NCBI GenBank assembly: GCA_903871465.1
Contig: CAIQHB010000011.1
Location: forward strand, 1 to 41,830
Source: an uncultured Methanosarcinales archaeon
GTDB taxonomy: Archaea > Halobacteriota > Methanosarcinia > Methanotrichales > Methanotrichaceae
Direction: 5' to 3'
DNA: 41,830 nt
The translations under genes were made by a program, and so were the position numbers. The notes under the pieces are model-generated. The model ran no database searches. It saw only the letters and a list, made by a program, of their open reading frames with translations, and was not told the origin of the DNA. Positions 1 through 41,830 of the stretch are shown here, piece after piece (positions within the stretch are counted from its first letter, which is position 1; each line of letters begins with the position of its first letter).

Positions 1-96
1 ATTGAGGATTTTCTGTGATTTTTGCGTTCCCTTAGATGTAAGATCGCCGAGTGTCTTACGCTCGTCCTCGGTTAGCGTTACGATATATTTCTTCAT
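1..96 (-). CDS. IS630-family transposase, N-terminal fragment (runs off the edge)
   Basis: Read on the minus strand from the ATG at 96, the frame stays open for 32 codons to the window edge. The product begins MKKYIVTLTEDERKTLGDL, then a Lys/Gln/Ser-rich stretch. This matches the typical start of IS630/Tc1-like transposases, where a short strand and a Thr-x-Glu-Glu-Arg motif precede the first helix-turn-helix. The DDE catalytic domain is not in the window. The gene points away from the lysozyme remnant, so the interruption comes from the element's 5' non-coding end. Confidence 0.7.
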   Translation of the reverse strand, partial: MKKYIVTLTEDERKTLGDLTSKGTQKSQKILN

Positions 97-171
97 ATCT
101 TGCTCACCAAGATTGGATATGAAGTTAATCGGCCTTATACTGTACGACACTCCAATATTGACGAGACACTA
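1..171 (-). mobile_element. Left-edge IS630-type insertion sequence, terminal part
   Basis: This is the end of an insertion sequence that runs off the left edge. It holds the first 32 codons of a minus-strand transposase and about 75 bp of non-coding end. The right boundary is placed at the TA in CTAG (170-171), because lysozyme homology starts exactly there (residues LVHKGN). IS630-family elements insert at TA dinucleotides, which fits. The other end lies outside the window, so neither the inverted repeat nor the TA duplication can be confirmed. Confidence 0.6.
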
Positions 172-1131
172 GTACATAAAGGCAATTGTGATGGATCAGA
201 TACAAGCGAACAAAGATTCCTTGGAGGTATTACCAGAGATCAAGCATTCGATCTACTCAGATCGGATGTAGCAATTGCTGAACAAGCGGTAAATACGTAT
301 GTGACTGTACCCTTAACCCAAGCTCAATTTGATGCTCTCGTCAGCTTTACTTATAATTTGGGATCGGGAAATTTCAAGAATTCCGATTTGCTAAAAAAGT
401 TAAATGCAGGGCAATATGACGCAGTTCCTGGAGAGTTAAATAAATGGGTCTATGGGGGTGGAAAAGTTTTGCCTGGTCTCGTTACACGTCGCAGTGATGA
501 GGGAACTCTGTTCCAAAGTGAAGGTTTAGCTTCTGGTGCGTCCAAACAAGTCGCATTAACCCTCTACATCCACGATGGAAGTGCAATCGGACCTGTCATT
601 CCTAGTGCTGAAGTTAGAGGCCAAGATGGATCAGGCAATATCTTCCAGTGGACTACAGATAGCAACGGATATGTTACAATTACGGGAGATCCAGGAGACT
701 GGTCATTCTCTGTATCTGCAGATGGATATGAGACCAATAGCTGGGATCAGGAAATAACCAAAACAGACACCAAATATCCCTTCCTACAAAAGGTGGAGAC
801 ACGACAGGAATCAGTTGCTTTCGGCACAACCGACGCTTCCACTACTATGCCAGAGTCTGGAAATAGCATTGTCGGTAGATGGTTAATTGACAGGGGTGAC
901 GCCTACAAATATACTACATTCCATAACGATGGAACTCTTATTCGTACAGAGTGGGTTACAACGCCTCCTCGAAATGAAGAAGAATGGGGAGACGGAACAT
1001 GGACGCAAAATGGAAATAGTGTCAGCTGGGAAGAGGACGCATTCTTCGAAGGGACGATTAACGGAAATACAATGCATATGTTGCGCTCCAAGTTCCACAT
1101 ATTCGGAATCGATAGCATTAGGATCTTTTGA
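172..1131 (+). pseudogene. GH24 (T4-type) lysozyme with beta-rich C-terminal tail, 5'-truncated by the IS
   Basis: The open frame extends back to 100, but the first ~24 codons come from the insertion sequence; family similarity starts at about 172. The following ~115 residues match phage/bacterial GH24 lysozymes: VPLTQAQFDALVSFTYNLG, then LLKKLNAGQYDAV, then KWVYGGGKVLPGLVTRR. The missing N-terminal lobe normally carries the catalytic Glu and the Asp/Thr of the E-8x-D-5x-T triad, so the remnant should not cut peptidoglycan. The C-terminal half (about 545-1131) looks like an Ig/carboxypeptidase-regulatory-like beta domain plus a small lipocalin-like region (IVGRWLIDRGDAYKYTTF). This arrangement is unusual for a methanogen and suggests acquisition from bacteria or phage. 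No other frame damage is visible, so the insertion may be recent. Confidence 0.75.
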
Positions 1132-1137
1132 TCGATA

Positions 1138-1402
1138 GCAGACACCGCTCAGTTTTACTTGATTACTATTCTTATAAGATATGGAATGTGGACTTTGCCT
1201 GAAAAGGATTTAGGCCGATTTAGGAAGATCTGTAAAGGCAGTATGGATAACTTTAGTTAGCGGGTAAAAGTTCTATGACATTATTTCTATCTTAACAGCA
1301 AATGACATAAAACTTTCCGAGAACAAAAGAGAGATCACCGATTTTGATAACAATCGGCCTTTGCTCTTCATGCCCTCCAAATGATAACCTAGTTTAAAAG
1401 AA
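1138..1402. other. Intergenic stretch without a gene
   Basis: I see no coding frame with recognisable content. A small inverted repeat at 1338-1357 (CCGATT, 8-base loop, AATCGG) is followed by a pyrimidine-rich run and could act as a terminator. The words GATTTAGG occur twice near 1207-1224. Confidence 0.4.
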
Positions 1403-1415
1403 AATATTTATATAT
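1403..1415 (+). promoter_or_regulatory. TATA box of the winged-helix gene at 1449
   Basis: The sequence ATATTTATATATG is preceded by an A-rich stretch resembling a BRE. Its distance to the proposed ATA start at 1449 (about 40 nt) matches the distance from TATA to the TTG start of the paralogue at 31206. Confidence 0.55.
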
Positions 1416-1448
1416 GACTAATATATCTATAAAGAACGAGGGATTATA

Positions 1449-1781
1449 ATAAAACAATCTGTCGTTAAAGAGTTGGACGAAAAAGATCTGGAATTCATCG
1501 AAGCACTGCGAAGTCTAAATGTGCCAAGGTGTGTGGCCTCACTGATCACTTATCTCGCGAACGTAAGCGGAGCGACCTCCAAAGAAATCGAAACGGCAAC
1601 ACGCATGAGTCAGCCAGAAGTGATCATAGCTATGAGTACATTGCAGCAAAACAACTGGATAGAAGAAGGCGATATCAAAGCAGAGGGAAAAGGTCGGCCC
1701 ATTAAGGTCTACATGCTCAGTGTACCCATAGAAGAGATCATAAAACACTATGAAGAAGAGAAAAACAACGAGGACGCCTAG
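1449..1781 (+). CDS. Small winged-helix transcriptional regulator, apparent ATA start
   Basis: A predicted DNA-binding protein of about 110 residues. The core (SLITYLANVSGATSKEIETA, then MSQPEVIIAM, then GKGRPIKVY) is the archaeal winged-helix pattern in which the Q/RPEVxIAM helix is the recognition helix and GKGRPxxxY forms the wing. It is paralogous to the gene at 31206. The first common start is TTG at 1473, but it lacks a spaced Shine-Dalgarno. ATA at 1449 lies 5 nt after GAGGGA, and starting there gives exactly 22 residues before the conserved core, the same as the paralogue counted from its TTG. The start is therefore proposed as ATA, or an ATG that has mutated. The target genes are unknown. 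Confidence 0.7.
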   Translation: MKQSVVKELDEKDLEFIEALRSLNVPRCVASLITYLANVSGATSKEIETATRMSQPEVIIAMSTLQQNNWIEEGDIKAEGKGRPIKVYMLSVPIEEIIKHYEEEKNNEDA

Positions 1782-1826
1782 ACTATGCAGGCCATTCAGA
1801 GACTGAAGGATATAACAGCTACGTGA

Positions 1827-2276
1827 TCAGAGGGCAACCTCGTCGTCTACTATTTTTGCGCCCAGGCCCACCGCCTCCTCGACCGCCACCAGGTCCTCCA
1901 GAAAAAAGCCAGGGAGCTCGCCCGCGACGCTCGCGCCCTGCAGAAAGCCGCCCGTGCACCTGCGACTCGCCGGGAGGCAGAGAGGCTGCAAGGAGAAGCA
2001 AATGCGGCCCTGGCAGAGGCCAAGGCCCGCAAGCTTCAGGCCAGGCTGGAGGATCTGACCGTGTGGCAGATGGAGAAGGTCAAGCAGAGCCGGAAAGGCT
2101 CCAAGACCTACAGCTACTGGATGGCTTCCTGGCGCGAGGGCAATAAAGCGCGCAATGTGTATAGGGAGCGCCAGGAAGATGGGATGCAGAAGGCTGCGGA
2201 CAAAAGGCCCGGAAGGTGGGGCGAAAGTTCTGGCAAATCTTCCAATAGATGTATCAATAAGAACTATTCATTAGGA
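1827..2276 (+). pseudogene. Remnant of a conserved hypothetical gene, fused in frame to the kinase
   Basis: The frame opens after TGA at 1824-1826. It encodes an Ala/Arg/Gln-rich coiled-coil stretch (HRLLDRHQVLQKKARELA..., AERLQGEANAALAEAKARKL) followed by KVKQSRKGSKTYSYWMASW. The latter resembles the short 'S-K-G-S-K-x-Y-x-Y-W...REG...R' motif of DUF6788-like small archaeal proteins, which is a tentative comparison. No start codon with a ribosome site is visible, and the frame runs without a stop into the sensor kinase. It looks like the end of a deleted gene whose own stop is lost. GC content is much higher than in the flanks. Confidence 0.45.
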
Positions 2277-5200
2277 ATGATCATGGGTAATGACATCATC
2301 GACCGTATGCGGGCTGAGGAAACGCTGCGGGAGAGTGAGCTGAGGCTAAGGACTATTTTCGATACATCCAGTGCAGGAATAATAATAGTTGACACCGAAG
2401 GGCGGATCACGCAAGCCAACCATCGGCTGACAGAACTATTTGCATGCCCACTGGAATCAATGATCGGCACACCATATCCTGCTTTTATTCATCCTGATGA
2501 ACGCCGGGAGGGAGCAAATATCATGCAAGCGATGATGGAGAATACTACTGATACTATCTATACAGAGCGACATTACCTCCGGAGAGACGGAAGCAATTTC
2601 TGGGGATAAATAAGTGGTCGGCGGATGGTTGGGTCGAACGGTGAGTTCACAGGATTACTGGGTATCATATCAGATATCACTGACCGCAAGCGAGCTGAGG
2701 AGGAACTGCGATGGAAAACAGCGCTACTTGAAGCTCAGGTCGAATCCTCTTTGGATGGAATTCTAGTTGTAGACAGCCATGGGCAACGAATCATTACTAA
2801 TCAGCGGCTTTTAACCATGTGGAGAGTGCCTCAAGAGATCAGGAATCAGAAGAATGACGAGGCTCTTCTTCAGTACGTGGCAGGCAATACCAAGAACCCT
2901 GGCCAATTCCTTGCGAAAGTGATGTATCTTTACGATCATCAGGATGAAACCAGCCGGGATGAGATCGAATTCAAAGATGGTATGGTCTTGGATCGCTATT
3001 CTTCACCAGTAATCGGTGGAGATGGGAAATACTACGGTCGGATATGGACTTTCCGTGACATCACCGACCACAAACGAGCGGAAGATGCACTGCGGGAATC
3101 CGAACAACGCCTGGCGGATATCATTGATTTCCTGCCCGACGCCACATTTGCTCTGGACAAAGAAGCAAAGGTGATCGCTTGGAACAGGGCTATGGAAGAG
3201 ATGACCGGTGTGGATAGGAACGACATGATCGGGCAGGGAGACCATGAATATACAATTCCCTTCTATGGTGAACGAAGGCAACAGTTGCTGGATCTGCTCG
3301 ATAAAGATGACAAGGAGATCGTTTCCAATTATCAATATGTGCATAGGAAAGGAAATACTCTTTACGCCGAAACATTTACACCTGCATTGCAGGGCGGCAA
3401 AGGGGCATATGTCTGGGCGACGGCAGGACCGATATTTAATTCACGGGGAATAGAATAGGAGCCATTGAGTCGATCCGCGATATCACTGAGCGCAAACGAG
3501 ACCAAGAAGAACTTAAAAACAACCTGAGATTCTTAGAAACACTGATCAATACAATCCCTAGCCCAATTTTCTTCAAAGATAGACAAGGCCGATACATGGG
3601 CTGCAACGATGCCTTTGCCAGGCAAATCGTTGGTATACCTAAGGAGAACATAATCGGTAAGTCTGTATTCGAATTGCCGGAAACGATCCCTCCTGACCTG
3701 GCCGATAGGTATTACGAGCAGGACCAGAAGCTATTCCGAGAGTTGGACGTCCAGGTATACGAGAAGCCGGTGCAGTGCGCGGACCGAGTAAGGCGAGATT
3801 TTCTCTTTACCAAGGCGCCCTTTAACAATTTTGCAGGCGAGGTGGCGGGCATCGTTGCAGTGATGCTGGACATAACCGAGCGTAAGCGCGCAGAAGATAA
3901 GTTGTATGAATCCAGGGACTACCTGGATAAGATAATCAATTCCATAGGTGATCCCATATTCGTCAAGAATCGGCTGCATCAGTTTGTTTTGGTGAACGAC
4001 GCATTTTGTGCATTATTGGGCCACAGTTTTGAAGAGTTCATTGGAAGGACCGACTACAATTTCCTTCCAGCGGAGCAAGTTGCCGTTTTCTTGGAGAAGG
4101 ATGAGCAGGTCTTTGAGACGGGAAAAGAGAACTTGAATGAAGAAAATATTACTGGTTCCGACGGGATCGATCGCACCATAATAACCAAGAAGACATTGTA
4201 TACGGACACTTCCGGGAACAAGTTTATTGTGGGAATCATCCGAGATATAACCGAACGCAAGCGTGCGGAGGAGAAGCTGCGGGAGTCGGAGCAAGAGAAG
4301 GCGGCAATCTTGGGCGGCTTAAGGCACGTTGCTGTGGAGTACTTGGACCCAAGCCTGCGCATCATCTGGGTCAATAAGGCCGTGCAAAAGTTCCTCGGAT
4401 TATCGATGGACGAACTGCGGGGAAAGCGCTGTTTCGAGATCCTCCTGGGCCTGAAGAAGCCTTGTCCTGGATGCACGGCATTGAAAGCTATCGAGACGGG
4501 TCACTCCCAGGAGGGAGAGCTAGTGACCCCAGATGGCAAGACCTGGATATCTCGCGGCTCTCCTATCAAGGATTCCGACGGCATTGTCAAAGGCGTAGTC
4601 CATGTGGCCTTAAATATCACCGAGCGCAAGCGGACAGAGCAAGAGCTGCAACAAACCAATCAGGATCTGGAAATTGCCATTGAACAGTCCAATGAATTGG
4701 CCAGGCAGGCCAGGAAGGCTAATGCTGCAAAGAGCGAATTCCTGGCCAACATGAGCCACAAGATTCGCACTCCCTTGAACGGGGTAATTGGCATGACCGG
4801 ACTGCTGCTGGATCTGGATTTGAATACCAAACAGCTTGAATATGCGGAAATCGCCCATGTCAACGGCGAGATGCTTCTAACACTCATCAACGACATCCTG
4901 GACTTCTCTAAAATCGAAGCCCGCAAACTGGAGCTGGAAATCCTGGACTTCGATCTGCGCTCAATGCTGAAAGATACTGCAGATCTCCTGGCCATCGGCG
5001 CTCATGAAAAAGGGCTGGAGCTGGTCTGTCTGGTGGAGCCCGCAGTTCCGTCGCTTCTGCGCGGAGATCCGGTAAGGCTGCACCAGATTCTAGTCAACCT
5101 GGGAAACAATGCCGTGAAGTTTACTGAGAAGGGCGAGATAGCCATCCGCGTCCGCCTGGAAAGCGAGGACGAACGAAATGCCACAATTCGCTTCGCAGTT

Positions 5201-5920
5201 ATCGATACAGGCATTGCCATCCCGGAAAACCGGCAGGATAGTCTCTTCTCACCGTTCACTCAGGTGGACGGCTCGACAACACGCAAATACGGCGGAACCG
5301 GTCTGGGGCTGGCTATCTCCAAACAGCTGGCGGAATTGATGGGCGGCAAGATCTGCCTGGAAAGCGAGGTTGGCAAAGGCTCCACCTTCTGGTTCACAGT
5401 GGTGTTTGAGACGCGGCCGGCTGGATCTGGAGCGGTAGATGAGAAGTCTGCCAAAATTAAGGGCGAGGGAGCTATGGAATGCTCCGCCGCTGAGCCTATT
5501 ATTTCTGAAAACGACAAGCGCAAGATACGCATCCTGGTGGTGGAGGACAACCCTGTAAACCAGAAAGTGGCACAGGCCATGCTGAGAAAGGTGGGACTCC
5601 GGGTTGATGTGGTGGCCGATGGTCAGGAGGCTGTCAATGCGCTCCAGATGATTCCTTACGACCTGGTATTGATGGACTGCCAAATGCCTGAGATGGACGG
5701 TTTCGAGGCAACTCGCATCATCCGTCTGGGTGGATCGAAGGCGCTCAATCCAGGCATTCCTATCATTGCCATGACCGCAGCTACTATGCAAGGGGGCCGG
5801 GAGAAGTGTATTCAGGCTGGAATGAACGATTTCATTGTCAAACCTGTCCAGAAAAGAGAACTGTCAGAAATAATCGACCGGTGGTTGGCAATAGCGATGA
5901 ATGGCAACCTGCAATCGTAA
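2277..5920 (+). pseudogene. Hybrid sensor histidine kinase with six PAS domains, disrupted
   Basis: Reconstructed product of about 1,200 residues: six PAS/PAC units, each ending in a D-I-T-[DE]-x-K-R motif (PAC ends near 2690, 3075, 3490, 3890, 4265, 4630), then HisKA, HATPase_c and a receiver domain. It would sense a cytoplasmic signal and phosphorelay from His to Asp. Lesions: an in-frame TAA at 2607-2609 inside PAS1 (frame continues as ISGRRMVGSNGEF), and a -1 shift in the G run at 3445-3448 (one added G restores GNRIGAIESIRDITE). The H-box reads NMSHKIRTPLNG instead of SHEIRTP, and the ATP-lid motif reads DTGIAIPEN instead of DTGIGIP. The GTGLGLAIS motif and the receiver residues (VEDN, LMDCQMP, VKPVQ) are intact. 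The downstream open piece (3596-5920) could still give a kinase/receiver fragment, but both motif changes argue against activity. Confidence 0.85.
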
Positions 5921-6171
5921 TCGGGTCTCAGGTTGTTTGATAGAGGGACTCAAGCACTCGGGCTCGGCTAGAAGCCACTACTGATATCTTGAAATCTCGT
6001 TCGTAGTACCGCCTCAATTTTTTCATCTACATCCCTACAAGGATTGATGTTGCTTAACTTATTGTCCACTCGGAGGGGGTCACTCCAGATTAAGCACTTT
6101 GCACGGATGCACATCTATAAGAGGGATCCGTGTAATGTAGTTGAAGCAAAAAACAGGATCGTGGTGTAAAG
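5921..6171. other. Intergenic, probable promoter of the flavodoxin gene
   Basis: No coding sequence is recognised. ATCTATAAGAGG near 6113-6124 is a plausible TATA element, about 55 nt before the flavodoxin ATG. Confidence 0.35.
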
Positions 6172-6618
6172 ATGGCCAAAGTTTTGATCGTGTATCATAC
6201 CTTGTCGGGAAACACTGAAAAGATGGCAAAAGCTTTCGCCTAGGGCGCAAATAGCGTCCAAGGCACTGAGGTTGTCATCAAGAAAGCATTGGACGCGACG
6301 CTGGAAGACCTTCTCGGGTGCGATGCAATAGCTTTCGGGTCTGCAGATTATTTCAGCTATATTTCGGGAGCACTCAAAGATTTCTTTGACCGAACTTACT
6401 ATCCTTCCCAGGGTCAGGTGACAGGAAAACCGTACGCTGCATTCGCTACTGGAGGTAGTGGAGGAGAGAAGGCTCTTGAGGTGCTTGATCGCATATGCGG
6501 CTCATTCAAATTTAAGAAAGCCGTTGAAGGCGTGGCTGTTGTGGGGGCACCCTCACCCGAGGTCTTAGCAAAATGCAACGACGTCGGAAAGAAACTGGCG
6601 AATGCCGTTGCCAAATGA
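6172..6618 (+). pseudogene. Flavodoxin-family protein interrupted by an in-frame TAG
   Basis: From ATG 6172 the product starts MAKVLIVYHTLSGNTEKMA, which is the FMN phosphate-binding loop (T/S-x-T/S-G-N-T) of flavodoxins. Codon 24 is TAG (6241-6243). The same frame continues to 6618 with the remaining flavodoxin features (DAIAFGSADYFSYISGALKD, FATGGSGGEKAL, VVGAPSPEVL). The total of about 148 residues is normal for a short-chain flavodoxin or WrbA-like protein. In relatives this position is usually Glu or Lys, so one base change (GAG or AAG to TAG) explains it. Pyrrolysine readthrough is conceivable in a methanogen but is not otherwise supported here. The role would be low-potential electron transfer. 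Confidence 0.75.
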
Positions 6619-6638
6619 CCGCATAAAGATGGATTACT

Positions 6639-6827
6639 TTAGGCAATGGTCGTGTTGTCGATCCCGCTAATCCCTTGGCTCATGGCCTGGGCCAGGTATT
6701 CCACCATTTCCTCGGCATCCTCGTAGAGCATCGGGTCATGCTCCACAATCAGCAAGGTGTGGTGGTAGTGCTGCAATTCCAGGTGGCTGTTCAGGGCCCC
6801 GGCTAGGACGTCGGCCATACTTAGCAT
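6639..6827 (-). CDS. Small hypothetical protein (62 aa)
   Basis: A minus-strand frame from ATG 6827 has AGGATCG upstream as a weak ribosome site. The product is acidic and His/Glu-rich (HLELQHYHHTLLIVEHDPML, then YEDAEEMVEYLAQAMSQ), with well-behaved codon use. I do not recognise the family; it may be an intact small protein or the tail of a lost gene. It converges on the interrupted flavodoxin gene. No membrane segment is predicted by eye. Confidence 0.4.
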   Translation of the reverse strand: MLSMADVLAGALNSHLELQHYHHTLLIVEHDPMLYEDAEEMVEYLAQAMSQGISGIDNTTIA

Positions 6828-6999
6828 CGATCCTAGACTGTCCTGGCATTATATGACAAAATGTATAAGGGCTGGAGCATATGTGCCCGTTATCTGTGCT
6901 CATGCTATAAGGAATGATTTTTTCCTAACCAAAAATTTAATAAGCATCGAATGATAACTAATAATAAATAGCAATAGTAATAGTAACGGAGGGTGACTC

Positions 7000-8607
7000 A
7001 TTAGAGGATTTACTACAATAGGCTGTAGCATGCCGCTAATTCTTATGATTGTCTTGACAACCAGCATCCCTTGCATGGCCACTGATCAGGCCGTCTCTGC
7101 GAAGGATCTAACCTATATGACTGAGCAGTATCCACCCTATAATTACCAAGAGGATGGCAAGCTGCAAGGCATCTCGGTGGATCTTCTCGAAGAGATTTGG
7201 GCGAAAATGGGTGTAAACCTGAATCGGAGCGTTATCGAACTCCTGCCCTGGACAGAAGGCTATCATAGGACGTTGAATGAGAGCAATATTGTTCTCTTTA
7301 CGACAGGTCGTATCCCTGAGCGTGAGCAGCTATTCAAGTGGGCGGGACCGGCGGCATCCGGCAATTATGCACTCCTGGCAAAAAGTAAAAAAAATATCAC
7401 TATCGAGGCTCCAGAAGATCTGAAAAAATATAAGATAGGGGCCATTGAGAATGATATGGCGGTCAAATTGCTTCTCAATAACGGCATTAAGAAGGAGGAT
7501 TTGATCCTTGAAACTACGTCAACGCCATTGATCGAGATGCTAAAGAATGGAACCATTGACGCCTGGGCATATAACGACCTGGCTGGCATATGGCTGATCC
7601 AGCAATCAGGCCTGAACGCAAGCGATTACAGAGTGGCTTATCCACTAGCTCAGAGTGATGGCTACTATGCATTTAATATAGGGACTCCGGATTCCATTGT
7701 TCGATCTTTCCAACAAGCCCTGGATCATATCAAAAACAACAAAGATGCAGATGGCGTGAGCGATTACGACAAAATTCTAACCAAGTATATTCCGGCTACT
7801 TATATTGCCAGTAATACGGAAAAAAATGAAGTAATAGCTTTTTTGAATGAGGCTGTAACCTATCTAAAAGATAACGGCAAGGAGAAGGCTCTTCAAGAGT
7901 TCAACAACCGTTCCGGATCTTTTGTCCGAAAAGATCGCTACATCTTCGCCTACGACTTCAACGGGACATGCATCGCCCATCCCATTAATCCCAACTTAGT
8001 TGGCCGAACCGGCCTGTCAGATATCAATGGCGTAGACGTGGTCGGCCGCGAGCTTGCACTGGCCAGGAGAGGCGGTGGAACCATGTATATCGTATTCCCA
8101 AATCCCGCCCATGGTGGTAAAGAAGAGGTGAAGCAGCTCTATATTGCGAATGTGAATAACAGCTTGTACCTGGGCACAGGACTATACCTCTCCAACATAT
8201 CCGCATCTTTCGATCAGGTGGCTAGAAATAAACTTGTAGCCTATGTAACTGAGGCATTGCAATTCACCAAGGAGAACGGCATGCAGAAATCTCTGGAGGT
8301 TTTTAATGATCCAACCGGCAATTTCACGAGAGATGGACGCTACATCTTTGCCTATGATTACGAAGGACGAACCTTGGCACTTCCTTACCAGCCCGGGTTG
8401 ATAGGCACAAATCGTCTTTATGCGCATGATCCCAACGGAGTCTATTTCCTCCAGCAAGCTATCGATATGGCCAGATTGGGGAATGGTTTCCACTATTACA
8501 TCTATCCAGATCCCTCCAGAAACATGACACCCGCACTAAAACTTAGTTACGTTGCAAACGTCGATGGCACCTGGTTCCTGGGTTCTGGGATCTATGCAAA
8601 AGGGTGA
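7000..8607 (+). CDS. Secreted sensor: solute-binding domain (SBP_bac_3) plus two Cache-like repeats
   Basis: The mature part begins with a family 3 solute-binding domain (DLTYMTEQYPPYNYQEDGKL, DLLEEIWAKMG, then LPWTEGYHRTL and WAYND). Two homologous Cache-type repeats follow, each with [ED]-x-F-N-[ND]-x-[ST]-G-x-F-x-[RK]-x-x-R-Y-I-F-A-Y-D (near 7890-7950 and 8300-8360) and ending in L-G-[TS]-G-[IL]-Y. No cytoplasmic output domain or C-terminal membrane helix follows, so it is probably a secreted or tethered ligand-binding protein. ATG 7030 would leave a signal peptide with no basic n-region and no ribosome site. ATT at 7000 lies 3 nt after GGAGGGTGA (6988-6996) and supplies MRGFTTIGCSMPLILMIVL, a normal signal peptide. 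I therefore start at ATT. The ligand is unknown, possibly an amino acid or organic acid. Confidence 0.75.
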   Translation: MRGFTTIGCSMPLILMIVLTTSIPCMATDQAVSAKDLTYMTEQYPPYNYQEDGKLQGISVDLLEEIWAKMGVNLNRSVIELLPWTEGYHRTLNESNIVLFTTGRIPEREQLFKWAGPAASGNYALLAKSKKNITIEAPEDLKKYKIGAIENDMAVKLLLNNGIKKEDLILETTSTPLIEMLKNGTIDAWAYNDLAGIWLIQQSGLNASDYRVAYPLAQSDGYYAFNIGTPDSIVRSFQQALDHIKNNKDADGVSDYDKILTKYIPATYIASNTEKNEVIAFLNEAVTYLKDNGKEKALQEFNNRSGSFVRKDRYIFAYDFNGTCIAHPINPNLVGRTGLSDINGVDVVGRELALARRGGGTMYIVFPNPAHGGKEEVKQLYIANVNNSLYLGTGLYLSNISASFDQVARNKLVAYVTEALQFTKENGMQKSLEVFNDPTGNFTRDGRYIFAYDYEGRTLALPYQPGLIGTNRLYAHDPNGVYFLQQAIDMARLGNGFHYYIYPDPSRNMTPALKLSYVANVDGTWFLGSGIYAKG

Positions 8608-8667
8608 GAAAGCAAAGGGATATTGATTGAAAGTTTGGAATTGGGGCTAATTACCACAAAATATGGT

Positions 8668-9591
8668 ATGACGACAATGAGTACAAAGAAAAATCCGGAA
8701 AAAAGCATATTCGGCTTGGCAACGATGGCGATTGCAGCTGCTCTGCTTTTTTGTGCCATTGCGGCTTCTGGCCAGAATATGCCTAATGTACCTAATGTAC
8801 CTAATGGCAATCTATCTGGTGCAGAATTCGGGTCTGATATGCTCTATATGCTGCTTCAGATTCAGGCTGATGTGCAAGGTAGCCTGAATGATTTGGACTT
8901 AGAAGTGGCAAATGCAGCTCAAAGTCTGTCAGCTGCGGGCCTGGAAGGAGATGCAGCACGCGGAATCCTGCATAAGCTATTGGAATCTGACTCAAACCTG
9001 GCAGAAGCCGTCACATTCAGCAAGGATGGGAAGATCATTGCAGCCGAATGCAAAGGATGCGATGGTGGCGAAGGGGCTGATATAAGCCATCAGGAACATG
9101 TAGCTTATCTCTTAAAGACTAAAACCCCCACGTTCAGCAAACCGTTCCTGCTGGTAGAAGGATATAACGGCACGTCCCTTGCATATCCTGTATTTTCCCC
9201 GCAAGGCGAGTTTCTGGGTGGCATCAGTGCAATCATTGAACCTGATAAGTTGCTGAACGCCGTGGTAGCCCCTCAACTGCACTTTGATATCAATAATCGA
9301 AGCAACATAACTGACTACAGTTTCTGGTTAATGCACTTGGATGGTCAGATAGCCTACGACAGGGACGCAAGCCAGATAGGGAAGTACCTATTCGAAGACC
9401 CGCTTTACAAATCATACCCCAGCCTTTTGGACTTGGGAAAGAAGATGATTACAGCCAGGTCGGGCCATGGGTACTATAGCTTCCAGGTCACTGAAGGCAA
9501 TAAAAAGGTAGTGACCAAGGAGAGCTACTGGACAACGGCTGGGCTTCATGGCAGGGAATGGAGGCTTGTCGTCACCAAGATGATGGATTAA
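8668..9591 (+). CDS. Secreted dCache-type sensory protein
   Basis: The product has a basic start and a clear signal peptide or anchor (SIFGLATMAIAAALLFCAIA), then a short PNVPNVPN repeat, a helical segment, and a Cache-like alpha/beta sensor region (AVTFSKDGKIIAAECKG, AYPVFSPQGEFLGGISAII, FWLMHLDGQIAYDRDASQIG). About 307 residues from ATG 8668; TTG 8623 behind AAAGGGA is another possible start but would place 15-18 extra residues before the signal. It lies 60 bp after the preceding Cache protein on the same strand and probably shares its transcript. Like its neighbour it lacks kinase or methyl-accepting modules. The ligand is unknown. Confidence 0.75.
   Translation: MTTMSTKKNPEKSIFGLATMAIAAALLFCAIAASGQNMPNVPNVPNGNLSGAEFGSDMLYMLLQIQADVQGSLNDLDLEVANAAQSLSAAGLEGDAARGILHKLLESDSNLAEAVTFSKDGKIIAAECKGCDGGEGADISHQEHVAYLLKTKTPTFSKPFLLVEGYNGTSLAYPVFSPQGEFLGGISAIIEPDKLLNAVVAPQLHFDINNRSNITDYSFWLMHLDGQIAYDRDASQIGKYLFEDPLYKSYPSLLDLGKKMITARSGHGYYSFQVTEGNKKVVTKESYWTTAGLHGREWRLVVTKMMD
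8782..8806 (+). repeat. Short in-gene tandem repeat (9 bp unit)
   Basis: CCTAATGTA occurs twice in tandem, followed by CCTAATG, encoding PNVPNVPN just after the signal peptide cleavage region. It is a likely spot for length variation between strains. Confidence 0.85.
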
Positions 9592-10309
9592 ACGCACCAG
9601 TACAGAACTCTCTTTTCTTCTTCCAGCCTTGCATAAGATCGATAGGGCTATAGCTGTTGATCTGATCAATTATGAGGATAAGCTTATTGCCTTTTTATTT
9701 AGCGATTGATGTCTCCTGTTTGATCCCACTGGTCTTCTGCAGTTTCTATCGGTGAGACGTTCCGATATTCGGCCTCTGGGTCCTCCTCCGCCAGGGTTGC
9801 CCACATGTACGAGCGCGCGTGCTGGGCGCTCGCATGCATGCGGGCCTGCCCTTTGGGCCGAAAGAGAAGGCGAAGGGAGGGGTGGCGCCGGGGGGGTGAA
9901 TCTGTGGCCGGGTGCAAGGGAAGGCGAGCCTGGAGGAGGGGGCAAGCGGATGCAGTGCAGGCAGGTGGGTGCAGTGTGGCGGAAAAAATGGCAGACAACT
10001 GCGGGGGACAGGAACCCCTGCACTAGTTTACGAGTAAGAATCAAACCCTATGTCTCTCTACACACGGAGCTTTCTAAGAACTGCCACGCTTCCAAGTGAA
10101 ACGCCAGCAAAAAAGCCACACGGGCCAAGAAAGCCTCCCATAGGTCGGACTGGCCGAGCGCAGCTGCCCTCAGGCATATGCTCGAACGAGTTAAGTAGAG
10201 GCCCTTCTTAAAGCTCACAAACGAGGGCCGATGGTCGAGAAACATAACCCACCCCTACCTTCATCTCGACCTGAGCCCGCCACATGGTATAGAGCAGCTC
10301 TGCGGTTGC
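9592..10309. other. Long non-coding stretch with decayed pieces
   Basis: No intact gene is supported. Minus-strand 9806-9699 encodes a 35-residue acidic peptide (WATLAEEDPEAEYRNVSPIE, then TAEDQWDQTG) with protein-like composition. It is probably the C-terminal end of a lost small protein of the toxin-antitoxin type. The part at 9805-9990 is G-rich and shares words with the GC-rich repeat family described below. 10020-10300 shows no recognisable content. Confidence 0.4.
9805..9990. repeat. GC-rich intergenic repeat, copy A (diverged)
   Basis: This copy contains GAGCGCGCGTGC and CGCATGCATGCGGGC-type words also present in the copy at 13605-13680, then a long G-rich tract. It has no credible codon usage in any frame. 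Assignment to the family rests on shared words only. Confidence 0.35.
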
Positions 10310-10492
10310 TCAAGGCTTAATATAAGCATTCAATCCGATGGTGATCGGCTTATCATTAACTTTAGCGGTAGTAACGATATTCCCATGTGTACTTGCAACA
10401 ACAAGGGTTTTACCGGATGACGATGGGGTTGGTTCTTCCAGATCAATTTCTATGAAGAGCTTGTTATCCTTGATTTCTACTTTCATAGTCAT
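10310..10492 (-). CDS. Conserved small hypothetical protein (60 aa)
   Basis: Starting at the second ATG (10492), which has AGGAG 6 nt upstream, the product runs MTMKVEIKDNKLFIEIDLEE, then PTPSSSGKTLVVASTHGN and ITIGLNAYIKP. The pattern 'strand, E-P-T-P-S-x-S-G-K-T-L-V-V-A-S, G-N, G-L-N-A-Y-I-K' recurs in small uncharacterised proteins of archaea and bacteria, often on mobile or accessory DNA; this comes from memory, not a search. No function is assigned. The ATG at 10513 precedes the ribosome site and is less likely. Confidence 0.7.
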   Translation of the reverse strand: MTMKVEIKDNKLFIEIDLEEPTPSSSGKTLVVASTHGNIVTTAKVNDKPITIGLNAYIKP

Positions 10493-10513
10493 ACGAGTTC
10501 TCCTATTGGCCAT

Positions 10514-10995
10514 TTTTTCGACATGCTCATCTATTACCCTTTCCCTGAGAGATACTCAGACATTTTTCGATGATTTTCGTGCTGCAACCATTTATTACTT
10601 TTCCTGTGGGTCTCTTTTTCTCTAACGGTTGAGAGATCGTTAGCGGTGTGTTCGGGTCGTTGCCTCCAGAAGGATAAACCTCCATCCCAGTAATTCATAC
10701 TCTTCTAGCAGATCCTCAAGGTTTCAAATCAAAGTAATGAGGCGGGCTCAAGTTCGAAATATCGCCACCAGAGATCGGACTCGAGCGAGTGGATGGAATC
10801 GTGGTCTGGAGTCCGTGAGCGGCTATTTCCAGCCTCTGGCGCTTGTCGCACAGGCAGGCCGCGTTCACCTGCCAGAGCGTGCGCACGAAGGCGGGCGCGT
10901 GCAGATGGACGCACTTTGTGAGTGCGAGCGTGCATGCTTGAGGCAAGGATCGCCTCTTAATAAGCTATTTAATCCCGGCAAGCCTATGGTGCTTC
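10514..10995. other. Non-coding stretch with a GC-rich repeat copy
   Basis: No gene is supported. Open frames at 10716-11051 on both strands are mutual shadows over a GC-rich segment. 10835-10945 is copy B of the GC-rich repeat family. Confidence 0.45.
10835..10945 (+). repeat. GC-rich intergenic repeat, copy B
   Basis: It contains GAGCGTGCGCACGAAGGCGG, then GCGCGTGCAGATGG. This parallels GAGCGTGCGGGAGGACGGGC, then GCGTGCCTGGAGGATGG in copy E. Confidence 0.45.
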
Positions 10996-11142
10996 ATGTC
11001 CGGGCAATCTGCTCCAAGATCAAAAGGGGAGCAAGAGATATCAGTAAATAAATTGAATGGTCTGACCCCTGAAGAGAGACTGCGCCTTGAAGAAAGCATG
11101 ATGCGTAATGAAAGGCTTATGAAGCGTTTAGCCGAAATGTGA
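10996..11142 (+). CDS. Small charged protein (48 aa), possible antitoxin-like gene
   Basis: From ATG 10996, with GGTG 5 nt upstream, the frame gives a Ser/Gln-rich start, then NGLTPEERLRLEESMMRNER and LMKRLAEM. The second half would form an amphipathic helix. The motif 'L-T-P-E-E-R-L-R-x-E-E' is common in short archaeal proteins next to toxin genes, but no family is claimed. It converges on the Doc gene, with the two stop codons about 4 bp apart. It could be an unlinked antitoxin or a free-standing small protein. Confidence 0.55.
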   Translation: MSGQSAPRSKGEQEISVNKLNGLTPEERLRLEESMMRNERLMKRLAEM

Positions 11143-11146
11143 GCGT

Positions 11147-11506
11147 TCAGAGTTTGTCGGTGTTTTTCAGAAGCCAAATTTTGACATCATCGACCTGGCA
11201 TTGGTAGCTGTCGATTCTTAGCAGCATTCGGATTATGATCTCTTCTTCTGCAGTGATGGCGCGCCCTTCGCTGCTTAGAATCAATTCAGCGATTTGAAAC
11301 GCGGATCTCTTGTTTCCATCCAGGTAGGGGTGGCAATTGGCTACGATATGCAGAGCGAGAGCCGCTTTGCGGAAAAGATCGGGCTCGGCATTGATCTGAT
11401 CGACAAGGTAGTCGACCGTGCCCTGGCAAAGAACGCCACCTATTCCGCCGAATTTGCTGATTACCAGCTTATGGATATCCAGGATTTTCTCGGAAGTGAG
11501 GATCAT
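11147..11506 (-). CDS. Doc-type (Fic superfamily) toxin
   Basis: About 119 residues from ATG 11506 (MILTSEKILDIHKLVISKFG); ATGs at 11518 and 11536 are alternatives with no better ribosome site. The Fic/Doc active-site motif is present as HPYLDGNKRSA, matching HxFx[D/N]GNKR with Tyr for Phe, and GGIGG, an N-terminal helix and a C-terminal helix fit the death-on-curing fold. Doc proteins phosphorylate EF-Tu and are neutralised by a Phd antitoxin encoded just upstream. Here the upstream side is only a GC-rich repeat, and no Phd-like gene is seen on the same strand. The frame is intact, so either the toxin is silent or its antitoxin lies elsewhere. Confidence 0.75.
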   Translation of the reverse strand: MILTSEKILDIHKLVISKFGGIGGVLCQGTVDYLVDQINAEPDLFRKAALALHIVANCHPYLDGNKRSAFQIAELILSSEGRAITAEEEIIIRMLLRIDSYQCQVDDVKIWLLKNTDKL

Positions 11507-11544
11507 GATTGCCGTCATTGTATGAGCAGGGATCATTACTACTA

Positions 11545-11660
11545 ACTTGCGGTGCCCGGCGGCCCACGGGCCCACGGGAGCGCGCGCGGGGGAAAGCGTG
11601 CGGGAGGGCCCGGCGCACGTCTTGTGAAGGATGGCGGTGCTGTCGAGCCTTTGCGAGGAT
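11545..11660 (+). repeat. GC-rich intergenic repeat, copy C
   Basis: It contains GCGTGCGGGAGGGCCCGGCG, then GAAGGATGGCGGTGCTGTCG and AGCCT. The tail GGATGxCGGTGCTxTCGxGCC is shared with copy D at 13032-13080. It lies between the Doc gene start and the AbrB-type remnant. Confidence 0.6.
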
Positions 11661-11772
11661 ATCGCCGTCTGTCCGAAGAAGGCCTACTGCCTGGCTGACC
11701 TGTATTGGATCTCCTAATTGGGAAATCTTTTTTTAGAGGCAGTGACATGTTGGTAATGTTTTGGTGAGATAG

Positions 11773-11986
11773 ATGGAAGGTTCTCGTTAAGAAAAATGGG
11801 ATAATTGAGCTTCCTAGTTCAATATTATCTGAGATTGACCTTTGTGAAGACAAACGAGTAGCTCTGAGCGTGAAAGGCGGAGAATTGCTCGTCAAGCCGA
11901 TCAAGAGCCTTACGGATCAACTTATTGGCTCAATCAAATTAGATGACCAAAAACTTATAAAAGAGATAATCGAATCCGCGGATTAG
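11773..11986 (+). pseudogene. AbrB/VapB-type antitoxin, frameshifted at codon 3
   Basis: ATGGAA is followed by an extra G. Without it the frame reads MEVLVKKNGIIELPSSILSE, then VALSVKGGELLVKP and a tail LIKEIIESAD, a close relative of the antitoxin at 13145. The inserted G puts the natural ATG out of frame, and the correct frame meets TGA at 11765-11767 with no other good start. The upstream region (AATTGGGAAATCT, poly-T, AGAGGC, TGGTGAGA) is also shared with the 13145 locus, so gene and leader were duplicated together. No toxin follows. Confidence 0.7.
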
Positions 11987-12071
11987 CCGTCTAACTTCAG
12001 CTAAATCGCATGAAATTGGAAAAACTATTTGGCGTCAGGCCCTAAGCAACATCAACTCACGGATAGAAGTA

Positions 12072-12133
12072 ATGAAAAAGACGGGGCGGCGCTACGACCG
12101 AGTATTCAAAATATCTGCAGTAGCAGAACTTGC
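12072..12133 (+). pseudogene. IS3-type OrfA transposase, N-terminal scrap
   Basis: ATG 12072 gives MKKTGRRYDRVFKISAVAEL, the typical beginning of IS3-family OrfA (HTH_Tnp_1) proteins. Similarity ends abruptly after about 20 residues, where the minus-strand TPR remnant begins. Only the start of the gene survives. Confidence 0.55.
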
Positions 12134-12240
12134 AGCACCTCATCAAATTTGCCCTGTGCATAAGGGCAATGCCTTTGTCGACCCAGGCTATTGTGTCTTG
12201 GGAATTGATCTCAACGCCCATTTCGTCAGCTTCAACCTTG
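12124..12240 (-). pseudogene. Remnant of a tetratricopeptide-repeat gene
   Basis: On the minus strand this encodes EINSQDTIAWVDKGIALMHR, then, after a one-base shift, NFDEVLQ. This is the TPR pattern 'N-P-x-D-x-x-A-W-x-x-K-G-x-A-L-x-x-L-G-x-F-D-E-A-L-x'. Neither end of a gene is present. Large TPR proteins are common in Methanosarcinales, and this appears to be a broken piece of one. Confidence 0.45.
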
Positions 12241-12363
12241 GTCCGGCTGAGCGTCGGTTAAGACTCAACTTATCGTAATTCATCAGATGACCTTCCCATG
12301 GAGGATCAAGTTATTCGATCAGCGAGGAAGATAACCGGAAATAAGCTTGCTCATAATGGGAGA

Positions 12364-12373
12364 CTATATAAAA
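12364..12373 (+). promoter_or_regulatory. TATA box of the secreted protein at 12423
   Basis: CTATATAAAA lies 50 bp before the ATG. A start of transcription near 12392-12396 would leave a leader of about 30 nt. Confidence 0.55.
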
Positions 12374-12422
12374 TTATTGCAAAAAAGAAAGCTCTAAATA
12401 GGTGTCTCAATAACTAATACAC

Positions 12423-12836
12423 ATGAAAAAAGTTTTGTTTTTAGCCCTGTTAGTACTGAGCCTCTTTGCTACAGGGGTCTGTGTGGCAGAAGTTCCTAAT
12501 CTAAAAGGGAACTGGACCGTTTCGTGGGGTGGTTATGATGCAGGAGTCGGTTACTCGAACGCGACTCAAAACGAACCATTTGTCGCGGCTATTACAGAGC
12601 AGGAGGGCCGCATCTTCTCAGGAAATCTGATATATAAGAACGAGAATGGAACTACAGCTAGCGAAGGGTTTGCTGGCGCCATCGGTTCGGATGATAAGAG
12701 TCTCTATATCGCTGAAGTTAACGAGGGCTATTCTCTGGGGTCGATCGTTTCCGAGGATGAGATCGAACTGATTTACTTATCAAGTGGAAAAGCAATGTCG
12801 GTGGGCGTTGATAAGCTTAGCCGGGTAAAAGAATAG
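12423..12836 (+). CDS. Small secreted beta-rich protein of unknown function
   Basis: The 137-residue product has a strong signal peptide (MKKVLFLALLVLSLFATGVC), with cleavage likely after VAE or near the Cys. The mature part is Gly/Asn-rich with alternating strands (LKGNWTVSWGGYDAGVGYSN, RIFSGNLIYKNENG, SLYIAEVNEGYSLG). This is reminiscent of lipocalin-like or avidin-like small barrels and of the tail of the lysozyme remnant at 172-1131 (IVGRWLI...). It is intact and has its own promoter, unlike most of its surroundings. Confidence 0.65.
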   Translation: MKKVLFLALLVLSLFATGVCVAEVPNLKGNWTVSWGGYDAGVGYSNATQNEPFVAAITEQEGRIFSGNLIYKNENGTTASEGFAGAIGSDDKSLYIAEVNEGYSLGSIVSEDEIELIYLSSGKAMSVGVDKLSRVKE

Positions 12837-12871
12837 ATGTCAGTTTCCAATAGGTAAATAATGCTTCTCAC

Positions 12872-12922
12872 ATTGACAACGATTTTCAGCTAGCAGAAGA
12901 TATTAGCATATACAAACCATAA
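12872..12922 (+). pseudogene. C-terminal scrap of a PIN-domain (VapC) toxin
   Basis: The frame reads IDNDFQLAEDISIYKP followed by TAA. It aligns with the end of the PIN remnant at 13360-13548 (NDTDFQRLNEIDVYKP). Nothing of the upstream PIN fold is recognisable. Confidence 0.5.
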
Positions 12923-13031
12923 GTAAGTAGCAGGACGGGAAATCTCATAGCCCGTTTTCTCTTTTCGACTCTTATTCCATCCCTACCCCTGCCATTTCTC
13001 AAATAATGGCATCTGCCCGTCTCGTCCCTGG

Positions 13032-13080
13032 TTGCGGGAGGGCGGGCGCTTGACTGGAGGATGTCGGTGCTATCGGGCCT
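13032..13080 (+). repeat. GC-rich intergenic repeat, copy D
   Basis: TTGCGGGAGGGCGGGCGCTT, then GACTGGAGGATGTCGGTGCT and ATCGGGCCT. It is close to copies C and E and immediately precedes the leader of the antitoxin gene at 13145. Confidence 0.6.
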
Positions 13081-13144
13081 TGAACCTCATAATTGGGAAA
13101 TCTATTTTTAGAGGCCAAGCATATTAGTAAATCGTGGTGAGAGA

Positions 13145-13363
13145 ATGGAAGTTCTTGTTAAGAAAGGCGGGATAATTGAGATTCCTAATTCCGTTATGGC
13201 CGAGTTGGGCATATATGATGGTAAGAAATTATTTCTGAATGTAATAGATGGAAAGATTCTCATCAATCCGGGCAAGAACATTGCGGAGAGATTGGCAGGC
13301 TCAATAGCACTGGATGACGTAGATCTCATTGATGGAATTGTCGAATCTGAGGATTGGCTGTGA
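13145..13363 (+). CDS. AbrB/VapB-type antitoxin
   Basis: 72 residues from ATG 13145 with GGTGAGA just upstream. The N-terminal swapped-hairpin DNA-binding motif is clear (MEVLVKKGGIIEIPNSVMAE, then GKKLFLNVIDGKILINPGK). The C-terminal segment (LAGSIALDDVDLIDGIVESE) would wrap a PIN toxin and block its metal site. The gene ends in GCTGTGATAA, where the stop overlaps the GTG start of the downstream PIN fragment, as in intact vapBC pairs. The toxin is truncated, so this may be an orphan antitoxin; it likely represses its own promoter. Confidence 0.75.
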   Translation: MEVLVKKGGIIEIPNSVMAELGIYDGKKLFLNVIDGKILINPGKNIAERLAGSIALDDVDLIDGIVESEDWL

Positions 13364-13548
13364 TAATTTGTAGTTGCGATGAGTCCGTGCTTGACATGGC
13401 AGTCGATCTCTCGAATAAATATGGGCTCTTAATATCCGATGCCACTCACCTGGCAGTTATCAAATCCGAAGGCATTTCCAATATCGCTACTAATGACACC
13501 GATTTTCAGCGGTTAAATGAAATTGATGTCTACAAACCATGTGAATGA
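13360..13548 (+). pseudogene. VapC-like PIN toxin with internal deletion
   Basis: GTG 13360 overlaps the antitoxin stop and gives MIICSCDESVLDMAVDLSNK, then YGLLISDATHLAVIKSEG and NIATNDTDFQRL. The latter two carry the third and fourth acidic positions of a PIN RNase (SDA, NDTDF). The normal N-terminal half, with the first Asp (DTN motif) and the central helices, is missing. Only about 62 of the usual ~130 residues remain, in frame. Such a protein should be inactive as a nuclease but could still bind the antitoxin. Confidence 0.65.
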
Positions 13549-13599
13549 AAAGAGCGGGACGAGTTGTCTCATCTTCCCATCAATAACTTAGGCAATTGC

Positions 13600-13685
13600 G
13601 CCGTCGGACCCCGCCCACCCGCAGGAGCGCACGCATGCAGGCGAGCGTGCGGGAGGACGGGCGCGTGCCTGGAGGATGGCACTAG
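13600..13685 (+). repeat. GC-rich intergenic repeat, copy E
   Basis: GAGCGCACGCATGCAGGCGA, then GCGTGCGGGAGGACGGGCGC and GTGCCTGGAGGATGG. This is the best-preserved copy. It lies between the PIN remnant and the 3' end of the EVE nuclease gene. Confidence 0.6.
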
Positions 13686-13708
13686 TATCTGGAAGTGCAG
13701 TAAGCAGA

Positions 13709-14803
13709 TTAGGTATAGTCTGGCTCACAGCTTTCTGCAATTTCTGAGATGAACTCCGGTTTCATGTAACGCATTCGGTTTCCGATCTGTTCGACTTCCT
13801 TCTTCAATTCCATGTAAGGAATGAATCGGCAGATTTTAGGGAGGGGCGGCTTTAGCCTGGCAAAGGTCGGACGGTTAATTTCGTAGAATACCTTCTCTCT
13901 CCGTTCATCCGGTGCAACTATGAATAAATCGAGCTTGAGATTAGGCTGCATGCTTACCAAATCCGACATCCTCAATAAGCCCGAATAAATTGTCGTTGTG
14001 TGCTCCACCTCAAAAGCCGCAACTATCGCCTCGCCCTGAAGCCAGAGAACATCGATCAATTCTATCGTCCTATTGGTGGCATCGTCGAACTGCCTGGGAA
14101 GCTCTCTTCTCAGATTTGGAACATCCTGAAAATTGATTCCATTGTGCTTTCTGTTCCGGTCATTCCTGGCTACCCATACATCGAGGCCCAGCTCAGAGCC
14201 CACCTTCAGCAAGAGCAGCTGAATTTCTTCGTGAGTCGTCTCTTCGATGGGAGCTTTTTTCTGATCCTCGTCATGATCTTCAGGAACAGTCACTACGCCG
14301 ATCTTTGATTCATATGTCTTCGTTTTGCGGCGATATTTCCTTTCGTCGTATTCCAACTCAACCGGATTCATTACGGCTCTCTTTATGGCATTGGAAATTA
14401 TTTCCCCATCATTCAAGTTAAATTCGGCTGGAGAGCCCCGGAAGAATCCGGTCCAGGCATTCCTGGACTTAAGTCCCTTGAATAGTTGAAGTTCATCTTT
14501 GAGACTGAGTACAGGAATCGCTGTTATTGCATCCAGTTTTTCCACCAGCTCAACTTCAAATCTAATCGGGAATTGCTCATCTTTCCAGATTTGAGTTGTA
14601 TCAAAATAGCATTTGGACTTGACTTCTAAGATGCCAACAAATCTAGAAATGCCCGTCAAGTAGCAAAGGAGATAATCACCTGGGGAGATTCGTTCCGCTG
14701 TCTTCTTTCTACTTTCCCTAAAGCCGCTAACTTTTGCGCCGTGCTCTAGAAATTCCTCCCAGGTTGTTCCTGTAAAGAGATCCAGCCAGTACTTTCTGCT
14801 CAT
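13709..14803 (-). CDS. EVE-domain protein fused to a PD-(D/E)xK-like nuclease domain
   Basis: A 364-residue protein in two parts. Residues 1-~135 form an EVE (PUA-like) domain: KYWLDLFTGTTWEEFLEHGA, GDYLLCYLTGISRFVGILEV, NAWTGFFRGSPAEF. EVE domains bind modified bases in DNA. Residues ~185-330 resemble a restriction-endonuclease fold: IELIDVLWLQGEAIVAAFEV followed by EHTTTIYSGLLRMSDL. Asp251 and the ExE pair at 265-267 sit where PD-(D/E)xK has its acidic residues. The usual Lys is not evident, as in other 'FEVEHT' proteins I recall. Likely role: restriction of DNA carrying modified cytosines (type IV-like), inferred from architecture. It is transcribed toward the vapBC remnant, away from Gabija. 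The frame is intact. Confidence 0.75.
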   Translation of the reverse strand: MSRKYWLDLFTGTTWEEFLEHGAKVSGFRESRKKTAERISPGDYLLCYLTGISRFVGILEVKSKCYFDTTQIWKDEQFPIRFEVELVEKLDAITAIPVLSLKDELQLFKGLKSRNAWTGFFRGSPAEFNLNDGEIISNAIKRAVMNPVELEYDERKYRRKTKTYESKIGVVTVPEDHDEDQKKAPIEETTHEEIQLLLLKVGSELGLDVWVARNDRNRKHNGINFQDVPNLRRELPRQFDDATNRTIELIDVLWLQGEAIVAAFEVEHTTTIYSGLLRMSDLVSMQPNLKLDLFIVAPDERREKVFYEINRPTFARLKPPLPKICRFIPYMELKKEVEQIGNRMRYMKPEFISEIAESCEPDYT

Positions 14804-15253
14804 TGAAGCTCTCGTGGCAAGTTATCTTACTGCTTGTCTACCAGATGGATGCGAAACAAGTTGAAATAGCTTTAGGCTTTAACGAGAAAATGCGTTGAGA
14901 TAAATCCATCGGTTCAAAGCCAGGCAACCAGTCGAACGAGCGAAAGGGTGTTGGGATAGCAGAGGCGTCTGCATCTATATGAAGATTAACGAGGGGGGGC
15001 AGGAGCCAGGGATATGTGAGCTGCATTAGATATGGGGCCAGGATCATTGCTAGGTATAATTCATTTCTCGTGAGGTTGCCCTCAAAGCCCTTGTGAAGAC
15101 TCGGTCGCTTGCGGCCCCGTGCGGGAGCGCGAGTGATTGACGCATATTAAGATTGGTTAAAATCTAGTGCAGATGTAAAGAATTCAGGGGCGCAGCAAAC
15201 AGGCCGGAAGGATTATAGGGGTGCGATCAACTATCTTTTCTTCAGGAGGGTTT
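14804..15253. other. Intergenic between the EVE nuclease and gajA
   Basis: It presumably carries the divergent promoters of both genes. ATATTAAGATTGG near 15144 is a weak TATA candidate for gajA. A short open piece (MDAKQVEIALGFNEKMR, 14842-14895) looks like the end of a lost gene. A short GC-rich repeat copy F (CCCCGTGCGGGAGCGCGAGT) lies at 15116-15135. Confidence 0.4.
15116..15135 (+). repeat. GC-rich intergenic repeat, short copy F
   Basis: Only the core GTGCGGGAGCGCG is kept, resembling GCGTGCGGGAG of the other copies. It stands out against AT-rich flanks. Confidence 0.35.
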
Positions 15254-17050
15254 ATGGAAGGAAAACCGAAATATAGTGGGATCAAACTTACGGAAGTTCG
15301 CATCAAAAATTTTCGGTCACTACGAGATGTATTTATCGATCTAGATTGGCTAACAGTGCTTATCGGAGAAAATAATTCTGGAAAAACAAGTTTCTTGGAT
15401 GCGCTCTTTGCATCGATTGGTTCAGGAAGGCATGCTGTTTCTGTGGACGATATCTTTTTGGCGCTCGAAGAAAAGAAGGTCCCAAAAGATAGAGAAGCAA
15501 TTATAGATATCATAATACGCCCTACGGATGATGATGGCAAAATAATCTCTACATTCCCAGAAGGAAGTTTTTGGTTAGAATTATGGGGGGAAGGAATATC
15601 ACAAGATGATCTTGAAAATGATTTTGTGGGAATTCGAAGCCAAATAAAATGGGATTCAACAAAAGGAGAATATGCGATCATAAGAAATTTTCTGAGAGAT
15701 CTGGAAAGCGGCCCTGAATGGTCAAACTCAGAAACAAAAAACTCAATTTCATTCACTCAAATAGAGCCAATTGGCCTCTATCTGTTGGATGCGAAACGAG
15801 ACATAAAAGATGAACTGCAGAATCGTAATTCCTTCTGGTCTAAAATGGTATCAGATCTGGATCTTGATGACACCTCAATAGACAAGTTCGAAAAAATACT
15901 AACAGATCTCAATGAAGATATCATCTCAGGCAGCCCAGTCCTCTCTCATGTCCAAGACCATTTAGATGAATTATATAAAACAATTGGTGGCAACAAAGGC
16001 AGCGTGGCAATAACTCCGGTTCCACGACATTTGAGAGATCTGAGTAATGGAATGGACATAAGCTATGCCACGAAGGATGCTCAAAGATTCCCTCTGTCGA
16101 GGCATGGTATGGGAACACGAAGTCTCGCTGCGGTATTGACTTTTAGGGCATATACAACATGGCGTCAAACACATTCTGATAGAGAGAAAGTTCATACAAT
16201 GTTGGCGTTAGAAGAACCCGAATCTCATCTTCACCCGCAAGCTCAAAGAGCCCTTTTTATTCAAATAGATGCCATCCCAGGCCAACGTATTATTAGTACT
16301 CATTCCCCGATAATCGCGAGCCAAGGAAAGATAACTCAACTGCGACATTTCTACAAAGAAGGGGCCTACACTAAGATTTCGCGAATAGACCAGTCCATTT
16401 CCAGAGACGATGCGTTGCGAATAGAGCGAATGGTTCTAAGTACGCGCGGAGATCTCCTATATGCCCGCACAATTATTCTTTTCGAGGGGGAGCAAACAGA
16501 AGATCAGGCATTACCGGTCTTCGCCGAAAAATTTTGGCATCTTCATCCAAATGCACTAGGAATAACGATGGTTCCTGTAGGCGGTCTGAATTACCTGCCA
16601 TTCCTCGTGTTAGCCACGGATCTGAGAATCCCGTGGTACATTTTTTCAGATGGAGAGGATAATGCAGCAAATGCCGTTAATAGTTGCCTTAAGAAATTAT
16701 CCATACCATTAGACACACCGAGATTTATCAAAATTCCCGAGGGGAAAAATTTCGAAAAATATATATCTAATGACGTATATAAAAGCGTATTGATCGATAT
16801 GATAATTGAGGCGAACGCAGATAACGAACGCCACAAAGAAGCGCTCCAGAAGGAATGGCAGTTGAAATCGAATCCATTGGAAGATATTGCTTCTGAGCTA
16901 AAAAGAGATAAGACAAAATACGGCAAGCTTATCGCTGAGGCCATAACGAGCATGCCACAAGAGGAGTTAAGATTCCCAGCTCCAATAAGAAAACTATTTG
17001 AAGAAATATCTAATGAGTTCGATTCTAAGAAACGCGAGGCCATTATCTAA
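15254..17050 (+). CDS. gajA: Gabija anti-phage protein GajA (OLD-family ATPase-TOPRIM nuclease)
   Basis: 598 residues from ATG 15254, which has AGGAGGG 4 nt upstream; GTG 15221 has no such site. The N-terminal ABC/SMC-type ATPase shows Walker A GENNSGKTS (38-46), the signature region SRHGMGTRSLAAVL (~283-296), Walker B LALEEPESHLHPQ (318-329) and the His switch STHSP (~348-352). The C-terminal TOPRIM has the acidic ILFEGEQTE (Glu ~411) and FSDGEDNA (~465-471). In Gabija, GajA is a nucleotide-sensing, sequence-preferring DNA-nicking nuclease that assembles with GajB and degrades phage DNA when NTPs fall. The stop overlaps the gajB start by one base, so the pair is translationally coupled. DNA is clearly AT-richer than the core genes downstream, suggesting transfer. 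Confidence 0.88.
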   Translation: MEGKPKYSGIKLTEVRIKNFRSLRDVFIDLDWLTVLIGENNSGKTSFLDALFASIGSGRHAVSVDDIFLALEEKKVPKDREAIIDIIIRPTDDDGKIISTFPEGSFWLELWGEGISQDDLENDFVGIRSQIKWDSTKGEYAIIRNFLRDLESGPEWSNSETKNSISFTQIEPIGLYLLDAKRDIKDELQNRNSFWSKMVSDLDLDDTSIDKFEKILTDLNEDIISGSPVLSHVQDHLDELYKTIGGNKGSVAITPVPRHLRDLSNGMDISYATKDAQRFPLSRHGMGTRSLAAVLTFRAYTTWRQTHSDREKVHTMLALEEPESHLHPQAQRALFIQIDAIPGQRIISTHSPIIASQGKITQLRHFYKEGAYTKISRIDQSISRDDALRIERMVLSTRGDLLYARTIILFEGEQTEDQALPVFAEKFWHLHPNALGITMVPVGGLNYLPFLVLATDLRIPWYIFSDGEDNAANAVNSCLKKLSIPLDTPRFIKIPEGKNFEKYISNDVYKSVLIDMIIEANADNERHKEALQKEWQLKSNPLEDIASELKRDKTKYGKLIAEAITSMPQEELRFPAPIRKLFEEISNEFDSKKREAII

Positions 17051-18915
17051 TGACAATTCAACTTTCTAATACCCAGAAGCTTATCGTTGAACATGATTAC
17101 GGTCCTTTGCTAGTTGTGGCTGGGCCTGGTTCAGGAAAAACTCGGGTACTAACAGAACGTATAAGACGCCTTCTTAATGAAAAAAATGAGCATTTTCGTA
17201 TCCTTGCTCTGACATTTACTAATAAAGCTGCAAATGAGATGAAGGAACGTTTAAGCGACTTGCGAAATATAGAGAAACGAGCATTCATTGGAACTCTTCA
17301 TAGTTTTTGCATGGAAGTACTTTCAAATAGAGGCAAAGCAGTTGGTGTCGAGAGGCTGCCAAATATCTTTGAATCATATCAAGATCGCAAGCAGGTCTTA
17401 CTGCAAGCCACTATGGAAGATCCCGTCCTAAGCCAAATAATCCTGAGATACTCAGATAAGAATTCCAGAGAAAAGTTGCTGAATCAGTGGCTAGAGATGA
17501 TCGGTTCCGCCAAAAACCAACTCATGCTTCCAGAAATGATGGAGAATGACACCGATAAGAGAATTTATGGAGCGTATAATGATAGTCTGCATGCTTTGAA
17601 CGTCTTGGATTTCGATGATTTGTTGCTTCTCACTTATCGTCTATTTCAAGAACGTCCGAAAATTGCGGACTTCTATCGACGCCAATATCGCTATATTTGC
17701 ATCGATGAAGCACAAGACCTAAATGAAGCTCAATATCAAGTTCTGAGGGCTCTCTGTGGATCTGAACATCGAAACGTAGTGATGGTTGGAGATCCAAAGC
17801 AGGCAATTTTTGTTTGGAACGGCGCAAATCCAAAGTACCTTGATTTATTTGAACGCGATTTTGGAGCTACAAATATTTCTTTAAACGAGAATTTCCGATC
17901 TTCTAGAGTAGTAGTTAAAGCTGCAAAAACGCTTATTCCTGAATACGAGATAGATGGGCAGCCAGCTCTCACTGGATCGATAAGGCTGATAGAAGGAGAA
18001 GACGAACAGCATGAGGCAATATCGGTTATTAATTGCATTCGAAAGCTCATTTCTTTAGGCCATAAAGACATTGAAGGACCAATTACACTTGAGCGATGTG
18101 CATTTCTTGGAAGAAATCGATACGCTTTAACATGTGTTGAGAACGAATTAAAGAACCAAAGGATGCCTTATTTCAAGCAGCTTTCCGCTCAGCATGAAAG
18201 CGAATCTGATTTATTGCGCGATTTCGAGGTAGGTCTTCGTATATTGGCCAATCCATCAGACAAATTGCATATAAATATGCTCCTAAAGAGGTGGAAGATT
18301 AGTGCTGAAAATATTGTCATGGATTCCACTAACGATCCAGAAATAATTTTATCCAACATAAATAAATATGTAACCGACAAGGATCACAGCACTGTTTTAT
18401 CCGCATTAATTTTGATGAATCGTAATAAACATAATCTTGATTTTGCAAAGGCAATGGATTATTTGGATGAATACTCTAAAAGTAAAATTGATCAAGAGGA
18501 ATGCGCACTAATTAGTGAAGATATTATAATTTGGAGAAAACACTGGGATTCATTCTTGCGTGCCCAACCAGGAGGCCAAAATAGTCTTTCAACTTTCCTC
18601 GGCCAAGTAGCATTGGGAACTACTCAGCAACCAAGACAGGAAGGTGTAGCTCTACTCACGGTGCATTCATCAAAAGGATTGGAATTTGACGTCGTTGTGA
18701 TTGTAGGAATGACCGAAGGAACGTTTCCAGATTACCGAGCTAAGGGACCTGCTCTGCAAGAAGAAAAGCGGAACATGTTCGTAGCAATAACGAGATCTAG
18801 GCGCGTGTTATTACTTTCATATCCCAGAACAAAAGTAATGCCCTGGGGAAGTGTGAGAAAGCAAAAACCATCGCGGTACTTAATTGATTTAGGGCTTATA
18901 AATAAGGCAGATTAA
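17050..18915 (+). CDS. gajB: Gabija protein GajB (UvrD/Rep-type SF1A helicase)
   Basis: 621 residues. All superfamily 1A motifs are present: I AGPGSGKT (24-31), Ia ALTFTNKAANEM, II ICIDEAQDLNEAQ, III VMVGDPKQAIFVW, IV LNENFRSS, V TVHSSKGLEFDVVVI, VI MFVAITRSRRVL. GajB senses DNA ends from phage replication, and its ATP hydrolysis depletes nucleotides and so de-represses GajA. The length is greater than the ~500 residues I recall for the Bacillus cereus type protein, so it looks like a fuller UvrD fold. As a lone gene it could be read as a repair helicase, but the one-base overlap with an OLD-TOPRIM partner makes Gabija the better call. Confidence 0.88.
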   Translation: MTIQLSNTQKLIVEHDYGPLLVVAGPGSGKTRVLTERIRRLLNEKNEHFRILALTFTNKAANEMKERLSDLRNIEKRAFIGTLHSFCMEVLSNRGKAVGVERLPNIFESYQDRKQVLLQATMEDPVLSQIILRYSDKNSREKLLNQWLEMIGSAKNQLMLPEMMENDTDKRIYGAYNDSLHALNVLDFDDLLLLTYRLFQERPKIADFYRRQYRYICIDEAQDLNEAQYQVLRALCGSEHRNVVMVGDPKQAIFVWNGANPKYLDLFERDFGATNISLNENFRSSRVVVKAAKTLIPEYEIDGQPALTGSIRLIEGEDEQHEAISVINCIRKLISLGHKDIEGPITLERCAFLGRNRYALTCVENELKNQRMPYFKQLSAQHESESDLLRDFEVGLRILANPSDKLHINMLLKRWKISAENIVMDSTNDPEIILSNINKYVTDKDHSTVLSALILMNRNKHNLDFAKAMDYLDEYSKSKIDQEECALISEDIIIWRKHWDSFLRAQPGGQNSLSTFLGQVALGTTQQPRQEGVALLTVHSSKGLEFDVVVIVGMTEGTFPDYRAKGPALQEEKRNMFVAITRSRRVLLLSYPRTKVMPWGSVRKQKPSRYLIDLGLINKAD

Positions 18916-18930
18916 AAAAATTGGATTTGT

Positions 18931-20538
18931 TTATTTTCTATTTACCCTATCTTTCATCGCTTCCACAAAAGCCAAAAACGGCGGCGATGGCCTGCCCGGC
19001 CGGGACTTCATCTCCGGGTGGAACTGCGATCCGAAGAAGAAGGGATGATCCGGTATCTCGCAGATCTCCATCAGGTCCCCGTTGGTGCCGGAGAATATCA
19101 TGCCCTTATCCTCGATCTGCTGAATGTAGCAGGGGTTGACTTCGTATCTGTGCCGGTGCCTCTCCACGATCTCGTCTCTGCCGTAGATCATGTGCGCCAG
19201 GCTGCCCTTTTTCAGATGAGCGGGATAATTGCCCAAGCGCATGGTCGCGCCCATGTGCCTGATCTTCTCCTGCTCAGGTAGGAGAGCAATCACGGGGTGA
19301 GGCGTGGCACCGAACTCCGACGAACTTGCGCCATCCAGGCCGCAGACGTTGCGGGCGTACTCGATCACCGCAAGCTGCATGCCAAAGCATATTCCGAGGT
19401 AGGGAACCTTCATCTCCCTGGCATACTGCACGGCCTTCATCTTTCCTTCCGTGCCTCTTGATCCGAATCCGCCCGGCACCAGGATGCCATCCATATCCCG
19501 CAAAATGAGGTCGGGCGAGCCGTGCTCCAGCTCCTCGGCATCGACCCAGACGATCTCGGGCATGACACCGGCCTCAATTCCGGCATGCTTCAGTGACTCC
19601 CGGATGGAGAGGTAGGCATCTTCCATGGGGTCCGAGCACTGCGAGCCAACGGTGTACTTGCCCACAATGGCCACCTTGACCTTGCCCTCCACGGCCTCCA
19701 TCTTTTTCACGAACTCGTCCCAGTCCTTATGCTCCTCTAGAGGGAAGAGTCGCATGGCCTTCATGAGATACCGGGCCAGGCCCTCTGCCTCCATCTGCAG
19801 GGGCACTTTGTAAATATCATCAGAATTGTGGGCGCTGATCACGGCGTCAAAGGGCACATCGCAGAACTGGCCGATCTTGGCCTTGGTCTCGGAGAGAAGT
19901 GGGTGCTCGCACCGGACCACAATCATGTCCGGCTGCAGGCCCAGTTCACGCATCACTTTGACGCTGTGCTGGGTGGGCTTGGTTTTCTGCTCTCCATCCA
20001 TGGTCGAGGGAGCCAGAGTTACATGCACGAAGAAGATGTTGCCCGACTCCTCGTACTTGAGCTGGCGCATGGCCTCCAGGAACGGCATGGACTCGATATC
20101 GCCCACAGTGCCGCCCACCTCGATGAGACATATCTCGCAGCCGCCTTCCCGGGAAACCTGGCGAATGCGCCTCTTGATCTCCTCGGTGATGTGGGGGATG
20201 ATCTGCACCGTCTTGCCCAAATATTCACCCCGCCGCTCTTTCTCGATGACCGTGCTGTAAACCTTGCCGGTGGTGATGTTGTGGTCCCGGGTGAGTTCTA
20301 CATCCAGGAACCGCTCATAGTTCCCCAGATCCAGATCCACTTCGCCCCCATCCTTGAGAACGAAGACCTCACCGTGCTGGAAGGGGCTCATGAGCCCGGC
20401 ATCGATGTTGATGTAAGGATCGATCTTTATCGCCGTGACTTTATAGCCCCTGTTCATGAGCAGCCTGCCGATGGATGCCGCGGTTATGCCTTTCCCTAGA
20501 CCGCTCATAACTCCGCCTGTGACCACAATATATCTCAT
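18931..20538 (-). CDS. pyrG: CTP synthase
   Basis: 535 residues, full length. It converts UTP to CTP using ATP and glutamine-derived ammonia. The N-terminal synthetase has the P-loop [10 protein letters not shown] at 8-17 and [20 protein letters not shown]. The C-terminal class I glutaminase has the oxyanion loop VPGGFGSRG, the nucleophile elbow [11 protein letters not shown] (Cys) and the FHPE pair near the end. Start ATG 20538 lies 3 bp after the stop of the upstream acidic membrane protein gene, so the two are probably co-transcribed. It converges on gajB with about 15 bp between stops. Confidence 0.97.
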
Positions 20539-20541
20539 TAT

Positions 20542-21837
20542 TCACGCCTTCAGGAGCGTAGCCGCTCCGTATATGATAAGGGTAACGATCAAGATGGACG
20601 ATCCGAGAGCCCCCGCAAACTCGGGGATGCTATAGGTGATAAACGTCAAACCCAGGACGGCCAGGAGTGCCAGGAATATGACCATCGGGATGATCTGAGT
20701 GATGCCGAATGGACCAAATTTGTCCTGGTCGAAATCCTGACCTTCTTGATCCAGGTAGCTGCCATCCGGAACAACGGCGTCCGGATTTGCCTCCAATGGG
20801 GTGAAGATCTCTCTGACCCTTCTGCTTCCCCTTTCTCCCCCGTCCTCTCTATCAGGCTCAGGCTGGAGGTTTTGATAATCCCCTGGAAGATCAGGAGGCA
20901 ATCTTTGCCAATCATTGCTCTCTTCCGGCCGGTCCTCTCCTAAATTTGGACCGGGAGCTGCACCTTGCCTGGTGCTTCGATCTACGAAACGATCGTCAAT
21001 ACGACTATTGATGTTACGGTCCGTGTGGCTATCCGGGCGTTTGTCGATGGTATCGGTATCCCCAAGGTCTTCATCGAGGCTTGTCTTCCTGAGCTTCCGG
21101 CCTCCCACTGCGACCTCATCCGGATTATCATCGCTCTTTCGCCGGCTGGCCGATCTATATCTTTGCAGATCTCGGTCACGGGAGAATACTATGCGCCGGG
21201 GCTCCTTTTCCTCTTCGTCGTTATCGGATTTGCGCATTCTCTCGGGCGCATCGAAATCATCCCCCTCTTCGGCATCTTCGTCGTCCTCAGAGTCTTCACC
21301 ATTTCTCTTTGTTCTACGGTAGGGTTCGTCATAGGCATCGCTATCTGCATCGCCGTCGTCCGCATCATCGTCCGCTTTGTCACCGGAATCCTCTCTTTGA
21401 TATTCATCCCGGTCCCGGTCGGAGTCCTCCGGGTCCGAACCGCCTCTGATCAAGTTGTTTGACAAATCCTTGCCCCCTTGCAAACCAGTGCCTGCAAGAT
21501 CAATGCCAGGATCCTCTGAATCGCGCAACAGTGTGATAGGCAACCGGCTTTCGCCAGCATTGCTGGTCAAGAGAATCTCGCCGTCCAGCCGGTTCTTATT
21601 GGCAGGCATTCTGGCCATGATGGGTATGATCTCTTCTTTGTCCACGTAGCTATCCTGCTTCCTGAAGCGCACCGCTTTGAAGACGGGATCGCTGGCCTCC
21701 AGAGAAATATCAGTGGGCCGCCCGTGGTTGACAACCCGAAGATCGAAGATGGTCTCCTCCCCAGGCAGAAGACGAAGAATTACGGGCTTGGCAGCATCAC
21801 TGCCATTGTTAATGTGAACGACATGATCCAATTCCAA
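20542..21837 (-). CDS. Acidic membrane-anchored protein upstream of pyrG, function unknown
   Basis: 431 residues in three parts. Residues 1-~115 look like a beta-sandwich (VVHINNGSDAAKPVILRLLP, ILLTSNAGESRLPITLL). Residues ~115-370 are disordered and dominated by Asp, Glu, Arg and Ser (for example DKADDDADDGDADSDAYDEP). Two C-terminal membrane helices follow (IIPMVIFLALLAVLGLTFIT, SSILIVTLIIYGAATLL). Haloarchaea also carry a small membrane protein beside pyrG (DUF7524, from memory); kinship is possible but unproved. The start is taken as TTG 21837, directly behind a run of seven G. TTG 21831 would have better spacing. TATTTATACAA on the minus strand near 21870 is a likely TATA box. Confidence 0.7.
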   Translation of the reverse strand: MELDHVVHINNGSDAAKPVILRLLPGEETIFDLRVVNHGRPTDISLEASDPVFKAVRFRKQDSYVDKEEIIPIMARMPANKNRLDGEILLTSNAGESRLPITLLRDSEDPGIDLAGTGLQGGKDLSNNLIRGGSDPEDSDRDRDEYQREDSGDKADDDADDGDADSDAYDEPYRRTKRNGEDSEDDEDAEEGDDFDAPERMRKSDNDEEEKEPRRIVFSRDRDLQRYRSASRRKSDDNPDEVAVGGRKLRKTSLDEDLGDTDTIDKRPDSHTDRNINSRIDDRFVDRSTRQGAAPGPNLGEDRPEESNDWQRLPPDLPGDYQNLQPEPDREDGGERGSRRVREIFTPLEANPDAVVPDGSYLDQEGQDFDQDKFGPFGITQIIPMVIFLALLAVLGLTFITYSIPEFAGALGSSILIVTLIIYGAATLLKA

Positions 21838-21955
21838 CCCCCCCCATTACTGTGTGTCATGATATTGTATAAATATTTCGCCTGTAAAATTTCCCGCACT
21901 GCGGCCTTCACCGCAGACAGGGGATCTCTGAATAGCAAGCGCGCGAAGTACTCAA

Positions 21956-22138
21956 TTAGTCTCTCAGGTCGGGCGGCAGCATATTGGGTATACCGTCCTC
22001 GATTGGGTAGCATTCTTGGCATGATTTGCAGCAGAGCTTGCCCGTCACTATCTCTTTTTCGTTCTCTTCGAATACCTCAATAGTGAGGTCTCCCTTGCAC
22101 AGCGGACAGGCCAAAATGTCGAGAAGATCATGTTTCAT
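21956..22138 (-). CDS. Trm112-family zinc-binding protein
   Basis: 60 residues: MKHDLLDILACPLCKGDLTI, then LCCKSCQECYPIEDGIPNML. The CPLC and CKSC pairs form the zinc site, and YPIxDGIPxML is the conserved tail that contacts the partner. In archaea, Trm112 activates several SAM-dependent methyltransferases acting on tRNA, rRNA and release factor. A TATA-like GATTTATACTTC (minus strand, about 22162-22174) sits close enough that the leader must be very short. The acidic membrane protein gene follows after 118 bp with its own promoter. Confidence 0.85.
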   Translation of the reverse strand: MKHDLLDILACPLCKGDLTIEVFEENEKEIVTGKLCCKSCQECYPIEDGIPNMLPPDLRD

Positions 22139-22203
22139 GGATCAGCATATGTATTCTATAGAAGTATAAATCTTTGGCCTGGAATCGATATCGAATTTCT
22201 TTT

Positions 22204-23004
22204 TCAAATTGGCCCGTCCAATAGCTCGCTCGCATTTTTCCAGAGCACAGCATCCTTATCCGCCTCACCGAGCTCCAGGCGCTCTAAAATTGCCGCTGCT
22301 CGGCCCGGCTCTTCCCAGGGGTAATCGCTGCCGAATATGACTCTTTCCGGACCGATGTCCGCTATCAGCTCCATGATCTCTTCCGGGGTCAAGTAGAAGG
22401 AGACGTAAGCGGTATCGAAATAGACATTTCTGCCCGCGGGCAAAAGATGCCGTCTCACACCATCCCACATGCGCAGGCCTCCCAGATGAGCCAGCTCCAG
22501 ACGAAGGTCGGGGTAGCACTGGATGACTCTGGCAAAACGCTCCGGCGTCCCGAAGATCTCAGCTCTATCCAGAGGATCTCGCCCTGCATGAGTCACAAGA
22601 ATCATCCTTCTCTCGATCAGCGCTTCGTAGAGTCTGCCGCAGCCTGGATCATCGGGAAAGACCTCCTGCAGCAGGGGCATCATCTTGACGCCCCGAACTC
22701 CGCAAGCAGCAAGCCGGTCCAGCTCCCCATCCAGGTTTTCCATAAAAGGATGGACGGCTCCAAAGGGAATCAGGCCGTCTCCTGAGACGGATAGGATCCA
22801 GTCGTTGAGGCTGGACACATCCTCCCGGCCTTTGGCCAGGGGCAGGAGAACCGACCTGGATATCCCTGAACCGCTCATGCGACAGCGAAGGTCCTCGGGC
22901 GCACCGGTTCCCGGCACCTCTACCTTCAGCTTTTTCTTCGCGGCGGGAAAGATCTTGGCCGCCACCCTTTCCGGATAGATGTGAGTATGAAAATCGATAA
23001 TCGT
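22204..23004 (-). CDS. Metal-dependent amidohydrolase (TIM-barrel), non-ATG start
   Basis: The metal-binding motif DFHTHIYPE (22995-22969) lies upstream of the first GTG (22965), so the true start must be before it. Upstream codons read ATA (23007), ACG (23004), ATT (23001), ATC, GAT, TTT, CAT. If ACG were ATG the product would begin MIIDFHTHIYPE, the usual start of the family, and GGGG lies about 8 nt before it. Other family features are GVKMMPLLQEVF, MILVTHAGRDPLD, RLELAHLGG and RVIFGSDYPWEEP (metal/catalytic Lys, His, His, Asp), as in Amidohydro_2/TatD-like hydrolases. About 266 residues. It overlaps or abuts the top6A stop, so it is the last gene of the Top6 operon. Substrate unknown. Confidence 0.8.
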   Translation of the reverse strand, partial: TIIDFHTHIYPERVAAKIFPAAKKKLKVEVPGTGAPEDLRCRMSGSGISRSVLLPLAKGREDVSSLNDWILSVSGDGLIPFGAVHPFMENLDGELDRLAACGVRGVKMMPLLQEVFPDDPGCGRLYEALIERRMILVTHAGRDPLDRAEIFGTPERFARVIQCYPDLRLELAHLGGLRMWDGVRRHLLPAGRNVYFDTAYVSFYLTPEEIMELIADIGPERVIFGSDYPWEEPGRAAAILERLELGEADKDAVLWKNASELLDGPI

Positions 23005-24131
23005 TATATTATCCCCATCTCGGTAAGCCTCTCCGGCAGATAGGTCTTGGTCACATAATCCAGGCCCTTGCCGGCAAAAGCCTGCTGCTCTGCCTTCTTC
23101 TTGAGATCAATCTGCAGCTTGATCTGCTTATCCCAGTAAGGCGTGTTGAAACGTGGATCGGTCAGCTCGCTGCGCAATGCCTGCATATCCTGATCGGTGA
23201 GCTTGTCTGTGGAGAGATTATAGTCCACGATATCGCTGGGCTGCACCCCCACGAAGCGCGCCTTCGGGGTAACCAGGTGCTCGGAGAGGTGAGCGCTCTT
23301 GATGGCACCGTAGGCGATGCTGGCAAAGATGCGATAGGACCAGGGATCGCCGTCTGTGAAGACGACTACGGGAATATTCAGCTCCGTGTTGAGCCGTTTT
23401 ATGATGCGTCGCGTGGACCTGGCCGGCTGACCCTTGATATGCACCAGGATGGCATTGTACTCTTCGTCGAAGCCGTTCTCTATCAGCCGGGCATACATTC
23501 CGCCGGTCTCAATGGCTATGACCATCTTGGCATCATGGCTCAGGAACTCGACGTTATCCACGTTGAAGGGTATCTGGTATCCAGCCTCACCCACATCCTC
23601 CTGGCAGTGCATCTCGCGCTCGCCGCGTCGTGTCTGCTCTCTGAGCCGCAGCGGCCCGAATACCGCCGCCCCGTCCTCCTCCGGCCGGACGTGAAAGTCC
23701 TCCCGGTGAAGATTGGTTACGATCTCCAGGTCTTCGATCAGATGGTCGCTCTCCGACTGCTCGTGGAATTTCGCTATGTCCCAGTTCTCAGAGATATAAT
23801 AGATCTCTCTTAATGTCGAGCCGCGATTGTTCTTGAGGTGCTCCTTGATGAGCAGTTCGATGAGGTGGACGGTCTTGAGAAGAGTCTTGGCTCCGCGCAC
23901 GGTCTTCACGCTGCGCGTCGTCTCCTGGTCTCCGTAAACCCAAACATCTTCTTTGGTGGAGAACTCGATATTGCCTTTGGTTCTTGAGGGTAAAGTGATG
24001 TGCGGCACTATGCCCTGCAAGAACTGATTGTAAAGATCCTCTGCGAGGCCCGTAAGGTTCTCCTGAGCCTTTTTTGATTGGGCAGTCTTTTCCAATTTTT
24101 TGGAAGCTTTTTCCTCTTCAGTCTTCGCCAT
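23004..24131 (-). CDS. top6A: DNA topoisomerase VI subunit A
   Basis: 375 residues, full length. The winged-helix/CAP domain contains [10 protein letters not shown] (109-117) with the catalytic Tyr that forms the 5'-phosphotyrosyl bond. The TOPRIM domain has Glu208 in AIETGGM and Asp260/Asp262 in FTDGDPW, which hold magnesium. Together with subunit B it relaxes and decatenates DNA by ATP-dependent double-strand passage and is the main replicative decatenase of methanogens. ATG 24131 lies 4 bp after the top6B stop. The N-terminal ~30 residues are a Lys/Glu-rich extension. Confidence 0.97.
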
Positions 24132-24135
24132 TTTA

Positions 24136-25971
24136 TTAGATCACCCTGGCTCCTGTGACAATCTCTGCCTCCAAACCCTCCACCACCGGCTCTTTCCTCG
24201 GCCCGCCATCAGAGTGAACCGTATAGCTGAGAATGGTGCTCTCCCCCGGACCGACGGATAACTTCCAGTGGTGGTCGTAGCCATCTCCCATAGGGATGAC
24301 TTTGGCCATAGGGGATACAGCGACTGCCTCCTCCCCCAGCACTTCATGAAGCTGGAAGGATCGCACCAGATCGCTGTGATTTTCTACCATGATCCTGATG
24401 GCCAAATGGCCATCTTGCTGTACCAGGCGTCTATAGACGAGAAGGTTGCCCATGATCTTGGCTACTACCGGCCCGATATCGGGCTCCGGCTTTTCTAAGA
24501 CATCTGAGAGCTTCTTCGCGATGCGAGGCAGGATCATTCGAATTATCTCCTCTTTCTCCCGTCTATCAGATAGCACGCTCTGCCGGCTCAGGTAGCGGCG
24601 CAGCTTTCGCGATACCTCTTTCAGCCCCAGGTCGATCTCCGTAAGGATCTCCGGCATATCGGCCAGTGCATCTTTGCTCTCGGATGTGAAGGGAATATTG
24701 GTAGATGCGATATGCACCAGCAGCACCGCTGGCCCAACCGGGACTCCGCTTCCTGTAGGCTGGCTCAGGGAGTAGTTCTTCCAGGCGACGCTCTCCACGG
24801 CATGAGTTATGGCGCAGGCGCCCTGCTGGTAGACGAGGGGAACGCGATTGGCAAAGCGCAGAATCTCTAGGCGGCTCTCCTTCGCCAGCTCTCCACCATA
24901 TCCCAGGCCCACCTCTACCAGGAACGGATTCCCGGAGTAGACGGAAACGGGCCGGACTGTTGTGGCGATGAAGTCCAGCCGAAACTCCTTCTCCAGACCG
25001 GCCTTGATCAGGTCTTCGCCGATTGGTGACAGACAGTCGACTGGAGGCGACTTGACTTTGATCTGTTTGAAGGCCATAAGCAGTCGCGTTGCCTCTGCGT
25101 GTCCAAGACCTGTAGGCAGCTCTTCCGGGTCCAGGCCAGCCCGATTGCATAGCTCCTGAGCCGATATGGTGCCTATGGACGAGAAAGTCTCCTTCAGGAA
25201 GACGCGCAGTTTCTTCTTGTCGGTATAACGCAGGAGCTTGATCAGCTCCCCAAGCTCGATTCCGTCTGGATGAGGCTGAATGGCATAGGCTTTCTTGGGC
25301 AGACTCTCGGTCACCCTCTCGAAGACCTCCACGTTGCCTTCCGGCTCCACCAGCGTCAGACGAGCATGGGGATTGACGATGGCCGTGCTCTTGAGAGAAC
25401 CTAAGACGGACTGTCGCCGGCTGCGCACATAAGAGCCCTCCATCTCCAGCTCCACTCGCGTGCCTCGCGGCCTTTCCCAATCCACCTCTTCCGACTTGAG
25501 GATCTCAGGTTCATTTTTGGCCGTGTTTATCAGCAGCTCGCAGTAATAGGCGGGCCTGTCCGGAGCGATCTTGGAGATGACCTTCGTGGGCTTGCCGCTG
25601 GTAAGCTGCGAATAGAGTACCGCTGCGGAGATGCCGATGCCTTGCTGGCCCCGGCTCTGGCGCAGAGTATGAAAACGCGAGCCGTAGAGCAGTTTAGCAA
25701 AGACCCGAGGAACCTCCTCCGGCACAATTCCCGGCCCGTTATCCTCCACGATGACCCGGTAATAATCACCGCTCTTTTTTATCTGCACAAAGATGTCCGG
25801 CAGTATCCCTGCATCCTCGCAGGCATCGAGAGAATTATCCACGGCCTCTTTAACGCAGGTGATCAGGGCGCGGGGTGCTGAATCGAATCCCAGAATCTGA
25901 CGGTTTTTCTCAAAAAATTCAGCTACGGAGATGGCTTTCTGTTGCTTGGCCAGCTCCTCAGCGATTTCCAT
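24136..25971 (-). CDS. top6B: DNA topoisomerase VI subunit B
   Basis: 611 residues. The GHKL ATPase has the N-box [12 protein letters not shown] (~45-56), the Mg-site DNGPGI (~78-83) and the lid [11 protein letters not shown] (~109-119). The H2TH segment ([19 protein letters not shown]) and the transducer domain follow. ATP binding dimerises the subunit and drives cleavage by subunit A. The C-terminal ~90 residues ([20 protein letters not shown]) form an Ig-like tail known from Methanosarcina-type Top6B. The gene lies 16 bp after the upstream RAM protein gene. Confidence 0.97.
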
Positions 25972-25987
25972 AAAATGGGAAAAAGGG

Positions 25988-26218
25988 CTAGAGCTCAGCC
26001 CCGACTACTGTCTGTGTGGCTGTGACGTTGTCTATCTCACGGATTACGTCGACAAGCTTGTTGAGCATGCTCAGGCCTTCAACCTCAATGATAACTACGA
26101 AGTCGAACTCGCCGAATACATGGTAGACATCCTTGATTCCATCAATCTCCTGCAAGGCATTGTAGACGGTCTTCTCCTGTCCCGGCACTACCTTCACCAT
26201 CGTTACTCCAATTACCAT
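25988..26218 (-). CDS. Stand-alone Lrp/AsnC effector (RAM) domain protein
   Basis: 76 residues from ATG 26218, with GGTGA 6 nt upstream. The whole protein is one RAM/ACT-like fold: [20 protein letters not shown], then [18 protein letters not shown] and VTATQTVVG. It lacks the helix-turn-helix of full Lrp regulators, so it may bind an amino acid and assemble with full-length Lrp proteins. As first gene of the operon RAM-top6B-top6A-amidohydrolase it could report metabolic state to the unit, but that is inference. Confidence 0.85.
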
Positions 26219-26250
26219 ATTGATTCACCCATGTTATAGAGCCTCCGCAC

Positions 26251-26260
26251 ATTATATAAA
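26251..26260 (-). promoter_or_regulatory. TATA box of the Top6 operon
   Basis: TTTATATAAT on the minus strand, 33-42 bp before the ATG at 26218. An A-rich BRE-like stretch (GAAAAG) lies upstream. Confidence 0.6.
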
Positions 26261-26265
26261 ACTTT

Positions 26266-27099
26266 TCAGCTCTTCTTGGTGAGGTTAAAGGTCTCCACCT
26301 CTTCATCATTCTCAGACTCTGGCCAGGCACTCAGGGATTCGCTCTTCTTTCCCTTGCTCTTTCTTGTAGCCTGCTTCTCTTCCGGTTCGGCCTTCGCGGG
26401 CGTTGGCAGCGATTCGCTTTCCGGAGTTGCACATTCTTCGATCTTCGCGGGCTCTGGGCCATTCTTGGCCAGCTCAGCCTTCAAAGAGGAGAGAGCACGA
26501 AGCGTCATCTGTCGGTAATGCTCGACATCTGTGTGATAATGCTCCAGAGCCCTTTCGGCATCCTGGGGAAGCGCGACAGACGTCACCTTATCCGCAGTGG
26601 CAAATTCGCTGGACACTGGGATAGGCTTTGCATTCTTCAATGCATTCAATCGCTCCAATGTTCTGCGAGCGGTGTCCATTACCCACAGGTTTCTAGTAGC
26701 CTCGTCCACCTGCTGGATGGACTCGGCGCGCAGAGATATGATGATATTCCCGTCTTCGGTTTTATAGAGGTTGGGCTTGCCCACGACAGCCACAAAAGCT
26801 GGAGCCTCCATATTGGCCAGTACTTGAGCTGCTTCCGGCTGGTACTGGCCGGCGTAGATCAGTATGCTGCTCGTCGGGTCGACCAGCCTCCCTCGCCAGT
26901 ACTCAGTGTCTCCTCCGATATCATCCTTCTCAATCAGAGTAGCGACTATGAAGACCCTGTTGCATTTTGCTCCGGTAGGAGTGAGGAGATATTGAGGAGC
27001 ATACTGGTTTTGTTCCTCTCCATCCCGGAAGGAGTAGTTCGAGCCCTTCAGCTCTTCGGCAAAAACCCTGCGCGCCACTTCTCGAGAAAATCCTGCCAT
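26266..27099 (-). CDS. RPA-associated protein (COG3390-type OB-fold protein)
   Basis: 277 residues: N-terminal MAGFSREVARRVFAEELKGS, then an OB-fold core (CNRVFIVATLIEKDDIGG, YWRGRLVDPTSSILIYAGQY, PAFVAVVGKPN), a helical region, and a charged Lys/Glu/Pro-rich tail. This matches the small RPA-associated proteins encoded next to archaeal replication protein A (rpa3-associated or RPAP), which form part of a heteromeric ssDNA-binding complex. ATG 27099 follows the rpa stop by one base, so they are co-translated. Confidence 0.85.
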   Translation of the reverse strand: MAGFSREVARRVFAEELKGSNYSFRDGEEQNQYAPQYLLTPTGAKCNRVFIVATLIEKDDIGGDTEYWRGRLVDPTSSILIYAGQYQPEAAQVLANMEAPAFVAVVGKPNLYKTEDGNIIISLRAESIQQVDEATRNLWVMDTARRTLERLNALKNAKPIPVSSEFATADKVTSVALPQDAERALEHYHTDVEHYRQMTLRALSSLKAELAKNGPEPAKIEECATPESESLPTPAKAEPEEKQATRKSKGKKSESLSAWPESENDEEVETFNLTKKS

Positions 27100-27100
27100 T

Positions 27101-28330
27101 TCAGACCGCCTCCACTTCCGCCGTCAGCTCGTCCACCCGGGATTCCGTCACCGGTGGGACATCGTTTATGGTCTCCACCAGAAGATAGCGATCAACTCGC
27201 GGTCCAATGATGCTGAAATACCGTCCCATCAATTTGCTCTCGATAAGGCTGCGCACAACTTCGTGATCTAGAGCCTCCATGGCCATCTGCTTGGCTTCAT
27301 CCAGAGTCAGGCCTACCAGGCGCTCCGTGGTCTCCCTATTGATGAGGACGTCCTGCACGCGACGGCCATCATCCAGCACCGCTTTGATGCGCAGATCATA
27401 GGTGCCCTCTACCTTTCCATGCTCGCTGCAGACGCCCTTAGCCAGGGAGCGTTTGCAGACGGGACAGCGCTTGATGAGGCCCGAGCCCTTCTGCACATCC
27501 ACCAGGGCGCCCGAGAACTCCGCCGCCTGAGAACCGATCTCCACATCGACATCCAACGGTTCTATCTGGCTGGTGCGGTTCAATTTCACGCTGAACCTGC
27601 CCTGGAACTCATCTGTGACGAGGTTACGAAGAAGGTAGCTTTTGCCTTCCTCCAGGTTGGACAGATCTGCCTTGGCCCATTTCACAAACTTTATGGAACC
27701 CGTCTCATCTCCTACCAAACCGGACTGGGAGATGGCATCGCTGGTTGTCTCCCAGAGCTGAGCCACCTTGACCTTCAGATCAACCCATTGCCCTGGTTCC
27801 GTGATCTCAACCACTTTCACCGCTTGAGCGGCTCTGCTGGCGGGCTTCGCCTCCACCTCTTTCTCCAGCGGCTCAATCTGGCTGGTGCGGTTCAATTTCA
27901 CGCTGAACCTGCCCTGGAACTCGTCCGTGACCATTCTCTTCAAGAGATAGCTTTGGCCCAGTTCCAGATTGGGTAGCTCGGACTTGGCCCACTTGACAAA
28001 CTTCATCGATCCTGTGCTGTCACCGATAAGTCCGGTCTGAGAGATAGCCTCAGTCGCAGGTTCCCAGAGATCCAGGACCTTGATCTCCAGGTCCACCCAC
28101 TTGCCGGCTTCCTTGATCTCTGAGATCTTGACCTTCTCAGAGCTGGCCCTGACCTGGGGCATTATGCCGTGCTCTTTCAGGAAATAGTTCAAAACCGATC
28201 TTCGGGCCTCACTTTCCGGTACACGAAAATCATCGATAAGCTTCGTCAGGCGAGACGCGATCTCTTCATCAGGGACTTCGATCTTCTGATCCCTGAGGCG
28301 AGCCGATATCTGATCAACCAGTTCTTTCAT
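27101..28330 (-). CDS. rpa: Replication protein A, two OB folds plus zinc finger
   Basis: 409 residues, an ssDNA-binding protein for replication and repair. Order: N-terminal helical domain (DQISARLRDQKIEVPDEEIA), OB1 (~75-155), OB2 (~175-255), a zinc-finger OB with CPVCKRSLAKGVCSEHG (C-x2-C-x8-C-x2-H), and a C-terminal part. OB1 and OB2 are strikingly alike (both end FQGRFSVKLNRTSQIEPL). The promoter region (28331-28400) is shared with the divergent nop5 gene. The partner gene follows after one base. Confidence 0.92.
   Translation of the reverse strand: MKELVDQISARLRDQKIEVPDEEIASRLTKLIDDFRVPESEARRSVLNYFLKEHGIMPQVRASSEKVKISEIKEAGKWVDLEIKVLDLWEPATEAISQTGLIGDSTGSMKFVKWAKSELPNLELGQSYLLKRMVTDEFQGRFSVKLNRTSQIEPLEKEVEAKPASRAAQAVKVVEITEPGQWVDLKVKVAQLWETTSDAISQSGLVGDETGSIKFVKWAKADLSNLEEGKSYLLRNLVTDEFQGRFSVKLNRTSQIEPLDVDVEIGSQAAEFSGALVDVQKGSGLIKRCPVCKRSLAKGVCSEHGKVEGTYDLRIKAVLDDGRRVQDVLINRETTERLVGLTLDEAKQMAMEALDHEVVRSLIESKLMGRYFSIIGPRVDRYLLVETINDVPPVTESRVDELTAEVEAV
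27564..27610 (+). repeat. 47-bp exact direct repeat within rpa, copy 1 (in OB2)
   Basis: Starts ATCTGGCTGGTGCGGTTCAA and ends CCCTGGAACTC. It is identical to 27876-27922 over 47 bp by my reading. Confidence 0.85.
27876..27922 (+). repeat. 47-bp exact direct repeat within rpa, copy 2 (in OB1)
   Basis: The same 47 bases as copy 1, 312 bp apart, encoding the end strand of each OB fold. The spacing is a multiple of three, so recombination between copies would remove one OB fold in frame. Confidence 0.85.
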
Positions 28331-28383
28331 AACAAATCTGCCCCCTAATTTTTGTTGAGAGGTAACTGTAACTAAGGCAACCG

Positions 28384-28396
28384 AAGTATTTAAAAG
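28384..28396 (+). promoter_or_regulatory. TATA-like box of nop5
   Basis: GAAGTATTTAAAA lies 55-67 bp before ATG 28451 and after the divergent rpa start. A transcript starting near 28415-28420 would exclude the GTG at 28403 as start. Confidence 0.45.
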
Positions 28397-28450
28397 AAAT
28401 CTGTGCGGCCCGAAAGTAATCTATTCCAGACCGCCAGGTATTGTCAGCGG

Positions 28451-29311
28451 ATGGAGATTGTAACCTGGTTCGGAAAAATTGACCAAGAGACGGGGGGCCT
28501 TCTTGGCGGAGGAGATGCGGACAGCATTATTGAGGTGCTCCTGGGGCAAACCCGAATTGTCCCTGTCTTGCAGCCCGATCTGCGCCGCATTGCCCTTATT
28601 CACGGCACCATGGCAAATGACGGCGAATACAATTCTTGCCTTCGAGATGTGGCCCTGAGACTTGTGCACCGACAGCTCTTGGAACTTACCACGGCCGAGC
28701 AGGACCTGCTGCAGGCCATGGAAGCCCTGGATGATATGTCCCAGGGAGTGAATCTGCTGGATGAGAGGCTGTATGAATGGTCCCGTTTGCACCGCCAGGA
28801 GATAGTTCATGGAAAGGATCTGGCAGAAGGGCTCTGTGCAGACGAAAACATGGGCACGCTCGCGAAAGCGATTCAAGGCCTCCGAGAGGCCAGGAAGATA
28901 ATGGAGATGGAAGTCGTCACCTCTGCCGAGGATCTGGCTCCCAACCTTTCCTCCCTGGCAGGACCGGTGCTGGCGGCAAGGCTCATCTCCAGAGCCGGGA
29001 GCCTGCGCCGCCTGGCCGGTATGCCCAGCAGCCGAATACAAATCATGGGTGCTGAGAAATCCCTCTTCAAGCATCTGAAAGGTCATGCCCCTTCGCCCAA
29101 ACATGGGATCATTTACCGCCATCCTGCAGTGATCGGATCCCCGAAAAGGCTCCGGGGAAAGGTATCGCGCGCGCTGGCAGGAAAGCTGGCAATCGCTGCC
29201 CGGCTGGATTATTATGGAGCAGGACGGTCCATGGATCTGCAGTCATCTCTGGACATTCGCCTGGACGACATCAAACGCAGAGGACGGAATAAGCCACGAG
29301 GCAGAGAATAG
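28451..29311 (+). CDS. nop5: Archaeal Nop5 (Nop56/58 homologue), C/D-box sRNP core
   Basis: 286 residues from ATG 28451 (MEIVTWFGKID). The GTG at 28403 would add 16 unlikely residues. N-terminal domain, coiled coil (~90-160), then the NOP domain: APNLSSLAGPVLAARLISRA, LAGMPSSRIQIMGAEKSLFK, then the box-binding KHGIIYRHPAVIGSPKRLRG. It bridges L7Ae-bound C/D guide RNA to fibrillarin for 2'-O-methylation of rRNA and tRNA. Fibrillarin, usually the next gene in Euryarchaeota, is absent here; downstream is an unrelated secreted protein. The length is at the short end of the family. Confidence 0.9.
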   Translation: MEIVTWFGKIDQETGGLLGGGDADSIIEVLLGQTRIVPVLQPDLRRIALIHGTMANDGEYNSCLRDVALRLVHRQLLELTTAEQDLLQAMEALDDMSQGVNLLDERLYEWSRLHRQEIVHGKDLAEGLCADENMGTLAKAIQGLREARKIMEMEVVTSAEDLAPNLSSLAGPVLAARLISRAGSLRRLAGMPSSRIQIMGAEKSLFKHLKGHAPSPKHGIIYRHPAVIGSPKRLRGKVSRALAGKLAIAARLDYYGAGRSMDLQSSLDIRLDDIKRRGRNKPRGRE

Positions 29312-29367
29312 GGATCAGATTTATATTCAATGCACCCGCCAGAATGTTTCGGAGTTGAGGTGTCCAG

Positions 29368-29994
29368 ATGAAGTTGTGGCTCGGATTCTTGATCATATCG
29401 GCATTTTGTATTGTTGCCTTTAGCGGTATACCCGGGGCAAGAGGAGTTCCCCAAAACCTTACCGAGCATTCCTGGATATACAATAGCGGGTACTCGGACG
29501 ATATGCGTATTTACCAGACCGAGTCAGGTTTCAATGGGCAGAAACTGGTCACGGGAACTAGAGGCACCGGCACCATATCCCGATCAATCGACGCTCAAGT
29601 CTACGGCGGCTTTCCAGATGGCTACGATGAGACCGAGATGAGCGAATGGGGCGTGTATCAGAATAAACCTGCCACATACAGTGCACCCATCAAGCCTAGC
29701 GATTTAAAAAACGCCCTATGTTCCAAAAATTATGAAGTCGGCTCGCAATTTTCGGAGAGCTACTCCGATATCAGGGATCTCATCAAAGATACGTCCATCA
29801 GCCAGACCAACGAGAACTCCGTCTACAATGTGCATTCCGAGATAGAGGGGACAGCGAGAGTGGGGGCCCGGGTTCAGAAGAGCGCGAGCTCTGTACCCAT
29901 ATACACCATGACCGGCACTTATCAGGGATATACGAATATGAGGATGCAGCTGGAGAGCGGCAATGCATCCATCATGACCCTGCCTTGCCCCTAG
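29368..29994 (+). CDS. Secreted protein of unknown function
   Basis: 208 residues with signal peptide MKLWLGFLIISAFCIVAFSG. The mature part is rich in Ser, Thr, Tyr and Gly, with predicted strands (GTRGTGTISRSIDAQVYGGF, VHSEIEGTARVGARV, MTGTYQGYTNMRMQLESGN). Two Cys near the middle and end could pair. No family is recognised; it resembles other Methanosarcinales exported proteins. GAGGTGTCC precedes the ATG as ribosome site. Confidence 0.65.
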   Translation: MKLWLGFLIISAFCIVAFSGIPGARGVPQNLTEHSWIYNSGYSDDMRIYQTESGFNGQKLVTGTRGTGTISRSIDAQVYGGFPDGYDETEMSEWGVYQNKPATYSAPIKPSDLKNALCSKNYEVGSQFSESYSDIRDLIKDTSISQTNENSVYNVHSEIEGTARVGARVQKSASSVPIYTMTGTYQGYTNMRMQLESGNASIMTLPCP

Positions 29995-30020
29995 GGACGA
30001 TTGCTGATTCACAATCGAAT

Positions 30021-30866
30021 TTATACCAATGGCCTGGGCTGCTTCTTTTCCGGAAGGACCGGCAAAGGCATGGTATTTATCAGAAGCGGCTGCTCCACAT
30101 CCTTCGCCCGCTCCACTAACAGATCCTTGCCCCAGGGAGTCAGGCCGAACAGCGGGACAGCAGTTCCCACCTGCACCAGAGGTTTAACTTGCTCTCGGAT
30201 ATGCTTTGAGGCGCAACCGGTCACGATATCGGCTACCGCTAAGAGCCGCGATGCATCTATCTGGCTTATGCCTGTGAGATGAACTCCTATTATCATTATC
30301 CTGATGTCGGCCACTTTCTCGAGCTCTCTCAGCTTTTCGGCTAATGCCGCATCGGCAACTGTTACTGCGAACTTGGAGTAGCCTGCCGCTGCCGCATATG
30401 CCGCCCCTTCCAGTTGATCTATTTTGCCATCCTTTGGCGACAGCACATGCCCATCCCTGGTCCGAATGCCCTCGATTACCTCTGGAATGGGATCGGTCTC
30501 TTTCAATCCGGAGATGTAACCACCCATGCCCTGGACGAGTTTTCCGTTGGGGGTTATGACCGTTCCCGCACCATCGCATACAGTTACGGCTGCGTCGATT
30601 ATTCCTCTCTCAAGGCCCGTCATCATAGACTCGGAGGCACCGAAGCCTACAAAGGTATCCATATCCAGCTTTCGTCGAGGCGAGAACATTCCGTGTTTCT
30701 CGATGCGAAAATCCATATTAGCGGCAGCCGACTCGCTTGTAACCCTTTTTATGCCCCGGACCTTATCGAATAGGGGACACCATTCGATCAATGGCTCGCT
30801 CGCTTCCAGTACTTTTTCCGATCTCACCTTGACGCATGATTTGCCCAGCAGCTCCATTATGTGCAT
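30021..30866 (-). CDS. Methanogenesis marker protein 8 (DUF2099)
   Basis: 281 residues: MHIMELLGKSCVKVRSEKVL, then IEWCPLFDKVRG, a Gly/Asp-rich FGASESMMTGLERG, AAVTVCDGAGTVI and TGCASKHIREQVKP. The motifs agree with the methanogen-restricted family called methanogenesis marker 8, whose role is unknown but which tracks with methyl-coenzyme M reductase genes. Two conserved Cys (VCDGAG, TGCAS) may bind metal. ATG 30857 is an alternative start. It is a single gene here, convergent with the secreted protein gene. Confidence 0.8.
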   Translation of the reverse strand: MHIMELLGKSCVKVRSEKVLEASEPLIEWCPLFDKVRGIKRVTSESAAANMDFRIEKHGMFSPRRKLDMDTFVGFGASESMMTGLERGIIDAAVTVCDGAGTVITPNGKLVQGMGGYISGLKETDPIPEVIEGIRTRDGHVLSPKDGKIDQLEGAAYAAAAGYSKFAVTVADAALAEKLRELEKVADIRIMIIGVHLTGISQIDASRLLAVADIVTGCASKHIREQVKPLVQVGTAVPLFGLTPWGKDLLVERAKDVEQPLLINTMPLPVLPEKKQPRPLV

Positions 30867-30931
30867 TTGATCCTCCTGTGGATGAGAATAACACCCGTTT
30901 GGTATAGCTCCACGTTTGCTTTGCCTATTAC

Positions 30932-30971
30932 CTGATGTTCTTCACTTTGATCTGATGTTCTTCACCTTGGT
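30932..30971 (+). repeat. Tandem 20-bp repeat upstream of mmp8
   Basis: CTGATGTTCTTCACTTTGAT is followed at once by CTGATGTTCTTCACCTTGGT (two mismatches). It lies 66-105 bp upstream of the minus-strand mmp8 start and may be a regulator-binding site. Confidence 0.6.
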
Positions 30972-30974
30972 CTA

Positions 30975-31163
30975 TCTTAATCTTCCCTGCCTAAACTGTT
31001 CTGTAAGTATCTCTGACCGGCTTCCAGACGTTTTCACTCGTGGATGAGATATGAAAAAGCCCATTGGTGGTCGAACGACTGGGAGATCTCTTGAGATTTT
31101 AAATTAAAAATAATTTTTAAGATAGACAACATTTCTATGCCCATGGAATTATTTTCAACGAAA
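30975..31163. other. Intergenic, upstream region of the winged-helix gene
   Basis: No gene is seen. Minus-strand and plus-strand open frames here extend the regulator gene backwards through its promoter and are not coding. AT-rich tracts at 31095-31120 may belong to an extended promoter. Confidence 0.4.
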
Positions 31164-31175
31164 CTTATATATATG
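31164..31175 (+). promoter_or_regulatory. TATA box of the winged-helix gene at 31206
   Basis: CTTATATATATG, about 37 nt (centre to codon) before the TTG at 31206. GGTGA at 31196-31200 serves as ribosome site 5 nt before that TTG. This shows that the longer frame from ATG 31137 starts inside the promoter. Confidence 0.6.
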
Positions 31176-31205
31176 TCATCATTCGTTATGCGCTTGGTGA
31201 ACGCT

Positions 31206-31583
31206 TTGAATATATCAGCTGCCTCAGATTTGAAAGTCGAACAAGATGAATTCGCCTCCATAATGATGAAAGTAGGCCTTAAGAGGAATGTGGCCAAGGT
31301 TTTGACTTACCTTGCCGGGGTGGCAGAGGCAACATCCCGCGAAATAGAAATTGGATCGGATCTTCGGCAGCCTGAAGTGAGCATAGCTATGCGGGAGATT
31401 CGGAAATTGGACTGGATCGTAGAGAGAGATGAGAAGAACCCCGGAAAGGGTCGACCATATCGTATCTACAAATTGAACCGAGGCCTTCCCGAAATTGTCG
31501 AATACCTGGAGTCAGAGAACGCAAAGGAAGCAGAGCGGATATCAAAGCAGATCGAGAAACTCAAATCATTGAAGTCAAATTAG
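31206..31583 (+). CDS. Small winged-helix transcriptional regulator (paralogue of 1449)
   Basis: 125 residues from TTG 31206. The core is KVLTYLAGVAEATSREIEIG, then LRQPEVSIAMREIRKLDWIV and GKGRPYRIYKLN, the same layout as the product of the gene at 1449, with about half of residues identical by eye in the core. The C-terminal helix (EYLESENAKEAERISKQIEK) would form a coiled-coil dimer interface and is longer than in the other copy. Recognition helix RQPEVSIAM versus SQPEVIIAM suggests related operators. It is intact and on its own. Confidence 0.75.
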   Translation: MNISAASDLKVEQDEFASIMMKVGLKRNVAKVLTYLAGVAEATSREIEIGSDLRQPEVSIAMREIRKLDWIVERDEKNPGKGRPYRIYKLNRGLPEIVEYLESENAKEAERISKQIEKLKSLKSN

Positions 31584-31877
31584 CTTCTTTGTATCCAAGT
31601 CCTTAATAATAAATACAATTCAGCCTTGTGTTCAAAGGCATCACATCCGTTTCGTTCCCCTCAAAATATTTTCGAAACAAAGATAATTATAATTTGATGG
31701 TAACGATTGAGGTCGGAAGGGGATCCTTTTTTTAGATCCCGTAATTTGATTCGCGGAGGCAATTCTCGCTCATCATCCCCAAACGGTTTATAATATTTTT
31801 CTGAGATATTTATATTCTCTATGCAAAAACCTATATACTAATAAATTACTAGGATCAGGCAGAAAAAAGTTGGGGGG
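31584..31877. other. Intergenic upstream of ftsZ with inverted repeat and promoter
   Basis: GGGATC (31720-31725) and GATCCC (31735-31740) enclose a T-rich loop and may form a terminator for the upstream gene. AACCTATATACTAA near 31827-31840 is the likely TATA box of ftsZ, about 40 nt before its ATG. The rest shows nothing. Confidence 0.5.
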
Positions 31878-32996
31878 ATGGAGATTAAGTACATCATCGA
31901 CGACGCCCTGGGCAGATCTGAGGCGGAGAGCAGGATTAAGCCTTCGAGCATAATCCAGAGCGATGAAGAGCTGGTGTCGGTTCTGGAAGAACTGACCACA
32001 GTCATCCGGGTCATTGGATGTGGCGGTGGCGGCTCGAATACCATCGACCGCCTGGCAGAATGCGGCATACAGGGAGCCGAGCTCTATGCCATCAACACCG
32101 ATGCCCAGCACCTTCTGCATATCAATGCCGACCGGCGCTTCCTCATCGGCAGACGCACGACGCGAGGCCTTGGGGCAGGAAGCCTGCCGGCCATCGGTGA
32201 AGAGGCAGCACAGGAGGACATCGACGAGATCAAGGCTGCGGTAGAAGGAGCGGATATGGTATTCGTCACTTGCGGCCTGGGAGGCGGCACGGGTACAGGA
32301 GCGTCTCCTGTTGTGGCGGAAGCCGCCCGCGAAGCAGGCGCTCTGACCATTGCCATCGTCACCATTCCCTTCAGCGCAGAAGGGTCCATCCGAATGCAGA
32401 ATGCGGAAGCAGGCCTTAAGAGGCTGAGGGAGGTTTCGGATACCGTAATCGTTGTGCCCAACGACCGGCTTCTCGATGTGGTGCCTAACCTTCCACTTCA
32501 AGCGGCCTTCAAAGTGGCCGACGAAGTTCTGATGCGTTCCGTCAAAGGCATAACGGAGCTCATCACCAGACCCGGCCTCATCAATCTGGACTTTGCCGAT
32601 GTCAGAACAGTTATGACTAACGGCGGTGTGGCCATGATCGGCATGGGAGAAGCAGAAGGCGAAGAGAAGGCAAGGGACTCCGTTGCGAAGGCTCTCCGTA
32701 GCCCCCTCCTGGATGTAGATGTATCAGGAGCAACCTCCGCTCTGGTGAATGTGGTGGGAGGGCCGGATATGACCATCACCGACGCCGAAACCGTGGTAGA
32801 TGAGGTCTACCAGAAGATCAATCCTGAAGCTCGCATAATCTGGGGGGCGCAGATAGACCAGAACCTCGAGCATGCCCTGAGAACCATGCTTGTTGTGACG
32901 GGTGTATCGTCTCCGCAGATACTGGGAAAGGATCAGAGCAAGCGCGTGACATCCAGGCACGGCATAGATTTCCTCGCCCGCAGATCGCGTTACTGA
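31878..32996 (+). CDS. ftsZ: Cell-division GTPase FtsZ
   Basis: 372 residues. The nucleotide-binding signatures are GCGGGGSNT (48-55) and the tubulin signature [11 protein letters not shown] (133-143). The T7 loop ([15 protein letters not shown]) completes the GTPase site of the next subunit, and [19 protein letters not shown] follows. It polymerises into the archaeal division ring. An N-terminal extension of about 40 residues (charged) precedes the fold, as in archaeal FtsZ1. The C-terminus is short and basic. ATG 31878 lies behind TTGGGGGG. CetZ is excluded by the FtsZ-type signature and T7 loop. Confidence 0.95.
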
Positions 32997-33210
32997 ATGT
33001 TGCGCGCGTTCGCGAGGCGAAATCTGGATGCCAGGCATAAATCTCTGGCAGGCTATCGCCCTCTCGTCCTGCCCTCAAATGGGCCGGACGAATTCTGGAG
33101 ACTCTTGGGGCCAAGTGATCCTGAATTTCCCAGACTCGAATCAATTCTTGTTTTACCTTTGCGCGGATGTGATATTAATTCTGACCGAGAAGGTGACGGG
33201 TGAGCTTGAG

Positions 33211-33477
33211 ATGCTACAGCGGCACCTGGTCATACTCAAGCAGGTAGTAGAGAACGAGCCCATCGGTATCCTCAAGCTGGCGGAAGAGACAAAGATCCCC
33301 AGCCACAAGGTGCGCTATTCACTGCGTGTATTGGAACAGGAGGGCCTGATCAGAGCAACAGCACCGGGTGCAGTGACCACCAATCAAACCATATCATTTC
33401 TGAGAGAGCTGGACTCCATGATTGAAGATCTGTCCAAGAAGGCAGAGGATCTAAAGGAGATCAAGATAACGAGGTAA
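33211..33477 (+). CDS. Winged-helix regulator heading the ligase-like/SplB unit
   Basis: 88 residues from ATG 33211, which has GGTGA 7 nt upstream; GTG 33193 is an alternative, and the longer frame from 33028 is not supported. Winged-helix core: ILKQVVENEPIGILKLAEET, then HKVRYSLRVLEQEGLIRATA and GAVTTNQTISFLREL, ending in a Lys/Glu-rich helix. TGATATTAATT near 33168 may be the TATA element. The stop is directly followed by the ATG of the ligase-like gene, so translation is coupled and the protein may regulate the unit. Similar small regulators occur widely in methanogens. Confidence 0.75.
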   Translation: MLQRHLVILKQVVENEPIGILKLAEETKIPSHKVRYSLRVLEQEGLIRATAPGAVTTNQTISFLRELDSMIEDLSKKAEDLKEIKITR

Positions 33478-34779
33478 ATGCTCTACTGCCAAATTGCCCA
33501 GGCCCTGCAAGACATCTCCCAGGCTCCACGCAGCCGGAAGGTCGATCTGACGGCACGCCATCTGGCAGATCAAGACCCAGAGATGCTCTGCCCAACAGTG
33601 CGGCTCCTTTTGGGCGAGCTCTGGATGCCCTGGGAAGAAAGGGAGATGGGAATAGGCCCCGAAGCGCTGATGACGGCACTGGCCGAGGTATCCGAGGACG
33701 ACGTTCCCCTGCTTCGAGAAGGAATGGGTGAGATGGGGTTGGTCGCGGAGGCGGCACTGCGCCGGAAAGGGCAGCACTCGCTTTGCAGCGAGCCCTTGCA
33801 GGCCCTATCTGTCTACGAGAGACTGAGACGCATCTCTCGCATGAGTGGCCATGAATCCGAACAGCGGAAGAATGCCTTCCTGAGAGGCCTATTCTTGGAG
33901 GCAACCCCCCAGGAGGGAAAGTACATCGCCCGCACAGCTCTCAGAAATATGCTGGCCGGCGTCGGGCATAAGACCATGCTTGCCGCTCTAATCCAGGCCT
34001 TACACTGCGATCAAGACCGGGTCTTAAGGGCTTACAACCTCTTGCCCGATCCGGGAAGTATCGCATGCATGGCCCTCAATTCCGGCCTGGAAGGAATAAG
34101 CGTACAGCCCAAGACCCCCATCAATTTCATGATAATTCGCTCCTGCAGGGCACCAGAATTCAGATGCGAGAGCCGGGTGTTTGCCTATCTTCCCAAGTAT
34201 CCAGGCTTAAGGGTGCAGGTTCATAAATCAAAAGCTGAAGCCCTCATATTCACTTCCAGGCTTCGCAACATCGCCATGGACCTGAACGGCCTATCACAGT
34301 CGCTCAGCGCCATAGAAGAAGACTTCATTGTAGATGCAAATCTCATCGGCTTTCAGGAGGGCAAGATATGCAGCCAGGCTGAGATGGTGAAGTACATCAA
34401 TCGAGGCCGCCTTTCTCGCAGAAGCCAAATATCGCCCGCGCTCTTGGTCTACGACCTGATCTATCTGGCAGGGGAGGACGTTTGCAACCGCACCTATCTG
34501 GAGAGACGAAAGAGACTGGTAGAAACACTTGGGGGACCCAAAGCCCTGCCCTTCCGGGGCATATCTCCCGCTGAAGAGAAGCTTCTGGAGAACAAGGGGG
34601 CAGTTCAAGATTACCTCGCCCTGGTGAGCGAGAACGGAGGCAAAGGGTTGATGGCGCGCGATCTCCAGGCCGCTTACTGCCCGGGTTTAGGCTCCGGATA
34701 TGACTTCATAATTAGAGCCGAGAAGACAATAGCTGCCATAATCATGTCACCTGAAAGCCCTGGCAAGAGATCAGGATGA
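33478..34779 (+). CDS. Degenerate ATP-dependent DNA-ligase-like protein, no OB domain
   Basis: 433 residues. Residues 1-~185 follow the DNA-binding domain of archaeal/eukaryal LigI-type ligases (VYERLRRISRMSGHESEQRK, FLRGLFLEATPQEGKYIART, GVGHKTMLAAL). The adenylation domain follows, but its motifs are altered. Motif I reads PKYPGLRVQVHK (KYPG, 240-243) instead of KYDG, keeping Lys240. Motif III reads VDANLIGF in place of DGEIV, losing Glu. Motif IV is GKGLMARD in place of EGLMxK. The motif V lysines are not evident. YDLIYLAGEDVCNRTYLERR matches the usual inter-motif segment. The protein ends right after motif V, lacking the C-terminal OB domain that encloses DNA. It probably binds nicked or damaged DNA without sealing it. 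The frame is clean, so it is under selection rather than decaying. Confidence 0.75.
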   Translation: MLYCQIAQALQDISQAPRSRKVDLTARHLADQDPEMLCPTVRLLLGELWMPWEEREMGIGPEALMTALAEVSEDDVPLLREGMGEMGLVAEAALRRKGQHSLCSEPLQALSVYERLRRISRMSGHESEQRKNAFLRGLFLEATPQEGKYIARTALRNMLAGVGHKTMLAALIQALHCDQDRVLRAYNLLPDPGSIACMALNSGLEGISVQPKTPINFMIIRSCRAPEFRCESRVFAYLPKYPGLRVQVHKSKAEALIFTSRLRNIAMDLNGLSQSLSAIEEDFIVDANLIGFQEGKICSQAEMVKYINRGRLSRRSQISPALLVYDLIYLAGEDVCNRTYLERRKRLVETLGGPKALPFRGISPAEEKLLENKGAVQDYLALVSENGGKGLMARDLQAAYCPGLGSGYDFIIRAEKTIAAIIMSPESPGKRSG

Positions 34780-34780
34780 G

Positions 34781-35698
34781 TTGGGAGCATATCCGACGCA
34801 GATGATTCTCAGACCATTTGACCCCTGGAACAGCCCGTTATGCACCTGTCCACCCAAGATGAGCCTTAATCCCTATACAGGATGCCCGCATGGCTGCATT
34901 TACTGCTATGCCTCGTCCTATATCCCCCGCTTTCAAGAATGCCGTCCCAAAGTCGATCTTCTAAGACGGCTGGAAAAAGAATCGGCAAAGATCGAGCCTG
35001 ACACACTCGTGGCCATGTCTAACAGCTCTGACCCCTATCCGCCAATGGAAAAGGAGTTCCGCCTGAGCCGAGGATGCTTAAAGATATTGAAAAGAAGGGA
35101 TTGCCGTGTTCAGGTGGTGACAAAATCAGATTTAGTGGCAGAGGATGCGGATTTGCTGGCCGGCATGAGGGCCACGGTGGCGGTTACTGTAACCACACTG
35201 AAGGACGCGATTTGCCGAAAGCTGGAACCAGGAGCTGCATTGCCCGGAAAGCGCCTTGATGCCATGACGATCCTGGCGGATTGGGGTGTCCCCGTCTCGG
35301 CCCGCATCGACCCCATCATACCCGGCATAAACGATTACGAGATTGAGGATTTAGTCTATGCAGTAGTTCAAGCCGGGGCCAGGCACATAGTCTCATCCAC
35401 CTATAAAGCCCGGCCTGGCAACGTGAAAAGGATATCATCCACATTCCCGGATGCGGGAGTTGTCTTGAAGACGCTGTTCCAAAAAGGCAGCCGAGAGTCG
35501 GGAAGCCTCCTCCTCCCCAGAGAGTTGAGATGCGATCTGATGCAGAAGGTAAAAGATAATGCGAGCAAGATGGGCGTCGCCAACTCCACCTGCCGGGAAG
35601 GTTTCCCATCGGACCCAGGCACAAACTGCGATGGGTCGCATCTGTTGCCGCCCTTGCATTTCAGAGATTCACCCCGCACCAAATCGCAGTCTATTTAA
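34781..35698 (+). CDS. SplB-like radical SAM protein (COG1533)
   Basis: 305 residues from TTG 34781; ATG 34802 is an alternative start. The radical SAM cluster motif is CPHGCIYCYA (C-x3-C-x2-C, Cys 35/39/42) after LNPYTG, typical of the SplB/Rv2578c group related to spore photoproduct lyase. Further features are MSNSSDPYPPMEKEFRLSRG, VQVVTKSDLVAEDADLLAG, and SARIDPIIPGIND. Members cleave SAM to a radical; most substrates are unknown, and spore photoproduct lyase repairs a thymine dimer. It starts one base after the ligase-like gene's stop, so a shared DNA-repair role is a reasonable inference. The C-terminal ~40 residues are poorly conserved-looking. Confidence 0.85.
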   Translation: MGAYPTQMILRPFDPWNSPLCTCPPKMSLNPYTGCPHGCIYCYASSYIPRFQECRPKVDLLRRLEKESAKIEPDTLVAMSNSSDPYPPMEKEFRLSRGCLKILKRRDCRVQVVTKSDLVAEDADLLAGMRATVAVTVTTLKDAICRKLEPGAALPGKRLDAMTILADWGVPVSARIDPIIPGINDYEIEDLVYAVVQAGARHIVSSTYKARPGNVKRISSTFPDAGVVLKTLFQKGSRESGSLLLPRELRCDLMQKVKDNASKMGVANSTCREGFPSDPGTNCDGSHLLPPLHFRDSPRTKSQSI

Positions 35699-35981
35699 AA
35701 TATAGATATTATATGTCCAAATATTGTAGACCAAACTGAAAAATATAAATACAACAGACTGCCGGCAGGTCACGATCCGCTATTTTCGGCCGGCCACCGC
35801 CTCAGGGAGGAGGTTGAGCGGAAAGACATAAATGCGATGCCGTCCCACAATAATGGTCTTTGGCCATGAAAGTCTATTTATATGAAGAATAACTAGACTT
35901 CACGACAATTCTTCTCAAAAGGGAGGATGTTCAAGCTACAGTCATAAGTGCTATGCACAAGAGTAAAAGGAGGTATTCAAT
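35699..35981. other. Intergenic with promoters
   Basis: AAAATATAAATACAAC (about 35741-35756) and CTATTTATATG (35874-35884) are TATA-like. The second suits the surface protein at 35982, leaving a leader of about 70 nt. An inverted repeat with CCGGC/GCCGG words occurs near 35762-35798. No gene is seen. Confidence 0.45.
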
Positions 35982-36818
35982 ATGAGGAAAGTTCTGGCTA
36001 TTACCGTGGCCCTCATGATGGCAGCTATCATTCTAATGCCTGCTCTGGGGTACACTGATCAAAGTGCAGGAAATCAATCCTACACAGCAACATCTGCAGG
36101 AAGAGTCAATTACAGCTTGTCAACAGGAGTTCCCGCTCATAATCTGACAGAAAATATGGTGATAAACAAGTTTTCGGTTCATACACCATCCGTTCAGAGC
36201 ACCAGGGTTGCCTATTCATTTAAGCAAGGTACGGTCACGCCTTACTCATTCAATCTCGTAGGAGTCAATAATGCCCAGAGAGAGGGCTATCAAAACAAGA
36301 AGGCGACCGCAGTCTTAGGCAGCGATGCAAAGACCGCAGAGACTACTGGCGTGCCCGCAACTGCCACCACTCCGGCCGCTGCCGCCACACCCGTTGTTGA
36401 GACTCCCGTCGCCAATGTGACAGTTGCGCCCGTTGTAGCTGCACCCAAATTCACCATCGAAGGCATGGCCTTCAATGATATGAATGGAAACGGCACCATG
36501 GATAACAACGAAACCGGCCTCGCCGACTGGACTGTTAACCTGGAGCAGCCAGCAGGAATGGTCGTCAAGAGCGCTAACACCACCATGGATGGCAAGTTCG
36601 TCTTCTCTGATCTGTCTGCTGGAGAGTATGTCGTCTCCGAAGTTCTCAAGACGGGCTATAAACTTGTGTCCCCGGCTGAGGGCAAGTTCACAGAAAGCAT
36701 TACTGATAAGAGCGTAACAGGATTGGTATTCGCCAACCAGGCTGTGGCACCAGTTGTTGTACCAAGCAACGTCACAACTCCTGACAATACCACACCGATT
36801 AACGCAACATCAGCCTGA
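35982..36818 (+). CDS. Surface protein with an SdrD B-like (calcium-binding) domain
   Basis: 278 residues, AAAGGAGG 8 nt before ATG 35982. Signal peptide MRKVLAITVALMMAAIILMP. An N-terminal region with Ser/Thr-rich strands (to ~110) is followed by a Thr/Ala/Pro/Val-rich linker (VPATATTPAAAATPVVETPV). Then comes one SdrD B-type repeat (IEGMAFNDMNGNGTMDNNET, then GEYVVSEVLKTGYKLVSP) in which DMNGNGTMDNNE is the calcium loop, and a second Thr/Pro-rich tail. Probably a cell-surface or sheath protein. The linker is a likely site of O-glycosylation, by analogy. Confidence 0.8.
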   Translation: MRKVLAITVALMMAAIILMPALGYTDQSAGNQSYTATSAGRVNYSLSTGVPAHNLTENMVINKFSVHTPSVQSTRVAYSFKQGTVTPYSFNLVGVNNAQREGYQNKKATAVLGSDAKTAETTGVPATATTPAAAATPVVETPVANVTVAPVVAAPKFTIEGMAFNDMNGNGTMDNNETGLADWTVNLEQPAGMVVKSANTTMDGKFVFSDLSAGEYVVSEVLKTGYKLVSPAEGKFTESITDKSVTGLVFANQAVAPVVVPSNVTTPDNTTPINATSA

Positions 36819-36896
36819 GCTCCAGCTAGTGCAGCTCCAGTCAGCGCTGCTACAGCTTGCTTGAGACTGTAAATAATAACAGGGAGAAAACGAGGC

Positions 36897-36930
36897 CCCC
36901 GGAATTCCGGGGTGCAACTTTTCTTTTTTC
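36897..36930 (+). terminator. Hairpin terminator after the surface protein gene
   Basis: A perfect 16-bp palindrome CCCCGGAATTCCGGGG (36897-36912) is followed by TTTTCTTTTTT. It is well placed between the gene ending at 36818 and the one starting at 37001. Confidence 0.7.
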
Positions 36931-37000
36931 AATGAAGTTTCAACCAAAGATCTTTCATAGATTGAATGAGCATAGATTACAAAAGAGTCGGGGGATATTT

Positions 37001-37429
37001 ATGAGATTTGTTGCTATATTGATATTGTCAGCCCTATTCTTGACGCTGCCGGTAGAACCGGTCCTTGCCATAGGGCTAAATGATAACGGCCACTACATGG
37101 CGAGAAATGCATTAGAAGCCTATTGTGTGAATCAAGGTGGATACCCCAAAGATGGAAACTGCTATTTCCCTGATGGTGGCTACTGCGAACTAAGAAGCTT
37201 CTACAACGGAACCTGTCCGGGAAAAGCATACTACGAGCAGGGCATATGGATGGCAGAGGCCTACAACTTCTTGAATGGAGGATCCGGTTCTTCCTATATA
37301 CCGTATTACGCGCCCTATAATACGTACCCGAATATGTACCAGAACGGCAATGCTTATTGGAATCAGAACAATAACGCCTATTACTACCAGCCAACCTATG
37401 CACCGGGATACGGTATGCAGTGGCCTTGA
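37001..37429 (+). CDS. Secreted DUF333-type protein with Tyr/Asn/Pro-rich tail
   Basis: 142 residues from ATG 37001, with CGGGGGA 6 nt upstream; upstream codons to 36857 run through a terminator and are rejected. Signal peptide MRFVAILILSALFLTLPVEP. A DUF333-like core follows (ALEAYCVNQGGYPKDGNCYF, then PDGGYCELRSFYNGTCPG), whose four Cys probably form disulfides as in short hemolysin-annotated proteins. The tail is extremely rich in Tyr, Asn and Pro (YIPYYAPYNTYPNMYQNGNA). Function unknown; likely an envelope or sheath component. Confidence 0.75.
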   Translation: MRFVAILILSALFLTLPVEPVLAIGLNDNGHYMARNALEAYCVNQGGYPKDGNCYFPDGGYCELRSFYNGTCPGKAYYEQGIWMAEAYNFLNGGSGSSYIPYYAPYNTYPNMYQNGNAYWNQNNNAYYYQPTYAPGYGMQWP

Positions 37430-37448
37430 TATGAATCAGGAAAAAAAT

Positions 37449-37478
37449 CGAAGGGGCCCCTAATATCGGCCTCTCGAA
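37449..37478. terminator. Possible bidirectional terminator between convergent genes
   Basis: AGGGGCCCCT (37452-37461) is a palindrome close to both stop codons, with A-rich sequence before it. The T run is weak. Confidence 0.35.
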
Positions 37479-37483
37479 TCAAA

Positions 37484-38143
37484 TTATATCAATATCTCCT
37501 GTTTGAACTTCTCGAAACTTATCTCATCGATGAACTCGCCCAGACGCTGCTTCTTGGCATGGTCCTTGTAATAGATGATTATTCGGTCGATTAGAGACAA
37601 AACCTCTTCGTCGGAAAGATTCTCCGCCAGCATCTGGCCAAGCCTTGGCTTGACGCCGCTGCTTCCGCCTACAAGAAGCCTCCATCCCTTAGAGGTTCCA
37701 ATCAAGCCAATATCCTTCACGACAGGCTCTGCGCAGGAGTTGGCGCATCCGGATACACCAATTTTAAACTTCCAGGGAAGCTGCATCCCATGATACAGTT
37801 CGTCCAGCTTCAAGCCTACTCCTACAGAATCCTGCTGGCCGCGCTTGCAGAAGGTGGTTCCTGGACATATCTTGACGCTGCGAACGCATAGACCGATGGC
37901 AGCTCCGGCCTTCATGCCCAGGTCCTTCCAGGCATCATCAATGTCCTTCGGATCTATCCCTACAATGGCGATCCTCTGTGCCGAGGTGATCTTGAGGACC
38001 TTGGCATGATACTTCTCAGCCACATCAGCGATCTTTCGAAGGCCGGCGGGATCGATTATGCCGCCTGCAATATGGGGGGCGATAGCAAAGGTTTCCTTGT
38101 CCCTCTGCACAATGGCGCCCTTTTCCAGAATGTCTTTGCTCAT
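37484..38143 (-). CDS. Small siroheme sulfite/nitrite-reductase-like protein
   Basis: 219 residues from ATG 38143 (MSKDILEKGA); the longer open frame to 38356 covers the promoter. A ferredoxin-like half-domain (ETFAIAPHIAGGIIDPAGLR, KITSAQRIAIVGI) precedes the siroheme/[4Fe-4S] site: CPGTTFC (Cys93, Cys99) and SGCANSCAEP (Cys133, Cys137), i.e. C-x5-C...C-x3-C. This is the pattern of the small assimilatory or Dsr-like proteins of methanogens. A one-domain enzyme of this size may reduce sulfite or another small anion, or act in cofactor chemistry. TTTATATTATCC on the minus strand near 38185-38196 is a good TATA box. Confidence 0.85.
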   Translation of the reverse strand: MSKDILEKGAIVQRDKETFAIAPHIAGGIIDPAGLRKIADVAEKYHAKVLKITSAQRIAIVGIDPKDIDDAWKDLGMKAGAAIGLCVRSVKICPGTTFCKRGQQDSVGVGLKLDELYHGMQLPWKFKIGVSGCANSCAEPVVKDIGLIGTSKGWRLLVGGSSGVKPRLGQMLAENLSDEEVLSLIDRIIIYYKDHAKKQRLGEFIDEISFEKFKQEILI

Positions 38144-38310
38144 GTTCTCTGGCTCCGGTTTATTAACATACCTAATGCAGCCGGATAATATAAAATGATG
38201 TTGGCATTTTGGTGAGAAGAAGAAAAATAGATGTTCAAATGAAAAATGCAGTCCGAATGGCAAGACAAATTTAAAAAAGTGGAAATACGCCTCAAACCGC
38301 CGGTTCGAGA

Positions 38311-38745
38311 CTAATTTACTAGACCCAAGGCGATATTTCTTCCCAGTAAGAAGCACTTTTCTATATCTTCTTTTGTGGGAACCTGAACGGCTGTGGTTCC
38401 GGGCTCAATCACTTTCATGCCGAAGGACTTCATGCGAATAATGAGAGTGGGAACGCCCTCTCCGCTCCACCCGAAAGAGCCGAAGGCGACTCCGATTCTT
38501 CCCTTCAGATCAAGCTTTGCCAGCTCTTTCAGGAACGGGTCCATGGCCTTGATCAGCTTGTAGTTGTAGGTCGAGCCCCCCAGTGCTATAGCCTGGGCAT
38601 CCTTAACATCTTCGAGTGAGGCATCATAGGCGTCTTTCAGTACTACCTCAACTCCCGGAATGGTCATGGCTCCGTTCGAAATGGCTTCTGCCATCGTTTT
38701 GGTCCTTCCCAGACCGCTCGCATAAATTATTGCCATCTTTGGCAT
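38311..38745 (-). CDS. Flavodoxin-domain protein
   Basis: 144 residues from ATG 38745. The start MPKMAIIYASGLGRTKTMAE gives a flavodoxin first strand and FMN phosphate loop (S-G-L-G-R-T, less canonical than T-x-T-G-N-T). IALGGSTYNYKL and GVAFGSFGWSGEG are the two FMN ring loops. The latter is typical of the C-terminal domain of F420H2 oxidase/A-type flavoproteins, so it may be a free-standing FprA-like flavodoxin domain. It lies 167 bp upstream of the sulfite-reductase-like gene on the same strand and could be its electron donor. AGTTATAAAATGC upstream is its TATA box. Confidence 0.85.
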   Translation of the reverse strand: MPKMAIIYASGLGRTKTMAEAISNGAMTIPGVEVVLKDAYDASLEDVKDAQAIALGGSTYNYKLIKAMDPFLKELAKLDLKGRIGVAFGSFGWSGEGVPTLIIRMKSFGMKVIEPGTTAVQVPTKEDIEKCFLLGRNIALGLVN

Positions 38746-38973
38746 ATGAATTCCTCAAAACAATCTTGACTGCATTTTATAACTAATTTATGGTGAGAAT
38801 AATAGAATGATGGCTTTAGTGAACTGAACAAAATCACAATAAGACCAGACCACCGCAACCAATGGCAGCAACGGAACGGACAGGATTTCGGGATTGTCAC
38901 GAGGTAGCTGTAGAGGAGCCAAATTGAGTCAATTTCTCGGGCTCAGTTCCTCGACAGCATCACTCTCTGGACA
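38746..38973. other. Intergenic
   Basis: It contains the flavodoxin promoter (minus strand). No gene is recognised; the open frames here are shadows of chaB. Confidence 0.4.
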
Positions 38974-39267
38974 TCATGCGTGTGCCTTAGCCTGCAAGGA
39001 GGCCCCACTGGACCTGCTCTTTCGGTGGCGCGAGCGCTTTCCTGTGATATCTTCGCTCTTTACCCACTCACCCGTCTCATCGTCCTTCTCGTACTGCTCT
39101 TTCACGGCCGACCAGGCAGATTCGTGAGATGCCTTCTCGCGCGCTGCTTCATCGGTATTCTCTAAGTCATCCCAGCAGCTATTATAAGCCTTCATGTAAA
39201 GGGCTTTAGCGCGGCTGGGCAGATTTCGCACGCTTTTGGGCAGCTCGCTTACTCTCTCGTATGCCAT
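38974..39267 (-). CDS. ChaB-family protein
   Basis: 97 residues from ATG 39267, with a strong AGGAGGTGT ribosome site; the open frame to 39372 is upstream read-through. The ChaB pattern is complete: MAYERVSELPKSVRNLPSRA, then YMKAYNSCWDDL and HESAWSAVKEQYEKDDETGE. A basic Ser/Arg/Lys tail follows (GKRSRHRKSRSSGASLQAKA), perhaps nucleic-acid binding. ChaB was named as a regulator of cation transport but its biochemistry is unclear. It is a single gene here. Confidence 0.85.
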   Translation of the reverse strand: MAYERVSELPKSVRNLPSRAKALYMKAYNSCWDDLENTDEAAREKASHESAWSAVKEQYEKDDETGEWVKSEDITGKRSRHRKSRSSGASLQAKAHA

Positions 39268-39518
39268 CAATACACCTCCTGTTGATGTTTGAGCATTGAT
39301 AACCTTCTTACTATGATGATCCTGGTTAAAAGGTTTTGGGGTCAGAGCCCCGGGTGATGTGACCCTCGGCAATAAATCCCCGTTTTAGCCCATGGTGCGA
39401 TCGGGGCAGACAAAAAAGATCAGTGGCCGGCGGCCTTTATGCGCGGCAGCCCCGGGCCCGGATAAGATCTGGCGAATGACTTCTTTTGCCTGGCATATCT
39501 AGGAATCCTAGTATCTCT
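39268..39518. other. Intergenic
   Basis: No gene is seen. A GGCCGGCGGCC-type GC-rich palindrome lies near 39425-39436. Confidence 0.35.
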
Positions 39519-40346
39519 TCATCTTCTGCCGTTCCTCATCTTATCGAGCCTTGCCTGGGCTGCCTTCATATCTGCGGCCTGCTTCTCTTTGGCGGCTAAT
39601 GCATTGTTCTTTGCAGTCTCTGCCAGGGTTGGGGTCGCGGCCGCTGGCGTGCTCGGGGCGGGATTAGCCACAGCAGTCTCGTTAGCGGGAGCTGTAGTTG
39701 TCTCCGCTGAAACTGGAGCGACTGTAGATGCAGTAGCGACAGTAGTATCAGGGCAATAGCCAGGGCTTAGTGGTGTGACGCCTTCGTTTGGAGTTATGGT
39801 CAGATTGCCAAGGAAATCTGCCATGGTCTCCTCTGGCAAGCTCCCATCCATCACTACCACAGCAGCGGTCTGGTTCGTGGGCTGATATGCCGCAAATATC
39901 TGGTTTGCCATCTGTCCCCAAATAGCTGGACGGCCGCTGATAGCCAGCAGAGTATCACTGTAATTCGCTTTCAATATTGCCGGATCAGAGGCTGCCAGCA
40001 GAGTTTTCAGTGCTCCAGTCTCAAGCAATGCTTGGGGGGTCTGGCAGGGATAGAGGAGATAAAGACTGACTTTGCTCCCGTTCAGGAGAATAGATGCCTT
40101 CACATCTCTTCCACTAGTGTAATTCAAGACCTGCAAGGTATCTGCTTCCACGTTCACTCGAGAAGGCAAGATATAAGCAAGCTCTGCATAATTGTTCATT
40201 TTATCGCTCATAGGCATTGTTATGCGAGTGAGATTATCACTCTGGGATGCAGCCGGAAGCGCTGTCATAAGCCCAAGCGTGATGCAGCAAAACAGCAACA
40301 ATATCCCTAAAGGTGCCGATCTGCAAGACATAATCGCAAATTTCAT
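39519..40346 (-). CDS. Secreted protein with Thr/Ala/Pro linker and basic helical tail
   Basis: 275 residues from ATG 40346, with GAGGTGG 5 nt upstream; ATG/GTG at 40355 lies inside that ribosome site. Signal peptide APLGILLLFCCITLGLMTAL. The mature core (~40-195) has mixed strands and helices (ELAYILPSRVNVEADTLQVL, AIWGQMANQIFAAY, TAAVVVMDGSLP). A Thr/Ala/Val linker and a Lys/Ala/Arg helix (ALAAKEKQAADMKAAQARLD) follow. Family unknown; the design resembles other surface proteins of this window (35982). The basic helical end may bind an acidic partner. Confidence 0.65.
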   Translation of the reverse strand: MKFAIMSCRSAPLGILLLFCCITLGLMTALPAASQSDNLTRITMPMSDKMNNYAELAYILPSRVNVEADTLQVLNYTSGRDVKASILLNGSKVSLYLLYPCQTPQALLETGALKTLLAASDPAILKANYSDTLLAISGRPAIWGQMANQIFAAYQPTNQTAAVVVMDGSLPEETMADFLGNLTITPNEGVTPLSPGYCPDTTVATASTVAPVSAETTTAPANETAVANPAPSTPAAATPTLAETAKNNALAAKEKQAADMKAAQARLDKMRNGRR

Positions 40347-40608
40347 CCAATCCACCTCATTGCTAGTTATTGGTTTTTATATCCTTTCGATGACGTCTGA
40401 TTATTTGGTCGCGTTTATAACTCTCTAACTATATAGCGTTTTCCAGATTCGTCTTGCAGAACTCCGCATATTTTGGCCCGCTTTTCTTCCGGCAGCGGCG
40501 GCTGCGATACGATAATATACCTGAAACCCGGAGTCCCTGATATTGTGCGAGCATTCCCCTGATGCGATTTGGGGATATTATAAGTGCACGAACGGGAGGA
40601 AAACAGCA

Positions 40609-41076
40609 GTGAAATCAACTTCAAAGATGTTTTATCTTGCGGCAGCTTTACTGGTTTTATCATTTGGTGCCAAAGCCTCGGTTGTCGTAAATGAGATGGA
40701 ACTGAATCCACCTGCAGGAGGAGCTGATTGGGTCGAGCTCTACAACTCGGGCAATGACAGCGTGGACATCAGCGGATGGACCACTACCATCACCGACGGC
40801 AGCTGGCAAGGCAAATTCCCGGCAGTTCCAGCGGGAACGATATTGCCCCCTCTGGGGTTCTATGTTCTAAACGGCCAATCTTCCTGGAATCATGATAACG
40901 GCGGATATGCCACACTCTACAGCGCATCCGGCGAAATCGTGGATAAGACGGCCACACGCACGGACTTTCTAGGCAACGACTTCACCTATGGCAGGCATCC
41001 GGATGGGCACGATACAAACACCGATGGCGATTGGGGCCTCGGTTCTGCCACCAAAGGAACATCAAATGTGCGCTAA
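40609..41076 (+). CDS. Secreted lamin-tail-domain protein 1
   Basis: 155 residues from GTG 40609, with GGGAGGA 8 nt upstream; the open frame from 40543 has no such site. Signal peptide (STSKMFYLAAALLVLSFGAK), then one lamin-tail (LTD) domain: VVVNEMELNPPAGGADWVEL, then YNSGNDSVDISGWTT, FYVLNGQSSW, and IVDKTATRTDF. LTDs are small Ig-like folds common in secreted nucleases and surface proteins; here the domain is alone, with no catalytic partner. Tandem with the next gene. Confidence 0.8.
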   Translation: MKSTSKMFYLAAALLVLSFGAKASVVVNEMELNPPAGGADWVELYNSGNDSVDISGWTTTITDGSWQGKFPAVPAGTILPPLGFYVLNGQSSWNHDNGGYATLYSASGEIVDKTATRTDFLGNDFTYGRHPDGHDTNTDGDWGLGSATKGTSNVR

Positions 41077-41143
41077 GGATGGCAGAGGAAAATCAATATA
41101 CAGGCAGGTAACTGAATAATATTAGTTTGGATGTGTGATAAAA

Positions 41144-41626
41144 ATGATTCTAAAATCGGGAAGTTTCTTCAAGGTGCTCTTAGCCGTTTGCTGCCTCTTG
41201 GCCATCTCCGGCCTGGGCCTATGTGATGTGGTCATCAACGAGGTGGAGCTCAGTCCGCCCGACAGCGGCACGGTTTGGGTAGAGCTTTACAATACCGGAG
41301 AGAGTGCCGTGGATCTGACCGGCTGGACCGTCAAGATCGTCGATGTTGCCTGGACGGGCCCCATTGCTCTGAAGGGCAGCATCGACGCCAAGGGATTCAT
41401 AGTGGCAGACGGCCAGCCTGCCTGGGTTACAACCGGCAACGGAACTGTCTATCTCTATGACAGCTCTGGAAGTATGGTGGATAAAACATCCCCGCAGAGT
41501 GACGACTCGCATACCGACTTCACCTACGGCCGGATCCCGGATGGCAAGAAGACCGATACCAGAGCAGACTTCGCTTTCATGATGGAAAGCCGGGGCAGGT
41601 CCAACGGCCGGGGAGTGCGGGTCTGA
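41144..41626 (+). CDS. Secreted lamin-tail-domain protein 2
   Basis: 160 residues from ATG 41144 (GTG 41135 possible). Signal peptide (FFKVLLAVCCLLAISGLGLC), then an LTD: VVINEVELSPPDSGTVWVEL, YNTGESAVDLTGWTV, FIVADGQPAWVTTGNGTVYL and FTYGRIPDGKKTDT. It parallels the upstream protein motif for motif (VNEMELNPP/INEVELSPP, FTYGRxPDG), so the pair arose by tandem duplication. Function unknown; surface adhesion or structure is a guess. Confidence 0.8.
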   Translation: MILKSGSFFKVLLAVCCLLAISGLGLCDVVINEVELSPPDSGTVWVELYNTGESAVDLTGWTVKIVDVAWTGPIALKGSIDAKGFIVADGQPAWVTTGNGTVYLYDSSGSMVDKTSPQSDDSHTDFTYGRIPDGKKTDTRADFAFMMESRGRSNGRGVRV

Positions 41627-41696
41627 AAAAGAGCAGTTCTAACCTGACCTCCCCGTAATTTAGGCATACTATGATACATTTCGCTATCTCTAACCG

Positions 41697-41709
41697 AAAT
41701 ATATAAATA
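41697..41709 (+). promoter_or_regulatory. TATA box of the right-edge transposase gene
   Basis: AAATATATAAATA, 25-30 nt before ATG 41727/41733, which suggests a leaderless or nearly leaderless mRNA. Confidence 0.55.
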
Positions 41710-41714
41710 CTATT

Positions 41715-41830
41715 ATGTGCCTAAATATGCACATGAAATCATTCACTCGCATCAAGAAGATAAATGGCCAAGAATACCTATACGAAATTACCCCCTATTA
41801 TGATAAAGAGAAAAAGAAAAATCGCCAGAA
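41715..41830 (+). CDS. IS4/IS1634-type transposase, N-terminal fragment (runs off the edge)
   Basis: An open frame with ATGs at 41715, 41727 and 41733 continues past the end of the window. The product contains MKSFTRIKKINGQEYLYEIT, then PYYDKEKKKNRQ. The pattern '[FR]-x-K-x-I-N-G-x-E-Y-x-Y-x-x-x-x-Y-Y-D-K-E-x-K-K' is the usual start of IS1634/IS4-family transposases of methanogens. The start is probably 41733 or 41727 given the TATA position. Only the first ~33-38 residues are present, so the family call is moderate. Confidence 0.55.
   Translation, partial: MCLNMHMKSFTRIKKINGQEYLYEITPYYDKEKKKNRQ

Follow-up and report, generated by a model that had tools for sequence, protein, structure and literature searches.

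A DNA ligase I-like protein with a degenerate active site is conserved alongside normal DNA ligase I in Methanotrichales

The ATP-dependent DNA ligase I (LigI) of archaea and eukaryotes (PDB entries 3rr5, 3gde, 2cfm, and 9dfa) is the closest described counterpart of a ligase-like protein, here called LIGL, that is encoded in the window, the whole stretch of 41,830 nucleotides analyzed here. LIGL shares with these enzymes a two-domain arrangement of a DNA-binding domain (DBD) and a nucleotidyltransferase (NTase) fold over almost its full chain, with TMq values of up to 0.86. Unlike LigI, the LIGL family lacks the active-site motifs, the PIP-like segment is deleted, and the OB domain is either missing or without the motif VI lysine. 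Many enzyme classes are known to include pseudoenzymes. Searches of the literature found no paper reporting a second ligase or an inactive one in Methanosaeta or Methanothrix, nor any account of a dead DNA ligase that is present throughout a lineage and coexists with a live one. The gene downstream of LIGL encodes a radical SAM protein that resembles the spore photoproduct lyase SplB (TIGR04070, PDB 4fhc) in its radical SAM barrel (TMq 0.56 to 0.58) and has its best profile match in the PA0069 and Rv2578c families (NF033668 and NF038135; 144.5 bits, E value of 4e-42, residues 26 to 203, including the CX3CX2C motif). Unlike SplB, it scores 19.4 to 20.4 bits against the lyase model (cut-off of 400) and belongs to a family with four additional invariant cysteines; it also falls under both curated cut-offs of the PA0069 and Rv2578c families (360 and 430, with 360 being that of NF033668).

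The window belongs to an archaeal genome of 3.13 Mb in 81 contigs that is 99.6% complete. Three genes on the forward strand had been described in a sequence-only reading as a unit with gaps of 0 to 1 bp. All three open reading frames are real, and the gene for an 88-amino-acid winged-helix protein (HTH; positions 33211 to 33477; Pfam CggR_N, E value of 2e-7, and HTH_24, E value of 1.2e-5) abuts the gene for the 433-amino-acid LIGL (positions 33478 to 34779) at a 0-bp TAA-ATG junction. The third gene (positions 34802 to 35698) encodes a COG1533-like radical SAM protein of 298 amino acids, the probable start of which is ATG 34802 (MILRPFDPW), common to its orthologs, and not TTG 34781; the second gap is therefore 22 bp rather than 1 bp. 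The LIGL frame is open throughout and clean, as had been stated. Conserved gene order supplies the context, with ftsZ upstream (positions 31878 to 32996, forward strand; TIGR00065, 449 bits) and a gene for an SdrD_B-domain surface protein (Pfam) downstream (positions 35982 to 36818, forward strand). Topoisomerase VI (subunits A and B) and a replication factor A are encoded about 4 to 9 kb upstream of ftsZ (positions 23004 to 28330), making this a neighborhood rich in DNA-metabolism genes. At positions 15221 to 18915, a gene for a 609-amino-acid ATPase with weak similarity to MADS3/PtuA (anti-phage) is directly followed by one for a UvrD/PcrA-like helicase, and the two look like a putative two-gene Gabija-type defense pair.

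Judged from its sequence, LIGL is predicted to fold like an archaeal DNA ligase I, but its active site is destroyed. The DBD (amino acids about 1 to 205; positions 33478 to 34092), which the sequence-only reading had recognized as retained, matches Pfam DNA_ligase_A_N over amino acids 5 to 171 with an E value of 4.6e-29, and the degenerate NTase domain (amino acids about 215 to 415; positions 34120 to 34722) matches DNA_ligase_A_M over amino acids 230 to 403 with an E value of 1e-14. Both are also present in the AF2 model, predicted with high confidence (pLDDT 90.3), which Foldseek aligned to archaeal DNA ligases with TMq values of 0.77 to 0.86. The best solved-structure matches were likewise archaeal DNA ligases, spanning residues 2 to 408 at 25 to 28% identity. 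The profile and structure comparison with LigI that had been suggested yields a predicted LigI fold with a degenerate active site. Against the curated DNA ligase I model TIGR00574, LIGL scores 115.9 bits, under the cut-off of 217.8. The window genome encodes two proteins with a ligase DBD, namely, LIGL and a normal LigI (563 to 564 amino acids, contig C4).

Catalytic motifs were compared between 48 LIGL orthologs and 16 LigI sequences; the catalytic residues of motifs I to V are intact in all 16 of the latter. In the degenerate motif I of the window LIGL (KYPGLR, amino acids 240 to 245; positions 34195 to 34212), Lys240 is kept and the aspartate is replaced by proline. The retained lysine, correctly seen in the window, is not a family trait, as this residue is lysine in 18 of the 48 orthologs, arginine in 21, and something else in 9; the aspartate is found in none. 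Degenerate motif III contains Ala287-Asn288 instead of Gly-Glu (positions 34336 to 34341). The stretch that includes motifs IV and V (amino acids 389 to 413; positions 34642 to 34716) has changed from glutamate to Lys389, lysine to Arg394, tryptophan to Asp409, lysine to Ile411, and lysine to Arg413. Throughout the family, the motif IV glutamate and the motif V tryptophan are missing (0/48 each, with aspartate replacing the tryptophan in 41/48), and of the motif V lysine pair, the first is found in 0/48 and the second in 1/48. Since the motif I aspartate, the motif IV glutamate, and the first motif V lysine are missing from every member, catalysis was lost across the LIGL family; the catalytic degeneracy proposed earlier is borne out, with the motif IV glutamate as a further loss in the window.

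The motif III glutamate, the motif V lysines, and the OB domain, named in the sequence-only reading as gone, are all missing in the window, but the glutamate is present in 23 of the 48 orthologs and the OB domain is kept in 12, none of which has the lysine of motif VI (RxDK). The absent OB domain and motif III glutamate of the window are lineage-specific losses inside the family. When mapped over the LIGL tree, the OB label accounts for 8 changes and the motif III glutamate for one; the OB domain was lost repeatedly. Remnants of it are found after the stop codon in L004 and in the intergenic region in L031, and L008 retains a shortened tail. Long, OB-bearing LIGL proteins (530 to 546 amino acids; L012, L005, L006, L013 to L016, L021 to L023, L027, and L030) occur beside OB-less forms within one genus. 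In L028 (genome G040; LIGL at positions 1501 to 2454), homology ends at residue 312 and the frame runs into unrelated sequence on a short contig, possibly reflecting a frameshift, a pseudogene, or an assembly chimera.

LIGL orthologs were found alongside a normal LigI in 49 of the 50 Methanotrichales genomes (11 genera), which represent the family and also the whole order as sampled, and in 33/33 high-quality genomes; the sole genome without one is 56% complete. They were detected by profile searches, whereas a single-protein scan of genome contigs gave 0 matches. With a 23-row profile, E values ranged from 1e-113 to 1e-189 in the family compared with 3e-89 or weaker for LigI elsewhere, and no LIGL ortholog was found by profile search among the other genomes of the class (238) or phylum (393). 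All of the LIGL sequences form a single clade (support 100/100) with a stem about 1.7 substitutions per site long; a possible attachment of this stem to the LigI of the order itself has a branch support of only 59/80.

LIGL is under purifying selection that is strongest on the DBD. In pairwise Nei-Gojobori comparisons, several of which have dS near saturation, pairs with dS above 0.5 gave dN/dS values of mostly 0.13 to 0.20 for the LIGL DBD, 0.16 to 0.36 for the LIGL NTase domain, and 0.11 to 0.17 for LigI, while the closest pairs (dS about 0.1) gave noisy values of up to 0.53. Relaxed selection, which the sequence-only reading had named as a result that would speak against it, was not found, as dN/dS is well below 1, though LIGL evolves at 1.5 to 2.7 times the rate of LigI. 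In every pair tested between the window genome and its relatives, the identity of the LIGL DBD equals or exceeds that of the NTase domain (e.g., 0.70 versus 0.58); in LigI, every pair except one shows an NTase domain conserved about as well as the DBD or better. A number of residues, including R42, G137, P190, N308, R394, and D409, are fixed in LIGL yet different in LigI, which points to new constraint and not to decay. Both domains of LIGL are on average more basic than those of LigI, with mean net charges of +0.6 versus -6.1 and of +4.4 versus +0.6; the DBD of the window LIGL itself has slightly more acidic than basic residues (27 D+E, 23 K+R). The PIP-like (clamp-binding) segment of the LigI DBD is deleted in 48/48 LIGL proteins, and the same region has drifted in the order's own LigI too. 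Only 7/48 retain the conserved arginine of the LigI DBD segment MRIGVGEG, a presumed DNA contact. With this arginine mostly lost and the clamp-completing OB domain often absent, DNA binding by LIGL may be weak or redirected.

Of 43 loci in which the winged-helix gene and LIGL are linked (10 of 11 genera), 42 have a spacing of -4 to +7 bp between the two. Its identity was read correctly, but it is not specific to the unit, because it is a single-copy gene found across the class, with orthologs in 49/50 family genomes and 205/238 class genomes. In 7 of 10 loci examined outside the family by homology groups and Pfam, it is located beside genes for an FAA hydrolase and glutamyl-tRNA synthetase (GltX). 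Given its class-wide presence and this position in Methanosarcinales-type loci, a role as a dedicated LIGL partner was rejected.

The third protein had been called an SplB-type radical SAM enzyme. Its radical SAM identity stands (Radical_SAM, E value of 3.9e-14; CX3CX2C motif CPHGCIYC, as expected of spore photoproduct lyase, at positions 34883 to 34906), but by curated score, at some 20 bits, the lyase assignment does not. There is no cysteine near the SSDPY segment, a putative equivalent of the SplB H-donor Cys140 region (Geobacillus numbering). Searching the PDB by sequence gave chance-level or generic matches and no close solved structure, and the nearest solved folds are spore photoproduct lyase and NifB (TMq 0.41 to 0.58), with NifB ranking equally high. 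Seven cysteines (C14xC16, C28-C32-C35, C264RE, and C276DG in the 298-amino-acid numbering) are kept in all 18 family members and 63 outside relatives; the four that are additional to CX3CX2C suggest an auxiliary Fe-S cluster. Relatives are encoded in 369 stretches, many of which belong to other archaea or to thermophilic bacteria, so that a restriction of the radical SAM protein to this order was rejected; the closest named matches are from Methanothrix/Methanotrichaceae. The archaeal and thermophile members (L154 to L218) have the signature FDPW...CxC...PYTGC.HGC.YCYA...CRE...CDG, and inspection by eye identified an XTPase-like neighboring gene in Archaeoglobales and a KH-domain-like one in Hadesarchaea-type genomes. 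Neither LigI nor LIGL was found in the flanks of the 63 loci outside the family, where neighbors were mixed and no consistent DNA-repair neighborhood was found.

A survey for linkage of the ligase-like and radical SAM genes, as the sequence-only reading had suggested, found them adjoining in 8 of 11 genera, so that the pair is conserved well beyond this strain. In 14 loci of the genus, they share a 4-bp ATGA stop/start overlap. That it is kept despite LIGL lengths varying from 407 to 546 amino acids points to translational coupling of the two genes in most of the genus. The linkage is incomplete, however: two genera (g8 and g11) have LIGL and no radical SAM ortholog, and in a third (g9) the three genes are unlinked, with HTH beside ftsZ, radical SAM beside the surface-protein gene, and LIGL elsewhere. 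The radical SAM gene is about 3.5 kb from LIGL in G032 and on another contig in G030. Because synteny extends over the entire block that starts with methanogenesis marker 8, includes ftsZ, and ends with the surface-protein gene, adjacency is weak evidence of joint function, and since two genera keep LIGL without radical SAM, joint action cannot be the sole role of LIGL; it is possible where the genes are coupled. The dedicated DNA-lesion repair unit proposed from the sequence is not upheld, given the class-wide HTH, the widespread radical SAM family with its low lyase score, and the linkage broken in g8, g9, and g11. In G046, from the thermophilic genus g9 (L118, positions 1782 to 2453 on the reverse strand and 4055 to 4939 on the forward strand), the relocated radical SAM gene directly follows a thioredoxin/NHL-repeat-like gene at a gap of 1 bp and is about 1.6 kb from an endonuclease V-like gene, with both families assigned by eye and not by a profile match.

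LIGL is probably, with somewhat better than even confidence, a pseudo-ligase kept as a noncatalytic duplex-DNA-binding protein. A copy of archaeal DNA ligase I would have lost its adenylation chemistry before the Methanotrichales genera diverged. It would be translated as the second cistron after the winged-helix gene, with an independent radical SAM enzyme encoded just downstream in most genera, and would bind duplex DNA through the ligase DBD and the basic face of the dead NTase domain, possibly with a preference for nicks or DNA structure. LIGL may then assist the normal LigI, compete with it, or serve to load other enzymes. It is also conceivable, though unlikely, that LIGL is a noncatalytic adaptor or protein-protein scaffold (e.g., for LigI, the clamp loader, or the winged-helix protein) for which DNA binding is dispensable; the deleted PIP-like segment and the mostly lost DBD arginine show that the old interaction surface is altered, and derived conserved residues fit such a role, but of the two halves it is the DBD that is conserved best, and LIGL is on average more basic than LigI.

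Delivery of the radical SAM enzyme by LIGL to nicks or lesions for SAM-dependent DNA repair, the model of the sequence-only reading, appears quite improbable. The adjoining genes, the ATGA overlap, and the place of spore photoproduct lyase among the nearest folds are in its favor; they are offset by the genera that lack the enzyme or the linkage, by the synteny of the whole ftsZ-to-surface-protein block, and by a radical SAM family that is widespread without LIGL, in mixed neighborhoods, and as close in fold to NifB. The more elaborate arrangement in which the duplicated ligase became a dedicated DNA-structure sensor, bringing a translationally coupled radical SAM enzyme with two clusters to DNA that is nicked or damaged, is a long shot that, if true, would have no described precedent. 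If LIGL were a functionally unimportant leftover of a LigI duplication, now in decay, this would account for the long stem and for the repeated OB loss, of which L004 and L031 carry remnants outside the gene; this reading is very unlikely and already largely refuted, as practically every member in the 11 genera has an open frame, dN/dS is well below 1, and derived residues are invariant. Least probable is another nucleotidyl-transfer activity, retained or gained through migrated residues: the motif I lysine of some members, including that of the window, and the motif III glutamate of others are compatible with it, but the motif I aspartate, the motif IV glutamate, and the first motif V lysine occur in none, and the motif I lysine is replaced in 30/48.

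As a pseudo-ligase, LIGL offers a natural experiment on which ligase features remain worth preserving once catalysis is gone, and DNA ligase domain matches in Methanothrix genomes need not mean a second ligase. Methanothrix is one of the main acetate-consuming methanogens; if LIGL binds nicks, it may regulate the sealing of Okazaki fragments or repair in such a methanogen.
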